NCBI RefSeq assembly: GCF_021129235.1
Contig: NZ_JAJOMA010000021.1
Coordinates: forward strand, 1-64,000
Length of the DNA stretch: 64,000 bases
Source of the DNA: Kineosporia mesophila
GTDB taxonomy: Bacteria > Actinomycetota > Actinomycetes > Actinomycetales > Kineosporiaceae
Reading direction: 5' to 3'
Under the pieces are notes generated by a model. The model was not told the DNA's origin and did not search any database. It was given only the letters and a program-made list of their open reading frames with translations. Shown here piece after piece: positions 1 to 64,000 of this stretch. Positions within the stretch are counted from its first letter, which is position 1. Every line of letters begins with the position of its first letter. Both the position numbers and the translations under genes were made by a program.

Positions 1-10
1 ACTCTCCGTA
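1..10 (-). rRNA. rrs: 16S rRNA gene, extreme 5' end only (truncated by window edge)
   Basis: Read on the minus strand, the first bases give TTTACGGAGAGT, which matches the conserved 5' terminus of actinobacterial 16S rRNA just before TTTGATCCTGGCTCAG. Only about ten nucleotides of the mature gene lie inside the window; the rest is off the left edge. The call is supported by the typical rRNA leader and promoters immediately upstream. The exact mature 5' end cannot be fixed from this alone. Confidence 0.72.
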
Positions 11-247
11 AATAATCTTCTAGAAGAAGAAATACTGCGAAGATAGTGGTGCAAATCCTGACCAATAAAAACCAGACCCATAACCAGACACACCGACGGG
101 GGCCGGTCATGCCTGAAGCCTGATCCATCAGCCAAGGACCAACCATAATGGTTGATCAATTGGCATCGGTTGTTCAGATGCGCTGTTGAGTTCTCAAGGA
201 GCGGACGCTCAGAACTTCTTGCCTTTCGGCGTTCCGTCCTGGCGACG
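11..247 (-). other. rRNA operon leader with boxA-like antitermination sequence
   Basis: This is the A/T-richer stretch between the 16S 5' end and the proximal promoter. On the minus strand, positions 200-181 read TCCTTGAGAACTCAACAGCG, the boxA-containing block found in actinobacterial rRNA leaders and spacers. It is bound by Nus factors during rRNA antitermination. Complementary ATCTTC/GAAGAT segments (about 14-45) could form the base of a processing stem next to the 16S 5' end. No open reading frame here looks real. Confidence 0.65.
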
Positions 248-253
248 TTGTAA

Positions 254-283
254 ACAGTAGACCCTGTGTTGCTCGCCGGTCAA
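254..283 (-). promoter_or_regulatory. rRNA promoter, proximal
   Basis: Minus-strand -35 TTGACC (283-278) and -10 TACTGT (259-254) are separated by 18 bp, a housekeeping SigA/HrdB-type promoter. It predicts a start near 247, upstream of the boxA block and about 240 nt from the 16S 5' end, as usual for actinobacterial rrn operons. Confidence 0.65.
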
Positions 284-460
284 ATCCGCGTTTCGCGGTT
301 ATTACCGACGATGTTGCATTTTCCTTCGAGGCTCACGAACTTTGTGCCGCGTTCTCCGACTGGCGGAGGCACGTCACTTAGTTCGAGTGACTTGGAGGAG
401 GTGTTGGGCTCTTGTTCCGGCCACTTTCGTGTCCGTTTCTCGCGTTCCCAACGAGAGAGA

Positions 461-490
461 ACATTACGGATCACGGCCACGCTCCGTCAA
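461..490 (-). promoter_or_regulatory. rRNA promoter, distal
   Basis: Minus-strand -35 TTGACG (490-485) and -10 TAATGT (466-461) are separated by 18 bp. It has the same orientation and spacing as the proximal promoter about 207 bp downstream, so the rRNA operon probably has at least two tandem promoters. An inverted repeat GTCAC...GTGAC (about 372-391) lies between them. Confidence 0.6.
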
Positions 491-1327
491 ATCGCCACGC
501 CGTCCACCCCTCGCACGCCGTTCACCTGCGGTTTTCCAGGAAGCAGCACGTCCCCGGGACCGGGAACCGCCCATTTCGGTCGTTGATGTGCTGCCGGTCA
601 CCCGACATCGACCCTGGTGGGACCCGTCCCGCCGGCTCGGGCGAGAAACCCCGCCGGTCTCCGACGGGGTCAAACCGCCACCCTGCGTAACTAGGTGGGT
701 CCGTGCGCCCGCACAAGGGGGAGTGACTCGGGCGGACGCGTTGCCGGGGCCGGCCATCCCGACACCCAGCTCCGGAAAAACAGCCGTGGCAGGAATGGAG
801 CCGAACAATCTCCGGCACAAGAAACAGAACCCCGACGCTCTCGCCGCCCCGGCCGCAACGGCCACGAGGCCGACTACGGCCTTCGTGCGTGGTCAGGCCG
901 TCATCAACCGCCGCGCGGGCCGTTAGCTCCGCCTCCCGGAAGAGGAGAACCATCCACGTCCTGGGAGGAGAAGACCGCCCACGAACGATGGGGAGGTGCA
1001 CGGAGCAAGTGAATCGGCGAACACCATGGCCCCCCAGATGGGGCATCGCGGAGCGGTCAACGAGCAGCCTCACCCGTGCTCACCTGGTGCGATGCCAGAC
1101 CGTTCGCCGGTTGCCCTCCCTCCACGGGGAAGGTCTGCATGATCACGAACAGGACAAGGGCCCAGAGAAGAGATGTGTCGTCACCCCAGAACCGGAGCCC
1201 AGCCCCCAAGCTCCGCGCGATCCCGCATTAATGCAGGTCAGCAGCCGGTCGAGTGGCAGCCAGAAGAAGCTCCGACGAGATCAATGGCGTCCGGCCGGGA
1301 GACACCCGCCGCCCCCCGGACAGCAGA
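491..1327. other. Long stretch without a convincing gene
   Basis: Open frames run through this region on both strands, but their translations are Arg/Pro/Ser-rich, overlap one another and lack a recognisable domain or Shine-Dalgarno, so they look like high-GC shadows. The only structure seen is TGCATGATCACGAAC at 1136-1150, identical to one arm of the hairpin repeat at 36449-36527. Some further rRNA upstream control region may lie here, but no third promoter was clear. Confidence 0.5.
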
Positions 1328-1359
1328 AGAGCTCCCCGGCGACACCGACGGGGAGCTCT
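1328..1359 (-). terminator. Probable terminator downstream of the 1381-1739 unit
   Basis: AGAGCTCCCC (1328-1337) and GGGGAGCTCT (1350-1359) form a perfect 10-bp stem with a 12-nt loop. It lies about 20 nt beyond the stop codon of the minus-strand zinc-motif ORF. The tail after the stem on that strand (TTCTGCTGTC) is only weakly U-rich. Confidence 0.55.
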
Positions 1360-1380
1360 GATCGACAGAAAACGTGCTGC

Positions 1381-1656
1381 TCAGGGGGCCGGAGGCAGCG
1401 GCGGGCGGTGCATGGCGATGCCGTGCTGCATCTGCTCGTGGATACGCAGCAGGTGAGCCGCCTCTTCACGGCTGAACGGACCACCGGTGAGCTCACACTG
1501 CGAGCACACCATGACGGTGCGCGAGGTAGTTCTCTTCAGCACACGCTGGGCGAACGTCCGGGCCCGCAAACCCAGTGGACGGCGCGCCACGGCATCGGCC
1601 GGGTGCCCCGGTTTTTTCTCCGAACCACTGCGAACAGCCAGATCCTTGGAACTCAT
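1381..1656 (-). CDS. Small hypothetical protein with CxxC...H zinc-binding-like motif
   Basis: A 91-aa product when started at the ATG at 1656. The N-terminal half is basic, and the C-terminal half carries CSQC followed about 20 residues later by HLLRIHEQMQH, a Cys2-His-type pattern that could hold zinc. The ATG overlaps the stop of the upstream 27-codon ORF as TGATG, which suggests translational coupling. A strong hairpin follows the stop. No family was recognised. An in-frame upstream extension to 1716 exists but would overlap the upstream ORF. Coding is plausible because of the coupling, promoter and terminator, but not certain. Confidence 0.5.
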   Translation of the reverse strand: MSSKDLAVRSGSEKKPGHPADAVARRPLGLRARTFAQRVLKRTTSRTVMVCSQCELTGGPFSREEAAHLLRIHEQMQHGIAMHRPPLPPAP

Positions 1657-1739
1657 CAGGCCACCATAGTCCTCTCGCGAACCTGTTGGGCAGGTCCGAA
1701 AACCGTTGTGTAACAACCCTCACGACTACATCGGCCCAT
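1656..1739 (-). CDS. Putative 27-residue microprotein with CxxxxC motif
   Basis: ATG at 1739 is preceded by GGAG about 9 nt upstream and encodes a 27-aa peptide containing CSREGC, reminiscent of short zinc-knuckle segments. Its TGA overlaps the ATG of the next ORF (TGATG). A SigA-like promoter sits just upstream. The peptide may be functional or may merely be a leader ORF that couples translation of the 91-aa protein. There is no homology evidence, so this is a low-confidence call. Confidence 0.35.
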   Translation of the reverse strand: MGRCSREGCYTTVFGPAQQVRERTMVA

Positions 1740-1764
1740 GTCGTCACGCTCCGCGTTGTTCATT

Positions 1765-1794
1765 TCAATAGTGTCATATCGCCTACTGGCACAA
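1765..1794 (-). promoter_or_regulatory. Candidate promoter of the zinc-motif ORF pair
   Basis: Minus-strand -35 TTGTGC (1794-1789) and -10 TATTGA (1770-1765) with 18-bp spacing. The predicted start near 1757 leaves an 18-nt leader containing the GGAG before the ATG at 1739. This is A/T-richer than its surroundings. Confidence 0.4.
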
Positions 1795-1934
1795 CGAGGA
1801 ACAGCATAGAGCCACCCGAACGGCACAGCCATACCTACGGGATTCTGCGTAATTTCGCGCAAGGAGTGGTACAGAATCCGCTTCGGGTGTACGCGCGACC
1901 CGGATGCGGATTTCACCATCGGCGAAAACGCCGA

Positions 1935-2471
1935 TCAGTGGGTGAAAATGACCTTGAGATAGGCAATCCCAGCACCGACCAGAGCGAATACGATTCCGGC
2001 CCAGAGCGCGGCCGCCGACACCCGTCGGTCACTGAGACGTTCCACGGCCAGACCGGTTCCGGCCAGGCGCAGCAGCAGGAGGGCCGTGGCAGTGATTTCC
2101 GCAGGCCGGGAGCCGTACCAGTGCAGCGCCGAGCCGGCGTAGATCAGGGCCGGGAACACCCCGGAAGTGAGAATCGGTACCGCGTCACGAATCTCTTCGC
2201 GCAGGTGATTCACGTGCTCGGCGTCGCTACGGCCCACCCGTTCCCCGATGTTGTGCGAGAAGATGTGTGCCGCATAGGTGCTCAGCGCCGTAGCCAGGAG
2301 GATCAGCCAGGAACGGGAATGCTCCCCCTCCCCGGTCGCCCCGATCACGGCGGCGAGCACCAGGATGTTCCCGTACACATAGGCCGACAGTCGGCTCCGG
2401 GCCCGGTCCGCGTTCAGCGGGCGATAGTCCCGCCCGTGCTGGTTCAGGGGGCCGAACAGCTGGTTCTCCAC
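1935..2471 (-). CDS. Hypothetical integral membrane protein (about 5 TM segments)
   Basis: 178 aa starting at GTG. A polar N-terminus of about 30 residues is followed by hydrophobic segments near residues 32-45, 55-70, 98-115, 123-140 and 152-173. A soluble loop with HNIGERVGRSDAEHV (about 72-90) lies between segments two and three. No catalytic motif was recognised and the family is unknown to me. It sits downstream of the chemotaxis receptor on the same strand with a 38-bp gap, so it may be co-transcribed, but nothing else ties it to chemotaxis. Confidence 0.7.
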   Translation of the reverse strand: MENQLFGPLNQHGRDYRPLNADRARSRLSAYVYGNILVLAAVIGATGEGEHSRSWLILLATALSTYAAHIFSHNIGERVGRSDAEHVNHLREEIRDAVPILTSGVFPALIYAGSALHWYGSRPAEITATALLLLRLAGTGLAVERLSDRRVSAAALWAGIVFALVGAGIAYLKVIFTH

Positions 2472-2509
2472 GACTGAACGCTACCCTCCCGACACCTCGG
2501 AAGGGGCCG

Positions 2510-4093
2510 TCAGAACCTGAACCCCGATACCAGCCGGGACAGTTCGTCACTCATGCCGGCCAGTTCGCGGGCGCTGTCCTCGGCCTGGCCGATGGTCGCC
2601 GTGGTGGTGTTCGCCGCACTGGCCACACCGGAGATGTTGCGGGCGATCTCACTGGATCCGTCAGCCGCGGTCGCCACCCCGGCATTGATGCTCTGGGTGG
2701 TGACCGTCTGTTCCTCGACCGCGGACGCGATCGTGGTCTGGAACTCGTTGATCTGGGCAATCACGTTCGCGATCTCGGTGATGGCCGAGGTGGCGCTGTC
2801 CGCGTCGTCCTGAATCGTCTCGACCCGCTTCGAGATGTCCTCGGTGGCCCGGGCCGTCTCCTGTGCCAGCTGCTTCACCTCGTCCGCGACCACCGCGAAC
2901 CCCTTACCGGCATCCCCGGCCCGCGCCGCCTCGATCGTGGCGTTCAGCGCGAGCAGATTGGTCTGCTCGGCGATCGAGGTGATCAGCTTGACCACGTCAC
3001 CGATCTCCCGCGAGCTGTCCCCCAGCTTGTTCATGGTTCCGGTGGTCGACTCCACGGCCGACACCGCCCCGGTCGCGACCCGGGCCGCTTCCTGCGCATT
3101 ACGGGCGATCTCGGCGATCGAGACGGTCATCTCCTCGCCCCCGGCGGCGACGGACTGAACGTTGGTGGACACCTCGTCCGCAGTTCGCGACACCACCTCG
3201 GCCTGCTGGGACGTCTGCATCGCCGATCGGCCGACCTCAGCGGCCACCTCGGTGAGCCCCCCGGAGGCGCCCCGCAGCCGCGCGGAGGTGGACGCGATCG
3301 AGGTGAACACCGTGCGGATCCGTGTCGTGGCGTCGTCGAGAGCTTCCGAGATGTCCCCGATCTCGTCATTGCCGTGGTCACCGATATGCTGCGAGAGATC
3401 GCCGGCGGCAACGGCCTTCATTACCCGGACGGCCTGCACCGCCCGCCGGGAGATGGCCCGGGAGAGCGCCACGGTGGACACCACCACGATCACCGCGCCG
3501 ACCACCAGGATCAGCATGATCATGACGTTCATCGTGCGGGATGTGCTCGCGGCCGATGCCTCCAGCTCGGAGGATGCCTTGTCCAGCACGTCGGCGGCAT
3601 TGCCCACGGCCTCGTCGGTGGCGTCGTTGGCGGTCTGGATCGCCTCGTAGTTGCCCCGGGCCGTGTCCTGGTCGCTCACCGCGGCGTCGATCACGGTGCC
3701 GATGGCCTTCACGTAGTCGTCGAACGCCGTGCGCACACCGGCCAGCATCTGCTTGTCGTCCGCCTGCAACGAGAGTGCGTCGAGGCCGGTGAAGAGCTCA
3801 TCCACCGTCGCGCTGTCGTCGGAGAGGTCCTGCTTGAGATCGGCCGGCTTCTGGGAGAGCAGCGCCTTGTAGCCGTCCACCTTGAGCTCGCTCGCCCGGG
3901 TATCCAGCTGCTTGATCAGCACCAGCGCCTTGAGGTGGGTGCGCTCCTGCTCCTGCAGATCCTTCACGTGAGCCGACATCATCAGAGCCGCGACATTGCT
4001 GAGGATCGCCACGGCGAGGCCGATGCCACCAAGCAGTGCCAGTCTCCGACCGATCGTGAACCTGAATCCGCGCACCGCAGCAGCCTCCGACAC
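2510..4093 (-). CDS. Methyl-accepting chemotaxis protein
   Basis: 527 aa, GTG start with GGAGAGG upstream. Layout: short cytoplasmic tail, TM1 (about 15-37), a helical periplasmic bundle of the 4HB type (about 40-188), TM2 (about 190-212), HAMP (about 213-265), then the cytoplasmic signalling coiled coil. The hairpin tip has the conserved [20 protein letters not shown] and [13 protein letters not shown] motifs, which contact CheA/CheW. It should sense a ligand in its extracellular bundle and control CheA. No other che or fla gene is in the window, so it is an orphan receptor here. Its presence implies a motile organism. Confidence 0.93.
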
Positions 4094-4259
4094 CAGTCCG
4101 GCCTCTCCACCATGGCGAGGTCAGCAGTTCGTCGGCATCCGGAGCCGGTCCCTGAACCGCAACTTCCGGAAGGACGACGAAAAGTCCCTTTCGGGAAAGA
4201 TCTTCATGACAGGGGCAGCTGCGTGTGCGGGCTTTCAGCGCCGGTGCCAGGGTCGGGAC

Positions 4260-5243
4260 ATGGTGAACATCGGATACACCCTGATGTGCGAACAGACCGA
4301 CCCTCGCAGTCTGGTCCGCGACGCGGCCGCGGCCGAGCAGGCCGGCTTCACGCTGGCCGTGATGAGCGACCATTTCTTCCCCTGGCTCGACGCCCAGGGC
4401 CACAGCCCGAACGCCTGGGCCACGCTCGGAGCGGTCAGCCAGGTCACCTCGACGCTTGAGCTGATGACCTACGTGACCTGCCCGATCGGCCGTTACCACC
4501 CGGCCGTGGTGGCTCAGCAGGCCGCGACGGTGGGCCTGCTCAGCAACGGCCGGTTCACCCTCGGCCTGGGCTCCGGCGAGAACCTGAACGAGCACGTCAT
4601 CGGGGGCGGCTGGCCGGGCGTCAACACCCGGCACGAGAAGCTCGAGGAGGCCGTCGACATCATCGGCGGACTGTTCGACGGAGGCTATGTCACTTACTCG
4701 GGCAAGCACTATCACGTCGACTCGGCCAAACTCTGGGACCTGCCCGAAAATCGGGTGCCGATCGGTGTCGCCGTCAGCGGGGCGCAGTCGGTGGCGGCCT
4801 TCGCCCCGAAGGCCGAGGTTATGATCTCGACCGAACCGGACCCGGAACTGGGCCGGGGCTGGGACGCCGCGAGCGCGTCGGGTTCACCGGCCCGCAAGGT
4901 GGGTCAGTTGCCGATCTCCTGGGACTCCGACCGGGAGGCCGCGGTGCAGCGGGCGCACGAGCAGTTCCGCTGGTTCGCCGGGGGCTGGAAGGTGAACGCC
5001 GAGATTCCCTCGACGGCCGGGTTCGCCGCGGCCAGCCAGTTCGTCCGTCCCGAGGACGTGGCCGGGCAGATTCCCTGCGGTTCGGACATCGATGCGGTAG
5101 TGAAGGCCCTGCAGCCGTTCGCCGACGCCGGTTTCACCGATGTCGCGCTCGTGCAGATCGGTGGGGACCAGCAGAAGTCGTTCCTGGAGGCGGCCGAGAA
5201 GGAGCTTCTCCCGGCGGTGCGTGCGGTTTTCGGGAAGAAGTGA
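4260..5243 (+). CDS. F420-dependent LLM-class oxidoreductase, G6PDH-like (TIGR03557 type)
   Basis: 327 aa beginning MVNIGYTLMCEQ. The sequence follows the luciferase-like monooxygenase TIM barrel: SDHFFPWL near residue 40, TYVTCPIGRYHPA, and GLGSGENLNEHV, typical of the F420-dependent glucose-6-phosphate dehydrogenase-like subfamily. The likely reaction is hydride transfer between an alcohol- or aldehyde-level substrate and coenzyme F420; the substrate is unknown. An upstream extension in frame lacks homology and overlaps the divergent MCP, so the ATG at 4260 was chosen. Its stop codon abuts the stop of the convergent ligase gene with no spacer. Confidence 0.87.
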   Translation: MVNIGYTLMCEQTDPRSLVRDAAAAEQAGFTLAVMSDHFFPWLDAQGHSPNAWATLGAVSQVTSTLELMTYVTCPIGRYHPAVVAQQAATVGLLSNGRFTLGLGSGENLNEHVIGGGWPGVNTRHEKLEEAVDIIGGLFDGGYVTYSGKHYHVDSAKLWDLPENRVPIGVAVSGAQSVAAFAPKAEVMISTEPDPELGRGWDAASASGSPARKVGQLPISWDSDREAAVQRAHEQFRWFAGGWKVNAEIPSTAGFAAASQFVRPEDVAGQIPCGSDIDAVVKALQPFADAGFTDVALVQIGGDQQKSFLEAAEKELLPAVRAVFGKK

Positions 5244-6311
5244 TCAGCGGCCGCGTTCCACCGCGTCGAGCACGACGTCGCTGAGCGACTCGCGCCGGGC
5301 GTAAGCCTCCCGCTGCCGTTCCGCGCCGGTACCGCGTTCGAGCACCTGGTGCAGGGCGGTCTCCACCCGGTCCAGATCGCCGTTACGGATCAGGGCGGGC
5401 CGGACCCGGTCGACGAGCTGCTGCACCCGGGTCGGCGCCGGCATCGGTTGGCCGGTCAAGGGATCCACCAGATCACCAGTCAGTCCGAAGCGGGAGGCCC
5501 GCCAGGCCGCGCCCCGCAGCACCTCCGGCCGGGCCGAGGGCCAGGGGCTGTCGGACGCGGCGGAATCGACCAGGCTCCGGCACAGGGCCGCGAGCGCTAC
5601 CGCACTGTCGGGCTCCGTGCCGACGTCGGCCACCCGGATCTCGACCGTGGGGTAGCGCGCGGAGAGCCGGGCGTCGAAGTAGACCATGCCCACGTCGAGG
5701 ATCACCCCGGATCGGATCAGGCTGTCGACCAGGGCCTGGTACTCGTCGGGGTCGTGGAACTCCCCGGTCGGGCCGGAGATGGGCCAGCGGTCCTGGACCT
5801 GGCGCCGGTAACTGGCGTAACCGGTGTCGGTGCCGTGCCAGAAGGGCGAATTGGCGCTGAGGGCGAGCAGTACCGAGAGCCAGGGCTGGATGCCGTTGAT
5901 GACGGCAATGCCCTCGTGCGGTGACCCGATGCCGACGTGCACGTGACATCCGCAGGTCAGCACCTCGGCGGCGGTGGTGCGGTAGTCGGTGACCATGCGC
6001 CGGTACCGCTCGTCCGGGTAGAGGGTCGGTTCGGCGTTCATCGGGCTGGTGCCCAGACCGGCCACCTGGACGCCGTGGTCGGCGGCGAGCCGGCCCAGCC
6101 CGCGTCGGCGGATCTGGAGATCCTCTGCGAGCTGGGCCAGTTCGGTGCGCGGCAGGGAGCCCGTCTCGGCCTGTTCCTGCTGTAGTTCGTGCTCGATGCC
6201 CTCGTGCGCCCCGGCCGTGACCCGTCGGGCGGCCGGGCTCGGAACACCGTTCCCGTCCACCAGGAGGAATTCCTCCTCCACCCCGACCGTGCGCCGTCGG
6301 CTCAGGCTCAT
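5244..6311 (-). CDS. Carboxylate-amine ligase, glutamate-cysteine ligase type 2 (YbdK family)
   Basis: 355 aa, close to the usual family length of about 370. The N-terminus carries VGVEEEFLLVD, the glutamate/ATP-binding signature of GCS2, and the middle has CGCHVHVGI. Members form a gamma-glutamyl-type amide bond using ATP; YbdK itself shows weak glutamate-cysteine ligase activity. In actinobacteria, paralogues serve mycothiol-independent or ergothioneine-related chemistry, so the true substrate is open. It is followed on the same strand from upstream by DUF3072 (20-bp gap), suggesting a shared transcript. Confidence 0.88.
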   Translation of the reverse strand: MSLSRRRTVGVEEEFLLVDGNGVPSPAARRVTAGAHEGIEHELQQEQAETGSLPRTELAQLAEDLQIRRRGLGRLAADHGVQVAGLGTSPMNAEPTLYPDERYRRMVTDYRTTAAEVLTCGCHVHVGIGSPHEGIAVINGIQPWLSVLLALSANSPFWHGTDTGYASYRRQVQDRWPISGPTGEFHDPDEYQALVDSLIRSGVILDVGMVYFDARLSARYPTVEIRVADVGTEPDSAVALAALCRSLVDSAASDSPWPSARPEVLRGAAWRASRFGLTGDLVDPLTGQPMPAPTRVQQLVDRVRPALIRNGDLDRVETALHQVLERGTGAERQREAYARRESLSDVVLDAVERGR

Positions 6312-6330
6312 TGCGCCAGTGTGACGACGA

Positions 6331-6573
6331 TCAGCTCTCCACGCGCGGTGAGCGTTGGCGGTACTCGTCGATCAGCTCGGACGCGTGGGCCTTCGTCAGC
6401 GACTCGGGCAGTTCCTCGTCGACCTCCCGGGCCAGCGTCTGCAGGTAGCTGAGCTGGGCTCCGGTGGCCGGCTCGTCGCCGGTCACCCACTCCTCGGGAG
6501 GCTTGGTGGTGCTCGCCGCCACGGCTTCGTCATCTGCGGCAGCGGCCGGACTGTTCGAAGTGTTCTGGCTCAT
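6331..6573 (-). CDS. DUF3072 domain small protein
   Basis: 80 aa with start ATG at 6573 (MSQNTSN...). The C-terminal half reads ATGAQLSYLQTLAREVDEELP followed by SLTKAHASELIDEYR, the characteristic DUF3072 core: a short helical module common in actinobacteria and some proteobacteria. The N-terminal 30 residues are Ala/Glu-rich and probably disordered. Function is unknown. It lies 19 bp upstream of the YbdK-like ligase on the same strand. Confidence 0.82.
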   Translation of the reverse strand: MSQNTSNSPAAAADDEAVAASTTKPPEEWVTGDEPATGAQLSYLQTLAREVDEELPESLTKAHASELIDEYRQRSPRVES

Positions 6574-6624
6574 GTCCGCAGACACTAGGTAGAACATCCG
6601 TTCGACGCGCGTCGAGAAGGCACC

Positions 6625-7458
6625 TCAGGCGAGGCAGTTGCGCCCTGCTGCACCACTTTTCCCGATCTGTGCCGGATCGATGCCGAGATCCAGGTCCAGG
6701 CCCTCGGACTGCACCTTCACTGCCTCCAGGGTTGTGCCCTCGGGAAGGTCCAGGTTGATGGTGCGCGGTTTGAGCCGGCTCTCGCCGTTCTCGTCGTCCA
6801 GCAGGTCACCGGCCAGCAGGGAGACGAGCCCGATGCCGATCTGACGGCCACCGACGATGACCGATTCGGGTGTCACCGTCAGGCTGTCCCCATCGGCCTC
6901 GATGCTCACCAGGGCCGTCACCGGCTCACCCGCGACCTTCTCGGCCAGGGTCACCGCGAGCAGCCCGTCCTTCGCGGCGAGCGTGGCCCCGGACAGGTCC
7001 GCCTCCGACGCCAGCCGGCCGCCCAGTCCGTCCCAGGGCAGGTGCACCGCGGCCTGCGCCGACTCCACCGAGTGCGGCTTACGGACGCCCAGACCGTCCA
7101 GAGTGACGCTCAGGGTGCCCTTCGGCACCGAGACCGGTTTCTGGGTGTCCAGGCCGGAGACCGCGGTGGTGGACAACCCGCCGATGGTGACCGTCCGGAC
7201 CTCTCCGGAGACCATCCCGAACAGCAACGGGGTGCTGCCCAGCGACACCGTGGGATCGAGGGTGTCGTCGTCGGTGGCGCAGCGCAGAACTCGCACCACC
7301 TGATCCTTCACATAGCGGGTGACCATCACGTTCGCGACGACCACCAGCACGGCGAGCACCACCAGGCAGACGGCCACCACGACGAGCCACCGGCGCCGGA
7401 ACCACCGGGTAACGCTCGGCGTCACGTTCACGCGGGCCTGCAGATTCTCTGTGTGCAC
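6625..7458 (-). CDS. LmeA-like DUF2993 phospholipid-binding protein, membrane-anchored
   Basis: 277 aa from GTG at 7458, preceded by GAGGG; an in-frame ATG at 7473 is an alternative. A basic stretch (FRRRW) and one TM helix (about 20-45) are followed by an extracytoplasmic DUF2993 domain with the typical VSLGSTPLLFG and PEG...KV elements. In mycobacteria LmeA binds phosphatidylinositol species, acts in lipomannan elongation and helps maintain MmpL11. It lies next to what looks like the N-terminal remnant of an MmpL transporter gene. The final residues end in a lone Cys. Confidence 0.8.
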   Translation of the reverse strand: MHTENLQARVNVTPSVTRWFRRRWLVVVAVCLVVLAVLVVVANVMVTRYVKDQVVRVLRCATDDDTLDPTVSLGSTPLLFGMVSGEVRTVTIGGLSTTAVSGLDTQKPVSVPKGTLSVTLDGLGVRKPHSVESAQAAVHLPWDGLGGRLASEADLSGATLAAKDGLLAVTLAEKVAGEPVTALVSIEADGDSLTVTPESVIVGGRQIGIGLVSLLAGDLLDDENGESRLKPRTINLDLPEGTTLEAVKVQSEGLDLDLGIDPAQIGKSGAAGRNCLA

Positions 7459-7533
7459 GTATCCCTCACGCATCGGGATGACCGGGCGGACGATCACCCA
7501 TCGAACACCATGCCGCCCGGGTCGCGGGCCCGG

Positions 7534-7707
7534 TCACGCGAGAACCCCCCTGGCCAGGGCGGTGGTACCGGCCACGGAGACGGTTTTCGTCTCAACGGGA
7601 TCGGAGGCGCCGGACAGCAGGATCCGCAGCCGGCTGACGAGCACGATCAGCCGTCGCCGGTGGGCGAAACGGCCGAGGCGGTACAGAACAGATGCCATGC
7701 CGATCAT
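7534..7707 (-). pseudogene. Remnant of an MmpL/RND-family transporter gene (N-terminus only)
   Basis: The frame from ATG at 7707 (or 7698) gives 57 codons starting MASVLYRLGRFAHRRR, which closely resembles the canonical N-terminus of actinobacterial MmpL proteins, including the start of TM1. After about 28 residues the resemblance stops and the frame closes at 7534. A full MmpL is over 700 aa, so almost all of the gene is missing. It sits directly upstream of the LmeA-like gene on the same strand. The match is short, so a chance resemblance or a true microprotein is possible. Confidence 0.4.
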
Positions 7708-7801
7708 GCGACCGTTCCCGCCCGACGATCACTCGACACGGAACCTGACGATCAGCTGACGGTTGGGGCCAGGAGCCGGAAAACCTGTGGGAGGACGCCG
7801 G

Positions 7802-9222
7802 TCAGCTCACCTCCGGAGGGGCGGCCGGAAGCCGGATGGTCACCGTCGTTCCCAGCCCGACCTGCGACGTCACCCCCACCGACCCGCCGTGCGCCACGAC
7901 CACCGCCTCGACGATGGCCAGCCCCAGGCCGGAACCGCCCTTCGCCCGGGTGCGGCTCTCGTCGGCGCGCCAGAACCGCTCGAACAGTTTCGGCAGCTGC
8001 TCGGCCGGGATGCCCTCCCCGTGGTCGCTGACCGCGACGGTGACCACCTCGTCCTCTGCCCGGACCGACACCTCGACCCCGGTGCCCGGCGGGGTGTGCT
8101 GCACGGCGTTGCCGACGAGGTTGCGCAGAACCCGCCGCAGGCGCTCCGGATCGCCCTGCACCGTCACGGGTTCCGCCGGGACGTGCCGGGTGAAGAGACG
8201 ACCGGCCGACACCACCCGGGCGTCGTCGAGCACTTCTTCCACCAGAGGACGCAGGTCGAGGCCCTCCAGGTCCAGGGGCACCTGGGCGTCCAGTCGGGCC
8301 AGCAGCGACAGTTCCTCCACCAGCAGGCCCATCCGGCCGGTCTCGGCCTCGACCTTCTCCATCGCCGCCTGGGTCCCGGCCTCACCACCGAGACCACCCT
8401 GGAGGTACAGGTCCACCCAGCCCCCGATCTTGGTGAGCGGGGTGCGCAGTTCGTGCGAGGCGTCGGCGACGAACGTGCGCAGCCGGTCCTCGGCGCGGGT
8501 CCGGGCGGTGAAGGCGTCGCGGGCCGCGCGGGCCACCTGCCCGGTCTCGGTGCTGCCCTGCATCGGGATGGTGTCCGGATCCCGTTCGCCCCGCCCCACT
8601 GCCTGCACGGCCGAGGCCAGTTCGGTCAGCGGACGCAGCCCGGCGCGCACGATCAGGGCCACCAGCACCGCGAGCAGGGCCATCGCGATCAGGCTCACCA
8701 GCAGCCCGATGCGGATCAGGCGGTGCACGGTCTGCTGGTCGTCGGCCCGGCTGACGGCGAGCACCAGCGAATCGACCTCGACCACCGCGCTTCCCGCCCC
8801 GATGCGAAATCTCAGACCCTTGGTCGGCAGTGCCAGGGTGGCCACCGGGTCGTCGCCGTCGATGAACACCACCCGGCCGGGCGAGGCCGAAGCCGTCTCG
8901 ATCAGCTGCTGCGCGGGCACGTCCGGCAGGTCGACGGCGAGACCGGTCTTGCCGTCGACCACGAGGATCAGGCCGTTGTTGTTGTCGCCGAGCAGCAGAT
9001 CGAGCTGCTGCTGGTTCACGACGAGATCGCCACCGTTGGCCACATTCAGCGCCACGACCCGCTGGATCTGTCCGCGCACGTTCTCCATGCGAGTCGAGAC
9101 CCGTTCGTCCAGATAGGAATTCAGGCCCCAGGCGGTGGCCGCCGCGCTGCCCGCAAGGACCCCGGCCATGGTCAGGACGACGGCCCCGACCAGGCGACCG
9201 CGGATACTGACCGGCCACAGCC

Positions 9223-9226
<4 letters not shown>
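7802..9226 (-). CDS. Two-component sensor histidine kinase (OmpR-partner class)
   Basis: 474 aa. TM1 about 12-34, an extracytoplasmic sensor of about 135 residues, TM2 about 172-195, a HAMP linker, a HisKA domain with SHELRTPL (phospho-His near residue 258), and a HATPase_c domain with N-box (NLVGNAVQHTP), DHGEGIP, FERFWR and GGSGLGLAIV boxes. All catalytic boxes are intact. The ATG overlaps the stop of the upstream response regulator by four bases (ATGA), so the two are translationally coupled. The signal is unknown. Confidence 0.93.
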
Positions 9227-9921
<695 letters not shown>

Positions 9922-10080
9922 GTATACATCCTCCCATCTCATGATTCACAGCCATCTCGACCACATGACGGGTCATCACCTTGCACACTGTCCAGCGAAG
10001 GTACGCGGCCCGACGGGTGCCGGACGGGTGAGCGCGAACCAGAACCGTCAGACGCCTGTACCCGTGACCGATGGAGAGAT

Positions 10081-12399
10081 GTGACGCAGCCCCGGTACGC
10101 CACCGGAGCCGGGCGATGGATCCGCCGTGCCTCGATCATCGGGCTGATCCTGTCCGCCCTCACCCTGCTGGGCGCCCTCGGAGCGGTAGCCGCCACCGCC
10201 AATGCCCCGTTCGCGCTCGCCGAGGCCGTCAACTGCCTGCTCGCGGCTTATCTCGCCGTGGTCACCGGGGTACTCCTGCGGCGCAACCGGCGCCAGGACG
10301 AGGCCGGGGCGAACGAGATCCAGGCCTGGCGCTACCTGCTGCTGGGCGCGCTGATCCTGACCGTGGCCGTGTTCGCCGGGCAGGGCGCCGCCCTGCTCGC
10401 GCACGGCCCCTACCTCGCCGGCACCGACCTCGGCTGGGTCGTGTTCACCGTGGGATGCATTGCCGCCGGGCCGTTCTTCTACCACGGCCTGGTGCGCTGG
10501 AAGCAGGAACGCACCGCCCTCGCCGACCCGAACGACATCCTCAACGGCGTCGGCGCCTGGATGGTCGTGGTCGCCATCGCCAATGCCGTGCACCAGCCGG
10601 TCCTGGCCGACGACCCGACCGGCTACTGGCGCACCGAGGCCGGGTACGCGCTGATCGGCACCGGAGTGGTGCTGTTCGGCTCGGCGGTCGCCATCGCCAA
10701 CCTCACCGGGCTCGCCTCCGACGCCCGCGCCTGGCTGCTGACCGGGGCCATGGCCACCCCGCTGGTGGTGGCGCTGGCCCCGCTGGTGCTGAGCACCGGT
10801 CCGCAGGCCCACGGGGCCGCCGCCACCCAGGGGCTGATCCTGGTCGCCGCGGCGCTGATCGGCCTGGCCCACCAGCGACCGGCCGACCGCACCGAACTGC
10901 TGCCCGCGATGACCGAGACCACCACGGCCAGCGCCCTGACCGTGCTGACGGCCGGCCTGTTCGTGCTGATCCAGCAGGCCCTGTCGAGCGAGCAGAGCGT
11001 TCTCATCACGGGCCTGGCCGCCGCCGCGGCGCTGGGCGCCTGCTACCGGTTCGTCACCGTGGTGCGCGACCTGGCCGTGCTGGCCCGCGCCCGGCAGGAG
11101 GCCCGCACCGACGAGCTCACCGGTGCGGCCAACCGCCGGGCCATGGTGACGGCCATCGAACAGGGCCTGGCCCAGAACGCCCCGGTCGCGCTGCTGCTCA
11201 TCGACCTGGACCGGTTCAAGCTGATCAACGACCGCTACGGGCACTCCGTCGGCGACCGGCTGCTGCAGGACGTCAGCACCAGCTTCGCCCGGCACGTACC
11301 GCCCGGCTGTCTGCTGGCCCGGCTCGGTGGTGACGAGTTCGCCGTGCTGCTCACCGGGGCCGCTGTCGGCCACGTCGAGCAGACCGCGCACGACCTGGTC
11401 GAGGCCGGGGCCACGTACCGCAGCCTGGACGGGAGGCCCCTGCGGGTCTACGCCAGCGTCGGGGTGGCCCTGAACGAGCCCGGCATGCCCGGCGTCGAGC
11501 TGATGCGCCGCGCCGACGTGGCGATGTACCGGGCCAAGAACGCCGGGGCCGGGGTCGGCCGCTACGACCCGGACCTGGATGCCGCGGCGCAGGAAGAGCT
11601 GGAGCTGGCCGAGGACATGCAGTGGACGTTCTCCCAGCCGGCCGCGGTCGCGGAGCAGATCCGGGTGTTCTTCCAGCCCCAGGTGCGGATCGGCGACGAC
11701 CAGGTGGTCGGGGCCGAGGCCCTGGCCCGCTGGGAGCACCCGCGGCACGGCCTGCTGGGCCCCTCCCGGTTCATCGACCTGGTCGAGAACCAGGGCCTGA
11801 TGGGCATCCTCACCGAACGGGTGCTGCACGAGTCGGTCACTCAGTGGCAGCGCTGGCGGGCCGCGGGCCGGCCGCTGCGGGTGTCGGTCAATCTCTCGGC
11901 CGGTTTCCTCGCCGAGCCCCGGTTGCTGGAGATCCTCGACGACGTGCTCGAGCGGGACATCGACCCCTCGCAGTTCGTCATGGAGATCACCGAGACCGGC
12001 TTCATGGCCGACCCCCAGCTGGCCGGCACCATGATCCGGGCGATGGCCGAGCGGGGTTTCGCCATCAGCATCGACGACTACGGCACCGGGTACTCGTCGC
12101 TGAGCTACCTGAACGACATCCCGGCGACCGAGCTGAAGATCGACCGCACCTTCACGCAGCGCATCCTGCACGACGAGCGCACCGCCGCGATCGTGGCCGG
12201 CACCGCCCAGATCGCGCACCGGCTCGGGATGCGGCTGCTCGTCGAGGGTGTGGAAGACCCGGACACCCTGGCCAAGCTGGGCGACCTGGGCTGCGACGAG
12301 GCGCAGGGGTACCTGTTCGCCACGCCGCTGCCCAAGGACGCCTTCGTCACCTGGCTGGAGCGGTACCCCAGCGTGGTGACGCCGCGCGTTCCCGTCTGA
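10081..12399 (+). CDS. Membrane-anchored GGDEF-EAL protein (diguanylate cyclase/phosphodiesterase)
   Basis: 772 aa from GTG at 10081 with GGAG just upstream. The first 330 residues form 8-10 hydrophobic helices acting as an integral-membrane sensor. A GGDEF domain (about 345-505) has the intact motif LGGDEF near residue 416. An EAL domain (about 525-765) has VGAEALARWEHP, MEITETG and DDYGTGYSSL, so both c-di-GMP synthesis and hydrolysis are chemically possible; which dominates is unknown. It is transcribed divergently from the OmpR-type regulator. It ends 3 bp from the convergent hydrolase. Confidence 0.92.
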   Translation: MTQPRYATGAGRWIRRASIIGLILSALTLLGALGAVAATANAPFALAEAVNCLLAAYLAVVTGVLLRRNRRQDEAGANEIQAWRYLLLGALILTVAVFAGQGAALLAHGPYLAGTDLGWVVFTVGCIAAGPFFYHGLVRWKQERTALADPNDILNGVGAWMVVVAIANAVHQPVLADDPTGYWRTEAGYALIGTGVVLFGSAVAIANLTGLASDARAWLLTGAMATPLVVALAPLVLSTGPQAHGAAATQGLILVAAALIGLAHQRPADRTELLPAMTETTTASALTVLTAGLFVLIQQALSSEQSVLITGLAAAAALGACYRFVTVVRDLAVLARARQEARTDELTGAANRRAMVTAIEQGLAQNAPVALLLIDLDRFKLINDRYGHSVGDRLLQDVSTSFARHVPPGCLLARLGGDEFAVLLTGAAVGHVEQTAHDLVEAGATYRSLDGRPLRVYASVGVALNEPGMPGVELMRRADVAMYRAKNAGAGVGRYDPDLDAAAQEELELAEDMQWTFSQPAAVAEQIRVFFQPQVRIGDDQVVGAEALARWEHPRHGLLGPSRFIDLVENQGLMGILTERVLHESVTQWQRWRAAGRPLRVSVNLSAGFLAEPRLLEILDDVLERDIDPSQFVMEITETGFMADPQLAGTMIRAMAERGFAISIDDYGTGYSSLSYLNDIPATELKIDRTFTQRILHDERTAAIVAGTAQIAHRLGMRLLVEGVEDPDTLAKLGDLGCDEAQGYLFATPLPKDAFVTWLERYPSVVTPRVPV

Positions 12400-12402
12400 C
12401 CG

Positions 12403-13233
12403 CTACTTCTCCAGGAAAGCCAGCAGAGCCTCGTTGAACTCGGCGGGGTGAGTGGCGTTCATCCCGTGCGGACCACCCTTGATCACGTGGACCTGAGCAC
12501 CGGGCACGATTTCCCCCATCCGCTTCCCGCTCACCTCGAACGGCACGATCGAGTCGCTGTCGCCGTGGATGACCAGCGTGGGCACGTCGATCTTGGCGAC
12601 GTCGTCGCGGAAATCGGTCGTGCCGAACGCCAGGATGCACTCCAGAGTGCCCTTGGGCGAGGCGAAGGCCGCGATCTGCCGGGCGTACTGCTGCTGCGCG
12701 TCGCTCACCAGAGACTTGCCGTCCACGCTGAAGAACGTGTCCACGAACCCTTCCAGGAACGCCAGGCGGTCGGTGACCACCCCGTCCTGGAACTGCTTGA
12801 TGGTCGCGTCGTCCAGACCACCGTCCGGATTGCCGTCGGTCTTGTACAGGTACGGCGGCACGGCCCCGGCGAAGACGGCCCGGGCCACCCGGCCGGTGCC
12901 GTAGGTGCCGATGTACCGGGCCACCTCACCACCCCCCATGGAGAACCCGACCAGCGTCACCCCGTTCAGGTCGAGCGCCGTGAGAAGAGCGTTCAGGTCG
13001 GCGACGAAGGTGTCGTACTCGTACCCGTTCCAGGGCTGCGACGATTCCCCGAATCCCCTTCGGTCGTAGGTGATCACCCGGTAGCCGGCGGCGATCAGGG
13101 CGGGCACCTGGTTCTCCCAGGAGCGGCCGGACAGCGGCCAGCCGTGGATGAGCACCACCGGGCTGCCGGATCCCTGGTCGGTGTAGTGCAGTTCGGCGTT
13201 CTCGACATCGCTGGTCACAGTGAGCCTGGGCAC
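12403..13233 (-). CDS. Alpha/beta hydrolase, cofactor-free haloperoxidase/perhydrolase-like
   Basis: 276 aa, the usual length. Visible elements are the oxyanion-hole segment LIHGWPLSG, the nucleophile elbow GFSMGG, the acid in HGDSDSIVP and the catalytic His in GGPHGMN. YDRRGFGESSQPW is typical of the non-haem chloroperoxidase branch. Such enzymes hydrolyse esters and form peracids from carboxylate plus peroxide; the physiological substrate is seldom known. There is no signal peptide, so it is cytosolic. It is likely monocistronic, sitting between the convergent GGDEF-EAL gene and the sugar ABC operon. Confidence 0.88.
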   Translation of the reverse strand: MPRLTVTSDVENAELHYTDQGSGSPVVLIHGWPLSGRSWENQVPALIAAGYRVITYDRRGFGESSQPWNGYEYDTFVADLNALLTALDLNGVTLVGFSMGGGEVARYIGTYGTGRVARAVFAGAVPPYLYKTDGNPDGGLDDATIKQFQDGVVTDRLAFLEGFVDTFFSVDGKSLVSDAQQQYARQIAAFASPKGTLECILAFGTTDFRDDVAKIDVPTLVIHGDSDSIVPFEVSGKRMGEIVPGAQVHVIKGGPHGMNATHPAEFNEALLAFLEK

Positions 13234-13272
13234 GTTCCTACCTCCAGATGAAGACCTGCGCCGAGCCTAGGC

Positions 13273-14160
13273 TCAGCCCTTCACCGCGCCACTCAGCCCG
13301 GCCCCGCGCAGGAAGAATCCCTGAAAGACCAGGAACAGAACCACCGGAATCAGGGTCGAGATGAACAAAGCGGCCAGAAGTACATCCAACTGGATAGTTT
13401 CGGCCAGGATGGGCAAACGCACCGAGAGCGGCTGTTTGCCCGGATCGGGTAGCACGAGCAACGGCCAGAGAAAGTCCTTCCAGGCCGCCACCACCGCGAA
13501 CACCGACACCACGCCGAGAATCGGACGGGACATGGGCAGAACGATCGACCAGAACAACCGGAACGGCCCGGCCCCGTCGACCATGGCGGCCTCGAACACC
13601 TCCCGGGGCAGGTTGTCGAAGAACCGCTTGACCAGGATGACGTTGAACGGGCTGGCCGCGGCCGGCAGCCAGACCGCCCACCACGAGTTGATCAGCGAGA
13701 TGTGCAGCCCGGGCACGTCCAGCGCGGTCAGGTAGAGGGGCACGAGCAGCACCACCGCCGGCACCAGCATCGTGCCGAGTACCAGCCCGGTGATCAGCTT
13801 TCCGTAGCGGGGCCGGAGCACCGACAGTGCGTAGCCCGCCGTGGTGGCCACCAGGAGCTGACTGGCCCACGAACCACCAGCGACCGCCAGGGTGTTCAGG
13901 AAATACCGGTCGAGGTGCTCGTGGTTCCAGGCCGTGGCCAGGTTCGCAATGTCGAAACCGTTCGGCCACAGGGCCATCGGCTCCCTCAGCGTGTCGCGGG
14001 TCGGGGTGGTCGCGGCCTTCGCCAACCACAGTAACGGCCCCAGTCCGATGACCACCAGCGAACCCAGCAGGCCCACTTCCGTCAGTGTGAGCGTCTTTCG
14101 TATCCAAGGTTTACGGCGCTCGTTGCTCGAGATGATGCCGCGATCCGGCTGGTCCGTCAT
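13273..14160 (-). CDS. Carbohydrate ABC transporter permease, MalG type
   Basis: 295 aa with six TM segments. The start ATG at 14160 overlaps the stop of the MalF-type gene (ATGA). The cytoplasmic EAA-loop appears as EVFEAAMVDGAGPFRLFWSIVLPM, where the permease contacts the ATPase. It forms the translocation channel with the upstream permease. No ATPase gene is in the operon, as is usual in actinobacteria where a shared MsiK-like ATPase serves many CUT1 importers. Neighbours (binding protein, GH13) indicate an oligosaccharide substrate. Confidence 0.92.
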   Translation of the reverse strand: MTDQPDRGIISSNERRKPWIRKTLTLTEVGLLGSLVVIGLGPLLWLAKAATTPTRDTLREPMALWPNGFDIANLATAWNHEHLDRYFLNTLAVAGGSWASQLLVATTAGYALSVLRPRYGKLITGLVLGTMLVPAVVLLVPLYLTALDVPGLHISLINSWWAVWLPAAASPFNVILVKRFFDNLPREVFEAAMVDGAGPFRLFWSIVLPMSRPILGVVSVFAVVAAWKDFLWPLLVLPDPGKQPLSVRLPILAETIQLDVLLAALFISTLIPVVLFLVFQGFFLRGAGLSGAVKG

Positions 14161-15092
14161 GACTGGCTCCACGATCGGGTGAGACGGTAGTAGAGAGCCG
14201 AAAGCAGAGCCAGCACCACCGCGAGCATCACGCTGAGGGCCGTCGCGGCGCCGAAGTCACCGCTCAGGCTGGACCCGAACGCGTAGTCGTAGACCAGCAG
14301 CAGAAGGGTCAGCGTGGCCTTCGACGGGCCGCCACCGGTGAACAGGTACGGCTCGAGGAAGACCTGCGCGGTACCGATGAGCTGCAGGATCATCGTGACC
14401 AGCAGCACGCCCCGCAGCTGGGGAAGCGTGACGTGCCAGACCTTCTGCCGAATCGAGGCCCCGTCGACCTCGGCCGCGTCGTAGAGCTCCGGCGGCACCG
14501 CCGTCAGGGCCGCCAGGTAGATGATGACCGTGCCGCCCGCCGCCGCCCAGGTGGCCTCCAGCACCAGCGAGGGCATGGCCAGCGACGAGGAGTTCAGCCA
14601 CGGGTACGGCCCCAGCCCGATCCAGCCCAGCACGGTGTTGAAGACCCCGGTCGGGCCCCCGTCGTAGAAGAACTTCCAGAGCAGCACGGCCACTACCGGC
14701 GGCACCACCACCGGCAGGTAGGCCAGCGCCGTGTAGACACCCCGCCAGCGCCGGACCTCGCTCATCAGCACCGCCAGCAGCAGCGGAATCGGATAGCCGA
14801 AAACCAGCGCCAGACCCGCGAAATAGCCGGTGTTACGGATCGCCGTCCAGAGGTCGGGGTCGTGCAGCACATAGACGTAGTTGTCCACCCCGACGAACGT
14901 GGCCGGGGTCACCAGGTTGGTCTGCTGCACACTCATCACCAGCGCCCGCCCGATCGGGAACCAGCTGAACACCCCGAACGCGACGAGCATGGGCAGCAGG
15001 AAGACGACGGTGGCGAGACCGTTGCCCCGAACCTTCCTGGCGGGAACCTTCCTGGCCGTGGCGGGCACCACCGGACGGTCGATCACGCTCAT
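14157..15092 (-). CDS. Carbohydrate ABC transporter permease, MalF type
   Basis: 311 aa with six TM segments after a Lys/Arg-rich cytoplasmic N-terminus. The EAA-loop is ELYDAAEVDGASIRQKVWHVTLP. It lies 3 bp after the substrate-binding protein gene and is coupled to the MalG-type gene, so it is the third gene of a four-gene unit. The relatively short N-terminal region resembles typical CUT1 permeases rather than the enlarged E. coli MalF. Confidence 0.92.
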   Translation of the reverse strand: MSVIDRPVVPATARKVPARKVRGNGLATVVFLLPMLVAFGVFSWFPIGRALVMSVQQTNLVTPATFVGVDNYVYVLHDPDLWTAIRNTGYFAGLALVFGYPIPLLLAVLMSEVRRWRGVYTALAYLPVVVPPVVAVLLWKFFYDGGPTGVFNTVLGWIGLGPYPWLNSSSLAMPSLVLEATWAAAGGTVIIYLAALTAVPPELYDAAEVDGASIRQKVWHVTLPQLRGVLLVTMILQLIGTAQVFLEPYLFTGGGPSKATLTLLLLVYDYAFGSSLSGDFGAATALSVMLAVVLALLSALYYRLTRSWSQS

Positions 15093-15095
15093 CCC

Positions 15096-16466
15096 TCAGC
15101 CCCGGTCCAGCACGTTCTGCACCTCGGAGTTGGCCTGGGACAACAGTTCGTCCACGTTCGCGTTCCTGTCGGTCAGGACCTTCTGCACCACCGGGTCGAG
15201 CGCGGCGTAGAGATCCTGCGTGGCCACCGGAGGCTCGGGCACCAGAGGCTGCTGGAACGCGGCACTGGTGTAGTTCGTCATCTGCTCCAGCGGCACATCC
15301 ACGTAACTCTTGATCCACTCCAGCCGCTTCTGCTCGGTGGCCTGGTCGAACACCGGAAGCTGCGGGGTGCCGACGGGCTGCTTGTCGGTCTGCCGGTTCT
15401 GCGCATCGCGCACGGCACCTTCCTGGGTGATCAGCTTCTGCATGTAGAAGAAGTCGATCCACTTCACCGCGGCCGCCTTCTCCGCGTCGTCGGCCTTCAC
15501 ACTGACCGCCGCCAGCGTGCCGCCACCCAGTACCCCGGCGTCCGCGCCCTCCAGCGGCAGCACGGTGAGTCCGTAGTCGTCGGGCTTGATCTCGTTCTGG
15601 GACACCAGGTTGTCGTAGGTCCCGCCGCCGGTGACGAACATCCCGATCTTGCCCGCCGCGAACGCCTGATTGATCCCGTTCCAGTCGTAGCCGAAGTTCG
15701 AGCCCATCGAGTCGTCCTGCCAGCGCATGTCCTGCACCAGCCTCAGGGCCTCCTTGGCCCCGGCGTTGTCCACCGTGGCCTTCTGCTCATCACCGTTCGC
15801 CTGGGTCATGCGCCCACCCATCGCGTAGGCCTCGGTCGACAGGATCCAGCCACCGGTGTTGCCCTTCGTCATCACCGCGTACCCGGCCTGCCCGGTCTTC
15901 TCGGCGATCTGATCGGCCGCCGAGCGAATTTCGGCCCAGGTCGTCGGCGGCTTGTCCGGGTCGAGCCCGGCCTCCTCGAACAGCGCGCGGTTGTAGTGCA
16001 GCGCCTGGCCGTACGCCGCAATGGGTACCAGCTCGACCGAACCGTCGTCACTCTTTCCGGCCGCCACCACGTTCGGGTTGAAACTGTTGGCGTAGGGCAG
16101 TTTCGAGATCTCGTCACTGATGTCGGCCACCTGCCGGCGGGCGATCAGCGTGCGGCCGTCGGTGAACGGCAGGGTGAACACGTCGGGCAGGGTGCCCCCG
16201 GCCAGCTTCGCCGCGAAGGTCGGCCCGGTCCAGGTGTATTCCTCGCGCTTCACCTCGATGTTCGGGTACTTCTTCCGGAAGGTCGCGATCTGCTGGTCGT
16301 ACGAGCTGATCGCCTCGGGGGTCAGCCCGGCGTCGCTCGCCACCGTGATCGAGACCTTGCCACTGGCCCCCTCGTCGCTGTCGGAATCACCTCCGCACGC
16401 GGTCAGCAGGCCGAGACCGGCCAGACCGGCGATGGTCAGTGCTGTCGTCGATCGAATGGACATCAT
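15096..16466 (-). CDS. Sugar ABC transporter substrate-binding lipoprotein
   Basis: 456 aa from ATG at 16466; GAGGAG lies 5 nt upstream, inside the end of the glycosidase gene. The signal sequence ends in a lipobox LLTACGG, so it is a lipoprotein on the outer face of the membrane. The mature part has the family 1 extracellular solute-binding fold (FRKKYPNIEV, GTLPDVF, NTGGWILSTEAYAMGG). It would deliver an oligosaccharide, probably an alpha-glucoside given the GH13 enzyme, to the MalFG permeases. An upstream in-frame extension crosses the glycosidase gene and is a shadow. Confidence 0.92.
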   Translation of the reverse strand: MMSIRSTTALTIAGLAGLGLLTACGGDSDSDEGASGKVSITVASDAGLTPEAISSYDQQIATFRKKYPNIEVKREEYTWTGPTFAAKLAGGTLPDVFTLPFTDGRTLIARRQVADISDEISKLPYANSFNPNVVAAGKSDDGSVELVPIAAYGQALHYNRALFEEAGLDPDKPPTTWAEIRSAADQIAEKTGQAGYAVMTKGNTGGWILSTEAYAMGGRMTQANGDEQKATVDNAGAKEALRLVQDMRWQDDSMGSNFGYDWNGINQAFAAGKIGMFVTGGGTYDNLVSQNEIKPDDYGLTVLPLEGADAGVLGGGTLAAVSVKADDAEKAAAVKWIDFFYMQKLITQEGAVRDAQNRQTDKQPVGTPQLPVFDQATEQKRLEWIKSYVDVPLEQMTNYTSAAFQQPLVPEPPVATQDLYAALDPVVQKVLTDRNANVDELLSQANSEVQNVLDRG

Positions 16467-16468
16467 TG

Positions 16469-18112
16469 TCACTCCTCGATTTTCACCATGGGCAGATGTA
16501 GCCAGACGGCGGTGTCGGGCGGGACCTGATCGCCGTCGAGAGGTCCACTGGCCAGGAGTAGCCGGGCCTGATCGGGCAAGGGTGTGGCTTCGGCGCCCAG
16601 GTTCACCACGCAGGCGAACTGGGTGCCCCGGCGAAAAGCGATCACACCTGAGGACGCGGCCAGCCAGCTGAGCTGGTCGTTCTCCAGATCGGTTTCGGAT
16701 CGCCTCAGACGGAGCATCTCCCGGTAGAGGGCGAGCATCGACTGCGGGTCGTGCTGCTGCGCCTCCACACTCAGACCGGGCCAGATCGCCGGCGGTGGGA
16801 GCCAGGGCTCCGCGTGGGCCCCCTCCCCGGCGCCGGTATTCGCCGTGGTCCACGGCAGCGGGACCCGGCAGCCGTCCCGGCCGGGATCCACTCCCCCGGA
16901 ACGAAAATGCATGGGGTCCTGGAGCTTGTCGAGCGGGATGTCCTCCACCTCGGGCAGGCCCAGCTCGTCGCCCTGGTAGATGTAGAGGCTTCCGGGCAGC
17001 GCCGCTGTCAGCAACGCCGCCGCCCGGGCCCGGCGGTGACCCAGCTTCGGGTCCGACGGCGTCCCGAACCGCTTCGCGGCGAAGGCGAACGACGAGTCGG
17101 ACCGGCCGTAGCGGGTGACCGGCCGGGTCACGTCGTGATTCGAAAGTACCCAGGTGGCCGGGGCGTGGACGGGTTCGTGGGCGGCCAGCGTGGTCTCGAT
17201 CGAGGCCCGCAGCTCCTTGGCCTCCCAGGGCCGGGTCATGAAGTCGAAGTTGAACGCCGTGTGCATCTCGTCGGGCCGCAGATAGCGGGCGAAGCGCCGG
17301 GCGTCGTCCAGCCACAGTTCCCCGACCAGGATGCGCTCGTCGTCGTAGGAATCGGCGACCGCCCGCCATCCCCGGTAGATGTCGTGCAGCTCGTCCCGGT
17401 CGATGAACGGATGCTCGCCCGGCCCGGGCCGGGCCGGCACCTCGGGCAGCAGCGGATCCTTCACCGGCATGGCCGCCGAGTCGATGCGAACCCCGGCCAC
17501 CCCACGGTCGAACCAGAACCGCAGAACGTCTTCGTGTTCGGCCCTGACCTGGGTATTCGACCAGTTCAGGTCGGGCTGCTGGGGCGTGAACAGATGCAGG
17601 TACCACTCCCCCGGACTGCCGTCCGGATTCACCGTGCGGGTCCAGGTGTCGCCCGAGAAGCTCGACACCCAGTGGGTCGGCATCTCGTCACCGTTCTTGC
17701 CCCGCCCCGGCCGGAACCAGAACCGTTCCCGGGCCGGCGAGCCGGGCCCGTCCGCCAGGGCTTCCTCGAACCACGGGTGGACGCTCGACAGATGGTTGGG
17801 CACGATGTCGACGATGGTGCGCAGCCCCAGGTCACGGGCTTCTGTGATCAACCGCTCGGCCTGTTCGAGGCTACCGAAACGTGGCTCGATGTCGCGGTAG
17901 TCGGCCACGTCATAGCCCCCGTCGGCCATCGGCGACGGGTACCAGGGGGTGAACCAGATCGCGTCCGCCCCGAGATCAGCCAGATACGTCAGCCGCGACC
18001 GCACCCCCTCCAGATCGCCCACCCCGTCGCCGTTCGCGTCGGCGAAACTGCGCACGTAGACCTGGTAGATGACGGCATTGCGCCACCACGCAGGGTCGGT
18101 TCGGGTGTGCAC
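16469..18112 (-). CDS. GH13 alpha-glucosidase / oligo-1,6-glucosidase
   Basis: 547 aa from GTG at 18112, chosen because AGGAGG (18123-18128) is 9-10 nt upstream; a longer frame to 18175 would bury that site. The TIM barrel carries GH13 regions I (DIVPNH), II (GVRIDSAA, nucleophile Asp), III (ILVGELW, acid/base Glu) and IV (LSNHDV, third Asp). The N-terminal IYQVYVRSFADANGDGVGDL is typical of the GH13_23/30 exo-glucosidases. It is cytosolic and would cleave the imported oligosaccharide to glucose. It is the first gene of the operon and is probably repressed by the LacI protein next door. Confidence 0.92.
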   Translation of the reverse strand: MHTRTDPAWWRNAVIYQVYVRSFADANGDGVGDLEGVRSRLTYLADLGADAIWFTPWYPSPMADGGYDVADYRDIEPRFGSLEQAERLITEARDLGLRTIVDIVPNHLSSVHPWFEEALADGPGSPARERFWFRPGRGKNGDEMPTHWVSSFSGDTWTRTVNPDGSPGEWYLHLFTPQQPDLNWSNTQVRAEHEDVLRFWFDRGVAGVRIDSAAMPVKDPLLPEVPARPGPGEHPFIDRDELHDIYRGWRAVADSYDDERILVGELWLDDARRFARYLRPDEMHTAFNFDFMTRPWEAKELRASIETTLAAHEPVHAPATWVLSNHDVTRPVTRYGRSDSSFAFAAKRFGTPSDPKLGHRRARAAALLTAALPGSLYIYQGDELGLPEVEDIPLDKLQDPMHFRSGGVDPGRDGCRVPLPWTTANTGAGEGAHAEPWLPPPAIWPGLSVEAQQHDPQSMLALYREMLRLRRSETDLENDQLSWLAASSGVIAFRRGTQFACVVNLGAEATPLPDQARLLLASGPLDGDQVPPDTAVWLHLPMVKIEE

Positions 18113-18337
18113 GCGGCGCCTACCTCCTGCGCCAGAGGCGCGGCAGACGGCAACAGGCGCCGGAGTACCGGGCAACGACGCTGTGACCGGGATCGGGAAC
18201 TGCGCTCAGGGCCGGAGGGCCTCGAGCTGCGATCACCGTAAGGTCGGCCACAACCTTTTGCAATAGCCTGATTTTTGAGTGCAAATACTCGACATCAGGC
18301 CGTAGAAACACACTGAGTCACGGCAACGTTGTCGGCT

Positions 18338-18345
18338 TTGCGCAA
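18338..18345. promoter_or_regulatory. LacI-type operator TTGCGCAA upstream of the glucoside operon
   Basis: A perfect 8-bp palindrome TTGCGCAA with the central CG typical of LacI-family operators. It lies about 225 bp upstream of the GH13 start in a 361-bp intergenic region. The same core recurs at 19522-19529 upstream of lacI. Closer to the GH13 gene, A/T-rich TTTTGCAA (18257-18264) and GTGCAAAT (18280-18287) may mark the promoter and a further half-site. No clean -10/-35 pair could be assigned. Confidence 0.5.
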
Positions 18346-18378
18346 TCTGCGGCCGCAGCCCGCCACCCCCCAGCCTTC

Positions 18379-18462
18379 CGTGGTCAGGCCAGGTGTCCCC
18401 GGATTTCCAGAACTTGCCGGACTCGGAGTTCCAGAACTCTGGGGACCCTTGGCCTGATCACG
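18379..18462. repeat. Long intergenic hairpin (dispersed family, divergent copy)
   Basis: Arms 18379-18400 and 18441-18462 pair over 22 bp with three mismatches (core GGCCTGATCACG on the right). The 40-nt interior holds two copies of a TTCCAGAACT dyad at about 18404 and 18428. It lies 11 bp after the lacI stop and upstream of the GH13 operon. It may serve as the lacI terminator. The architecture matches the elements at 36449 and 47710. Confidence 0.65.
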
Positions 18463-18473
18463 AAGGGGTGGGG

Positions 18474-19481
18474 TCAGCGACGGGGGACGGCTCCGGTGGA
18501 CGAGCGCACGACCAGTTCGGGCTCGAAGAGCAGTTCCCGGTCCATGGTCATGCCGCCCTCGATCTGGTTGATCAGGAGGGTGAGAGCGGCCCGGCCCATT
18601 GACTCGATCGGCTGGCGGATGGTGCTCAGCGGCGGGTCGGTGCAGTTCATCAGGAACGAGTCGTCGAAGCCGACCACGGAGAAGTCGTCGGGCACCCGCA
18701 GCCCGGCCCGACGCACCGCCTTCACCCCGCCGAGCGCAAGGATGTCACTGGCGAAAATAGCTGCGGTCGCGCCTCGTTCGACCAGCATGGAGGCCGCCAG
18801 CTGACCGCCCTCGACGGTGAACATGGTGTGCTCGACCAGGCCTTCACTCTCCAGGCCGGCCCCGGCCACCAGCTTGCCGAAGGCCTCGATCTTGCGCCGT
18901 GACGGCACGTGGTCGGGAGGCCCGAGCACCAGGCCGATGCGCTCGTGCCCCAGCGACCGCAGGTGGGCGAAGGCCAGACCGACCGCCGCCGTGTCGTCGG
19001 TCGAAACCGTCGGGAAGTCGAGACCTTCGATCGCTGCGTTCATCAGAACCACCGGAATGCCGCGGTTCTCGAGCTGCTCGAAGTGATCATGCGCGGCGTC
19101 GGCCTCACTGGAGGCCCCACCGAAGAACACCACCCCGGAAACCTGCTTCTCCAGAAGCATCTCGACGTAGGCCGGCTCGCTCATCCCGCCCGCCGAGCAG
19201 GTGCACAACACCGGGGTGAGCCCGCGGTGCACGATGCCCCCGGCCAGAACCTCGGCGAATGCAGGAAAGATCGGGTTCTGCAGCTCGGGCAGGATGAGCC
19301 CGACCAGCCGCGCCCGCTCACCACGCAACTGGGTGGGCCGCTCGTAACCGAGCACGTCGAGCGCGGCGAGGACCGAGCGCCGCGTGGCCTCGGAAACCCC
19401 GGGCCGCCCATTGAGCACCCGGCTGACAGTGGCCTCGCTGACGCCGACCTTCTTCGCCACCTCGGCCAGTCGTCGCGTCAC
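18474..19481 (-). CDS. LacI-family transcriptional regulator of the glucoside operon
   Basis: 335 aa from GTG at 19481, which puts the helix-turn-helix at the extreme N-terminus (LAEVAKKVGVSEATVSRVLNG) as in the family. The next segment is the hinge (ATRRSVLAALDVLGYERP) and then a periplasmic-binding-like effector domain with FDDSFLMNCTDPPLSTIRQP. The longer frame to 19529 begins with TTG inside the operator palindrome and is unlikely. It should repress the downstream GH13-ABC operon and itself, released by a sugar. It is on the same strand, upstream of the operon it controls. Confidence 0.9.
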   Translation of the reverse strand: MTRRLAEVAKKVGVSEATVSRVLNGRPGVSEATRRSVLAALDVLGYERPTQLRGERARLVGLILPELQNPIFPAFAEVLAGGIVHRGLTPVLCTCSAGGMSEPAYVEMLLEKQVSGVVFFGGASSEADAAHDHFEQLENRGIPVVLMNAAIEGLDFPTVSTDDTAAVGLAFAHLRSLGHERIGLVLGPPDHVPSRRKIEAFGKLVAGAGLESEGLVEHTMFTVEGGQLAASMLVERGATAAIFASDILALGGVKAVRRAGLRVPDDFSVVGFDDSFLMNCTDPPLSTIRQPIESMGRAALTLLINQIEGGMTMDRELLFEPELVVRSSTGAVPRR

Positions 19482-19503
19482 AGCAAGAAGAGTACGCCCC
19501 GGC

Positions 19504-19530
19504 GCAAGCAGCTTGCATCTCTTGCGCAAG
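19504..19530. promoter_or_regulatory. LacI-type operators upstream of lacI
   Basis: CTTGCGCAAG (19521-19530) is a perfect 10-bp palindrome. GCAAG-CAG-CTTGC (19504-19516) is a second dyad a few bases closer to the gene. Together with TTGCGCAA at 18338 they suggest autoregulation and operon control by the same protein. The position 23-50 bp before the GTG start suits a repressor blocking promoter clearance. Confidence 0.5.
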
Positions 19531-19743
19531 AAGCCGCCCGGGGATGGTGGCGGAGGGCCGAAAAAAGAGGCCCCTCTAACGCTGAGTAATCAGAGCGGGA
19601 CAGCATCAGAGCAATCGGGGACGAAACGAAGATTGAGCGCATCGGGGGCGGCGAGGTTGCCCGGGGATGGTTTGCCTGATCAGGAAACTGGGGACGGGCG
19701 GTCGGCTCGGGGAAAGGGGCCCCTGGAGCCCTGCACGTCGTCC

Positions 19744-20283
19744 TTAATTTTGGCTTTTTGCGGGCTCTTTCGAGTGGCTGTTCGCCAGCACCAGGACCGC
19801 CACACCGGCCAGGACGAGGATGTCGCCCACGCTGAAGACGTTGGCGAAGGGGAGCCCACTGGGGATGGCGAAGATGTCACCGAGCCAGGGCAGGGTCGGG
19901 TTCTCCAGCATGCCGGAGTTCGAAAAACCCTTGTCAGCAGGCAGTCCTGCCGTTCGGACCGCCCATTCGGAGGCCGGTAGCGTGCCGTGGTTCAGGGCTA
20001 TCGTCACTCCGTTCAGCGCCGCGCCGAGGGCGATCAGGGGTACGCCACGGACCGCGCGGTTCAGCCACAGGAATACCGCAGCCAGTGCGTAGGTCAGCAG
20101 GTGCACCGGAAATCCCAGCCAGGCGGGCACATCCGAGAGCACCGAGAAGAGCAGCACCTGGAGCAGCAGGGCGATCGGCAGCAGGACCCAGCCGCGTACG
20201 GGGATCTCGCCCAGCCGCTGGAAACTGCCGCCGGTCAAGGGAACAGCCAGCACCAGAAGGAGAGCCACGACGCCCACGATCAT
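19744..20283 (-). CDS. DUF5317 integral membrane protein
   Basis: 179 aa with about five hydrophobic helices (roughly 2-15, 30-50, 58-75, 80-95, 150-170). Conserved-looking elements are the LNHGTLPASEWAV loop and the FANVFSVGDILVLAG helix, which fit DUF5317, an actinobacterial membrane family of unknown function. Its ATG overlaps the stop of the GGDEF-EAL gene (ATGA), so it is translationally coupled to it. A GC-rich hairpin (GGCTC...GAGCC, about 19700-19730) after the stop may end transcription. The 19531-19743 stretch otherwise shows nothing recognisable. Confidence 0.8.
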   Translation of the reverse strand: MIVGVVALLLVLAVPLTGGSFQRLGEIPVRGWVLLPIALLLQVLLFSVLSDVPAWLGFPVHLLTYALAAVFLWLNRAVRGVPLIALGAALNGVTIALNHGTLPASEWAVRTAGLPADKGFSNSGMLENPTLPWLGDIFAIPSGLPFANVFSVGDILVLAGVAVLVLANSHSKEPAKSQN

Positions 20284-22436
20284 GCGGGCTTCTCCTCCCG
20301 AGCGTCACGACTCTCGCGGATCGGCAGCGGGGTGGGCGCTCCCAGCCGTTCCACCGTCCCCACGGTCACCGGGCGGGCCCCGGCCAGACCACCGACCACG
20401 TGCTCCCGGCGGTGCGACTCCCAGTCGGTGAGCCAGGCGTCGAACTCGGTGGCGGACAGCGGCGCCTGCACGGTGAATCCCTGGATCACATCACATCCGA
20501 GAACCTGTAGATGGCGCCAGCTCTCGATGTCCTCGACCCCTTCCGCAACTACCCGCAGGCCGAGGTTGTGGCCCAGGTCGATGGTCGACCGGACGATGAT
20601 CTGGTCGTTGTCGTCGCTGGTCATGCCGGTGATGAAGCTGCGGTCGATCTTCAGCTCGTCGACCGAGAGGCGCTTGAGGTAGGCGAGGGACGAATAGCCG
20701 GTGCCGTAGTCGTCGATGGCGATGCGCACCCCGCCGGCCCGCAGCATGGCCAGCACGGCCACGGCCCGGTGCGGGTCGGTCATCACGGTGTTCTCGGTGA
20801 CCTCGAGCGTGAGCAGGGCGGGAGGCACGCAGTAGCGCTTGAGCAGGGAGTCGACCTGCTCGGGCAGGCGCACGTCGGCCAGGTGCCGCACCGAGAGGTT
20901 GACGGCCACGCCCAGGTGCCGGCCCTGGTCCAGCCAGACCCGGGTGCGGCTGATGGCCTGCTCCAGCACGACCAGGGTGAGCTGGGTGATCAGCTCGGTG
21001 GTCTCGGCGATCGGGATGAACTGGTCGGCGCCCAGCAGGCCGCGGTGCGGGTGCTGCCAGCGCACCAGAGCCTCGGCGCCGACCACCCGGCCGGACCGTA
21101 CGTCGCACTTCGGCTGGTAGTAGACGGTGAGCTGGTCGTCGGCCAGGGCGTCGTGCAGCTGCGTGAGCAGTAGCAGGCGCTCGGTGGTGTTCTCGTCCTT
21201 GCTCGGGTCGTAGACGGCCACCCCGCCCCCGTTGCCCTTGGCCAGGTACATCGCGATGTCGGCCTTGGCGAGCAGGTCGGCGCTGCTGCGGGCGTGCTGC
21301 GGGGCCAGGGCGATCCCGATGCTGGCCCGCACCTCCAGCCGGATGCCGGCCACGCTGACCGGGTCGTCGAGGGTGGCCGTGAGCTTCCCGGCCAGGTCAC
21401 TGGCCTCGGTCAGGGGATCGGCGGAGGAGAGGCGGGTGAGCACGGCGAACTCGTCGCCGCCGAGCCGGGCCACCGTCACGTCGTCGGTCATGGCCGAGCG
21501 CAGTCGCCGGCCGATGTCGCAGATCAGGGCGTCGCCGGCTTCGTGGCCGAGGGTGTCGTTGATTTCCTTGAAGTGGTCGAGGTCGATGAACATGACGCCG
21601 AGCACGGGCTCACCGGCCGCCTTCTCGGCGAGCATCCGGTCGAGCTGGAGCAGGAAGAACGAACGGTTGGGCAGACCGGTGAGGGCATCGTGCTGGGCGC
21701 TGTGACGATGCTCCAGGGCCAGCTTGGAGATCTGGTGCACCGCGATGACGGGCATCAGCACCAGCGGCACGAGCCAGAGCGAGAAGTTGGTGACGGCCAG
21801 GCAGATCGGGGCCATCGCCACCATGGGGCCCCAGGTGGTGATGTTCTGGCGCACGTCGATCCACAGGCGGGCACCCTCGATCCGCCGGCTGGCCAGGGCG
21901 ATCACCGTCACGACGAGGCCGTTGTTGACCAGGAAGTAGGCCCCGGAGGCGAGGATAGCCGGGCCCACGTCGTCGCGCTGGAAGTGCTCGGGCACGAAGA
22001 ACGACTGATGGGCGACCAGGCTGAAGATCCAGCGGCCGGCCGCCACGGCCAGCACGTACTGCCCGAGGTTGAACACCGGCCGGGACCAGTGCCGCCCCTG
22101 TTTCAGGTCGTCGATGAGCAGCGGCACGCACTGGGCCAGGATCACCAGACCGAGCGGGGCCGCGAAGATCAGGGCCACGATGAACGTGGTGGAGAGCGTC
22201 ATCAGGTAGGTGCGGCTGTCTTGCAGCACCACCTCGACCGAGGTCAGCTCGCCGATGATCACGCCGAGCAGCAGGAAGATGATCACCAGGCGGTCGACGC
22301 CGAACTGCCGGGGCTGCAACAGCAGCGCCGCCAGCGACCAGACGAGGATGGGTAGAGCCGCCACGATGACCCCGGCGACGAAGAGGCCGAGCGGTGTCAC
22401 CCGTGGGTGCGCCACGCCGGATCCGGTGTCCGTCAT
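20280..22436 (-). CDS. Membrane GGDEF-EAL protein (c-di-GMP metabolism)
   Basis: 718 aa. The N-terminal 220 residues hold about seven TM helices. The GGDEF domain has LGGDEF near residue 327 plus FIDLDHFKEINDTLGHEAGD. The EAL domain has VGAEALVRWQHPHRG near 452, LEVTENTVM and DDYGTGYSSL, so both active sites look intact. It is followed by DUF5317 through an ATGA overlap and preceded by a 33-aa peptide gene, with a strong hairpin in the 80-bp gap. The trio is probably one operon with DUF5317 as a membrane partner. Paralogous in plan, but not near-identical, to the gene at 10081. Confidence 0.92.
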   Translation of the reverse strand: MTDTGSGVAHPRVTPLGLFVAGVIVAALPILVWSLAALLLQPRQFGVDRLVIIFLLLGVIIGELTSVEVVLQDSRTYLMTLSTTFIVALIFAAPLGLVILAQCVPLLIDDLKQGRHWSRPVFNLGQYVLAVAAGRWIFSLVAHQSFFVPEHFQRDDVGPAILASGAYFLVNNGLVVTVIALASRRIEGARLWIDVRQNITTWGPMVAMAPICLAVTNFSLWLVPLVLMPVIAVHQISKLALEHRHSAQHDALTGLPNRSFFLLQLDRMLAEKAAGEPVLGVMFIDLDHFKEINDTLGHEAGDALICDIGRRLRSAMTDDVTVARLGGDEFAVLTRLSSADPLTEASDLAGKLTATLDDPVSVAGIRLEVRASIGIALAPQHARSSADLLAKADIAMYLAKGNGGGVAVYDPSKDENTTERLLLLTQLHDALADDQLTVYYQPKCDVRSGRVVGAEALVRWQHPHRGLLGADQFIPIAETTELITQLTLVVLEQAISRTRVWLDQGRHLGVAVNLSVRHLADVRLPEQVDSLLKRYCVPPALLTLEVTENTVMTDPHRAVAVLAMLRAGGVRIAIDDYGTGYSSLAYLKRLSVDELKIDRSFITGMTSDDNDQIIVRSTIDLGHNLGLRVVAEGVEDIESWRHLQVLGCDVIQGFTVQAPLSATEFDAWLTDWESHRREHVVGGLAGARPVTVGTVERLGAPTPLPIRESRDAREEKPA

Positions 22437-22455
22437 ACCGCCCCTGCTTCCCGTG

Positions 22456-22490
22456 GCGCCTCCCCGGTACTGACCCGACCGGGGAGGCGC
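22456..22490 (-). terminator. Strong hairpin between the 33-aa peptide gene and the GGDEF-EAL gene
   Basis: GCGCCTCCCCGG (22456-22467) pairs perfectly with CCGGGGAGGCGC (22479-22490), a 12-bp stem with an 11-nt loop. No U-tract follows on the minus strand, so it may attenuate or stabilise mRNA rather than terminate fully. It would set unequal expression of the peptide and the enzyme. Confidence 0.5.
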
Positions 22491-22516
22491 GGACGTACGG
22501 ATTCAGCTGACCGCGC

Positions 22517-22618
22517 TCAGCCCCACTTGTCTGAAGCGCCCACCAGCACTGCGAGGGTGACGACGGCCGTTACGACGCCCGCAGCCTTGACATATGCCGT
22601 TGCCTTGAACTCGTTCAT
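22517..22618 (-). CDS. 33-residue hydrophobic peptide upstream of GGDEF-EAL/DUF5317
   Basis: ATG at 22618 is preceded by GAGGAGGG with 5-6 nt spacing, one of the best ribosome binding sites in the window. The peptide begins MNEFKATAYVKAAG, continues with a hydrophobic stretch (VVTAVVTLAVLVGA) able to span or dip into the membrane, and ends in SDKWG. It resembles short membrane-associated peptides but I recognise no named family. It lies 80 bp upstream of the GGDEF-EAL gene on the same strand. The coding call rests on the ribosome site and composition. Confidence 0.6.
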   Translation of the reverse strand: MNEFKATAYVKAAGVVTAVVTLAVLVGASDKWG

Positions 22619-22800
22619 ATGGACCCTCCTCGTACGTGCCCGGAACTCGCCAGGTGACCATCCGCTCTGGCCCGCGGGTCGAAGTCGCGGGAGGTCGGCA
22701 GTGAGCGTTCCCGTCGGCTGTTCCAGCAACCTCGCCCGGGGGCGTGGCTACCTCGACACAGGGATTATGTCCACAATCGTCTACTTTGGGTACTCGCCGG
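22619..22800 (-). other. Long 5' leader region of the peptide/GGDEF-EAL unit, possibly structured
   Basis: About 180 bp between the znu terminator and the peptide start contain complementary segments. CCCGCG/CGCGGG with a 9-nt loop lies about 22673-22693, and CCAG/CTGG flank GCGGATGGTCAC at about 22651-22671. A frame runs through it, but its composition looks non-coding. It does not match the consensus of c-di-GMP-I, c-di-AMP or cobalamin riboswitches as I remember them. Whether it is a regulatory RNA is open. Confidence 0.3.
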
Positions 22801-22803
22801 TGC

Positions 22804-22826
22804 AAAAAGACAGCCGGATACCCGGC
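22804..22826 (-). terminator. Rho-independent terminator of the znuABC operon
   Basis: GCCGG-GTAT-CCGGC on the minus strand (22826-22813) forms a 5-bp stem with a tetraloop, followed by TGTCTTTTT (ending at 22804). It lies 14 bp after the znuB stop and has the classic stem plus U-tract form. Confidence 0.72.
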
Positions 22827-22839
22827 CGGGCCGGAAAAA

Positions 22840-23682
22840 CTAGAACACCCGGCTGCGGCCCCGGGCGGCGGCGATCAGCCGGCAGGCCAGGTAGATCGCG
22901 AAGGAGATGGTGGTGACGTAGGGGCTGATCGGCACACTGCTGCCGAGGGCGAGCAGGATGCCCCCGATCATCGAGACGGTGGCGAACAGGATGCTCAGCA
23001 CGGTCGCGCCGGCGGTGGTGGAGGCCAGACGCACGGCGGCGGCACCCGGGGTGACCACGATGCTCAGCACCAGCAGAGCACCGACGACCTGCACCGACAT
23101 CGCCACGACGAGACCCAGCAGCACCATGAAGAGCAGCGAGAGCGGGCCCAGCGGGATGCCGCGGGCCTGCGCCACCTCGGGGTCGGTGCTGGCGAAGGAG
23201 AGCGGACGCCAGATCAGCAGCATCACCACGACCACGATCACCGAGATCACCGCCAGCCAGGACAGCGCGGGCGTGTCGATGGCCACGATCTGGCCGGTGA
23301 GCAGGCCGAACTTGTTAGCGGCACGGCCCTCGTAGAGCGCCAGGAAGAGCACGCCCAGACCCAGCCCGAACGGCATCAGCACGCCGATCCAGGAGTTGCG
23401 GTCGCGGGCCCGCACACCGAGCAGGCCGATCAGGATCGCGGCGCCGAGCGATCCGACCAGCGACCCGGCCACCACGTTCAGGCCGAGCAGCAGGAATCCC
23501 GAGGCCCCGGCGAACGACAGCTCGCTGATGCCGTGCACGGCGAAGGGCAGGTCGCGCATCACCACGAAGGTGCTGATGAGACCGCCGACGATGCCGAGGA
23601 TCAGACCGGCCAGCAGCGAGTTGTGCACCAGGGGCAGCAGCTCGCTGTAGTCGGTGAAGTTGAAGACCTTGTCCCAGCTCAC
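22840..23682 (-). CDS. znuB: Zinc ABC transporter permease
   Basis: 280 aa with 8-9 TM helices of the ABC-3 (ZnuB/MntB/TroC) family: FVVMRDLPFAVHGISELSFAG near residue 40, the VGALLVLSIVVTPGAAA segment and the acidic/His positions that contact the ATPase. It forms the membrane channel for Zn2+ delivered by the binding protein. Its ATG overlaps the ATPase stop (ATGA). A Zur-type box upstream of the operon favours zinc over manganese. Confidence 0.9.
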   Translation of the reverse strand: MSWDKVFNFTDYSELLPLVHNSLLAGLILGIVGGLISTFVVMRDLPFAVHGISELSFAGASGFLLLGLNVVAGSLVGSLGAAILIGLLGVRARDRNSWIGVLMPFGLGLGVLFLALYEGRAANKFGLLTGQIVAIDTPALSWLAVISVIVVVVMLLIWRPLSFASTDPEVAQARGIPLGPLSLLFMVLLGLVVAMSVQVVGALLVLSIVVTPGAAAVRLASTTAGATVLSILFATVSMIGGILLALGSSVPISPYVTTISFAIYLACRLIAAARGRSRVF

Positions 23683-24557
23683 GATGGGCCTGCGCTTTCA
23701 GGGGCCTCGTCGTGGGGCTCGTCGTGGGGCTCGTCGTGGGGCTCGGAAGACGAATGGTGGACGGGGTGGTCGGGGATCCCGACCACCACCAGTTGCCCGC
23801 GCACCTTGAGGACGTCGACGGGCGAGCCGTACAGCCGGGTCAGGGTCTGCGAGGTCATCACCTCGTCCACCGGGCCGATCGTGAACCGGCCGCCGGCCAG
23901 GTAGAGCACCCGGTCGGCGTAGGGCAGCACCGGGTTGATCTCGTGGGTGACGAAGACGACGCCGGTGTCGTGGTCGCGCCGGCGGCGGTCCACCACGGCA
24001 CACACCTCACGCTGGTGGTGCAGGTCGAGCGAGAGCAGCGGCTCGTCGCAGAGCAGCAGCCGCGGGTCGCAGGCCAGCGCCTGGGCGATCCGCAGCAACT
24101 GCTGCTGACCGCCGGAGAGCCGGGAGGCCGGGGCGTCGGCGAACCGGGTGGCCCCGACCTCGGCGAGGGCGGCGTCGATGCGTTCGCGCCGCTGCCGGCG
24201 GCTCAGTACGGGCAGACCCCACTGGTGCCCGTCGTACCCGTAACCGACCAGGTCACGGGCCCGTACCGGGGTCAGGGGATCAAAGCGGCGCTGCTGCGGC
24301 ACGTAGCCGACCTCGCGCCGGGCGGCGGTCGGTGACTTGCCGAGCACGCTGATCGTGCCGGCCGACAGCGGCTGCATCCCGAGCAGGCAGCGCAGCAGGG
24401 TGGTCTTGCCGGAACCGTTCGCGCCGAGCACGGCGACGAACTCGCCGGGCCGGACGGTCAGGTCCAGGGCTTCCCAGAGTGGCTCGCCCGCGTCGAACCC
24501 GAGTGCGGCGCCGCTCAGGCGCACGAGCTGTGCGCCGTCCTCAATGTCACTCATCAA
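23679..24557 (-). CDS. znuC: Zinc ABC transporter ATPase with His/Asp-rich C-terminal tail
   Basis: 292 aa. Walker A GANGSGKTT, Q-loop YVPQQRRFDP, signature LSGGQQQ, Walker B LLLCDEP, and the H-loop in FVTHEIN are all present, so it should energise zinc import. The last 25 residues carry a threefold EPHD repeat after HPVHHSSS, a metal-binding-looking extension not needed for ATPase activity. At DNA level this is three perfect 12-bp repeats. The gene follows znuA by 7 bp and overlaps znuB. Confidence 0.9.
   Translation of the reverse strand: MMSDIEDGAQLVRLSGAALGFDAGEPLWEALDLTVRPGEFVAVLGANGSGKTTLLRCLLGMQPLSAGTISVLGKSPTAARREVGYVPQQRRFDPLTPVRARDLVGYGYDGHQWGLPVLSRRQRRERIDAALAEVGATRFADAPASRLSGGQQQLLRIAQALACDPRLLLCDEPLLSLDLHHQREVCAVVDRRRRDHDTGVVFVTHEINPVLPYADRVLYLAGGRFTIGPVDEVMTSQTLTRLYGSPVDVLKVRGQLVVVGIPDHPVHHSSSEPHDEPHDEPHDEAPESAGPS
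23706..23741. repeat. Three perfect 12-bp tandem repeats in the znuC 3' end
   Basis: The unit CTCGTCGTGGGG is repeated three times without change and encodes the acidic/His EPHD tail on the minus strand. Such units can vary in number by slippage without breaking frame. Confidence 0.8.
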
Positions 24558-24564
24558 ACCCTCA

Positions 24565-25527
24565 TCATCCGAGCGCTGAGGTTACCGCCTCGACGTTCGC
24601 CGTCATCCAGCCCACGTAGTCCTCCCCCTCGGGCAGGGTCTCGGTCACGCCGACCGTCGGGACACCGTCGGTCTTGGCCTGGGCCAACAGCTTCTCGGTC
24701 TCCGCGCTGGTGGTCTGCTCGTTGTAGACGAACGCCTTGACCTCACCGCCGGAGAAGATCTTCAGGGTCTCGTCGAGCACCTTGATCGGGATGTCGTTGC
24801 CCTCCTCGACCGCCTCGCTGAAGGCCTCGGGAGTCTTGTTCACCAGGCCGATGTGCTCGAGCAGGTAGAGCGGCACCGGCTCGGTGATGGCCACGCCCTG
24901 CCCGTCGTACTTGGTCTTGGCGTCGTCCTCGAGCTTGATCACGGCGTCGAGCTGGGTGTTGAAGGCCTTGGCGTTGGCCGTGAACGTGGCGGCCTGGTCG
25001 GGCCGGGCCTGGCCCAGGTCGGCCGCGATCCGGTCAGCGACCTTCTGGACGCTCTCCAGGTCGTACCAGACGTGCTCGTTGAACTCGCCGTGCGCGTGCT
25101 CGTCCTGCGTGCCCGTGGTCTCCTCCGCGCTCTCCAGACCGGAGACCTCGACCGCGTTGATCACCGGGGCGTCGCTCTTGGCCGCCTCGATCAGCTGGTC
25201 CATGAAGTCGTCGTAGTGCCCGCCGTTCTCGATCACCAGGTCGGCCTTCGAGACGGCCAGCTGGGTACGGGTGTCGGCCTCGAACGAGTGCGGGTCCTGC
25301 GAGGCGCTGCTGATGATCGAGGTCACCTTCACCGCGTCCCCGCCGACCTGGGCCGCGATGTCGCCGTACACATTGGTCACCGCCACCACGTTGAGCGCGT
25401 CCTGCGACGAGGCGGTGCCCCCGCTGGACGACCCGCCACCACAGGCGGTCAGCCCGAGTACACACATGCCCGCCGTGCCCAGGGCGAGTGCCCGTCCGCG
25501 CTTGTGCCCAACGTTCCACGCCATCAC
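24565..25527 (-). CDS. znuA: Zinc-binding lipoprotein of the znu importer
   Basis: 320 aa from GTG at 25527 (GGAAGGA 7 nt upstream; ATG three bases on is an alternative). Lipobox LGLTACGG predicts a lipidated surface protein. The cluster A-I fold is evident: NVYGDIAAQVGG, zinc-ligand His in SQDPHSFE, a mobile His/Asp/Glu loop (DEHAHGEFNEH), the second His in EHVWYDL and a late Glu/Asp ligand region. It captures Zn2+ for ZnuBC. A Zur-like palindrome precedes it. Confidence 0.92.
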   Translation of the reverse strand: MMAWNVGHKRGRALALGTAGMCVLGLTACGGGSSSGGTASSQDALNVVAVTNVYGDIAAQVGGDAVKVTSIISSASQDPHSFEADTRTQLAVSKADLVIENGGHYDDFMDQLIEAAKSDAPVINAVEVSGLESAEETTGTQDEHAHGEFNEHVWYDLESVQKVADRIAADLGQARPDQAATFTANAKAFNTQLDAVIKLEDDAKTKYDGQGVAITEPVPLYLLEHIGLVNKTPEAFSEAVEEGNDIPIKVLDETLKIFSGGEVKAFVYNEQTTSAETEKLLAQAKTDGVPTVGVTETLPEGEDYVGWMTANVEAVTSALG

Positions 25528-25576
25528 GACGCCGTCCTTCCGAGAAAGCCTGCACCCACGTGCCGATGGAGCTACT

Positions 25577-25591
25577 TGAGAATGATCCTCA
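25577..25591. promoter_or_regulatory. Zur box upstream of znuABC
   Basis: TGAGAATGATCCTCA is a 15-bp near-perfect palindrome matching the actinobacterial Zur operator pattern (TGAnAATnATTnTCA). It lies about 50 bp before the znuA start, so zinc-loaded Zur should repress the operon. An adjacent dyad GTAGCG/CGCTAC (25592-25609) overlaps the likely promoter. The divergent DUF4230 gene shares this 206-bp region. Confidence 0.75.
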
Positions 25592-25733
25592 GTAGCGTTC
25601 TCACGCTACCACGCGCCCCGCATGCAACCTGAATGGGCGCACCTGCGTCTGAAGTGAGACGATCATGTGGGCGTCACAAGGTGATCAATCGCCACTAAAC
25701 GGACTGGACGGACACACGAGGGTGGAGGGCGTC

Positions 25734-26630
25734 ATGGGGCAGAAGGCAACGACCAGGTCCGAGGTGTCCGGAGAGTCCGCAACCGGCTCCGGCGAGCAGG
25801 AGCGGCCGCTCACGGCCAGCCCCGCCGGCGGCCTGGAGAAGGCCGAGGACGGCCCCCGGCCCCGCGGTCTGGTGGGGCGCCGCAAGGAGCAGACCGAGCC
25901 GCTCCCGACCTCGGACAACGGCGGTGACGGCGGCAGGCGCACCGGCGACACGATCGTCTACAAGACCGAGCCGCCGCGGAAGCGCTCCGGCTTCCTGACG
26001 GCCGCGCTGGTGGTGGCCGTGCTGATCGTGTCCGGCGCACTCGCGCTGAACCTGACCACGGGCGCGCTCGACCGGCTGAACCCGTTCAAGGGCCTGGTGA
26101 CGAACCAGACCATCGACCGTTCCGGCCCGGCCGTGCTGCAGTCGATCCAGGACCTCGGCCAGTTCGAGGCCGCCAGCGGCTACTACGAGCTGGTCGTCGA
26201 CGTGGAGAAAGACGTCAAGCCGGTGCCGTCGTTCCTGGCCGGGCAGCGCACGCTGTTCATCGCGGCCGGTTCGGTGGACGCCGGGGTGAACCTCAGCCAG
26301 CTCGGTGAGGGCGCGATCGTGATGAACGACGACCGCACCGAGGCCACGATCAACCTGCCCGCCCCCACCATGAGCGACCCCACCATCGACTACGACCGCA
26401 GCTACGTCTACAGCCGCGACCGGGGTGTGTTCGACCGGGTGAAGGGCGCGTTCACCGACGACTCGAAGGAGACGTCGGTGCTGTACGGGCTGGCCTCACA
26501 GCGCCTTTCGCAGGCCGCCGCGGAGACCGACGAGCTGCGGGAGCGGGCCGAGAAGAACACCCGGGCCACGCTTGAGGGCCTGCTGGAGCCGCTGGGCTTC
26601 ACCAAGGTCACGGTGAACTTCGCCAAGTAA
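25734..26630 (+). CDS. DUF4230 membrane-anchored protein
   Basis: 298 aa from ATG at 25734 with GGAGG 5 nt upstream. About 80 charged, disordered residues are followed by one TM helix (about 85-107) and a C-terminal domain with the DUF4230 hallmarks: VLQSIQDLGQFEAASGYYELVVDVEK, a beta-rich middle and the closing ETDELRERAEKNTRATLEGLLEPLGF helix. The domain would lie outside the membrane. Function is unknown across the family. It ends at a strong hairpin. Confidence 0.85.
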   Translation: MGQKATTRSEVSGESATGSGEQERPLTASPAGGLEKAEDGPRPRGLVGRRKEQTEPLPTSDNGGDGGRRTGDTIVYKTEPPRKRSGFLTAALVVAVLIVSGALALNLTTGALDRLNPFKGLVTNQTIDRSGPAVLQSIQDLGQFEAASGYYELVVDVEKDVKPVPSFLAGQRTLFIAAGSVDAGVNLSQLGEGAIVMNDDRTEATINLPAPTMSDPTIDYDRSYVYSRDRGVFDRVKGAFTDDSKETSVLYGLASQRLSQAAAETDELRERAEKNTRATLEGLLEPLGFTKVTVNFAK

Positions 26631-26648
26631 CCGCCAGAAGAGCAACAC

Positions 26649-26680
26649 CGGGGGACGATGCACACCAGCATCGTCCCCCG
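26649..26680 (+). terminator. Terminator after the DUF4230 gene
   Basis: CGGGGGACGATGC (26649-26661) and GCATCGTCCCCCG (26668-26680) form a perfect 13-bp stem with a 6-nt loop, followed by TTGTTCT. It lies 19 bp after the stop. Confidence 0.75.
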
Positions 26681-26706
26681 TTGTTCTGTCGGACCCACCG
26701 TCTATC

Positions 26707-27174
26707 GTGACGCCGGTGGCCATCGAACCTTCCAGACCCAACCGCCGCCTCACCACCCCGACCATCGGCCTGATCGCGCTGGCCGTCCTGCTCGTCCTCT
26801 TCGCCGTCATCCGCTCGCACGGGCCGAAGGACGAGGGGGAAGGCGTCCCGGCCGGGGTGAAACAGCTGGTCGGCTCCCTCAAGTTCGACGAGGGCACAGT
26901 TGTCGCCCCGGTGACCTGGGTGAAGGTGACAGGGAACAGCGTCTGGAGTGACGACCTGAAGCAACAGGTCCAAGACCGCGACAACCTGGACTACGTGGTG
27001 CAGACCCCGATCCGGACCGAGGACGGCGACACGAGTCACCTGGTCTGGCCGGTCCGGACGGCGCAGAGCGGAGAAGGTTCCGACATCTTCCAGTTCGAGA
27101 TGGGTTCCCTGGATCTGAGCGGTCTCGGCGAGGTGCACACCATCAACCAGGAAGACCTCGACTCGCTCGACTGA
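26707..27174 (+). CDS. Hypothetical single-pass membrane protein
   Basis: 155 aa from GTG at 26707. A basic N-terminus, one TM helix (about 18-36), then about 115 residues of mixed polar sequence outside the membrane (VKVTGNSVWSDDLKQQV, acidic end). No family was recognised. It follows the DUF4230 gene after a terminator and ends before a second, similar hairpin, so it is probably its own unit. A promoter within the 26-bp gap is not evident. Composition supports coding. Confidence 0.65.
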   Translation: MTPVAIEPSRPNRRLTTPTIGLIALAVLLVLFAVIRSHGPKDEGEGVPAGVKQLVGSLKFDEGTVVAPVTWVKVTGNSVWSDDLKQQVQDRDNLDYVVQTPIRTEDGDTSHLVWPVRTAQSGEGSDIFQFEMGSLDLSGLGEVHTINQEDLDSLD

Positions 27175-27187
27175 GAACAAAACAGAA

Positions 27188-27213
27188 CGGGGGACGACTC
27201 CCGTCGCCCCCCG
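27188..27213. terminator. Bidirectional terminator between convergent genes
   Basis: CGGGGGACGAC (27188-27198) pairs with GTCGCCCCCCG (27203-27213) with one A-C mismatch and a TCCC loop. It lies between the + strand membrane protein and the - strand aminotransferase, with A-rich DNA on the left and T/G-rich DNA on the right, so it may stop both transcripts. Its core GGGGGACGA resembles the terminator at 26649. Confidence 0.6.
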
Positions 27214-27226
27214 CGTCCACTGTTGG

Positions 27227-28504
27227 TTACTGCTGCTTGATCTTCTGCTCGTAGCCGACCAGCTTCACGCAGGTGGTGAGCGCCAGCACCGCCGCCTCGA
27301 GGTCGGTCTGGGTGGGGAAGGTCGGGGCGACGCGGATGATCGAGTCCGTCGGGTCCTGGCCCAGCGGGTGGGTGGCACCGGCCGGGGTCAGCACGACGCC
27401 GATCTCGGCAGCGCGGGCCACGATGTCCGACGCCGTGCCCTCGGGCACCTCCAGGGTGATGAAGTAACCACCCTGGGGCTCGGTCCAGGTGGCCAGCCCG
27501 GTGCCGCCCAGCTGCTCGTTCAGGATGCGCAGGGTGGCCTCGAACTTGGGCCCGATCAGGGCGCGGTGCTTCTCCATGTGCGCCAGTACGCCCTCGGCGC
27601 TGCCCAGGAACGTGGCGTGACGCAGCTGGTTGACCTTGTCCGGCCCGATGGAACGCTTGCTCAGGCCGGCCAGCCACCACTTGATGTTGGCCTCGGACGC
27701 CCCGAAGAAGCCGACACCGGCCCCGGCGAAGGTGATCTTCGAGGTGGAGCCGAACACGAACACCCGGTCGGCGTTACCCGCGGCGGTGGCCAGGCCGAGC
27801 AGGTCGGCGATCTCGACCCGGTCGTCGGTGAGGTGGTGCACCGAGTACGCGTTGTCCCAGAAGATCCGGAAATCGGGCGCGGCGGTGGACATCTCGGCCA
27901 GCTGCCGGACCGTCTCGTCGGAGTACACGGTGCCGGTGGGGTTGCTGTACTTCGGGATGCACCAGATGCCCTTGATCGAGGCATCCTCCGCGACCAGACG
28001 CGTCACCACGTCCATGTCGGGGCCGGTCTCGGTCATCGGCACCGGGATCATCTCGATGCCGAAGCGCTCGCAGATCGAGAAGTGCCGGTCGTAGCCGGGA
28101 ACCGGGGCGAGGAACTTGATCGGGCCCTGGTCGGCCCAGCGGGACTGCGCACCCGGCACCTGGCCGAGCAGGGCCTGCACGAACGCGTCGTGCATCAGCT
28201 CGAGGCTGGAGTTGCCCGCCGCGAGCAGCTGGCCCACCGGCACCTGGAGCAGGCCGGCGAAGATCTGGCGCAGCTCCAGCAGACCGTTCAGGCCACCGTA
28301 GTTTCGCGTGTCGGTGCCGTCGGCCGCCTTGTGCGTCTTCGAGCCGGGCAGCGTGAGCAGCTCGTCGGCGAGATCCAGCTGATCCGCCGCCGGCTTGCCC
28401 CGGGTGAGATCGAGCTTCAGGCCGCGACCGGCCAGTTCCGAATAGTCCTGCCGAGCGCTGTCGAGGAGCGCAGTGAGGTTCTGCGCGCCCAAGTCGGTGG
28501 TCAT
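27227..28504 (-). CDS. Class Ic PLP aminotransferase, probable aspartate aminotransferase
   Basis: 425 aa from ATG at 28504 with GGGAGAGAG upstream. The order YGGLNGL, NSSLELMHDAF, FLAPVPGYDRHF, WCIPKYSNPTGTVYSDE, FWDNAYSVH and the PLP-lysine in GSTSKITFAGAGVG matches the Asp_aminotransf (PF12897) family, the subgroup Ic aspartate aminotransferases best known from corynebacteria. It would interconvert aspartate and 2-oxoglutarate with oxaloacetate and glutamate. It is cytosolic and monocistronic between a terminator and the CYTH-CHAD gene. Confidence 0.87.
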   Translation of the reverse strand: MTTDLGAQNLTALLDSARQDYSELAGRGLKLDLTRGKPAADQLDLADELLTLPGSKTHKAADGTDTRNYGGLNGLLELRQIFAGLLQVPVGQLLAAGNSSLELMHDAFVQALLGQVPGAQSRWADQGPIKFLAPVPGYDRHFSICERFGIEMIPVPMTETGPDMDVVTRLVAEDASIKGIWCIPKYSNPTGTVYSDETVRQLAEMSTAAPDFRIFWDNAYSVHHLTDDRVEIADLLGLATAAGNADRVFVFGSTSKITFAGAGVGFFGASEANIKWWLAGLSKRSIGPDKVNQLRHATFLGSAEGVLAHMEKHRALIGPKFEATLRILNEQLGGTGLATWTEPQGGYFITLEVPEGTASDIVARAAEIGVVLTPAGATHPLGQDPTDSIIRVAPTFPTQTDLEAAVLALTTCVKLVGYEQKIKQQ

Positions 28505-28651
28505 CGTCTCTCTCCCGGGAGCTGCTGAGTGGCATGTGCCGACGACGACTTTACAAGTGCCTGCTGTCGGTACCGCCATTCGATACTTCCGGGACGACCC
28601 CCACCGGTCGGTGATTTACGGCCACCGACCCGTGGTTTCGCAAGATTTCCG

Positions 28652-30322
28652 TCAGCCCGGCCAGACCGCGAGAGCAGCGCGGGTCTGGTCCCACGCGGTG
28701 GTGAACAAATTCTCGTCGTGTTGCGCCGCACCGGCGATCCGGCCGTGCAGCAGACCGAACGTGAATCCGTTCTCGCCCGCGCCGTGGGCGCGCACCCCGA
28801 GATCGCGCAGCCACTGCCTCTGCACCACGCCGTCCTGATGATTGCCCAGGGTCTCGGTGATGCCCTCCATACCCTTCGCGACCTGCTTGGCCGGCTTGCC
28901 GATCACCGGCCGGGCCGCCTCGGTGGCGTAGCGGGCGCGCTTGGCCTTGATCCGCACCTCGTGCAGGTGGAAGTCGTGCTCGGGACTCCCGACGGTCTCC
29001 CCGGCGAGCACGTCGACGTGCTCGCCCACCCGGGCGGCGGCCTTGCGCACCACCTTGCGCAGTTCGTCGGCCGCGGGGTTGCTGGCCCGCTCGCTGAACG
29101 GCGGGGCGACGACGAAGGCCTCGAGGCCGTCGATCAGGGCCAGGTAACGGTCGCCGTCGAGCTCCGCGACCGCGGACTTGTGGGCGGTCTTGTACTCGGC
29201 GCTCATCTCCAGCTGGATGCGCCGGGCCACCGGCCCCAGCACCAGCTCGGCGGGCAGCGCGGCCACGTCCGCGAGCAGCTTCTCGCGGATCACCTCGGCA
29301 TCGCGCACCGGGCCGAGCACGTCGGAACCCAGCCACTTCAGCTCCTCGCGCAGCGCCGTGACCGCGTCCGGGGCGAAGAACGGCCGGAAGGTGGCCAGAG
29401 CGGTGCGCAGGCGGCGGGTGGCCACCCGCATCTGGTGCACCGCGTCGTCAGTGTTCAGGCGCACCCGCGGGTCCATGGCCACGAGCTGGGCGAACTGCTC
29501 GGTCAGGTAGTCCTGGGCCACGTCACCGGCGGCCACCGGAGCCACCACCACGGTCTCGCGGGGCCGCTCCACGCGCACCGTCCGCACCGCGGGGCCGCCC
29601 TTCTTCTTGCCGCTCTTCTTCGGCGGCAGCGGCTCGATGAGGAGATCGTCGACCGTCTCCACCACGTCGTCGAGGCCCTCGGCCGCGAGCTCGACCGCGG
29701 GCAGGCGCCCGGCCAGCGCACGGCTGATCTTGGAATGCACGTCGGAGGGCCGGGCACCCTGCGCCAGCAGGAGCTCCCGGGCCTCGGCGAGCAGCTCCAG
29801 GCCACCGTCGACGAGCTCCACCTCGATCTCGCGCCAGGAGACGACCATGGTCTCGTGCCCCAGCGAATGGGCCGAGACCAGGTCGTCGGCCACCTCCGCG
29901 AGCACGGTTCCGTCTTTTGCGAGGAGATTACGCACGGTGCGGGTGGTGGAGATCAGCGCCACCGGGGACACCTGGGCACCGCGCAGCTGCACCCGCACCA
30001 GGCCGAGCAGGGAGGCGGGAACCGTACGCACGCCCCGGCCCAGCGGCTTGTGGATCTCCAGGCGGCTGTCGGCGTCGGTCCCCTTGACCGGCTGCTTCAG
30101 CTTGAGGTGCCAGCCGGCGTCGTTACCCCCGGTGCGGCGGCGCAGCGTGGTGCCGCCGCGGATCAGCCGGAAGTCCTCGCTGTCCAGGTAGGTCGCCTCG
30201 AGATGGTGCTCATCGGCCGCGCCGACCGAGGCGACCCCGGGCAGGGCGCTCAGATCAGGCAGGGCGAACTCCGGATCGGCGTCCAGCTTGATCTCGATCT
30301 CGGTATGAGTTGCCGCTACCAC
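28652..30322 (-). CDS. CYTH-CHAD domain protein (polyphosphate/triphosphate binding)
   Basis: 556 aa from GTG at 30322 with AAAGGA 6 nt upstream. The N-terminal CYTH tunnel fold starts with the ExExK motif in TEIEIKLD and continues with RRRTGG, WHLKLKQP and EVADDLVSAH. After a linker with a GKKKGG patch, the CHAD domain (about 275-550) shows conserved His/Arg helices such as VHQMRVATRRLRTAL and HELRIKAKRARYA-like motifs. CYTH proteins hydrolyse triphosphates and CHAD binds polyphosphate, so the likely role is inorganic tri/polyphosphate metabolism. No ppk or ppx is in the window. Confidence 0.9.
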   Translation of the reverse strand: MVAATHTEIEIKLDADPEFALPDLSALPGVASVGAADEHHLEATYLDSEDFRLIRGGTTLRRRTGGNDAGWHLKLKQPVKGTDADSRLEIHKPLGRGVRTVPASLLGLVRVQLRGAQVSPVALISTTRTVRNLLAKDGTVLAEVADDLVSAHSLGHETMVVSWREIEVELVDGGLELLAEARELLLAQGARPSDVHSKISRALAGRLPAVELAAEGLDDVVETVDDLLIEPLPPKKSGKKKGGPAVRTVRVERPRETVVVAPVAAGDVAQDYLTEQFAQLVAMDPRVRLNTDDAVHQMRVATRRLRTALATFRPFFAPDAVTALREELKWLGSDVLGPVRDAEVIREKLLADVAALPAELVLGPVARRIQLEMSAEYKTAHKSAVAELDGDRYLALIDGLEAFVVAPPFSERASNPAADELRKVVRKAAARVGEHVDVLAGETVGSPEHDFHLHEVRIKAKRARYATEAARPVIGKPAKQVAKGMEGITETLGNHQDGVVQRQWLRDLGVRAHGAGENGFTFGLLHGRIAGAAQHDENLFTTAWDQTRAALAVWPG

Positions 30323-30525
30323 GGGCGTTCCTTTCGTCGGACCGGTCGTACGGGACCACCGTGCTCTGTTCATCAACCGGACAAAGCCCGTTCAGATTCC
30401 GTTAACCGAAGAGAACGGCGGGAGAGCCCGGCACCAGTGGCCCGCGTAACCCATCGTGACCCCAGAGGAACAGATGCGCACGGCGTCCCCCATTCGTGCG
30501 GTCGGCGAATCCCTACACTGGCTCG

Positions 30526-31176
30526 ATGCCGATGACCGCCCGCTTCCCCACCACCTGCGCCCAGTGTTCGGGCCGCGTCATGCCCGGCGAGGAGATCTCC
30601 AAGGCCGGCGGAAAATGGGTGCACTCCACCTGTGCGGTGGCGGCCAGCGAGAACGACTCACTGCTGCCCGGGGTGGGCGGCGGCACCATCGCCGCGAAGC
30701 AGGGCGCCGCGAAGACCGCCAAGGCCCGCAAACCAGACATGGCCGCGATCGACGGCGCCCTCGAGGTGTGGACCGACGGCGCCTGCTCCGGGAACCCCGG
30801 GCCGGGCGGCTGGGCCTGGGCCACGAAAGACGGCCGGCAGGGCAGCGGCGGGGAACCGAAGACCACCAACCAGCGCATGGAGGTCAGCGCCGCGCTCCGG
30901 GCGATCCAGGCGCTGGAGGGCCCGCTCGTCGTGGTCAGCGACTCCACCTACGTCGTGAACTGCTTCCGGGACGAGTGGTGGCGCGGCTGGCTGGCCCGCG
31001 GCTGGGTGAACAGCCAGAAGAAGCCCGTGGCCAACCGGGACCTCTGGGAACCCCTGATCGAGGCGTTCCGCGACCGGGGCGACATCTCGTTCCGCTGGGT
31101 CAAGGGGCACTCCGGCGACGAGATGAACGACCTGGTCGACCAGCTGGCCGTGGAGGCGGGCAAGACCCAGGTGTGA
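30526..31176 (+). CDS. rnhA: Ribonuclease HI with N-terminal zinc-finger-like module
   Basis: 216 aa from ATG at 30526 (a second ATG is at 30532; neither has a clear ribosome site). Residues 1-40 carry CAQC and HSTC, a treble-clef-like metal site. After an Ala/Lys linker, the RNase H fold has all four acidic residues: Asp in WTDGACSGNPGPGG, Glu in RMEVSAA, Asp in SDSTYV and Asp in GDEMNDLVD. The WWRGWLARGWVNSQKK basic handle region is present. It removes RNA from RNA-DNA hybrids. The N-terminal module is not part of classical RNase HI and may aid nucleic-acid binding. Confidence 0.87.
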   Translation: MPMTARFPTTCAQCSGRVMPGEEISKAGGKWVHSTCAVAASENDSLLPGVGGGTIAAKQGAAKTAKARKPDMAAIDGALEVWTDGACSGNPGPGGWAWATKDGRQGSGGEPKTTNQRMEVSAALRAIQALEGPLVVVSDSTYVVNCFRDEWWRGWLARGWVNSQKKPVANRDLWEPLIEAFRDRGDISFRWVKGHSGDEMNDLVDQLAVEAGKTQV

Positions 31177-31219
31177 CCGGGGTGTGACCGGTAGGCCAAT
31201 CGACGGGGAGGCGCACCAG

Positions 31220-33793
31220 GTGTCAGGGATCTCGCTCGGCCTGCAGAGCCCGTACGGCTACAACGGCGACGACCTGACCAGCCCGGCCCAGGCCGCGCGG
31301 GCCGGGGCGCTGGTCGACCAGCAATGGGAGGACGAGCCCGACCTGCCGCTGGAGCTGCGTATCCACGGGGTCTCCGGCAGCACCGGCCCGGTGATCCTGG
31401 AACATCCGCACGTGCTTCAGGTGGGCGGCACCCGGCCGACGGCGTTCTACCGGCGCTGGAGCCCGGACGGGGTGGGCCGCCCGTCGGTGCCCTGGCCCCT
31501 GGAGGCCTACGTCTGGGGCGGTCTCACGGCCCGGGCCCTGGCCTCGGCGTCCTGGCTGCTGCTGTTGCCCTTCATGCTCTACAACGTCGCCTACTACATG
31601 CTCCCGGCCGGGCCGGCCAAGGGCCGCGGGCGACGTCTGCTCAGCGCCCACGCCCTGGCCCGGATCGTGGTCCGGCTGCTGGCCCTGGCCTCGACCGTGC
31701 AGTTCGTCGGCAGCCTGGTCACCCTCTTCCACTCCACCATCGCCTGGCAGAACGGTGTGGAACGGCTCGGCACCTCGTGGTGGTGGCTGCGCTGGTACAC
31801 CGACGCCTCGACCGCGACCCGGATGTCGCTGGCCACCCTCGCGGTCGCCGCGGTGATCGGGGCCCTCTGGTACGCCGGATCATCCACCGCCAGCCACTAC
31901 GAGGCGTTCAGCACCGGCCGCGGCAGCTACGCGCCCGGCGTGCAGGTGGACGGCGAGAACCGGCGCGACCGGCTGCCCTCGGGCCGGCTGACGCTGCGCG
32001 ACCGGGGCTTCTGGCGGGGCGCCGCGGCCGCCGCCCGGCTGCGCAACACCCACATCGCCGCCGCCTTCGCCACCATCTCGCTGGCCCTGGCCGGATGCAC
32101 CAGCGCGCTCGGCCCCTGGCAGAAGGCCCAGATCGCGGTCTCCGGCACCATCCTGCTCGCGGCCGTGGTGCTGGCCGGGTTCGTCGCCGACCGCGACACC
32201 GTGGGCGGCAACGACGACGTGGCCCGGTTCGCCACCGCGTTCAAGGCCCTGGCCTGGGTCTCGGCCCTGGTGCTGCTGGCCGGGGTGGTGGCCTCGCCGT
32301 GGGTGATCGAGGGCGCGCCCGACGATCCGCGGCACGCCGCACCCCACGGCCTGCTCGGCGCGATCACCGTGCTCACCACGGTGCAGTTCGGTCTGCTGGC
32401 CGCGCTCGCGGCGCTGGTCGCCTGGCTGCTGCTCCGCGCCGGGGAGGAGCAGCCGCACGGCTGGAAACCGTTCCTGCGGGGCTACGCCTCCCCGGTGACC
32501 GCCCTGCTCGGAGTGCTGCTGGGCGGGGTGCTCACCGCGGCGCTCAACGTCTCCGTGGCACGGATCTTCGGCGAGCCGAACGGCTTCTCGCTGCACAAGG
32601 TGGACGCCGACTGGGACAGCAGCATCATGCTGCCCGACTCGATGTTCGCCTACTCTGCCGGCGCGGTGTTCAACCTGATCACGATCCTGATCCTGCTCGG
32701 GCTGCTGTACCTGCGCTACCGGCGGCTGATCAAGCGTTTCACCACGGGCCGGGCGGGATCCGCGCCCCTCGACGGCGGACCGGACGCGGTGACCGACTGG
32801 TACCCGGCGGACGAGCGCGACGCTCCCCGGGCCGCCGTCACCAAGGTGGCGAAGCACTGGGCCGTCGCCGCGCTGACCGATGACGTGGCGGCCGTGCTGG
32901 GCACCCTCACCCTGAGCTGGGCGCTGCTGTTCTGGGTCTTCGAGGGCCTGGCCCTGCACACCACGCAGACGTTCTCCGGGGTGGCCGGGATCGTGCCGAC
33001 GATCGGCGTGTTCATCGGCGGGCTGCTCGCGGCCTCCGGAGTCTGGGTGCTGCGGGTGCAGATCCGCTCACCCAATGCCCGCAAGACCGTCGGCATCATC
33101 TGGGACATCGGCACGTTCTGGCCCCGTGCCGTGCACCCGCTCGCCCCGCCCAGCTATGCCGAGCAGGCCGTGCCCGAACTGGTCGACCGGATCTGGGTGC
33201 TCACCGGCTCCCGCCGCTCAGGCCCTCACACCACGCCGGTGCCGGGCGAGATGTCGGGCGCGATCGAGGTGATTCCCCGGCACGTGCTGCTCACCGGTTA
33301 CAGTCAGGGCACCGTGATCAGTGCGGCCGTGATCGCCCAGCTGCCCGAGGACGTGCTCGGCCGGGTCTCCCTGCTCACTCTCGCCGCACCGCTGAGAAGG
33401 CTGTACGGCCGCGCTTTCCCGGCCTATTTCGGCCACCCGGCGGCGGTCGCCCTGCGGGACCTGCTCAGTGGGCCGGAACCCGACCACTCCCGCAGCGACC
33501 CTCCCGAGCCCTCCGAGGTCGAGCCGGCGCCGCCCAGTGTGCGCGCCCCCGAGCCGCCGAAACCCCGCTGGCGCAACGTGGTGCGGCGCAGTGACTACAT
33601 CGGGGGCTGGGTGTTCGGCCTGCCCCGGCCCCAGCAGCAGGTGCCCGGCACCCAGCAGGTCGACGTGATCAGCCTCGACCCGCCGTCGCTGGAGCCCGAG
33701 CACGGCACCACCCTGGCCCCGACGCACAACCACTCGGCCTTCTGGCAAGACCCGGTGGTGATCCTTTACGCCCGGGAACTCGGAAAGCGTTAA
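31220..33793 (+). CDS. Large multi-pass membrane protein with hydrolase-like GYSQGT motif
   Basis: 857 aa from GTG at 31220, chosen because GGGGAGG sits 8 nt upstream. An N-terminal cytoplasmic segment has LELRIHGVSGSTGPVILEHPH, a signature seen at the start of large actinobacterial membrane proteins of unknown role. About 10-12 TM helices follow in the central 500 residues. The C-terminal soluble part contains VLLTGYSQGTVISAAV, a GxSxG nucleophile elbow, followed by a Pro/Glu-rich linker and a conserved-looking SAFWQDPVVILYA end. It may be a lipase or esterase tethered to the membrane. Substrate unknown. Follows rnhA by 43 bp. Confidence 0.75.
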   Translation: MSGISLGLQSPYGYNGDDLTSPAQAARAGALVDQQWEDEPDLPLELRIHGVSGSTGPVILEHPHVLQVGGTRPTAFYRRWSPDGVGRPSVPWPLEAYVWGGLTARALASASWLLLLPFMLYNVAYYMLPAGPAKGRGRRLLSAHALARIVVRLLALASTVQFVGSLVTLFHSTIAWQNGVERLGTSWWWLRWYTDASTATRMSLATLAVAAVIGALWYAGSSTASHYEAFSTGRGSYAPGVQVDGENRRDRLPSGRLTLRDRGFWRGAAAAARLRNTHIAAAFATISLALAGCTSALGPWQKAQIAVSGTILLAAVVLAGFVADRDTVGGNDDVARFATAFKALAWVSALVLLAGVVASPWVIEGAPDDPRHAAPHGLLGAITVLTTVQFGLLAALAALVAWLLLRAGEEQPHGWKPFLRGYASPVTALLGVLLGGVLTAALNVSVARIFGEPNGFSLHKVDADWDSSIMLPDSMFAYSAGAVFNLITILILLGLLYLRYRRLIKRFTTGRAGSAPLDGGPDAVTDWYPADERDAPRAAVTKVAKHWAVAALTDDVAAVLGTLTLSWALLFWVFEGLALHTTQTFSGVAGIVPTIGVFIGGLLAASGVWVLRVQIRSPNARKTVGIIWDIGTFWPRAVHPLAPPSYAEQAVPELVDRIWVLTGSRRSGPHTTPVPGEMSGAIEVIPRHVLLTGYSQGTVISAAVIAQLPEDVLGRVSLLTLAAPLRRLYGRAFPAYFGHPAAVALRDLLSGPEPDHSRSDPPEPSEVEPAPPSVRAPEPPKPRWRNVVRRSDYIGGWVFGLPRPQQQVPGTQQVDVISLDPPSLEPEHGTTLAPTHNHSAFWQDPVVILYARELGKR

Positions 33794-33801
33794 AGCTTTC
33801 C
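33782..33801 (+). terminator. Hairpin overlapping the stop codon of the membrane hydrolase-like gene
   Basis: GGAAAGC (33782-33788) pairs with GCTTTCC (33795-33801) across a GTTAAA loop that includes the TAA stop. There is no strong U-tract, so termination is uncertain. The following 220 bp up to 34023 are A/T-richer and probably hold the promoter for the next operon; no clean promoter was picked. Confidence 0.4.
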
Positions 33802-34022
33802 GTGACTTCCAGAATGAAACAAGCCAATACGTGACCACCATTGCCCGAAGGAACCTTTCAGGGAATTCATTCGCTTTCGGGCTTGATTCTTTGCGTTGCA
33901 TCACGGCAATCTGATTCAGGGCCACCCGAAGGCCCGCTTCTCAGAACGTGATCAAGGCAGGGGATGCCCGCTCCCTCCCCGCCGCTGCGGCCGACCGTGG
34001 CCACTGACAAAAGGGGCGTGCG

Positions 34023-35375
34023 ATGAACGGTGACCCGTTCCTTTCCGCCGAAGCTCTGGTATCGCATTCACCCGGCGGAAGAATCAACCGGATTCTCTGG
34101 TTCCACCGCACCGATCGCTGGTACTTCGGCGACTTCCTGAGGCACTCGGCCTGGCTCGCCTGGGCGCGGGAATCCTTTCCCGCGGCCGTCATCGACCTCG
34201 CCTCCCACGCGGCCTACCTGCCGCTGTTCGCGGACGACCGGTTCGGCCGCCACTTCGACTCCCGGCCGGGCGAGCCCGCCGGCCCCTACGACCTGGTCAT
34301 CGAACCGGGATCGTTCGAGCCGGCACCCGCCCCCGGACTGCGCCTGGCCTCCTGGGACTCCGGCTGGGCCCTCCGGCACAACGGCCGGGTGCTGCTGGAG
34401 GGCCGCAAGGAAGAGCTCAACTACTTCCGCGCCGCCCATCCGGGCTCGGTGACCGGACACCGTTGTGTCGCACCGACCCGGATCCGGTTCTCGCCGGCCG
34501 AGCTCGCCCACGCGAACTCCCTGGTCGAACGGGCTTTCCCCGGCCAGGCACCGGTCGTGGTCTACAACCCCTCGGCCTCCAACGCCTTCACCCGGGAGAC
34601 CGGCGCCCGCAAGGAGGTGGACAACTCCCTCACCGCGCACGAGCACGCCACCGTGCTCCGCCAGACCCTGAAGCTGATGCCCGACCACCGCTTCATCGTC
34701 GGTGCCTCGGTGAAAATCGGCGACCGGCAGAATGAATCACTGATCAACACACTGGCCCGGACGATCCGGAGCGACCGGGTGCGACCGATCACGAGCCTCG
34801 GGGGCGGCCTGACCCTGCGAGGCTTCGCCGGCCTGCTGGCGGCCTCCCGGGTGCACGGGATGCTGGGCACCGGAACCGGCACGAACACCCACCTGGCAGC
34901 ACTTCTCGGCCTGCGGGCCCTGTCGGTCGAGCGCGGCCACGACGAGGACCTGCAGGCGAACTGGTCGGGACCGGGCTTTCAGATGGGTTCGTTCAGATGG
35001 CGAAACCCGGCACTGGACACAGAGATCCATACTGTAGACCGGTCTCGCGGCGACGAGGACGAACTGCTGGCGGTGGCCGGGGTCTTCGCCCTGGGCGAAA
35101 TGCCGGCGGAACCGTTGCCGGTCTTCGACAAACAATGGGACTGCGACCCCGCCGCCGCGGTCCGGTCCGCCGCCGAACTCCTCGGGGCCATGCCCCCGCA
35201 GGCCGCTGCCCACTACGGCGATTTCACCGACGAGGCAGCCTATCTGGGGTCCAAGGCCAACGGCCTGAAAGCCGTCGTCGCGGCTCTCGAATCTCCCGAT
35301 CCACCGATCGCGCGCATGCTCTTCGAAGACTCGAACCTCTTCAAGCTCGTCACCCGTCCCGGCAGGAGCATGTGA
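34023..35375 (+). CDS. GT9-like (heptosyltransferase-fold) glycosyltransferase
   Basis: 450 aa. The N-terminal half has RILWFHRTDRWYFGDFLRH and LPLFADDRF. The C-terminal Rossmann half has VVVYNPSASNAFTRE, LMPDHRFIVGAS, LRGFAGLLAASRVHGMLGTGTGTNTHLAALLG, the order seen in GT-B heptosyltransferase-like enzymes where GTG/SGP-type loops bind the nucleotide sugar. In a Gram-positive it cannot build LPS core, so it likely glycosylates a wall polymer or natural product. It is coupled by TGATG to an APH-fold kinase, so the two probably act on the same molecule. Assignment to family is by motif only. Confidence 0.65.
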   Translation: MNGDPFLSAEALVSHSPGGRINRILWFHRTDRWYFGDFLRHSAWLAWARESFPAAVIDLASHAAYLPLFADDRFGRHFDSRPGEPAGPYDLVIEPGSFEPAPAPGLRLASWDSGWALRHNGRVLLEGRKEELNYFRAAHPGSVTGHRCVAPTRIRFSPAELAHANSLVERAFPGQAPVVVYNPSASNAFTRETGARKEVDNSLTAHEHATVLRQTLKLMPDHRFIVGASVKIGDRQNESLINTLARTIRSDRVRPITSLGGGLTLRGFAGLLAASRVHGMLGTGTGTNTHLAALLGLRALSVERGHDEDLQANWSGPGFQMGSFRWRNPALDTEIHTVDRSRGDEDELLAVAGVFALGEMPAEPLPVFDKQWDCDPAAAVRSAAELLGAMPPQAAAHYGDFTDEAAYLGSKANGLKAVVAALESPDPPIARMLFEDSNLFKLVTRPGRSM

Positions 35376-36433
35376 TGACCGAAGATCTGTCACTCCGGGT
35401 ACGACACGATGCCCGGACCGCTCTCGACCACCTGGGCCTGAAGCCGCTGGGCCCGCTCCGCAGCCTTCCGACACCGTGGGACCGGCCCCAGCGGCAGGTG
35501 CTGCACACCCCCGTCACCGGATCCCGGCGGGGCGAGGTCGCCGTCAAGGTCCTGCTCGATCCCGACCCCGCGGCCGCCGCGGCGTTCGCCCAGGAGCACG
35601 ACCTGCCCCGGGTTCTCAGCCCGATCGCGGACTCGCTGGTGCGCAGCGGCGAGATCCCCCACAACCCGATCGTGCAGCTGCTGCACCGCGAACCGGTCCA
35701 GCTGTCCGGTTCGCTGGTGGCGGTGACCCGTTTCGCCCGGGCCGGGGGCCCTCTGGACGCCACCACCTGGGGTCGCACCCTCGGCATCCTGCACCGCATC
35801 GGGACCACCCCGTCCGCCCTTCGACGACTGAGCGGTGTGCCGGGAAAGACGCTGGCGGGGCTGCACGCGCAGACCCTCGTCGAGGCGTTCCAGCGGCCCG
35901 GGCACCCCTTCCACGACCGGTCCGACCTGGCCCTGCGTTTCGCCCACGTACTGCGGGAACGGGTCACCCGGGCCCTGGAGCTCGATCCGGAACCGCTCCT
36001 GGCGCACCGCGACTTCCACGCACTCAACTGCGTACCCGCCCGTACCGGGGCCGTGGTGCTGGACTGGCAGGAGGCCGGCTGGGGCAGCCGGTCGGACGAC
36101 TTCGCCTGGCTGTATCTCACGGTGAGCCGTTTCGGCGGCCTGCCCCAGCTGCTCGACGAGGCGAAGACCGCGTACCGGCAGGCCAGTGGGGGCATCTGCC
36201 CCAGCGACGAGCAGATCCGGGCGGCCGGGCAGGTACGCGAGCTGCTCTGCCTCGGGTTCTCGCTGGCGAAGGCCGATCGCAGCCCCCGGCACCGGCGGGA
36301 GGCCCTCAACCAGCTACCGATCCTGCGCGATCCGCAGGCCCGCACCCGACGCTGGCGCATGCTGCACAACCCGGCGATCTTCAGCCCGGGGATCATCCCG
36401 TCCCGGCGCACGACGGCGGCCCGGTCGGCCTGA
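35375..36433 (+). CDS. Aminoglycoside phosphotransferase (APH)-fold kinase
   Basis: 352 aa; ATG at 35375 shares one base with the preceding stop (TGATG), with AGGAG 6 nt upstream. The Brenner motif LAHRDFHALNC contains catalytic Asp and Mg-binding Asn. VVLDWQEAGWGSRSDDFAWLY holds the DFG-equivalent Asp. A Lys in EVAVKVLL is the likely ATP-phosphate ligand. APH-fold proteins phosphorylate small-molecule hydroxyls, including antibiotics, sugars and choline. Linkage to a glycosyltransferase suggests a sugar or glycoside substrate rather than dedicated resistance. A long hairpin follows. Confidence 0.8.
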   Translation: MTEDLSLRVRHDARTALDHLGLKPLGPLRSLPTPWDRPQRQVLHTPVTGSRRGEVAVKVLLDPDPAAAAAFAQEHDLPRVLSPIADSLVRSGEIPHNPIVQLLHREPVQLSGSLVAVTRFARAGGPLDATTWGRTLGILHRIGTTPSALRRLSGVPGKTLAGLHAQTLVEAFQRPGHPFHDRSDLALRFAHVLRERVTRALELDPEPLLAHRDFHALNCVPARTGAVVLDWQEAGWGSRSDDFAWLYLTVSRFGGLPQLLDEAKTAYRQASGGICPSDEQIRAAGQVRELLCLGFSLAKADRSPRHRREALNQLPILRDPQARTRRWRMLHNPAIFSPGIIPSRRTTAARSA

Positions 36434-36448
36434 CCTCGCGCCCAGCCC

Positions 36449-36527
36449 GTTCGTGATCATGCAATCCTTCCCCGGGGAAGTGGGGGGCACCTCGCGGCCG
36501 AAGGCTGGGGATTGCATGATCACGAAC
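36449..36527. repeat. Long intergenic hairpin with perfect 19-bp arms
   Basis: GTTCGTGATCATGCAATCC (36449-36467) is perfectly complementary to 36509-36527. The 41-nt interior contains a TTCCCCGGGGAA palindrome. It lies 15 bp after the APH stop and probably terminates that operon. The outer arm sequence CGTGATCATGCAA is shared with the element at 47710 and with 1136-1150. Confidence 0.85.
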
Positions 36528-36643
36528 GAAGAAGATCTGGTCCGGTGAAGACACCGTAAAAGCCGTCGCCAGCTCATAGCCATGCCTGCATGTAGCTGCA
36601 TACAGTGGAATGCAGGATCCGCCGCCACCGAGGAGACGTCACC

Positions 36644-37423
36644 GTGCAAGAGATCACCTGGCAGGACGAGGACATCCGCAAGGGCTTCGCGGCCATCGCG
36701 CAGGCGTCGCCCTTCGTCTACGGCCTGACCAACTACATCGCCGCCAACCTGAGCGCGAACGTGCTGCTCGCGGTGGGTGCGGGCCCGGCCATCGGTGCGG
36801 CGTCGGACTGGACGCGCACCTTCCCGGCCGGGGCCGGGGGCGTGTGGATCAACAGCGCGGGCCTGATGAGCAGCACCGAGGAGAGCTTCACCGAGGTCGC
36901 GCGCACCGCCCACACCGCCGGCACGCCGTGGGTGCTCGACCCGGTCGCGGTCGGCGCCGGGGCCACCGAGTACGACGCCTTCGTGAAGTCGCTGCTGGAG
37001 TTCAAGCCGGCGATCATCCGCGGCAACGCCAGTGAGCTGATCGCCCTGGGTGGCGGCGCCGCCCTGGGCAAGGGTGTGGAGACCACGGCCAGCTCGTCCG
37101 ACGCCGTCGACGCCATCGCCGGGATCGCCCGCAACACCGGCGCCGTGGTGGCGGTCAGTGGCCCGGTCGACTACATCACCGACGGTACGACCACGGTCTC
37201 GGTCCCGGGTGGGGACGTCCGTCTCACCAAGGTGACGGGTGCGGGTTGCAGTCTGGGAGCCTTCTGCGCCGCTGCGGCCGCCGCCGGCAACTCCCCCTTC
37301 GTGGCCGCCCAGGTCGCCCACGCCGCCTACGCGGTCGCGGCCGAGCGCGCCGGAGCGCGCACCCAGGGCACCGGCGCGTTCGCCGTCGCGCTGGTGGACG
37401 AGCTGTCGCTGCTGACGGCCTGA
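36644..37423 (+). CDS. thiM: Hydroxyethylthiazole kinase
   Basis: 259 aa from GTG at 36644 with GAGGAG 8 nt upstream. The ribokinase-like fold shows GLTNYIAANLSANVLLAVGAGP, WVLDPVAVGAG, the NASE motif in IIRGNASE, and the catalytic Cys/anion hole in KVTGAGCSLGA. It phosphorylates 4-methyl-5-hydroxyethylthiazole for thiamine salvage. No thiE or thiD neighbour is present and I see no TPP riboswitch in the 210 bp upstream. A possible -10 TACAGT (36601-36606) lies there without a clear -35. Confidence 0.9.
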   Translation: MQEITWQDEDIRKGFAAIAQASPFVYGLTNYIAANLSANVLLAVGAGPAIGAASDWTRTFPAGAGGVWINSAGLMSSTEESFTEVARTAHTAGTPWVLDPVAVGAGATEYDAFVKSLLEFKPAIIRGNASELIALGGGAALGKGVETTASSSDAVDAIAGIARNTGAVVAVSGPVDYITDGTTTVSVPGGDVRLTKVTGAGCSLGAFCAAAAAAGNSPFVAAQVAHAAYAVAAERAGARTQGTGAFAVALVDELSLLTA

Positions 37424-37450
37424 GCCGCAAACCCCGCGACCGGAACCCAA

Positions 37451-37506
37451 CCGCGTCCTCAAGCCCCGCCGCGTCCTCAAAGCACTGCCGCGTCCTCGAA
37501 GCACTG
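37451..37506. repeat. Three tandem 18-19 bp repeats between thiM and the monooxygenase
   Basis: The unit CCGCGTCCTCAAAGCACTG occurs at 37469-37487 and, with one change, at 37488-37506. A degenerate 18-bp copy is at 37451-37468. It fills most of the 99-bp gap just before the ribosome site of the next gene. Role unknown. Confidence 0.75.
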
Positions 37507-37522
37507 CCTGGAAAGGAAAGTC

Positions 37523-38863
37523 ATGCACCTCGCCGCCTTCATGAACGCCGGCCCGCAGGGAACCGTGGGCTGGCGGCACCCGGAGGCCGGCGACGGCTTC
37601 CTGACCACCGCCCACTACGCGCACATCGCCCGGGTTCTCGAGGCCGCCTGCTTCGACATGGTGTTCATCCCGGACGCCATGGCCGTGCCGCGCAGCCTGG
37701 GCAACTCGTTCGAGCCGGCCGTGAAGTGGGGCTCCGGCACGCCGCGCCTCGACCCGATGCCGGTGATCACCACGATGGCCGCGGTGACGACGAATCTCGG
37801 TGTCGCGGCGACCATCTCGACGGGATACCAGGAGCCGTACAACGTGGCGCGCGGTCTGGCCACCCTCGATCATCTGACGCAGGGCCGGGCCGGCTGGAAC
37901 GTGGTGACCAGTTTCCAGGACGCCGAGGCGCAGAACTTCGGCCAGGACAAGCTGCCCGACCGCGCCACCCGCTACCGCCGGGCCGAGGAGTTCCTCGAGG
38001 TCAGCACCCGGCTGTGGGACAGCTGGTCGGACGACGTGATGATCCGGGACAAGGCGACGGGCGTGTTCGGCCGGCCCGAGGAGGTCGAGGCGGTCGACCA
38101 CGAGGGTGAGTTCTTCAAGGTGCAGGGGCCGCTCAGCGTGCCCCGGCCCCCGCAGGGCTACCCGGTCATCATCCAGGCCGGGGCCTCACCGGCCGGCCGG
38201 GACTTCGCCTCGCGCTGGGCCGACGTGATCTTCTGCTCGCACGAGTCGCTGGCCTCGGCGATCGATTTCTATGCCGACATCAAACAGCGGGCAGCCTCTT
38301 TCGGCCGCGACCCGTCACAGGTCAAGATTCTTCCGGCCGCCACGATCGTGGTCGGTACCGACGTCCGCGACGCGATGGCCAGGCACGAGGCGTTCGCCGA
38401 CCTGGTGTCGGTCGAGGCCGGACTCTCCCGGCTGGCCTACCACGTGAATGTCGACCTGACGAAATATGACCTGGACGGCCCTCTTCCGTCGCTGGAAGTG
38501 GTCGGCGTGGAGGGTCATTACCGCGAGGTGGTCGAGTTCGCCGAACGGGAGAAGCTGACCGTGGCCGAGATCGGCCGGTGGTACGGCGCCCGCACCGAGG
38601 GCAACATGATCGGCTCGGCCCGCGACATCGCGGACACCATGGAGCAGTGGATGAGGGCCGGGGCCGCGGACGGATTCATGATCCAGGCCACGCACGTGCC
38701 GGGCGCTTTCGAGGACGTCGCCCGCGAGGTGGTGCCGGAGCTGCAACGGCGCGGCCTGTTCCGCACCTCCTACGAAGAGGGCACCCTGCGGGACCGGCTC
38801 GGCCTGAACCGGCCCGCGCGGGGCGAGTGGCGCAACCGCGCCGCGTCGGTGGTGAAGGCGTGA
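37523..38863 (+). CDS. NtaA/SnaA/SoxA-family FMN-dependent monooxygenase
   Basis: 446 aa, ATG with AAAGGAAAG upstream. Motifs of the nitrilotriacetate/pristinamycin/DszA branch of luciferase-like monooxygenases are clear: FIPDAMAVP, TISTGYQEPYNVARGLATLDHLTQGRAGWNVVTS, NFGQ, YRRAEEFLEV and VIIQAGASPAGRDFAS. It uses FMNH2 supplied by a separate reductase. Known members cleave C-N, C-S or oxidise sulfones. It is coupled to a rhodanese and an amidase, so the substrate may contain sulfur or an amide. Exact substrate unknown. No reductase gene is adjacent. Confidence 0.9.
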   Translation: MHLAAFMNAGPQGTVGWRHPEAGDGFLTTAHYAHIARVLEAACFDMVFIPDAMAVPRSLGNSFEPAVKWGSGTPRLDPMPVITTMAAVTTNLGVAATISTGYQEPYNVARGLATLDHLTQGRAGWNVVTSFQDAEAQNFGQDKLPDRATRYRRAEEFLEVSTRLWDSWSDDVMIRDKATGVFGRPEEVEAVDHEGEFFKVQGPLSVPRPPQGYPVIIQAGASPAGRDFASRWADVIFCSHESLASAIDFYADIKQRAASFGRDPSQVKILPAATIVVGTDVRDAMARHEAFADLVSVEAGLSRLAYHVNVDLTKYDLDGPLPSLEVVGVEGHYREVVEFAEREKLTVAEIGRWYGARTEGNMIGSARDIADTMEQWMRAGAADGFMIQATHVPGAFEDVAREVVPELQRRGLFRTSYEEGTLRDRLGLNRPARGEWRNRAASVVKA

Positions 38864-39678
38864 GCTCGCTGGTCGCGGTCTCCTGGCTGGCCGGGCACCT
38901 CGAGGAGGTGGTGCTGCTCGACGCCAGCATCCGGCGCACCGAGACCGGTTATGTCAGCGGGCTTCCCGAGTACGAGGCCGGCCACCTGCCGGGGGCGCGG
39001 TTCGCCGATGTCTTCGAGCAGTTCTCCGACCCGGAGGCGGGTTTCGCGTTCGGGGCACCCACGAAACAACAGCTTGAGGACGCGGCCCGCTCGGTCGGGA
39101 TCACCGGTGACACCACGGTGGTGGTGTACGACCGGCTCTCCGGCGCCTGGGCCGCCCGGTTGTGGTGGGTGTTCCGGTCGTTCGGGATCGAGCGCGTCTT
39201 CGTCCTGGACGGTGGGCTCTCCGCCTGGACCGCGGCCGGTCTCGAGCTGGTCACCGGTCCGGACCAGGGACCGGGGCAACCCGGTGACGTGACCGCGGTG
39301 CCCCAGGAGGGTTTCTTCGTCGGGCTGTCCGAGGTGCAGGCGCTGTCCGAGAACCCCTCGGCCGACGACCCGGTCGTGTGCGCCCTGCGGGAATCCGAGT
39401 ACGACAAGGGCTACATCCCGAACAGCTCGAGCCTGCCCTACCCGTCGCTGCTCGCGCCGGACGGCACCGTCGACCTGGACCGAGCCCGCCGGGCGGCGCA
39501 GGGGTACGACACCGCCGACCAGGTGGTGCTCTACTGCGGCGGCGCCATCAACGCCGCCGGGCTGGCCCTGGCGCTGACCGAAGGTGGTCTGCCGATCGGG
39601 CGGATCACGCTCTACGACGGTTCACTCAGTGAGTGGAAGTCCGATCCGGCCCGCCCTCTGACCACCAGCCAGTCGTGA
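38860..39678 (+). CDS. Two-domain thiosulfate sulfurtransferase (rhodanese)
   Basis: 272 aa from GTG at 38860, which overlaps the monooxygenase stop (GTGA). The N-terminal inactive rhodanese domain has LLDASIR, HLPGARFADV and VFVLDGGLSAW. The C-terminal domain carries the active-site Cys in VVLYCGGAINA. It moves sulfane sulfur from thiosulfate or a persulfide donor to a thiophile. Being co-translated with a flavin monooxygenase suggests handling of sulfur released from a substrate. The active-site loop lacks the basic residues of classical rhodaneses, so donor preference may differ. Confidence 0.88.
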   Translation: MSSLVAVSWLAGHLEEVVLLDASIRRTETGYVSGLPEYEAGHLPGARFADVFEQFSDPEAGFAFGAPTKQQLEDAARSVGITGDTTVVVYDRLSGAWAARLWWVFRSFGIERVFVLDGGLSAWTAAGLELVTGPDQGPGQPGDVTAVPQEGFFVGLSEVQALSENPSADDPVVCALRESEYDKGYIPNSSSLPYPSLLAPDGTVDLDRARRAAQGYDTADQVVLYCGGAINAAGLALALTEGGLPIGRITLYDGSLSEWKSDPARPLTTSQS

Positions 39679-41054
39679 TCACCGGGGAAGCGGGTACGGG
39701 CGCTCAGCTCGCGGCCGGTTATGCCGCCGGTGACTTCACGCCCCTCGACGTCGCCACGGCTTCGATCCGGGCGGCTGAGGCCGACCAGCTCAACGCGATC
39801 GCCAGCATCGACGCCGACAAGGCCCTGATCGCAGCCGAGGCCAGCACGCGGCGCTACCAGGGCGGTACGCCGCTGGGCCCGCTGGACGGCGTGCCGATCA
39901 CCTTCAAGGACTCCTTCCACATCACCGGGCTCCCCCGGTGGCACGGTACCGCCGTGAACCCGGGCACCTCGTCCACCATTGATGCGGCACCGGTGCGCCG
40001 CGCCCGCGAGGCCGGGATGATCGTGGTCGCGAAGACCACCATGCCCGACTTCGCCATGCTGATGGCCGGGCTGAGTTCCCGGCACGGTGTGATCCGCAAT
40101 GCCTGGGACCGTGAGCTCAGCCCGGGTGGTTCATCCTCCGGCGCACCAGGTTCCGTAGTGACCGGGGTAGCCCCGATCGCCGTCGGCACCGACATGATCG
40201 GCTCGGTACGGCTGCCCGCCGCCCTGAGCGGCCTGGCCTCGATCAAGCCGACCCAGGGCCGCATCGCCTACGACCCGGCCGGCGATTACCGCAGCGCCGG
40301 ACCGATGGCGAGAACCGTCGAAGACCTGGAGCGGGCCCTGACCGTGCTGGGGCAGCACGACCCGGTCGACCTGTTCGCGTTGCCCGGCCGGTTCGAGCCG
40401 ACCCCGCCCCCGGAACACCTGAAGGGCCGGACGATCGGTGTGCTGCGCTCCGTCGGCTGGGGTACGGCCGTGGACGAGCCGACCGATCTGGCCGTGCGCA
40501 CCCAGGCCGACGTGCTGGCCGATCTCGGTGCGGAGGTCACCGAGATCCCCGAACTCCCGGTCGCGGGCGATGATTACGAGACTGTCTACTGGTTCATGAT
40601 CTATCACGGGCTGCCCGACTACCTGGGCGCCGAACCGGCCCGGCGGGCCGCGATCCACCCGGTGGTGGGCGCCATGCTCGAAGAGGCGTTCGGGCACTCG
40701 GCCGTCCGGGCCGCCGTGGACGCCCGCCGGATGGCCGCCGCCATCGAGCGGGTGCGCACCGTGTTCGCCCCGTTCGACCACGTGCTCTCCCCGGCCCTGC
40801 CGATCCGCTCGTTCCCCGCCGTCCAGGCGTCTCCCGATCCGCTCAATCCGGTGGGTCACATGGGTTTCGCTTGCTGGCCGAACCGATTGGGGACGCCGGC
40901 GGGCACCGTTCCCGTCGCCCCCGGCCCGGGTGGGCCACCGGTGAGCGTGCAGGTCACCGGCCGTCGCTTCGACGACGCCGGGGTGCTCGGCGTGCTCCGG
41001 CTGCTGGAGCGGGCCCGAAGGTCCGACGTCGGTTATCCACCAATTTCTCAGTAG
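39675..41054 (+). CDS. Amidase signature family hydrolase
   Basis: 459 aa from GTG at 39675, overlapping the rhodanese stop (GTGA). The Ser-Ser-Lys triad positions are present: Lys in VPITFKDSF, the cis-Ser in SPGGSSSGAPG and the nucleophile Ser in GTDMIGSVRLPA. The last motif is usually GTDxGGS; here one Gly is Ile, which may alter the oxyanion hole. It would hydrolyse a carboxamide to the acid and ammonia. It probably acts in the same catabolic route as the preceding monooxygenase. Confidence 0.88.
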   Translation: MITGEAGTGAQLAAGYAAGDFTPLDVATASIRAAEADQLNAIASIDADKALIAAEASTRRYQGGTPLGPLDGVPITFKDSFHITGLPRWHGTAVNPGTSSTIDAAPVRRAREAGMIVVAKTTMPDFAMLMAGLSSRHGVIRNAWDRELSPGGSSSGAPGSVVTGVAPIAVGTDMIGSVRLPAALSGLASIKPTQGRIAYDPAGDYRSAGPMARTVEDLERALTVLGQHDPVDLFALPGRFEPTPPPEHLKGRTIGVLRSVGWGTAVDEPTDLAVRTQADVLADLGAEVTEIPELPVAGDDYETVYWFMIYHGLPDYLGAEPARRAAIHPVVGAMLEEAFGHSAVRAAVDARRMAAAIERVRTVFAPFDHVLSPALPIRSFPAVQASPDPLNPVGHMGFACWPNRLGTPAGTVPVAPGPGGPPVSVQVTGRRFDDAGVLGVLRLLERARRSDVGYPPISQ

Positions 41055-41092
41055 ATTGAGACCGACGAATCCCCCTGGAAGGGAGGCCGGGA

Positions 41093-41755
41093 ATGGCCAG
41101 CGCCCGTGACACCATTTACACGACCCTGCGGTCCCGGCTGACCTCCGGCCACTACCCGGAAGACGCCTCGCTGATCCCGCAGGTGCTGAGCGAGGAGTTC
41201 CAGGTGTCGCGCACCCCCGTGCGCGAGGCCCTGGGCCTGCTCGAACGCGACGGCCTGCTGGTCTCCACGCAGCGCGGCTTCACGCTGCGCCGGCGCAGTG
41301 ACGAGGAGATGCTGGAGATCTTCGAGGCGCGGGCGATCCTGGAGTCGTCGGCCGCCTACGCCGCTGCCCTGCGGCGCAGCCCGATCGACCTGGCCCGGCT
41401 CGACGACCTCCTGGCCCGCACCCGCACCGAGACCGAACCGGCCACGATCCGGCGCTGTTTCAACCTCTGGCACGAGGCGGTGCGGCAGGCCGCGCACAAC
41501 CAGACCATCGGCGCCCTGCTGCACACACTCGACGCCCAGGCCAAGCTGAGCGCCCCGTGGAAGACCCCTCTGGCCGAGGGCACGTTCGACGCGAGCATTG
41601 CCGAGCACGAGCAGATGACCGAGGCGATCCGCGGCCAGAACGGCGAGCGGGCCCGCACGCTGATGCTCGAGCATCAGGCGCACGATCGGGACACCCGCAT
41701 CCTGCAACTGGTTTCGGAAATGGCCCAGACCTCGCCGACGTCTTCAGCAAGCTGA
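41093..41755 (+). CDS. GntR-family regulator, FadR/FCD subfamily
   Basis: 220 aa, ATG with GGGAGG upstream. The N-terminal winged helix contains VLSEEFQVSRTPVREALGLLERDGLL. The C-terminal FCD helical bundle has EIFEARAILESSAA and metal/ligand His residues in NLWHEAVRQAAHN and EHEQMTEAI. It is the last gene of the monooxygenase-rhodanese-amidase group (38-bp gap) and likely controls it in response to an acid-type metabolite. A TCTCA-N6-TGAGA dyad at 41046-41061 just before the gene is a possible autoregulatory site. Confidence 0.88.
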   Translation: MASARDTIYTTLRSRLTSGHYPEDASLIPQVLSEEFQVSRTPVREALGLLERDGLLVSTQRGFTLRRRSDEEMLEIFEARAILESSAAYAAALRRSPIDLARLDDLLARTRTETEPATIRRCFNLWHEAVRQAAHNQTIGALLHTLDAQAKLSAPWKTPLAEGTFDASIAEHEQMTEAIRGQNGERARTLMLEHQAHDRDTRILQLVSEMAQTSPTSSAS

Positions 41756-41916
41756 GAGACGAGCTGAGAGACCTGACCGCGGGAGCGCCCCACCGGCACG
41801 GGCGGTCCGGCGTCCCTCCTTGCACACCCCCGCGATCAGGTCCGTGACCATAGTTTTCTCGAATTTCTCCGAGGTCAGCAGTAAAAACCGCCGAATCAGG
41901 TGTTTGCCTGAGTCTG

Positions 41917-41938
41917 AACGCCGATTTAGCCAGGCGTT
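41917..41938. terminator. Weak hairpin between convergent gntR and alkA
   Basis: AACGCC (41917-41922) and GGCGTT (41933-41938) pair across a 10-nt loop, followed by TGATT on the + strand. It is the only obvious dyad in the 249-bp gap 41756-42004, which otherwise shows nothing recognisable. Confidence 0.35.
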
Positions 41939-42004
41939 TGATTGAGTTCTGGGCGGCTGAAGAAATTCGGGTTCGGTATATCGGCGCTCTGCGTAATTAT
42001 TCGA

Positions 42005-43498
42005 TCACGGAATGTCCGGGTCGGACGGGGGCATCTGATTGACCGGGTGCCCACTCGTCCCCCAAAGGTGCTGCACCGCGTATGCCCGCCAGGGCCGCCA
42101 GATCTCGGCCCGCTTGACGAGCGGCCCGGGCTTGTCCGGCAGACCGAGCCGCTGCGCGGCCTGCCGCACCCCGAGATCACCGGGAATGAAGGCGTCCGGA
42201 TCGCCCAGGGCCCGCATGGCGATCGATTCAACGGTCCACGGACCGAATCCGGGAAGGGCGGACAACTGCTCGCGAGCGGTATTCCAGTCACCGCCGATGT
42301 CCAGGACCACCTCGCCGGAATTGAGGGCCTCGACCAGTCGCATCAGGGTCACCCGGCGGGCGCGGGGCAGAGCCAGACTCTCGGGGTCCAGCTCGGCCAG
42401 GGCCTGGCTGGTGGGGAAGAGATGGGTCAGGCCACCGGCCGGGTCGTCGATCGGCTCGCCGTGGGCCTGCACCAGCCGCGCCGCGTGGGTGCGCGCGGCG
42501 GCGGTCGAGACCTGCTGGCCGAGCACGGCCCGCACGGCGAACTGCTCGGGGTCGATGATGCGGGGCACCCGGCGGCCCGGTGTCTTCTCGACCAGCGGGG
42601 CCAGCACCTCGTCGCGGGCGAGCTGGTCGTCGATGGCCACCGGATCGGCGTCGAGGTCGAGCAACCAGCGGCACCGGCTGATCGCCGCGGTCAGGTCGCG
42701 GGGGTCGGTCAGCCGGAGCTGGCAGGCGATGTGGTCGGGCAGCGGCCTCAGGGCGGCGATCGCGTGGCCGTTCGGCAGGCGAAAGGCACAGCGGTAGGCG
42801 CCGTCCCGCCATTCCTCGACCCCGGGCACGGCGGTCGCGGCCAGGTGGCCGAACAGGTTGTCGGGGCAGAACGGGCGGCGGAAGGGAAGTTTCAGGGAGA
42901 TGGCGCCGGGCTGGGTCGGAACGCGCGATCCGGCCTTGGCCCGCAGCTCGCCCGGGGTCAGGGCGAACACCTCGCGCACGGTCTCGTTGAACGAGCGCAC
43001 GCTGCTGAACCCGGCGGCCAGGGCGATCTCGGTGAACGGCATCGGCGTGCTCTCGATCAGCAGCCGGGCCGACTGGGCGCGCTGCATGCGGGCCAGGGCC
43101 AGCGGCCCGGCGCCGACCTCGGCCATCAGGTGCCGCTCGACCTGCCGCACGCTGTAGCCGAGGCGGGAGGCCAGACCCGGCACCCCGTCCCGGTCGATCA
43201 CCCCGTCGGTGATCAGGCGCATCGCGCGGGCGACCAGGTCGGCGCGCACGTTCCAGTCCGGGGAGCCGGGCGCGGCCTGGGGACGGCAGCGTTTACAGGC
43301 ACGGAAACCGGCCCCCGCCGCGGCCGCCGCGCTCGGATAGAACCGCATGTTCTTCGGCTTGGGCGGCACCGCCGGGCAGCTCGGGCGGCAGTAGATCCTG
43401 GTGGTGAGCACGGCGGTGAAGAAGAATCCGTCGAAGCGCTCGTCGTGTGACTGCACGATGCGCACGCACCGTTCGGGGTCCTCGTGCAGCGCGGTCAC
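42005..43498 (-). CDS. Ada-AlkA fusion: methyl-phosphotriester sensor, AraC HTH and 3-methyladenine DNA glycosylase
   Basis: 497 aa from GTG at 43498. Residues about 1-75 form the Ada zinc domain with the four cysteines in YCRPSC and CKRC; the first should accept methyl groups from DNA phosphotriesters. An AraC-type HTH follows (GVPGLASRLGYSVRQVERHL, FTEIALAAGFSSVRSFNETVREVF). The C-terminal AlkA part has the helix-hairpin-helix LPGFGPWTVESIAMRAL and the catalytic Asp in FIPGDLGV. It couples sensing of alkylation to base excision. Its start overlaps the stop of a deleted upstream gene (GTGA). Confidence 0.92.
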   Translation of the reverse strand: MTALHEDPERCVRIVQSHDERFDGFFFTAVLTTRIYCRPSCPAVPPKPKNMRFYPSAAAAAGAGFRACKRCRPQAAPGSPDWNVRADLVARAMRLITDGVIDRDGVPGLASRLGYSVRQVERHLMAEVGAGPLALARMQRAQSARLLIESTPMPFTEIALAAGFSSVRSFNETVREVFALTPGELRAKAGSRVPTQPGAISLKLPFRRPFCPDNLFGHLAATAVPGVEEWRDGAYRCAFRLPNGHAIAALRPLPDHIACQLRLTDPRDLTAAISRCRWLLDLDADPVAIDDQLARDEVLAPLVEKTPGRRVPRIIDPEQFAVRAVLGQQVSTAAARTHAARLVQAHGEPIDDPAGGLTHLFPTSQALAELDPESLALPRARRVTLMRLVEALNSGEVVLDIGGDWNTAREQLSALPGFGPWTVESIAMRALGDPDAFIPGDLGVRQAAQRLGLPDKPGPLVKRAEIWRPWRAYAVQHLWGTSGHPVNQMPPSDPDIP

Positions 43499-43695
43499 CG
43501 GAACCGGCCGATGACCTCACCGAAGCCGGCGTACCCCCGCAGACTCGTCAGGGTGCCGGTGCTGATCAGCTCGCGGGTGGCCCCGGCCGCCGCGATGAGC
43601 ACAGCACTACCGGCGTCCCAGGCGTTGGGCAGAATCACCGGGTCGGGAGTGCGGTGCAGATCGGCGAAGTTTCGGGCGGTGTTCTGGGACGTCAT
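43495..43695 (-). pseudogene. Internally deleted isocitrate lyase/PEP mutase-family gene
   Basis: A 66-aa frame from ATG at 43695. Residues 1-38 (FADLHRT...VILPNAWDAGSAVLI) match the N-terminus of the PEP mutase/isocitrate lyase-like family, normally 250-290 aa. The next stretch, ATRELISTGTLTSL...EVIGRF, looks like the family's C-terminal helix, as if an in-frame deletion removed about 200 residues of the barrel. The fragment is still translationally coupled to the ada-alkA start (GTGA). It cannot be an active enzyme. The C-terminal match is by eye only. Confidence 0.55.
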
Positions 43696-43838
43696 GTTTC
43701 GAGCATCGCACGTGGATCGGCGCTGATGGCCGGGTCGCGGGGTCGACGTCGTTTTCCTGCTGAACCACGGGTGGCCGGGAGCCACACGCGTCCTCTGTTG
43801 ATGCTCTTTGCCTGTACCCCACCCACTGACGTGCTCGC

Positions 43839-45026
43839 ATGACGGCTGGGGTGTTCGTCGTCGTGGTGGTACTGATGATCAGCGTGTTCTCCTTTCGCCG
43901 GCGCAGCCCCGACCTCGGCACCCCGGCCGAGCGCGCCACCTTCGACACCCTGCACACCGCCTCGCTGGCGGCCCCACCTCTGCGGGACGGGCTCACACCC
44001 GAGAGCGCCCAGCTGGCGATCCGTCATTTGCGGACGCTTCTGGGCACCCCGGCGGTCGCCCTCGCCGATGGCTCCCGGTTGCTGGCGTGGGACGGCGAGG
44101 GGGTGCACCACCGCGAACACGCGCAACGACATGCGGCCGGGGTGATCGCGAGCGGCCGCACCAGCGTGCTCGACGCCGCCCAGATCGACGGGGACCAGCC
44201 CTGCCGGGTGCTCGACTGCCCGCTGCGCAGTGCCGTGGTGGCCCCGCTGATCAGCGGGGAGACCGTGGTCGGGGCCCTGATCGCCTACGGCGGCGCGGCC
44301 AGCGCGGCCCTGGTGCGGGCGACCGGTGAGGTGGCGATCTGGGTGTCCACCCAGATCGAGCTGGCCGAGCTCGACCGTTCGCGCACCCGGGCGATCGAGG
44401 CCGAGGTGCGGGCGCTGCGGGCCCAGATCAGCCCGCACTTCGTCTACAACTCCCTGGCCGCGATCGCCTCGTTCGTGCGCACCGACCCGGAACGGGCCCG
44501 GGAACTGCTGCTGGAGTTCGCCGACTTCACCCGCTACGCCTTCCGGACCGGCGGCGAGTTCACCACGCTGGCCGACGAGCTGCGCAACATCGAGCGCTAC
44601 CTGGTGCTGGAGCAGGCCCGGTTCGGCGAACGGCTGCGCGTGCGGCTGCGGGTGGCGCCGGAGGTGCTGCCGGTCGCCGTGCCCTACCTGTCGGTGCAGC
44701 CGCTGGTCGAGAACGCCGTGCGGCACGGTCTGCAGGCCAAGGAGGGCGGCGGCCTGATCACCCTGGGGGCCGCCGACTCCGGCGCCGACGCGCTGATCTG
44801 GGTGGAGGACGACGGGGTGGGCGCCGATCCGGTGCTGATCGGGCGGATCCTGGCCGGGCAGAGCGGGGAGTCGGTCGGGCTGGGAAATGTCGATGCCCGG
44901 CTGCGCCAGGTGTTCGGCGACCGGTGCGGTCTGGTGGTGGAGACGGCACCGGGGGCGGGCACAAAGGTGAGTTTCCGGGTACCGAAATACGCTCCGGGAG
45001 TTCACGCGGGGCCGCCCGGCCCATAG
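43839..45026 (+). CDS. LytS-type sensor histidine kinase
   Basis: 395 aa. A single N-terminal TM helix (about 4-20) is followed by a GAF-like domain (about 45-165), then His_kinase (PF06580) with the phospho-His in ISPHFVYNSL and a HATPase domain with VENAVRHGLQ and GLGNVDARL. It is paired with the LytTR response regulator 11 bp downstream. The linked sodium:solute symporter suggests sensing of an organic acid, as in pyruvate-sensing LytS/LytTR systems of E. coli. No good ribosome site precedes the ATG, so the start is tentative. Confidence 0.88.
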   Translation: MTAGVFVVVVVLMISVFSFRRRSPDLGTPAERATFDTLHTASLAAPPLRDGLTPESAQLAIRHLRTLLGTPAVALADGSRLLAWDGEGVHHREHAQRHAAGVIASGRTSVLDAAQIDGDQPCRVLDCPLRSAVVAPLISGETVVGALIAYGGAASAALVRATGEVAIWVSTQIELAELDRSRTRAIEAEVRALRAQISPHFVYNSLAAIASFVRTDPERARELLLEFADFTRYAFRTGGEFTTLADELRNIERYLVLEQARFGERLRVRLRVAPEVLPVAVPYLSVQPLVENAVRHGLQAKEGGGLITLGAADSGADALIWVEDDGVGADPVLIGRILAGQSGESVGLGNVDARLRQVFGDRCGLVVETAPGAGTKVSFRVPKYAPGVHAGPPGP

Positions 45027-45037
45027 GCTCATCCGTT

Positions 45038-45778
45038 ATGGCAACGACGCCGAGCCCGCTTCGCGCCCTGGTGGTGGACGACGAGCCCCCGGCCCTGTCC
45101 GAACTGGCCTGGCTGCTGGGTTCGGACGACCGCATCGGCCGGGTGCTGACCGCCGACAGTGGTGCCCAGGCCCTGCGCGTCCTCGAGACCGAGCAGGTCG
45201 ACGTGTTGTTCTGCGACATCTCCATGCCCGGGCTGAACGGCCTGGACCTGGCCCGGGTGCTGGCCCGCTACAGCTCCCGCCCGCACCTGGTCTTCGTCAC
45301 CGCCTATGAGCAGCACGCCGTGGAGGCCTTCGACGTGCGGGCCGTCGACTACGTGCTCAAGCCGGTGCGGGCGCAGCGGCTGGCCGAGGCGGTGCGGCGG
45401 GCGGTGGAGGCACAGAGTGCCGTGCCCGTTCCGGTGCCCGAACGTGACGAGGACATCCCGGTCGAGCTGGGCGGCGTCACCCGCTTCGTGCGGCGTTCCA
45501 CCGTGCTCTTCGTCGAGGCCTCGGGCGACTACGCGCGGCTGCACACGGCCGGGGGCAGCCATCTGATCCGGGTGCCCCTGAGCACTTTGGAGGACCGCTG
45601 GGGCACCGCCGGTTTCGTGCGCATCCACCGCAGCACCCTGATCAACATGCGGCACGTGAGCGAGCTGCTGATGGACGGCGGCCGGTTCCACGTGCGGCTC
45701 GGCAGCCACCACCTGACCGTGAGCCGGCGGCACACTCGCCAGGTGAAAGACCTGCTGATCCGCCGGGACGCCCGATGA
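45038..45778 (+). CDS. LytTR-family response regulator
   Basis: 246 aa from ATG at 45038. The receiver has VVDDEPPAL, phospho-acceptor Asp in VLFCDISMPG and Lys in VDYVLKPVRAQRL. The LytTR DNA-binding domain (about 140-240) has VLFVEASGDYARLHT, LSTLEDRW and FVRIHRSTLINMRHV. It would activate the symporter genes downstream. Its stop overlaps the next start (ATGA), giving a continuous coupled unit through the symporter. Confidence 0.92.
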   Translation: MATTPSPLRALVVDDEPPALSELAWLLGSDDRIGRVLTADSGAQALRVLETEQVDVLFCDISMPGLNGLDLARVLARYSSRPHLVFVTAYEQHAVEAFDVRAVDYVLKPVRAQRLAEAVRRAVEAQSAVPVPVPERDEDIPVELGGVTRFVRRSTVLFVEASGDYARLHTAGGSHLIRVPLSTLEDRWGTAGFVRIHRSTLINMRHVSELLMDGGRFHVRLGSHHLTVSRRHTRQVKDLLIRRDAR

Positions 45779-46194
45779 CCGACCGCGTGCGGGCGAGCGA
45801 CCGGATCCGGGCGACCGAACGCGCACGAGCCACCGAGCGCGTCCGGGTGACCAGCCCGCGGATGTCGGCCGTCGCGCGTCCGGAGATCCGCCCGGCCACC
45901 CGGGAGATCGACGAGGAGACCGAGGTCGGCGAGGTCTACCTCAAAGCCCTGCTGCGCTCCCAGCTCCGGCCGGCCCTCGTGGTTCTCGGCGTGGTGCTGG
46001 GGGGTCTCGGTGGGCTGCCACTGTTCTTCCTGGCCCTGCCCGAGGTCGCCGACACCCGGGTCGGCCCGGTGACGGTGGCCTGGATCGTGCTCGGGGTCGC
46101 CGTGTTCCCGCTGCTGTTCGTGGCGGCCTGGTGGCACGTGCGCGCCGTGGAGCGAGCCGAACGCGACTTCACGGAGATCCTGCGGCGCCGGTGA
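45775..46194 (+). CDS. Small two-TM membrane protein upstream of the symporter
   Basis: 139 aa. The N-terminal 30 residues are a near-repeat of RVRAS/RIRAT/RARAT, a strongly basic run. After EIDEETEVGEVYLKALLRSQLRP come two TM helices (about 65-87 and 101-122) and a charged tail. Size and position resemble DUF485-type accessory subunits that pair with ActP-like symporters, but I do not see the DUF485 motif. Overlaps with both neighbours (ATGA, GTGA) imply fixed stoichiometry with the symporter. Confidence 0.75.
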   Translation: MTDRVRASDRIRATERARATERVRVTSPRMSAVARPEIRPATREIDEETEVGEVYLKALLRSQLRPALVVLGVVLGGLGGLPLFFLALPEVADTRVGPVTVAWIVLGVAVFPLLFVAAWWHVRAVERAERDFTEILRRR

Positions 46195-47684
46195 GCACCT
46201 GGATCGCCGTTGCCCTGGTCTGCGCCGCGACGCTGCTGGTAGGCGCCCTCGGCCTGCGCCTGTCGCGCACCACCAGCGACTTCTACGTGGCCTCGCGGAT
46301 GGTCAGCCCGCGCTGGAACGCGTCCGCGATCGGCGGTGAGTACATCTCCGGCGCCAGCTTTCTCGGGGTGGCCGGGCTGATCTTCGCGACCGGCAGCGAC
46401 ATGCTCTGGTACTCGATCGGCTACACCGCGGGCTACCTGGTGCTGCTGGCGCTGGTCGCCGCGCCGCTACGTCGCAGCGGCGCCTACACGCTGCCCGACT
46501 TCGCGCAGATCCGCCTGCGCTCGGCCGGAGTGCGCCGGGTCACGGCCGTTCTCGTCGTCGGTATCGGCTGGCTCTACCTGCTGCCGCAGTTCCTCGGCGC
46601 CGGGCTGGCCCTGCGCACGGCCACCGGGGCGCCGGGCTGGGTCGGTACGGCGATCGCGGTGCTGGTGGTCGTGGCGAACGTGACCGCGGGCGGCATGCGG
46701 TCGGTGACGTTCGTGCAGGCCTTCCAGTACTGGCTCAAGCTGACCGCGATCGCGCTGCCCGTCGTCCTTCTCCTGATCGCCTGGCACTCCGACGGATCCC
46801 CGAGCCCCGCGTCCGTACCCGGTTCTGAGTGGTCCGAGCCCCTGAGCGGCGGCGACCACCCGGTCTACCGCACCTATTCACTGCTCCTGGCCCTGTTGTT
46901 CGGCACGATGGGCCTGCCGCACGTGCTGGTGCGGCTCTACACCAACCCCGACGGCCGGGCCGCCCGCCGCACGGTGCTCTCGGTGATCGCCCTGCTCGGC
47001 GCCTTCTACCTGTTCCCGCCGGTCTACGGGGCCCTGGGCCGGATCTACGCCGGCGACCTGCTGGACAGTCCCGACTCGATGATGCTCCTGCTGCCCGGCC
47101 GGATGCTCGGCGAACCCTGGGGAGACCTGGCTACCGCCCTGCTCACCGCCGGCGCGTTCGCCGCATTCCTGTCCACCTCCAGCGGCCTCACCATCTCCGT
47201 CGCCGGCGTACTCAGCCAGGACCTGCTGCGGGGACGCTTCCGCACCAGCGTCAGCGGGTTCCGGGTCGGCGCCGGGCTGGCCGTGCTGGTCCCGGCCACG
47301 CTCTCGCTGCTCGGCGTGCGCACCGGCCTGGCCGACACCGTGACCCTGGCCTTCGCCCTGGCCGCGTCCACCTTCTGCCCCCTGCTGGTGCTGGGCATCT
47401 GGTGGCGGGGCCTGACCCGGGCCGGAACGCTGGCCGGGCTGGTGGTCGGGGGCCTGCTGGCCAGCACCGCCGTGCTGCTGACGGTGTCCGGGGCGGTCTC
47501 GTCCGGCTGGCCCGCCGCCCTGCTCGGGCAGCCCGCGGCCTGGACCGTACCGACGGCGTTCCTGGTGATGGTGGTGGTCTCCCTGCGCACCCGCCGCACC
47601 CCCGGGGTGAACACGATCATGGTGAGACTGCACGCCCCGGAAGCCCTCGACCTGGACCGAGGCGACCACCCCACCCCGCCGTAG
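46191..47684 (+). CDS. Sodium:solute symporter (ActP/MctC-like)
   Basis: 497 aa from GTG at 46191. About 13 TM helices with SSS-family motifs: SDFYVASRMVSPRWNASAIGGEYISGASFLGVAGL near the N-terminus and LLFGTMGLPHVLVRLYTNPDGRAARRT in the middle, both typical of acetate/pyruvate/propionate carriers. It imports a monocarboxylate with Na+ or H+. Genetic coupling to a LytS/LytTR pair suggests substrate-induced expression. It is followed by a long hairpin, then a second SSS operon. Confidence 0.88.
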   Translation: MSTWIAVALVCAATLLVGALGLRLSRTTSDFYVASRMVSPRWNASAIGGEYISGASFLGVAGLIFATGSDMLWYSIGYTAGYLVLLALVAAPLRRSGAYTLPDFAQIRLRSAGVRRVTAVLVVGIGWLYLLPQFLGAGLALRTATGAPGWVGTAIAVLVVVANVTAGGMRSVTFVQAFQYWLKLTAIALPVVLLLIAWHSDGSPSPASVPGSEWSEPLSGGDHPVYRTYSLLLALLFGTMGLPHVLVRLYTNPDGRAARRTVLSVIALLGAFYLFPPVYGALGRIYAGDLLDSPDSMMLLLPGRMLGEPWGDLATALLTAGAFAAFLSTSSGLTISVAGVLSQDLLRGRFRTSVSGFRVGAGLAVLVPATLSLLGVRTGLADTVTLAFALAASTFCPLLVLGIWWRGLTRAGTLAGLVVGGLLASTAVLLTVSGAVSSGWPAALLGQPAAWTVPTAFLVMVVVSLRTRRTPGVNTIMVRLHAPEALDLDRGDHPTPP

Positions 47685-47709
47685 CCGACAACCCTCCCCG
47701 CCCTCCTTT

Positions 47710-47794
47710 CCGTGATCATGCAAAACCTCCCCGGCGTTCTAGAACTCTCCGAACCACAGTTCTAGAACTCTGGGGAGGCTTTGCATGATCACGG
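47710..47794. repeat. Long intergenic hairpin with 23-bp arms and two TTCTAGAA dyads
   Basis: Arms 47710-47732 and 47772-47794 pair over 23 bp with one mismatch (core CGTGATCATGCAAAACC). The 39-nt interior carries GTTCTAGAACTCT twice, at 47736-47748 and 47759-47771. It follows the symporter stop by 25 bp and probably terminates it. It shares its outer arm with 36449-36467 and its inner dyad with the trpB operator. Confidence 0.85.
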
Positions 47795-47933
47795 GGGAGT
47801 TGGGGGGGCAATCACGGCGAGGGCTGGGAGGGAGTTGCCACGCACCGCCCGGGTGGGGCCACTCGTCGTGCCCGGACGACCGCTCACCCCCCTCACATTC
47901 ACCGCACATCGCCTGCCGGGAACCATCCACCGA

Positions 47934-47979
47934 AGTGACGGCGGTCACCCCTATCGGCAGGTGAGTGACCCGGCTCACA
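47934..47979. promoter_or_regulatory. Two CRP/GlxR-like sites upstream of DUF485-actP
   Basis: AGTGA-CGGCGG-TCACC (47934-47949) and AGTGA-CCCGGC-TCACA (47964-47979) each match the TGTGA-N6-TCACA half-site pattern with one or two changes. Their centres are 30 bp apart, about three helical turns. They lie 53-98 bp before the DUF485 start, a position suited to cAMP receptor control. The rest of the 347-bp gap holds the hairpin at 47710 and no gene. Confidence 0.55.
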
Positions 47980-48031
47980 GTGAGCGCGCATCTGCGCAAT
48001 CGACGCGTACCGAGTCATATGAGGAGCTGTG

Positions 48032-48376
48032 ATGTCCGACGATCAGCCCGACCGCCCCCTCGGCGGCACCGGATACCAGGAGGTGCAGGCGAGCGACGAG
48101 TTCCAGGAGTTGCGCACGCGCTTCCGCCGGTTCGTCTTTCCGCTGACCGGCGTCTTCCTGGCCTGGTACTTCCTCTACGTGGCGCTCTCCGCCTACGCCC
48201 CCGACTTCATGAGCACCGAGGTCATCGGCCGGGTCAACATCGGCCTGATCATCGGTCTGCTGCAGTTCGTCTCGACCTTCACGATCACCATGGCCTACGC
48301 CCGCTGGGCCGACCGCGAGTTCGACCCGACCGCCGACCGCCTGCGCGCGCACATCGAGGACGGTGAGACCGAGTGA
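48032..48376 (+). CDS. DUF485 small membrane subunit
   Basis: 114 aa from ATG at 48032, with GAGGAG 5 nt upstream (a GTG three bases earlier is less well spaced). The DUF485 pattern is clear: FQELRTRFRRFVFPLTGVFLAWYFLYVALSAYAPDFM, then a second TM helix and AYARWADREFDP. DUF485 proteins sit beside ActP-type symporters and are thought to be accessory subunits. Its stop overlaps the symporter start (GTGA). Confidence 0.92.
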   Translation: MSDDQPDRPLGGTGYQEVQASDEFQELRTRFRRFVFPLTGVFLAWYFLYVALSAYAPDFMSTEVIGRVNIGLIIGLLQFVSTFTITMAYARWADREFDPTADRLRAHIEDGETE

Positions 48377-50022
48377 AGTGGCCCATGCCCGCCGCGGCAA
48401 CGGCTTCCGGTGACATCGGCAGCCCCGCGCTGAACATCACGATCTTCATCGTCTTCGTCGTGATCACCCTGGCGATCGTGCTGCGGGCCTCCCGCAACAA
48501 CCGCACGGCCGCCGACTACTACGCCGGTGGCCGCGCCTTCACCGGGCGGCAGAACGGCATCGCGATCGCCGGTGACTACCTCTCCGCCGCCAGCTTCCTG
48601 GGTATCGCCGGGGCCATCGCGACGGTCGGCTACGACGGCTTCATGTACTCCATCGGCTTCCTCGTGGCCTGGCTCGTCGCCCTGCTGCTCGTGGCCGAAC
48701 TCCTGCGCAACACCGGCCGTTTCACCATGGCCGACGTGCTCAGCTTCCGCCTGCGACAGGGTCCGGTGCGCACCGCGGCCGCGATCTCGACCCTGGCGGT
48801 GAGCTTCTTCTACCTGCTGGCCCAGATGGCCGGTGCCGGTGGCCTGGTGAACCTGCTGCTGGGCGTGGACGGTTCGGCCGGCCAGAACCTCACCATCGCG
48901 GTCGTCGGCATCCTGATGATCGTCTACGTGCTGGTCGGCGGGATGAAGGGCACCACCTGGGTACAGATCATCAAGGCCGTGCTGCTGATCATCGGCGCCG
49001 CCCTGATGACCGTCTGGGTGCTGGGCAAGGCCGGGCTGAACTTCTCGGCGCTGCTCGGTGACGCCGCCGCGGCCTCCCCGGCAGGCACCGCGCTGCTGGA
49101 ACCCGGTCTGCGGTACGGCCTCACGGACACCACGAAGCTGGACTTCATCTCGCTCGGCCTGGCCCTGGTGCTCGGTACGGCCGGCCTGCCGCACGTACTG
49201 ATGCGCTTCTACACCGTGCCGAACGCGAAAGAGGCCAGGCGCAGCGTGGTCTGGGCGATCTGGCTGATCGGCATCTTCTACCTGTTCACCCTGGTGCTCG
49301 GTTTCGGCGCGGCCTGGCTGGTCGGGCCGGAGAAGATCATGGCCGCACCCGGCAAGGCCAACTCGGCGGCACCGCTGCTGGCCTTCGAGTTGGGCGGCAC
49401 GCTGCTGCTGGGGGTGATCGCGGCCGTCGCCTTCGCCACGATCCTCGCCGTGGTGGCGGGCCTGACCATCACCGCGAGCGCGTCGTTCGCCCACGACATC
49501 TACGCGAACGTGATCAAGAAGGGTGCGGTGCGGGCGGACGACGAGGTCCGGGTCGCGCGGATCACGGCCGTGGTCATCGGTGCGGTCGCGATCGTCGGCG
49601 GCATCTTCGCCAAGGACCAGAACGTCGCCTTCCTGGTGGCCCTGGCCTTCGCGGTGGCGGCCTCGGCCAACCTGCCGACGATCCTCTATTCGCTGTTCTG
49701 GAAGCGGTTCAACACCCGGGGTGCCCTGTGGAGCATTTACGGCGGGCTGACCTCGGCGATCGTGCTGATCATCTTCTCCCCGGTGGTCTCCGGGAAGATC
49801 GACGCGAAGACCGGGGCCTCACTGTCGATGATCACCGACACCGGGATCGACTTCCACTGGTTCCCGCTGGACAACCCGGGCATCGTGTCGATCCCGATCG
49901 GCTTCCTGCTCGGCTATCTCGGCACCATCACCAGCAAGGAGGTCGGCTCGGCGGAGAAGTATGCCGAGATGGAGGTCCGCTCCCTCACCGGTGCGGGTGC
50001 CGAGAAGGCCGTGGAGCACTGA
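48373..50022 (+). CDS. actP: Cation/acetate symporter
   Basis: 549 aa from GTG at 48373. About 13 TM helices with ActP hallmarks: RTAADYYAGGRAFTGRQNGIAIAGDYLSAASFLGIAGAIA, LVGGMKGTTWVQIIKAVLL, LGTAGLPHVLMRFYTVPNAKEARRSV and the IDFHWFPLDNPGIVSIPIGF end. It imports acetate and similar short monocarboxylates. It forms a two-gene operon with DUF485, probably under cAMP-receptor control. It is a diverged paralogue of the symporter at 46191. Confidence 0.92.
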   Translation: MKWPMPAAATASGDIGSPALNITIFIVFVVITLAIVLRASRNNRTAADYYAGGRAFTGRQNGIAIAGDYLSAASFLGIAGAIATVGYDGFMYSIGFLVAWLVALLLVAELLRNTGRFTMADVLSFRLRQGPVRTAAAISTLAVSFFYLLAQMAGAGGLVNLLLGVDGSAGQNLTIAVVGILMIVYVLVGGMKGTTWVQIIKAVLLIIGAALMTVWVLGKAGLNFSALLGDAAAASPAGTALLEPGLRYGLTDTTKLDFISLGLALVLGTAGLPHVLMRFYTVPNAKEARRSVVWAIWLIGIFYLFTLVLGFGAAWLVGPEKIMAAPGKANSAAPLLAFELGGTLLLGVIAAVAFATILAVVAGLTITASASFAHDIYANVIKKGAVRADDEVRVARITAVVIGAVAIVGGIFAKDQNVAFLVALAFAVAASANLPTILYSLFWKRFNTRGALWSIYGGLTSAIVLIIFSPVVSGKIDAKTGASLSMITDTGIDFHWFPLDNPGIVSIPIGFLLGYLGTITSKEVGSAEKYAEMEVRSLTGAGAEKAVEH

Positions 50023-50025
50023 TCC

Positions 50026-50769
50026 TCAGCCGAAACGCCAGGTGTGCGTGACCTCTGAGGTGCGGCGGTCGGTGACGATCCGCAACCGCTCGTCGAGGAT
50101 GGTGGCCGTGTCCACCACGTAGGCCCGGCCTGTTCCGTCGAAGGTCGTCCGGCGCATCACCAGCGCCGGGCGACCTTCTGCGGTCGAGTTGAGCGCGGCC
50201 AGACCGGCGCTCAGGGCCTCGGCGGTGAGGGCTTCCTCGGCCCGCTCGGGGTGGGTTCCGGTGGCCTCGCCGATCGCACCGTAGAGCGGGGTGACCCGGA
50301 AGTCGACCTCCGCGATCGCCTGGGCCCACGGCTGCGGGACCCAGGAGACCTGGTGCAGCAACGGGATTCCGCGGACCGACCGTAGCCGCTCCAGTCGCAG
50401 CGCGGCCGCCTCGGCGGGCACGCCCAGCTCGATCGCCACCTCGCGCGGCAGCTTGCCGGTCTGCACGTCGAGCACCTCGGTGCGCAGCGGCACGCCCTGG
50501 GTGTTCAGCTCGTCGGCGAGGCTGCGCAGGTTGGCCTGGTCGTGGGTGACCTCGGGGGGAACCACGAAGGTGCCCCGCCCGGCCCGCTGCTCGATCAGCC
50601 CGTCGTCCTGCAGCGCCTTCAGCGCCTGACGCAGAGTCATCAGCGTCACGTTGTACTCGTCGCTCAGGACGCGCTGCGGGGGCAGGGCGCCATCGGCACC
50701 GAAATCCCCGGCGCGAATCCGCTCGGCCAGTGCGTCGGCGATCCGGCGGTACTTCGGTTCAACTGCCAC
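50026..50769 (-). CDS. GntR-family regulator, HutC/UTRA subfamily, downstream of trpBA
   Basis: 247 aa. The winged helix (about 5-70) contains LPPQRVLSDEYNVTLMTLRQALKALQDDGLI and the wing EQRAGRGTFV. The UTRA effector domain (about 90-245) has VPAEAAALRLERLRSVRGIPLLHQVSWVP. It starts 9 bp after the trpA stop on the same strand, so it is probably co-transcribed with trpBA. HutC-type regulators often bind TCTAGA-centred palindromes, and two of these lie upstream of trpB. Autoregulation and control of trpBA are inferred. The effector is unknown. Confidence 0.88.
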   Translation of the reverse strand: MAVEPKYRRIADALAERIRAGDFGADGALPPQRVLSDEYNVTLMTLRQALKALQDDGLIEQRAGRGTFVVPPEVTHDQANLRSLADELNTQGVPLRTEVLDVQTGKLPREVAIELGVPAEAAALRLERLRSVRGIPLLHQVSWVPQPWAQAIAEVDFRVTPLYGAIGEATGTHPERAEEALTAEALSAGLAALNSTAEGRPALVMRRTTFDGTGRAYVVDTATILDERLRIVTDRRTSEVTHTWRFG

Positions 50770-50778
50770 CCGCTCAGA

Positions 50779-51594
50779 TTAGGGCCAACGCGGCTCGATG
50801 ATCGCGTCCAGGGCCGTGCGCACCTCCCGCACCAGGCCGGCAACCTCGTTCGCGCTCTCTCCCGCCAGTACCCGGCGCATCACGGCGGCCCCCATGATCA
50901 CGCCGTCCGCGTGCCGGGCCGCCTGCGCCGCGGTCTGCGGCCCGGAGATGCCGAAGCCCATCAGCACCGGCCGGTCGGTGGCCGCCCGTACCCGGGTCGC
51001 CAGGTCGGCCGCCTGGTCACCGAGCGTGGTGCGCTCACCGGTGGTGCCCATGACGGTGGACGCGTACACGAACCCGGAGCCCTGGTCGGCGATCGCTTCG
51101 ATGCGGTCGGGTGGGGTGGACGGCGCCACGATCAGCACGGTCTCGATCCCGTGCGACCGGGCGGCGGCGAGCAGGGGCGTCGCCTCGTCCAGCGGGGTGT
51201 CGACGGGGATCAGCCCCGACACCCCCGCACTGGCCAGACGTTCGCAGAACACCCCGGCCCCGCGGTGCCGGATCAGGTTGCTGTAGGTCATGACGACCAG
51301 CGGGACGTTCAGGTCCAGTTCCGCCACCGCGGCCAGCGCCCGGTCGGTGGTCATGCCCTGATCCAGCGCCCGTTGTGAGGCCTCCTGGATGGTCGTGCCC
51401 TCGAGCATCGGGTCGGAGTAGGGCAGCCCGATCTCGATCGCGTCGGCCCCGGCGTCGGCCAGCGCCTCGACCAGCCCGGTCCAGCCGGGTGTCACCCCCG
51501 CGGTGACATAGGGCACGAGGGCCTTGCGGCCCTGGTCACGGTGGTCGCGCAGGTGGCGTTCCAAGGGTGGACGCCCGAGGGTCACGGTGGTCAT
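50779..51594 (-). CDS. trpA: Tryptophan synthase alpha subunit-like, catalytic Asp replaced by Glu
   Basis: 271 aa, normal length. The TIM barrel is recognisable: LVPYVTAGVTP, catalytic Glu in AIEIGLPYSDP, MTYSNLIRHRG, IPVDTPLDEA, GFVYASTVMGTTGER and GFGISGP. The usual SDPxxDGPxIQ motif reads SDPMLEGTTIQ, so the Asp equivalent to Salmonella Asp60, which protonates indole glycerol phosphate, is Glu, and the Pro after Gly is Thr. It is coupled to trpB (ATGA). It may be a slow or altered alpha subunit, or an activator of the beta subunit. Not linked to trpC, trpD or trpE. Confidence 0.85.
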   Translation of the reverse strand: MTTVTLGRPPLERHLRDHRDQGRKALVPYVTAGVTPGWTGLVEALADAGADAIEIGLPYSDPMLEGTTIQEASQRALDQGMTTDRALAAVAELDLNVPLVVMTYSNLIRHRGAGVFCERLASAGVSGLIPVDTPLDEATPLLAAARSHGIETVLIVAPSTPPDRIEAIADQGSGFVYASTVMGTTGERTTLGDQAADLATRVRAATDRPVLMGFGISGPQTAAQAARHADGVIMGAAVMRRVLAGESANEVAGLVREVRTALDAIIEPRWP

Positions 51595-52772
51595 TTCAGC
51601 AGTTCCCTCACCTGGGCGGCGTCTTTGTCGCCGCGGCCGGACAGGGTCACCAGAACCGTCGAGGAGGTGGGCAGTTCGTCGGTACCGGCGGCCCGCAGCA
51701 CCCAGGCCACGGCGTGACAGCTCTCCAGGGCGCCGAGAATGCCCTCGGTGCGGGCCAGTTTCACCATCGCGGCCAGCACCTCGTCGTCATCGGCGCTGAC
51801 GTAGGTGGCGCGGCCGGAGTCGGCGAGATGGGCGTGCTCCGGGCCGACACCGGGATAGTCCAGACCGGCCGAGACCGAGTGCGCCTCCAGCACCTGCCCA
51901 TCGTCGTTCTGCAGCAGGTAGGACTCGAAGCCGTGCAGGATGCCGGGCGAGCCGTTGCCGATCGAGGCCCCGCCGGCCGCCTCCACGCCGACCAGCCGGG
52001 CAGAGGTGCCGACGAACCCGGCGAAGGTGCCCGCCGCGTTCGAGCCGCCACCCACGCAGGCGACCACGACGTCCGGAATTCCGGCCGGCAGCAGCTGTGC
52101 GCACTGCCCCCGGGCCTCTTCACCGATGACCCGCTGGAACTCCCGCACCATCCACGGGTACGGATGCGGGCCCATCACCGAACCGATGCAGTAGTGCGCG
52201 GTCTCGGACTGCCCCACCCAGTGCCGGAATGCCTCACTGGTGGCGTCGGCGAGGGTCTGGCTGCCGGACGTCACCGGCACCACCTTCGCGCCGAGCAGCT
52301 CCATCCGGAACACGTTGAGCGCCTGCCGCTCGACATCCTTGGCGCCCATGAACACCGTGACGTCGAGCCCGAGCAGGGCCCCGACGGTGGCGGTGGCCAC
52401 GCCGTGCTGGCCGGCCCCGGTCTCGGCCAGCAGGGTGGTGCAACCCCTGCGCTGGGCCAGAAGTGCTTGCCCCAGAACATTATTGATCTTGTGCGAGCCG
52501 GTGTGGGCGAGATCTTCGCGCTTGAGCAGCACGGTGACCCCGAGTTCGGCGGAGAGCCGGGCGGCGGGCGTGACCGGCGTGGGGCGCCCGGCGTAGACGG
52601 CCAGCGTGCGGGTCAGATGCTCGCGGAACGCCGAATCCGACCAGGCGGAACGAAACTCACGCTCGAGGGAGCGGCAGGCCGGGATCAGCGCCTCGGGTAC
52701 GTAACGGCCACCGAAGGCGCCGAACCGGCCGTCGGCGCCGGGATCGGCCAGGACGGATGCGGTCTGGGTCAT
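51591..52772 (-). CDS. trpB: Tryptophan synthase beta subunit
   Basis: 393 aa. PLP-Lys in HTGSHKINN, catalytic Glu in AETGAGQHGVATA, phosphate loop GGGSNAAGTF, DYPGVGPEHAHL and GRGDKD are all present, so the beta reaction (indole plus serine to tryptophan) should work. It is the first gene of trpB-trpA-gntR. A 28-bp perfect palindrome and a second dyad lie 12-56 bp upstream of its ATG, indicating tight local control. Unlike a canonical trp operon, no anthranilate genes are adjacent. Confidence 0.93.
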   Translation of the reverse strand: MTQTASVLADPGADGRFGAFGGRYVPEALIPACRSLEREFRSAWSDSAFREHLTRTLAVYAGRPTPVTPAARLSAELGVTVLLKREDLAHTGSHKINNVLGQALLAQRRGCTTLLAETGAGQHGVATATVGALLGLDVTVFMGAKDVERQALNVFRMELLGAKVVPVTSGSQTLADATSEAFRHWVGQSETAHYCIGSVMGPHPYPWMVREFQRVIGEEARGQCAQLLPAGIPDVVVACVGGGSNAAGTFAGFVGTSARLVGVEAAGGASIGNGSPGILHGFESYLLQNDDGQVLEAHSVSAGLDYPGVGPEHAHLADSGRATYVSADDDEVLAAMVKLARTEGILGALESCHAVAWVLRAAGTDELPTSSTVLVTLSGRGDKDAAQVRELLK

Positions 52773-52783
52773 GTCTTGACCCT

Positions 52784-52828
52784 AAGAGTTCTAGAACTCT
52801 CGCGCAAGAGTTCTAGAACTCTTGCGCG
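52784..52828. promoter_or_regulatory. Double TCTAGA-centred operator upstream of trpB
   Basis: Two dyads AGAGTTCTAGAACTCT have centres 22 bp apart, two helical turns. The distal one is extended into a perfect 28-bp palindrome (52801-52828) whose half is CGCGCAAGAGTTCT. The core resembles HutC/DasR-family operators (TGGTCTAGACCA type). It lies between trpB and the next divergent gene and is the likely target of the GntR protein encoded downstream of trpA. The inverted structure could also form a hairpin in a longer transcript. Confidence 0.7.
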
Positions 52829-52992
52829 AAGTCGGAGCTGATCTTGAGGAACCGGCCCGGGCCCCGGAGGGCCTCCCTGAGGAAAAACCCTTGCCTGATT
52901 GGGCCATCTGAACCGACTCCGGAAACTTCTCTGCCGAAGTTCAAGTTGAGACCGACAGAGCAGGTAAGCGAACAGACGTCTATGGAGCGGCG

Positions 52993-53397
52993 GTGAGCAC
53001 CATGAGCTCGATGACCATCGTGCCGGTCGCGAACCAGCACCTCACGGCCAGTAGCTATGCCCCCGTACTGCAGCACAACAGCCGCACGGATCTGCGTGCC
53101 CTGGTGAAGTCCGACGGCACGGCGGACACGGCCCGCCAGCTGGCCGGCGCGGTGCAGACCCGGGTCGGTGTCGAGGCGGCGACCTCGGTACTGGCCACGA
53201 GCACGGAGAACCGCACGCGGCAGTACGAGGAGCGCTCGGCCACGAGCAATGTCACGGCCCGGCGGAGCACCAGCAGTGCGGGCGCGGGCAGCACCGGCGG
53301 GGCGGCCGGCACGCTGGAACCCGACACCGGCGCCGCCCCGGAGCAGGCCCGTCCGGACCTGCCCCAGCTCGGCGCCGTGATCGACCTCTACCTCTGA
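52993..53397 (+). CDS. Hypothetical Ala/Ser/Thr-rich protein
   Basis: 134 aa from GTG at 52993 with GGAG 5 nt upstream (an ATG at 53002 is also in frame). The N-terminal 80 residues look folded and helical (TDLRALVKSDGTADTARQLAGAV). The C-terminal 45 are low-complexity Ser/Gly/Ala with an acidic Pro end and LPQLGAVIDLYL at the terminus. No TM, signal or known domain. It converges on the ECF sigma gene with a 16-bp gap. The regular C-terminal ending may be a docking peptide, but this is a guess. Confidence 0.6.
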   Translation: MSTMSSMTIVPVANQHLTASSYAPVLQHNSRTDLRALVKSDGTADTARQLAGAVQTRVGVEAATSVLATSTENRTRQYEERSATSNVTARRSTSSAGAGSTGGAAGTLEPDTGAAPEQARPDLPQLGAVIDLYL

Positions 53398-53413
53398 ACC
53401 CGACGGCGTCGGC

Positions 53414-54004
53414 TCAGCGCACGAGTCGGCGCCGCACCTCCTGTCGCGCCTGGTTCAGGCGCGACTTCACTGTTCCCAGCGGCAGGTCGAGACGCCGGGC
53501 GATCTCCTCGTACTCCAGATCGGCCAGGTCGCGGTAGACGAAGGGCAGCACCAGCTGGGGGTGCGAGCTCTCCAGCGACTCCAGAGCCTCCAGCAGGTCG
53601 ATGCGCGACCCGGCGATCACGCTCGTGCGCCGGGGGTCGGGGCGCACCTGCTCCTCCACGGTGAGGGGCTGCTCGCCCGCCCTGCGCTTCAGGTCGCGGT
53701 AGGTCTGCCGGGCGGCGTTCGACACGACCACGTAGAGCCACGTGCGGAACGAACTGCGGCCCTCGAAGCTGCTGATGCGGCGCGCCACCTGGAGCAGCGC
53801 GTCCTGCGCGGCCTCTTCGGCGTCTTCCCGATGGGGCAGCATCTTGCCGGTCCGGCGTAGTACTTCTGGCTGAATGGCGGCGAGGAGATCGTTGAGAGCT
53901 GCGTCATCGCCGGCCGCGGCAGCCCTCGCCAAGATATCGATCCGGTCACTACCGGGTCGAGAGGCGCCCTGAGGGGCAGCGAACTCTTCGGGTACGTCGG
54001 TCAT
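53414..54004 (-). CDS. ECF-type RNA polymerase sigma factor
   Basis: 196 aa from ATG at 54004. Region 2 is seen in HREDAEEAAQDALLQVARRISSFEGRSSFRTWLYVVVSNAARQ and region 4 in LVLPFVYRDLADLEYEEIARRLDLPLGTVKSRLNQARQEV. It would direct RNA polymerase to a dedicated promoter set. No anti-sigma gene with a zinc-binding HxxxCxxC motif is adjacent. The divergent neighbour is a transmembrane Ser/Thr kinase starting only 17 bp away, so phosphorylation may replace an anti-sigma factor, as in some STPK-linked ECF groups. Confidence 0.9.
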   Translation of the reverse strand: MTDVPEEFAAPQGASRPGSDRIDILARAAAAGDDAALNDLLAAIQPEVLRRTGKMLPHREDAEEAAQDALLQVARRISSFEGRSSFRTWLYVVVSNAARQTYRDLKRRAGEQPLTVEEQVRPDPRRTSVIAGSRIDLLEALESLESSHPQLVLPFVYRDLADLEYEEIARRLDLPLGTVKSRLNQARQEVRRRLVR

Positions 54005-54021
54005 AGCGGCATGATGCTGCC

Positions 54022-55881
54022 ATGCCTCTGCCCGAGCTGATCGGCCGATACCGGCCCGTCCGTCGCCTCGGTGCCGGTGGTTTCGCTGTGGTGTGGCTCG
54101 CCCACGACGAGTCACTGGACGCCGAGGTCGCTGTCAAGGTCATGGCCGACAACTGGGCCGACCGCCTTGACCTGCGCGAACGCTTCCTGCGCGAGGCCCG
54201 CATGCTGCGCCAGGCGGCGTCCCAGCGGATCGTGCAGGTCTTCGACATCGGTGAGCTGGCCGACGACCGGCCCTACCTGGTGATGGAGTACGCCGATCGC
54301 GGAACTCTCGCCGATCGGGTCAAGGCCGACGGCGCCTATCCCCTGGCCGAGGCACTACGTGTCACCGCCGAGGTGGCCCGGGGGGTGGCCGAGCTGCATT
54401 CCGCCGGGGTGGTGCACCGCGACCTGAAGCCCTCGAACGTGCTGATCACGTCGGTGCGCGGCGGCGGTGAGCGGCTGCTGGTGGCCGACCTGGGAGTGGC
54501 CAAGAGCCTGGCCCACGGCTCGGGCGTGACGATGTCGGTCGGCTCGGCCGGGTACATGGCGCCCGAGCAGATGGAACCGCAGATCGGCGTCGACCCGCGC
54601 GCCGACGTGTACAGCCTGGGTGCGTTCGCCTACCACCTGATGACGGCCGAGAAGCCCCCGATCTCGCTGGTCCTGCGCGAGAAGCTGCCGTCCGACCTGC
54701 CCCCCGCGGTGCGCGAGACGCTGCTGCTCACGCTGCTGAGCGACCGGGAGAACCGCTGGCCCGATGCCGCCAGCCTGGCCGCGCGGTTCGACGAGCTGGC
54801 CTCCCACATCGATGATGACGTCACCGTGGCCGCGATCCCGACGCGTGGTCACGGCGGTTCGGGCTTCACCCCGACGCCGGGCTCGTTCACGCCCGGAGGC
54901 ACGGGCGGTTCCGCCTTTCCACAGCCGGTCAGCCCGACGCCGGGCTGGAACTATCAGGGCACGCCGGACCCGCAGTCAGCCCGGACCGGGACGGGATGGC
55001 AGAACTACCAGGGCAGCCCCACCGGCCCGGGCCAGTTCACCCAGCAACCTCCGTCCGGACGGCAGCCGGCCCCTCAGGACAGTTACCGGGGCAGCTACGC
55101 GAACGCTCCCTCGAACACCCCGCACCGGACGCCGGACTCCCAGGGGTGGAGTCAGAGCGGCTACGCGCAGACCCCTCAGGGGGCCGGGCAGCAGTACAAC
55201 CAACCCCAGCAGACTCCCAGCCCTCTCCAGGGGTTCCAGCCGGCTCAGGCGGCGACGCAGAGGCCCTCCACGACCCCGGCCCGGCCGCTGGGCCGGGGGC
55301 ACGGGCGCTGGATCGCGACGATGACGGCCGTGGTGGTCCTGGCCGCGGCCACCGGTATCGGGGCGGTACTGCTCTGGCAGTGGCGGGCCGGCCGCGACCT
55401 GACGGTCACCGACGCCAGCGGTTCGATCACTCTCACCGCGCCCCCCGTCTTCGGCTCCGAGCTGGTGAAGTCCGGCTGGAACCCGACCACGATCGGGCTC
55501 ACCGCCACGAAGGCCGACGGCCTGCTGCTCTCGGACCGGGTCGAGGACTGGTCCGACCTCACGCAGAACATCAACGGTGTGTTCGTCGGGCTGAGTGACT
55601 CCAAGAACCTGCCGAAGAAGGTCAAGGCCATCACCCACGACAAGTGCACCGACGGCAAGGCGAAGCCGTTCGAGGTCAGCAGCGGGTGGACGGGTGAGAT
55701 CCATACCTGGACCGACTGCGAGACCGGCACCGGCCAGGTGCAGGAGGCGTACCTGGAGCCCCAGGAGGGCAGCAGCACCTACGTCTACATGCAGATCCGC
55801 CGCACCGGCGACAACGATCACTCCCCCGAGCAACTGATCGACCAGCTGGTGGTCTCGGAGGGGTCCGCGACCCGGAACTGA
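54022..55881 (+). CDS. Transmembrane Ser/Thr protein kinase, divergent to the ECF sigma factor
   Basis: 619 aa. Kinase domain 8-262 with GAGGFAVVW, Lys in EVAVKVM, HRDLKPSN, a DLG in place of DFG (ADLGVAKS) and APEQ. A Pro/Gln/Gly-rich linker of about 165 residues is followed by one TM helix (about 431-452) and an extracytoplasmic domain of about 165 residues with paired cysteines (DKCTDGK...TDCETG). It lacks PASTA repeats. Its closeness to the sigma factor gene suggests the kinase controls that sigma factor. The start is fixed by the kinase N-lobe. Confidence 0.9.
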   Translation: MPLPELIGRYRPVRRLGAGGFAVVWLAHDESLDAEVAVKVMADNWADRLDLRERFLREARMLRQAASQRIVQVFDIGELADDRPYLVMEYADRGTLADRVKADGAYPLAEALRVTAEVARGVAELHSAGVVHRDLKPSNVLITSVRGGGERLLVADLGVAKSLAHGSGVTMSVGSAGYMAPEQMEPQIGVDPRADVYSLGAFAYHLMTAEKPPISLVLREKLPSDLPPAVRETLLLTLLSDRENRWPDAASLAARFDELASHIDDDVTVAAIPTRGHGGSGFTPTPGSFTPGGTGGSAFPQPVSPTPGWNYQGTPDPQSARTGTGWQNYQGSPTGPGQFTQQPPSGRQPAPQDSYRGSYANAPSNTPHRTPDSQGWSQSGYAQTPQGAGQQYNQPQQTPSPLQGFQPAQAATQRPSTTPARPLGRGHGRWIATMTAVVVLAAATGIGAVLLWQWRAGRDLTVTDASGSITLTAPPVFGSELVKSGWNPTTIGLTATKADGLLLSDRVEDWSDLTQNINGVFVGLSDSKNLPKKVKAITHDKCTDGKAKPFEVSSGWTGEIHTWTDCETGTGQVQEAYLEPQEGSSTYVYMQIRRTGDNDHSPEQLIDQLVVSEGSATRN

Positions 55882-55976
55882 GCTCGGCGGAAAAACACCC
55901 CGAACTTTTCCGGTGTCCGCCGCATCCAAGGTTTCAGCGCCCGCCCTGGGGCGCTCGTCATCCGGAAGGAGCGACC

Positions 55977-56816
55977 ATGATCTCCACCCGCGCCGCCTAC
56001 ACCGGTCGCCGCCGGGCTCTCTCGGCGATGGCCCTGCTTCCTGCGGGCCTGCTCACCCTCGCTGCCTGTAGCTCGCCCTCGGCCACCCCGGTGGCCGACG
56101 CCACCGCCGGCCCGGCCGGTGTCAGCACCGCCAAGGCGTCGAGCAGCGCCACCGACGACGCGAGTTCGACGTCGTCCTCAAGCACCACAACAGAGGACGA
56201 CGCCGAGCCGACCGCGGACCGCAAGGGTTGCGCAGCGGGCGGTTCCGACATCCCGGCCGGCGCCGGAACGGCCCCGGCGGGTGACCTGGACGGTGACGGC
56301 CAGGCCGACCAGGTCTGGCTGGCCGACGACGGCGACACCCGGCTGCTCGGTGTGAAGACGGCCTCGGGCGCGATTTTCGACACCACGTTCACCAACGGTG
56401 GCCCGGGCGCCGGCTCGGCGGTGGCCAACCGGCTGAGTGACGGCTCGGCGATCATCCTGCTCAGCACCAACCGCAGCGCCGCGCTCTACGCGGTGGTCGA
56501 CTGCAAGATCGTGAAGACCCAGAACAAGAACGCCCAGCAGTACACCTTCGACCTCGGTTTCACGGGTTACGGCAACGGGGTCGCCTGCCCGGCCGTCGAC
56601 GGGAAGCTCTACCTGGCCGGCTACCAGGCCGACAAGTCCGGTGGCAAGGCCTACACGATCACTCGCACCCGCATCGATCTCAGCGAGGGCGGCGCCCGGG
56701 CCGACAACGGCACGAAGACCGACCTGGGCGACTTCGCCGAGGGCTCCGCCACCTACCGCATCGCCCACAGCGTGGGCTGCGGTGACGTCGGTACCGCCAA
56801 GGAACCGCAGAGCTGA
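55977..56816 (+). CDS. Secreted lipoprotein with Ser/Thr-rich linker and DxDGDG motif
   Basis: 279 aa, ATG with GGAAGGAG upstream. Signal peptide and lipobox LTLAACSS indicate a lipidated surface protein. A Ser/Thr/Asp-rich tether (about 45-80) leads to a domain with DLDGDGQADQVWL, a calcium-binding loop of the type found in FG-GAP/VCBS-like beta-propeller repeats, and four cysteines. It lies 95 bp after the kinase gene and 26 bp before a convergent kinase gene. It may be a ligand or partner of the kinase ectodomain; this is contextual inference. Confidence 0.75.
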   Translation: MISTRAAYTGRRRALSAMALLPAGLLTLAACSSPSATPVADATAGPAGVSTAKASSSATDDASSTSSSSTTTEDDAEPTADRKGCAAGGSDIPAGAGTAPAGDLDGDGQADQVWLADDGDTRLLGVKTASGAIFDTTFTNGGPGAGSAVANRLSDGSAIILLSTNRSAALYAVVDCKIVKTQNKNAQQYTFDLGFTGYGNGVACPAVDGKLYLAGYQADKSGGKAYTITRTRIDLSEGGARADNGTKTDLGDFAEGSATYRIAHSVGCGDVGTAKEPQS

Positions 56817-56842
56817 CAGTTCCTCCGGCGCGGGTGGGTCTT

Positions 56843-59329
56843 TCAGTCCACCCGCGTCAGGGTGCCCGACGCCGTGTTGCCGACCGCGGTCTTGTCGGTC
56901 CAGGTGTAGCTGATCGTGTCGTCGCTGGTCCCGATCAGGATCACCTCGGCCTTGCGGGCGCAGGCGTTGTTCGGGTCGTCCGCGGCCTTCACCGGCGCGT
57001 CGAGCTCGGCCGTGTTGAAACCCGAGTTCTCCACGGTCAGATTCGCGAGACAGCCCAGCTCGGGCATGTTCATCGTGCCCGCCCGCTTCCTACCGCCGGT
57101 CAGCTCCATGCGCACGGTGAAGTTCGAGACCTTGCCCAGCGGCTGCGAGACTGTACCCTCCCAGGTGCCGCCCAGACCGTAGGGCAGCGTGCCGGAGGCC
57201 GCGACCTTGTTCGTACCACCGTTGTAGTCGTCGGCCGAAGACGCCCCCTTGGACTCCGAACCATCTGTGGCACAGTCAGAATCGGCCCCGACGTTGATGC
57301 GCCCACCACATCCGGCCGGATCCGGCGCACCCTTCGAACCGCTGCCGGAGCTGCTGCTCGACGAATCGTCCTGACTCACGTCGTTGTCGAGCGCCCGGTC
57401 CCGGACCACGATGGACACGGCCACGATCAGCACGGCCGCCGCCGTGGCCAGGACGACCGAACGGCCCCGGTTCGGCGTCTTCTGACGCGGCGCCGGGACA
57501 CCGGAGTTACCGGCCCCCCAAACCTGGGGCTGGGGCTGAGACCCGTTCCAGCCGGGCCCGTTCGAGGGCTGGGGCCCGTTCGAGGGCTGGGGCCCGGCCG
57601 CGCCACCGGCCCGCCGAGCCGGACCGGGAGCCGAGGCCGACGGCCCCCCGTACGTGGGCAGCACGCCGTAGTCCGGCGACGGGGTGCCGAAGTTCGGCGG
57701 CGGGCTGCCGTGATTCGACGGCGGGGCGCCGTGATTCGAAGGCTGGCTGCCGTAGTTCGAGGGCGGGCTGCCGTGGTTCGAGGACGAGGCGCCGTGATTC
57801 GAAGGCTGGCTGCCGTAGTTCGAGGACGAGGCGCCGTGATTCGAAGGCTGGCTGCCGTAGTTCGAGGGCTGGCTACCGTGATTCGAGGGCGAGGTGCCGT
57901 AGTTCGAGGGCGGGCTGCCGTGGTTCGAGGACGAGGCAGCTCGGTTCGAAGGCGAGGCAGCCCGGTTCGAAGGGGCGCCATAGGCCGGAGGAACACCCTG
58001 ACCCGAGGACGAAGCACCCTGGTTCGACGACGAAGCACTCTGCGGAGTCTGGCCCTGCTGAACCTGCCCCTGCTGAACCTGGCCCTGCTGAACCTGCCCC
58101 CGCGGTCCCGGCGCGCCCTGGGAGGGCTGCACATACATGGCCCGGCTGTGCTGGGGCTGGCCGTACTGGGGCTGCTCGGGTGCGTTCGGCGCGTACGTGC
58201 CCCACGGCGGCAGGTGTCCAACAGCCGGATCGGAGTCCGAACCGGAGCCCGGTACCGCTGCCGCGGCCGCGCCGGCGGCGGACGCTGCGGTGGACCGGCC
58301 CTTCCCCGCCGGGCCACCCGGGCCGGTGACCGGGGCGGCTGGGAGGCCGGGTGCGTCCATCATTGATGCGTCTACCCGGGTCTCGCCCATCGCCGCCGGC
58401 TGGTGCACCGCCGTGAGGTGGGCGTCGGGGTGGGCCGAGGTGTAGCCCACGGTTGGGCCGGTGGAACTGGCCTCGACCAGCTGCGTGGCCTCGGCCAGCA
58501 CGATCGTCGCGTTCGGGGTGTCGAGCTCGGAGGGCCGCCCCAGCAACATGTACAGCGTCTGCTGGGCGGTCGGCCGACGGGCCGGATCCTTGCTGAAGCA
58601 GTGCCGCAGAACGGTGAGCAGTTCCGGCGGTATGCCGGTGAGATCCGGCTCCTCGTTAGCGATCTTGTTGATCGCGGCCATGATGTGGTTGGCCTCGAAC
58701 GGGGCCCGGCCGGTGGCGGCGAAGGCCATCACCGAACCCCAGGCGAACATGTCGGTGGCGGGGCCCACCTTCTCGGCGCGCAGCTGCTCCGGCGACATGT
58801 AGGCCGGGGTGCCGAAGAGCTTGCTGACCTTGGTGGTGTCTTGCGCGAGGTCGCGGGCGATGCCGAAGTCGATGACCCGCGGACCCTCCGGCGACATCAT
58901 CACGTTGGCCGGTTTGAGGTCACGGTGCACCACACCGACCTGGTGGATGGCGGCGAGCGCGGTGGACGTGCCGATGGCCAGACGCTGCAGACGGGTGCCG
59001 GTCAGGGGCCCGCGCTCGGCGACGTACTGCTGGAGGGACGGCCCGTCGATGAACTCGCTGATGACGTACGGCGACGGGCCGTCGGTCTCGAAGCCGATGA
59101 TCTGCGCCGTGCAGAACGGGGCCACCCGGCGGGCGGCAGCGACCTCCCGGGCGAAGAGCGCGCGGGAGTGGTCGTCCTCGACCCGCAGCAGCTTGACCGC
59201 GACCCGCTCGTCGTCGGGGGAAACACCGAGGTAGACAACGCCCTGACCACCGGCCCCGATGCGGCCGGTGAGCCGGTATCCGGCCACCTGCGCAGGGTCT
59301 CCGGCACGTAAGGGGGCGATGTCAGGCAC
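56843..59329 (-). CDS. Transmembrane Ser/Thr protein kinase with long repeat linker
   Basis: 828 aa. Kinase domain about 16-270 with GAGGQGVVYLG, AVKLLR, HRDLKPAN, IDFGIAR, GTPAYMSPEQ. A linker of about 340 residues includes QQGQV pentapeptides and about fifteen 7-residue SNHGSPP/SNYGSQP units. One TM helix lies about 625-645. The ectodomain (about 700-828) starts GTWEGTVSQPLGKV and ends DTISYTWTDKTAVGN. The same domain plan, kinase and ectodomain occur in the next gene, so the two are paralogues. The ligand is unknown. Confidence 0.9.
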   Translation of the reverse strand: MPDIAPLRAGDPAQVAGYRLTGRIGAGGQGVVYLGVSPDDERVAVKLLRVEDDHSRALFAREVAAARRVAPFCTAQIIGFETDGPSPYVISEFIDGPSLQQYVAERGPLTGTRLQRLAIGTSTALAAIHQVGVVHRDLKPANVMMSPEGPRVIDFGIARDLAQDTTKVSKLFGTPAYMSPEQLRAEKVGPATDMFAWGSVMAFAATGRAPFEANHIMAAINKIANEEPDLTGIPPELLTVLRHCFSKDPARRPTAQQTLYMLLGRPSELDTPNATIVLAEATQLVEASSTGPTVGYTSAHPDAHLTAVHQPAAMGETRVDASMMDAPGLPAAPVTGPGGPAGKGRSTAASAAGAAAAAVPGSGSDSDPAVGHLPPWGTYAPNAPEQPQYGQPQHSRAMYVQPSQGAPGPRGQVQQGQVQQGQVQQGQTPQSASSSNQGASSSGQGVPPAYGAPSNRAASPSNRAASSSNHGSPPSNYGTSPSNHGSQPSNYGSQPSNHGASSSNYGSQPSNHGASSSNHGSPPSNYGSQPSNHGAPPSNHGSPPPNFGTPSPDYGVLPTYGGPSASAPGPARRAGGAAGPQPSNGPQPSNGPGWNGSQPQPQVWGAGNSGVPAPRQKTPNRGRSVVLATAAAVLIVAVSIVVRDRALDNDVSQDDSSSSSSGSGSKGAPDPAGCGGRINVGADSDCATDGSESKGASSADDYNGGTNKVAASGTLPYGLGGTWEGTVSQPLGKVSNFTVRMELTGGRKRAGTMNMPELGCLANLTVENSGFNTAELDAPVKAADDPNNACARKAEVILIGTSDDTISYTWTDKTAVGNTASGTLTRVD
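57665..57970. repeat. 21-bp tandem repeat array in the kinase linker
   Basis: About fifteen imperfect 21-bp units encode SN(H/Y)G(S/A)xx heptapeptides on the minus strand; two outer units read SNRAAS(P/S). Several neighbouring units are nearly identical at DNA level, implying recent duplication or homogenisation by slippage. Confidence 0.8.
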
Positions 59330-59424
59330 CGTTGCAGTCTGCCATCCGAAGCGCGTGATTCAGTAGTACTCAGGGTGAACGACCACGCCTGTACCGTTTT
59401 CCGTCACCCTGCGCCAATAGGATG

Positions 59425-61107
59425 TCACTGTGGGCTGAGTGTTCCGTTGGCGTTGTTGCCGTCCGCCTCGCTGTCCGTCCAGTCGAACACCAGCTCGTTG
59501 TCGCTCGTGTGCTGCAACCTCACCGAACTGCGGTCGGAGCACTGGTCCCACAGATCGTTCTCCAGCAGCGTCGCCATCTGCATCGAGTCGCCGTTACCGG
59601 AGAGATAGGTGAGCACACCGTCGCAGCCGAGATCACGACTGGTCATCCGGCCGGTGGCCCCGTCGGCGTCCAGCGTGATGGTCACGTCCCACTCGGTCAC
59701 CTTGCCCAGGGGCTGCATGACCGTGCCGGTCCAGACACCGTCGGCCCAGGCGGGCAGCGTGAAGGCCGCATCATCGGTGGACGACGGCCCGGCACCGTCC
59801 GTCGGCTGCCCGTCGGTCGTGGGCCCCGGAGCCGGGGTGCCTGTCTGCCCGGTGGGCGTCGACGCATCGTGGTCCAGGAGCGTGCGCACCACGATCGCGC
59901 CGCCGGCCACCAGGGCGATCGCGAGCACCAGCACGGCCAGCACCGCCCCGACAGAAGATCCGAAGCCGTTCTTCCGCAGCGGCAGGGCCGACAGCGGGGA
60001 GCCGTCGGGCAGCGTGACGGGGGTGCCGTAGCGCGGGATCTCGACACCCACGGCGGTGGGCAGGGTGTCCGGCCCGGCGACCGAGGCGACCGGGGCCACG
60101 GGCTTCTCCGCGACCTGGGCCGGCGCGACCTGGACCTGCGCAGCCTGGGCCTGGTCGAACTTGGCCTGCTTCAGCTTCGCCTGCTGGGTCACCGGGGTGG
60201 GCACGGTCTCGTCCGCCGGATGGGTCTTGCCCGCGGTGCTCGCCTGCGCGAAACGGCTGCCTTCGGCCAGCACGGCGGTCGGATTGGGGATGTCCTGGTC
60301 GGGTGTCGGTCGCCCGAGCAGCATCGCGAGGGCCTGCTGAGCGGTCGGGCGCTGCTTCGCGTCCTTGGCCAGACACTTGAGGAGCACGTCGACGAGGGCG
60401 TCCGGCACCCCGTCGAGAATCGGCTCCATCGTGGTGATGCGGTGGACCACGGCCATCATGTGCCCGGCGTCGAACGGGGCCCGGCCGGTGGCGGCGAACG
60501 CGACCACCGACGCCCAGGCGAACATGTCGGTCTGCGGGCTCACCCGCTCGTTGCGGATCTGCTCCGGCGCCATGTAGGCCGGGGTCCCGAAAATCCGGCT
60601 GGTGACCGTGGTCTCGCTGGACATGTCGCGGGCGATACCGAAGTCGATCACCCGCGGGCCGTCCGGCGAGACCATCACGTTGGCCGGCTTGAAGTCGCGG
60701 TGCACGACACCCGCCTGGTGAATGGCGGCGAGTGCGGTGACGGTGCCGATCGCCAGTCGCTCGAGGCGGGTGCCGGTCATCGGGCCGGAGTCGCGCACCA
60801 GACGCTGCAACGACGGGCCTTCAATGAACTCGCTTACCACGTGTGGCTTTTCGCCGTCCAGGTCGAACGAGATCACCCGCGCGGTGCAGAACGGGGCGAC
60901 CCGCCGGGCGGCGGCGACCTCCTTGGCGAACTGCCGTCGCGCCTGCTTGTCCTCCACCTGGCGCAGCTGCTTGATGGCGACCTTCTGGCCGTCGGCGCCG
61001 AGTGCGAGGAAGACGACTCCCTGACCACCCTGACCGAGGCGGCGAACAATGCGGTAGCCCGCGACCTGCTCGGGGTCGCCGGTGCGAAGCTCGGTCGCGT
61101 CAGGCAT
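59425..61107 (-). CDS. Transmembrane Ser/Thr protein kinase (paralogue of the 828-aa kinase)
   Basis: 560 aa from ATG at 61107, chosen by alignment with the paralogue start (MPDxxxLRxGDPxQVAGYR); an ATG at 61116 is possible. Kinase domain about 17-275 with GQGGQGVVFLA, AIKQLR, HRDFKPAN (Phe where Leu is usual), IDFGIAR and GTPAYMAPEQ. A Gln/Ala linker (KQAKFDQAQAAQVQV), one TM helix (about 388-412), a Pro/Thr tether and the ectodomain GVWTGTVMQPLGKVTEWDV ... NELVFDWTDSEADGNN. Tandem, same strand as its paralogue with a 95-bp gap. Confidence 0.9.
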   Translation of the reverse strand: MPDATELRTGDPEQVAGYRIVRRLGQGGQGVVFLALGADGQKVAIKQLRQVEDKQARRQFAKEVAAARRVAPFCTARVISFDLDGEKPHVVSEFIEGPSLQRLVRDSGPMTGTRLERLAIGTVTALAAIHQAGVVHRDFKPANVMVSPDGPRVIDFGIARDMSSETTVTSRIFGTPAYMAPEQIRNERVSPQTDMFAWASVVAFAATGRAPFDAGHMMAVVHRITTMEPILDGVPDALVDVLLKCLAKDAKQRPTAQQALAMLLGRPTPDQDIPNPTAVLAEGSRFAQASTAGKTHPADETVPTPVTQQAKLKQAKFDQAQAAQVQVAPAQVAEKPVAPVASVAGPDTLPTAVGVEIPRYGTPVTLPDGSPLSALPLRKNGFGSSVGAVLAVLVLAIALVAGGAIVVRTLLDHDASTPTGQTGTPAPGPTTDGQPTDGAGPSSTDDAAFTLPAWADGVWTGTVMQPLGKVTEWDVTITLDADGATGRMTSRDLGCDGVLTYLSGNGDSMQMATLLENDLWDQCSDRSSVRLQHTSDNELVFDWTDSEADGNNANGTLSPQ

Positions 61108-61318
61108 GACCGCCATAGTGCCAGTCCGCGCTGGGTAACCCCCAGAAACCGCCACATTGTGACCTGTGGATCACGACCGGTCACTACGGGACGTGACCGA
61201 AAGGTTCAGGGAGAACCCTGATGCTGTCGAGCGATTACGCATGGTTCACTGGCCGTGGGCCGAGCAGGCGGGCAATGGTGGACGTCGGCCCGCTTCGGTT
61301 CGAGGGGGCGGTGGCGGC

Positions 61319-62086
61319 ATGGTCCGCGCGTGGCAAGGCGTTCGGGAACTCGTTCTGCTGGGCGCACTCTGGGGGCTCTACTCGCTGTCCCGGCTGCTGG
61401 CGTCGGCCGATCTGCACCCAGCCCTGAAGCGTTCGAGGTCGCTGCTGTCGTTCGAGAGGTTCACCGGGCTCGACCTCGAGCTGGGGCTCAACCGGTTCGC
61501 CGCGCATCACGAATGGCTCGGTGTCAGCGCGAGTTTCTACTACGCCGCCGCGCACTACGTGGTCACCGCGGCCGTGCTGGTGGCGCTCTGGTTCAGCGGC
61601 CCGCGGCCCTACCGGCCGGCCCGCAACGCATTGGTGCTGGCCACGGTGATCGCGCTGGCGGTCTACCTCACCCTGCCCACCGCACCGCCCCGGTTCCTGC
61701 CGGGCTACACCGATGTGGTGGCCACCAGCTCACATCTGGGCTGGTGGAGCCACGGTGACTCGCTGCCCGCCTCGATGGGACGGCTGACCAACGAGCTCGC
61801 GGCCATGCCCTCGATGCACGCCGGCTGGGCGCTGTGGGTGGCGCTGGCCGTCCGGCTGATCACCGCGAACCGGCCGCTGAGGGCGCTGGGCTGGGGTCAT
61901 GCCGTCCTGACCGCCCTGGTCGTCGTCGGCACCGCCAACCACTGGACGCTCGACGTGCTGGCGGGGTGGCTGGTGGTCGCCGTGGCCTGGGCGGTGACGG
62001 CCAGGGCGGGGACGGCCAGGGTCGAGGCGGGCCGCCACCCCACCGGGCTCGTCAGTCCCGCTGAGGCTGGTACCCGGCAGCCGTGA
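61319..62086 (+). CDS. PAP2-superfamily membrane phosphatase / inositolphosphotransferase-like
   Basis: 255 aa from ATG at 61319, chosen because homologues start just before the first TM helix; the frame opens as far back as 61166. Six TM helices. The PAP2 signature is split as MPSMHAGWALW (motif 2) and ANHWTLDVLAGW (motif 3 with the catalytic His), with PTAPPRFLPG ahead. Members hydrolyse lipid pyrophosphates or transfer phosphoinositol. It overlaps the convergent ilvA gene by 35 bp at its 3' end. Confidence 0.82.
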   Translation: MVRAWQGVRELVLLGALWGLYSLSRLLASADLHPALKRSRSLLSFERFTGLDLELGLNRFAAHHEWLGVSASFYYAAAHYVVTAAVLVALWFSGPRPYRPARNALVLATVIALAVYLTLPTAPPRFLPGYTDVVATSSHLGWWSHGDSLPASMGRLTNELAAMPSMHAGWALWVALAVRLITANRPLRALGWGHAVLTALVVVGTANHWTLDVLAGWLVVAVAWAVTARAGTARVEAGRHPTGLVSPAEAGTRQP

Positions 62087-63278
62087 GGTCGGCCACCACC
62101 TGCTCGCAGTGGGCCGGGCCCCGGGTCTCCAGCCAGAGCGCCACCTCGACCTCGTTCACCGGGGTGTGCGGGCCGGTGCGCACGTGCTCGACCTCCATCA
62201 CGTTGGCGTCGGTGGTGGCCAGGCGCATGAGCAGCGCGGCCAGCGAGCCCGGGGAATCGGGAACCCGGACCTGGAGCCGCAGGTACCGCCCGGACGAGGC
62301 CAGGCCGTGCCGGATCAGGCGCATGAGCAGCAGCGGGTCGACGTTCCCGCCGGAGAGCACGGCCAGGGCCGGGGTCTCGATCTCCAGCTGCCCACCGAGC
62401 AGGGCCGCGACGGCCACCGCGCCGGCCGGCTCGATCAGCAGCTTCTGCCGTTCCAGCATCAGGATCAGGGCCCGGGAGATGGTCTCCTCGTCGACGGTGA
62501 CCACCTCGTCCACCAGGTTGTCGACGATCGTGAACGGCACGTCCCCGGGGCGGCCGACCGCGATGCCGTCGGCCATGGTGCTCATCGAGGGCAGCGACTC
62601 GGGCTTACCGGCAGCCAGCGAGGGAGGGTAGGCGGCGGCGGTCTGGGCCTGCACGCCGATCACCCGGATGTCCGGGCGGCGGGCCTTGATCACGGTTGCC
62701 ACGCCGGCCAGCAGACCCCCGCCACCGGTGCTGACCAGCACGGTCTTCACCTCGGGCTGCTGTTCCAGCAGCTCCAGGGCGATGGTGCCCTGACCGGCCA
62801 CCACGTCGGGGTGGTCGAACGGGTGGATCATCACCGCGCCGCTGGACTCGGCGTGCGCCAGGGCACTCGACAGGCACTCGTCCACGGTGCTGCCGGTGAG
62901 CACCACCTCGGCGCCGTAACCGCGGGTGGCGTCGAGCTTGGGCAGCGGCGCCCCGACCGGCATGTAGACCCGGGACTCGATCCCGAGCAGGCGGGCGGCG
63001 AGCGCCACCCCCTGGGCGTGGTTGCCGGCGCTGGCCGCGACCACGCCGCGGGCCTTCTCCTCGTCGGAGAGCCGGGCCATCCGGGTGTAAGCGCCGCGGA
63101 TCTTGAACGAACCGGCACGCTGCTGGTTCTCGCACTTCAGGTAGACCGGGCCGCCGAGCAGGTCGGACAGGGCGCGGCTGCGTACCACCGGCGTACGCCG
63201 GATCACCGGTTCGAGCAACTGGGCCGCCGCCTCGACGTCGGCAACGGTCACGGGCAGGACGCGGTCCTCGACGGGCAT
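62052..63278 (-). CDS. ilvA: Threonine ammonia-lyase (threonine deaminase)
   Basis: 408 aa. PLP-Lys in AGSFKIRGAY, SAGNHAQGVA, the tetraglycine loop STGGGGLLAG and SGGNVDP are the fold type II hallmarks. A single C-terminal ACT-like regulatory domain (about 325-408, YLRLQVRVPDSPGSLAALL) distinguishes it from the two-domain E. coli biosynthetic enzyme. It converts threonine to 2-oxobutyrate, the first step to isoleucine, and may be inhibited by isoleucine. The ACT domain reads through into the overlap with the PAP2 gene. Confidence 0.92.
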   Translation of the reverse strand: MPVEDRVLPVTVADVEAAAQLLEPVIRRTPVVRSRALSDLLGGPVYLKCENQQRAGSFKIRGAYTRMARLSDEEKARGVVAASAGNHAQGVALAARLLGIESRVYMPVGAPLPKLDATRGYGAEVVLTGSTVDECLSSALAHAESSGAVMIHPFDHPDVVAGQGTIALELLEQQPEVKTVLVSTGGGGLLAGVATVIKARRPDIRVIGVQAQTAAAYPPSLAAGKPESLPSMSTMADGIAVGRPGDVPFTIVDNLVDEVVTVDEETISRALILMLERQKLLIEPAGAVAVAALLGGQLEIETPALAVLSGGNVDPLLLMRLIRHGLASSGRYLRLQVRVPDSPGSLAALLMRLATTDANVMEVEHVRTGPHTPVNEVEVALWLETRGPAHCEQVVADLTAAGYQPQRD

Positions 63279-63403
63279 GAACGGAATACTTGCACGCCCG
63301 CACGGGCGGTCGTGAGCCGACCGCGTCCGCCAGTCACCTCGTCCAGAAGCCCTCTGCCTGATCTTGGAAAAAGAGCCGCGGAAAAGAGGGGAGACTGGGG
63401 GCC

Positions 63404-64000
63404 ATGTGGGGCGACCGCGGCCTGCGCCGGGTTCCGTTGCTCCGGTTCGACGAGGAGGGCCTCGTCGACCGGGGTCGCATCTGGCTGCTCGAACTGGCCC
63501 ACGTCGTCCTGGCCGTGCCCTGCATGGTCTTCTTCGTCTTCATCGTGGTGGGCTGGCCGACCGCGACGGTGCTGGCCGGGCTCCTGCTGCTCTACCTGGC
63601 CGTGCCGGCGGCGGCACAGCTCGGCCGCCTGCACCGTTACCTGGCCGGTGCGGCGCTGCGTCAGCCGGTCGAGGTGCCCGACTACAAACAGTCGAAACTG
63701 ACCGGTCTGGCCGCGGTCTGGTCCCGTCCGTGGACCTGGCTGCAAGACTCGCGGCGCTGGCTCGACCTGGCCTTCATGGCGTTCGCCTCGACCGGTGGCT
63801 TCGTGATGTCGCTCGTCGTGGTCAGCCTGCCGGCCGGGGTGATCGCCCACGTGGTGCTCGCCCTGGTTTTCAGGAACCCCTGGTGGCTGCTGCCGATCTC
63901 GCTCGAGATGGCCCTGTGGTGGATCCTCACCCCGGTGCTGTCGATGGTGCGGGCCATCACCACCCTGGCCATGTACGGCAACACGCTCACGGCCCAGCTG
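63404..64000 (+). CDS. Sensor-domain membrane protein, truncated by the window end (probable histidine kinase N-terminus)
   Basis: 199 codons from ATG at 63404 run open to the window edge. After a 25-residue cytoplasmic segment come two TM helices (about 27-45 and 48-66), then LGRLHRYLAGAALRQPVEVPDY and another pair of TM helices further on (about 125-150, 160-185). This is the putative sensor domain (PF13796-like) that precedes the NarL-type histidine kinase core in many actinobacteria. The kinase domain, if present, lies outside the window. Confidence 0.72.
   Translation, partial: MWGDRGLRRVPLLRFDEEGLVDRGRIWLLELAHVVLAVPCMVFFVFIVVGWPTATVLAGLLLLYLAVPAAAQLGRLHRYLAGAALRQPVEVPDYKQSKLTGLAAVWSRPWTWLQDSRRWLDLAFMAFASTGGFVMSLVVVSLPAGVIAHVVLALVFRNPWWLLPISLEMALWWILTPVLSMVRAITTLAMYGNTLTAQL

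Follow-up and report, generated by a model that had tools for sequence, protein, structure and literature searches.

A micropeptide family linked to genes for MASE9-like c-di-GMP enzymes and DUF5317 in Kineosporia and other bacteria

A family of very short peptides with a GAxx(K/R)W C-terminus is encoded next to genes for c-di-GMP enzymes that carry a MASE9-like N-terminal membrane domain, and at many of these loci a DUF5317 gene is present as well. The member described first lies in Kineosporia mesophila, in the window, that is, the whole 64,000-nucleotide stretch of DNA analysed here. The gene linkage, the coding conservation of the peptide and its conserved C-terminus are established, and the receptor domain is predicted by modelling to have the fold of ECF S-components. 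Because the family often precedes one kind of membrane sensor, the peptide appears to be an intrinsic ligand or subunit of that sensor. The fuller reading, in which it is a dedicated encoded ligand or subunit of a receptor with the S-component fold that governs c-di-GMP turnover, with DUF5317 as an accessory, is in our judgement evenly poised between right and wrong.

The locus is read from the minus strand and contains the following features:
22619..22790, minus strand: 5' leader, with a promoter-like CATAAT at 22764-22769
22625..22630, minus strand: Shine-Dalgarno sequence AGGAGG, 6 nt 5' of the peptide ATG
22517..22618, minus strand: micropeptide, 33 aa (MNEFKATAYVKAAGVVTAVVTLAVLVGASDKWG), a member of the GAxx(K/R)W family, ATG start, hydrophobic, ending in ASDKWG
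22456..22490 (arms 22456-22468 and 22478-22490), minus strand: perfect hairpin of 13 bp with a 9-nt loop between peptide and enzyme, RNA fold z -2.4
20280..22436, minus strand: MASE9-like-GGDEF-EAL protein, 718 aa, Pfam EAL 247 bits and GGDEF 145 bits
21702..22436, minus strand: MASE9-like domain, 7-TM, N-terminal residues 1-245 of the enzyme, predicted model with an ECF S-component fold
19744..20283, minus strand: DUF5317 protein (Pfam PF17248), 179 aa, 101.3 bits against a gathering cut-off of 25

An earlier note on this DNA had described an excellent ribosome site, a peptide ending in SDKWG and a seven-TM GGDEF-EAL gene overlapping DUF5317, and all three descriptions hold, the AGGAGG standing at 6-nt spacing and being retained in 6/6 Kineosporia sequences, and the enzyme and DUF5317 genes overlapping by 4 nt. 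GGDEF, EALVRW and DDYGTGYSS can all be read in the translation of the 718-aa protein and are what we take to be its catalytic motifs, the activity itself being putative.

The peptide is conserved as coding sequence above the level of chance, as is evident from its presence ahead of the same two genes in 5/5 same-genus genomes drawn, from mostly low pN/pS values (0.00-0.31 in 12/15 pairs; 0.45, 0.58 and 1.01 in three pairs involving the Kineosporia locus L010), and from homologues that lie upstream of these genes in further families and classes. The family matches no Pfam or NCBIfam entry and comprises peptides of 20-37 aa with a basic N-terminus, a hydrophobic core and GAxx(K/R)W at the C-terminus. 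Across 104 unique peptides, conservation is strongest in this C-terminal tail: although the search rule left them free, the two residues preceding xx(K/R)W are G in 94/104 and then A, S or G in 104/104.

It is very improbable that the ORF is instead a regulatory leader, acting as an arrest peptide or upstream cistron to control how the following gene is translated, with a product that does nothing by itself. The peptide is usually the first ORF found ahead of the enzyme, and in the window a hairpin lies behind it, as such a leader might have; however, the gap to the next gene varies, and the hairpin, which the earlier note had correctly called perfect but measured at 12 rather than 13 bp, is not conserved across the genus. 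Among four relatives folded it is present again in two (L011, L013) and absent from L009 and L010, a loss that rules it out as a conserved element; since it recurs in just 2/4 it is a local feature and probably incidental. Moreover, near-identical tandem copies of the peptide occur, two Chloroflexi MAGs (L240, L250) carry it downstream of DUF5317, and at L145 an array of peptides has no partner gene within 14 kb. The 5' leader, with a mean column identity of 75% over six Kineosporia, was also considered as a riboswitch. This idea was set aside, as no Rfam family reached gathering score with the leaders of four relatives, and in the window all rows stayed far below that score. A consensus fold of the six leaders has a two-sided change in 2/40 pairs.

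The linkage itself was counted by a strict rule, namely a motif micro-ORF ending no more than 450 nt upstream of a gene with the MASE9-like domain. By this rule a micro-ORF is found at 99 of 158 distinct domain-bearing genes versus 98 of 10,283 random positions (97/139 versus 85/8,346 in an earlier gene set), and at 0/4 GGDEF frames that do not have the N-terminal domain. The 59 misses, 24 of them among the 38 HD-GYP-type genes, include some in which variants are seen by eye. Loss of the peptide from loci that keep both other genes, on which the earlier note had let its proposal depend, turned out to be rare, and this outcome favours the proposal. The peptide is found by the strict rule at 79/97 GGDEF-type genes whose locus includes DUF5317, and among the 18 misses, eight are extra copies in Demequina arrays, seven have a peptide that either does not satisfy the rule or sits farther upstream (L244, L180, L087, L174, L238, L254, L302), two are the Chloroflexi MAGs with the peptide placed after DUF5317, and only L054 (genome G008) keeps enzyme and DUF5317 with truly no peptide.

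HD-GYP-type genes with the domain have a peptide in 14/38 cases by the same rule, and the domain itself is found in 8/14 HD-GYP frames. Because peptides precede these domain-bearing HD-GYP enzymes too, some of them in genomes with no DUF5317 match, the shared partner is the N-terminal membrane domain and not the GGDEF-EAL output. The single unit tuning c-di-GMP that the earlier note had proposed is real as a three-gene unit, with the shared partner redefined as this domain. The basic residue of the tail differs between partners, being Lys in 87/87 peptides with GGDEF partners and Arg in 16/19 with HD-GYP partners; Arg-Trp tails also occur at three GGDEF-EAL loci outside the 87/87 count (L240, L250, L302). 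No peptide was found at the second MASE9-like-GGDEF-EAL gene of this Kineosporia genome (L337) or at three HD-GYP loci from a single family (L293, L294, L304).

At the level of the order, the peptide is detected at E <= 1e-5 in 30/33 DUF5317-positive and 0/264 DUF5317-negative genomes, while at class level 81/93 DUF5317-positive genomes are without it at the same threshold. The MASE9 and DUF5317 families both extend as far as Thermotoga and Thermus. Peptide and enzyme can be divergent from DUF5317 and yet linked to it (L166, L174, L203, L229, L087). The three genes are linked as the earlier note had grouped them, but the grouping is not obligatory: peptide and DUF5317 occur with the enzyme missing (L046-L049), and peptide and enzyme occur with no DUF5317 at the locus, both in L149 and L150 and in seven HD-GYP loci (L277, L288-L292, L303). 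A strictly flagellar module was considered and rejected, FlhA (PF00771) being present in 18/30 peptide-positive versus 18/50 other genomes among 80 of the order's 297 genomes, the 50 including one (G007) with a peptide at E 2.8e-4. A plasmid search with the DUF5317 protein of L161 returned no copy; the same search with the enzyme returned at least 5000 records, all below 60% identity, three of which cover at least 80% of the query. The first enzyme match, in Nonomuraea (H1, L353), is a MASE9-like-GGDEF-EAL gene with no peptide or DUF5317 in the 9.8 kb read.

The N-terminal domain is related to Pfam MASE9 (PF20972), which 39/46 aligned N-terminal domains match (best 6.1e-16); the domain from the window aligns with these sequences but does not itself match PF20972 at E <= 0.1. 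Like MASE9 sensors, in which the domain is fused to GGDEF-EAL or HD-GYP, the window protein joins an N-terminal multi-TM domain to a c-di-GMP enzyme; unlike described MASE9 proteins, for which the literature searches showed no such partner, it has a putative encoded peptide partner. In the predicted model (pLDDT 90.6) the MASE9-like domain has an ECF S-component fold: the best 21 rows of a VIA-align comparison are all S-component chains, with Z from 13.8 (4m5b, 188 residues, 3.9 A) to 7.5, including S-components for metals, riboflavin, folate, thiamin and biotin, and the next row has Z 5.4. Foldseek matches to the same model are weak (best E 0.033). A shared fold proves no function, and middling Z scores are frequent among helical bundles.

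In ECF transporters, AxxxA in helix 1 of the S-component is described as the docking site for EcfT (PMC11109136). The MASE9-like domains differ from these S-components in being fused to c-di-GMP enzymes and in having no conserved AxxxA columns: within the first helices, A-xxx-A does not reach 15/46 rows in any pair of columns, although 24/46 rows have the motif at some place in residues 15-40. The main text of PMC11109136 also covers PF07694 5TMR receptors with an S-component fold, some of which carry GGDEF and EAL domains; it nowhere uses the term MASE. If the model is right, the published connection of receptors with this fold now reaches a c-di-GMP sensor domain.

The DUF5317 protein is modelled with five long helices, and its invariant residues N98, P103, G153 and D154 are found within or next to the segment joining the last two. 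An invariant SxGD prompted the idea of a GxGD-type intramembrane protease, which was rejected, as D136, the second conserved Asp, is Lys in 6/91 sequences and in the model belongs to a strand, with D154 at the start of the last helix, within its first turn, so that, judged from secondary structure alone, the two would not face each other across two membrane helices. Foldseek returned three PDB rows at E <= 10 for this model (best E 5.8), and VIA-align matched it nowhere along its full length, the best row having Z 5.7 over 49 residues; this is no proof of a new fold. No paper naming DUF5317 was found in the literature search.

The form of the peptide bears on how it may act. An uncharged run of 19 residues, typical of a membrane-spanning helix, is present in 78/104 unique peptides, and Trp and Lys lie close to both ends in many members. 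Together with the association of the peptide with two different membrane proteins, this would suit a purely structural subunit, a constitutive single-pass helix that stabilizes or assembles the receptor and DUF5317 and carries no signal. We consider this unlikely, since the best-conserved part is the tail motif beyond the helix, 20-aa forms exist, and the L145 array stands with no partner genes.

Alternatively, the peptide may be a minimal signal peptide, cut by signal peptidase behind the invariant small residue to free the xx(K/R)Wx tail, which would be sensed by the MASE9-like receptor on the producing cell or its neighbours, so that cell density is converted into c-di-GMP. The residue ahead of the putative cut suits this in all 104 peptides, and position -3 is A, V, S, T or G in 82/104. 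Many HD-GYP-linked precursors are only 20-26 aa long, begin with basic residues and have AGA or GGA ahead of the tail, and 20-aa forms appear too short to span the membrane. In addition, more than one motif ORF lies upstream of 11 genes, which like the partnerless L145 array would fit a dosage-dependent secreted signal, and the peptide gene adjoins that of a membrane receptor. Pro directly after the cut site blocks signal peptidase I, however, and stands right behind GA in 9/104 peptides, including that of L010. The 19-residue run argues for a spanning helix; the N-terminal KW common in Demequina and Cellulomonas forms need not be retained in a discarded leader; and no exporter or protease gene was identified. 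A released pheromone seems rather unlikely.

In the preferred reading of the peptide as ligand or subunit, peptide, enzyme and DUF5317 would form a single membrane signalling module. The MASE9-like receptor would open its S-component-type ligand pocket outward, and its fused domains would make or break c-di-GMP. With the basic N-terminus of the peptide inside and its hydrophobic part inserted in the membrane, the GAxx(K/R)W tail would exit at the outer face and fill or gate the receptor pocket, altering GGDEF versus EAL (or HD-GYP) output, and the conserved outer part of DUF5317 may contact the same tail, presenting, holding or processing it. The topology, the binding and gating, the part played by DUF5317 and the state of the tail, tethered or cut free, are what we infer here.

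SHP and ComS are short hydrophobic pheromone precursors of streptococci, whose receptors are the cytosolic Rgg/ComR regulators. When traits rather than sequences are compared, the present peptides resemble them in being very short and hydrophobic with a basic start, a presumably active C-terminus and an adjacent receptor gene, but differ in that their partners are membrane c-di-GMP enzymes. Small membrane regulators are also known, such as MgrB, which acts on PhoQ, and CbiN, which goes with the S-component CbiM; the likeness, again not one of sequence, is that of a tiny membrane protein serving one large sensor or S-component. Literature searches on the peptide, the module, MASE9, S-component/GGDEF and pheromone/c-di-GMP returned no description of the system among the matches listed, the sole match for MASE9 being unrelated as judged by its title. 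The linkage of DUF5317 to micropeptide and MASE9-like genes is newly described here, and the module provides a first context for DUF5317.

The input signal of most c-di-GMP enzymes is, to our knowledge, unknown. The peptide family is short enough to escape gene callers. Possibly, although we think this more likely wrong than right, it represents a widespread first-messenger system in which precursors of 20-37 residues have an xx(K/R)W tail presented or released outside and bound in a receptor cavity resembling a vitamin pocket, with DUF5317 as presenter or processor, Lys tails acting mostly on GGDEF-EAL and Arg tails on HD-GYP enzymes. At these loci the ligand seems to be spelled out in the genome, as a short peptide with a near-invariant tail beside a defined receptor domain, and the signal input of a whole sensor class becomes testable with synthetic peptides.

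Three adjoining genes in the window make up a module of a micropeptide, a c-di-GMP enzyme and a DUF5317 membrane protein.

22618-22517, minus strand: peptide ORF, 33 aa, with AGGAGG six nucleotides 5' of its ATG
22436-20280, minus strand: GGDEF-EAL protein, 718 aa, with clear scores for Pfam EAL and GGDEF
20283-19744, minus strand: DUF5317 protein, 179 aa, with a clear Pfam DUF5317 score

This gene arrangement, the good ribosome site and the overlap of the DUF5317 gene with the GGDEF-EAL gene, which spans 4 bases, are all as an earlier note described them. The inverted repeat it reported between peptide and enzyme genes is indeed a perfect hairpin, of 13 bp rather than 12, and because it is kept in only two of four relatives folded, it lies outside the conserved unit. 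Against Pfam and NCBIfam the peptide gave 0 matches at E <= 1. The leader 5' of the peptide (window 22619-22790) has 75% mean column identity across six Kineosporia and, in four relatives, 0 Rfam matches at gathering score. A ZnuA-type ABC transporter (ABC-3 permease, ATPase and binding protein by Pfam; window 22840-25527) lies upstream of the peptide on the same strand, its order unchanged in all five Kineosporia relatives read.

Sequence comparison indicates that the peptide ORF is a genuine gene. All 5 same-genus genomes drawn have it, each time with the same enzyme and DUF5317 downstream. Among six sequences, 12 of 15 pairs have a pN/pS of 0.00-0.31, the remaining three, all with a relative's locus, L010, giving 0.45, 0.58 and 1.01. 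The earlier expectation that the peptide is kept wherever the other two genes are kept thus holds in these five genomes and fails in a further relative, G008 (locus L054), where no peptide was found. When 15 loci from the order's other genera and families were scanned, 13 showed a 30-37 aa ORF upstream of the enzyme, with a hydrophobic stretch and then a GAxxK(W/F) C-terminus; the remaining two are L054, where none was found, and L058, for which a different copy was scanned. G27, A28 and K31 are invariant in the first alignment of 26 peptides, which was built from motif-bearing members, so that the invariance describes the set and is no test of the motif.

Position provides an independent test of the family. 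Among 29,587 stop-terminated frames of at least 22 aa in the loci then sampled, 133 have a hydrophobic stretch and terminate with the motif. For 115 of them, either the membrane domain of the enzyme or DUF5317 follows within 500 nt. Of the 18 off-position frames, 13 are copies of the peptide from three congeneric genomes (six in the L145 array; two in L153 reach the contig end), two lie 3' of DUF5317 in MAGs of Chloroflexi (L240, L250), and L092, L169 and L172 are isolated cases. L145, from genome G354, holds three tandem peptide-gene pairs at 6096-7354, with more copies on other contigs (L146, L147); across its 14 kb no MASE9-like domain, GGDEF, EAL, HD-GYP or DUF5317 was found. Short hydrophobic ORFs beside DUF5317 in L063, L076 and L081, with tails of AAPF type, AAPKYKGG or GAPYDHGG, are perhaps very distant members.

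The partner common to the peptides is the enzyme's N-terminal membrane domain (residues 1-245), which is probably related to Pfam MASE9: that model matches 39 of 46 aligned membrane domains, the window's own copy being without a match at E <= 0.1. DUF5317 has HD-GYP genes as neighbours in the phylum's other classes, and of 14 HD-GYP frames there, 8 possess the membrane domain seen in the GGDEF-EAL proteins; several of the remaining six are cut off by the stretch end. Related peptides also occur 5' of several domain-bearing HD-GYP genes, one in an Armatimonadota MAG (L253); the shortest are 20 aa, in near-identical tandem pairs, from genomes without a DUF5317 match. Tandem pairs of 20-23 aa with strong ribosome sites precede MASE9-HD-GYP genes in L280 (1151-1339), L261 (1163-1345), L263 and L277.

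Under a strict rule, which passes over variant peptides recognised by eye, a motif-ended micro-ORF ends within 450 nt upstream of 99 of 158 distinct domain genes (at least 350 nt upstream required; five genes with less dropped), versus 98 of 10,283 random positions (1.0%). By partner, the counts are 79/97 for GGDEF genes that share their locus with DUF5317, 2/4 for those that do not, 14/38 for HD-GYP genes and 4/19 for other or cut genes; GGDEF frames lacking the domain, a small control, gave 0/4. Since the majority of loci were obtained via DUF5317, the rate for MASE9 overall is nearer that of 30 loci picked by the Pfam MASE9 model alone, in which 13 have a strict-motif ORF and five more a variant (L259, L260, L264, L266, L286), while L268 (read as L172) has a peptide ORF without a recognisable ribosome site. 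The c-di-GMP repertoire of the K. mesophila genome (7.8 Mb) is large, with 77 GGDEF matches. The peptide profile hits two places there at E <= 1e-5, the window and a second DUF5317 gene, and the 30 GGDEF loci read include two with the domain, of which one has the peptide as well. No peptide was found at this genome's second MASE9-like-GGDEF-EAL gene (L337), at a Nonomuraea MASE9-like locus (L353), at L293, L294 and L304, or at eight extra gene copies in Demequina arrays (L058, L199, L212, L216). Such an array is a run of consecutive MASE9-like-GGDEF-EAL genes for which one DUF5317 and one peptide gene were found.

Within the order, the peptide occurs at E <= 1e-5 in 30 of 33 DUF5317-positive and 0 of 264 DUF5317-negative genomes, the zero hinging on that threshold: in G007, which is DUF5317-negative, a peptide scoring E 2.8e-4 precedes a domain-bearing GGDEF gene. 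Across the class, DUF5317 is present in each of the 12 genomes with the peptide, but 81 of 93 DUF5317-positive genomes are without the peptide at E <= 1e-5, so DUF5317 also occurs independently of it. The linkage survives reordering, peptide and enzyme being divergent from DUF5317 in L166, L174, L203 and L229, and in four Kineosporia genomes (L046-L049) the second DUF5317 gene is accompanied by a peptide of its own, ending GAGHKWW, and by no adjoining c-di-GMP enzyme. MASE9 and DUF5317 both match Thermus composti and Thermotoga maritima and none of the other 12 control genomes, while GGDEF matches eight of the 14; by our count over two listings, 49 of 78 MASE9-positive genomes are DUF5317-positive. 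The module is not strictly tied to flagella: among 80 genomes of the order, FlhA is present in 18/30 peptide-positive ones versus 18/50 others. The DUF5317 model is confident (pLDDT 93.6), with no convincing match found among PDB structures; all of 73 sequences share N75, G87, N91, N98, P103, G153 and D154.

The predicted model of the membrane domain (pLDDT 90.6) matches the fold of ECF transporter S-components. Its best structural match is 4m5b, a transition metal transporter that we take to be NikM2 (Z 13.8, 188 residues, 3.9 A), followed by CbiMQO chain 5x3x_M and RibU (both Z 11.8). Every one of the top 21 matches is an S-component chain, and Z drops to 5.4 at the following match; middling Z values are, as the comparison tool warns, common for helical bundles, and Foldseek alone was weak (best E 0.033). 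In a published analysis, 5TMR receptors are connected with the S-component fold and described as without the AxxxA docking motif (PMC11109136). No conserved AxxxA column pair was found in the first helices of the 46 aligned domains, 24 of which have AxxxA somewhere in residues 15-40. The positive-inside rule, judged by eye on predicted models, suggests seven membrane helices with the enzyme inside; near-invariant E63 and the beta hairpin (residues 66-80) would then face outward, and the DUF5317 stretch between its last two helices would also be outside. The peptide's tail should be outside because its N-terminus is more basic than its tail.

The tail, the conserved end of the peptide, would then lie on the side where S-components hold ligands, and the peptide would serve as a genetically encoded ligand of the MASE9-like receptor. 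In cases meeting the strict rule the tail base is Lys with GGDEF partners (87/87) and mostly Arg with HD-GYP partners (16/19), a split that shared ancestry could explain; peptides at L240, L250 and L302, three GGDEF-EAL loci not covered by these counts, have Arg-Trp tails. The peptide may remain membrane-anchored, as suggested by a 19-residue uncharged run in 78 of 104 unique peptides and by Pro after GA in nine. Alternatively, the tail may be cut and released. Consistent with this are a small residue (A/S/G) ahead of the putative cut in 104/104, the very short HD-GYP-linked forms, the multiple motif ORFs 5' of 11 genes and the partnerless L145 array.

Small peptides serving membrane sensors are a known kind. 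Literature searches found no paper naming DUF5317, a single match for MASE9, unrelated by title, and, among the matches listed, no description of such a peptide or module. As far as these searches show, a peptide dedicated to a c-di-GMP receptor of S-component fold is new, and its likeliest role is that of an encoded ligand for that receptor.
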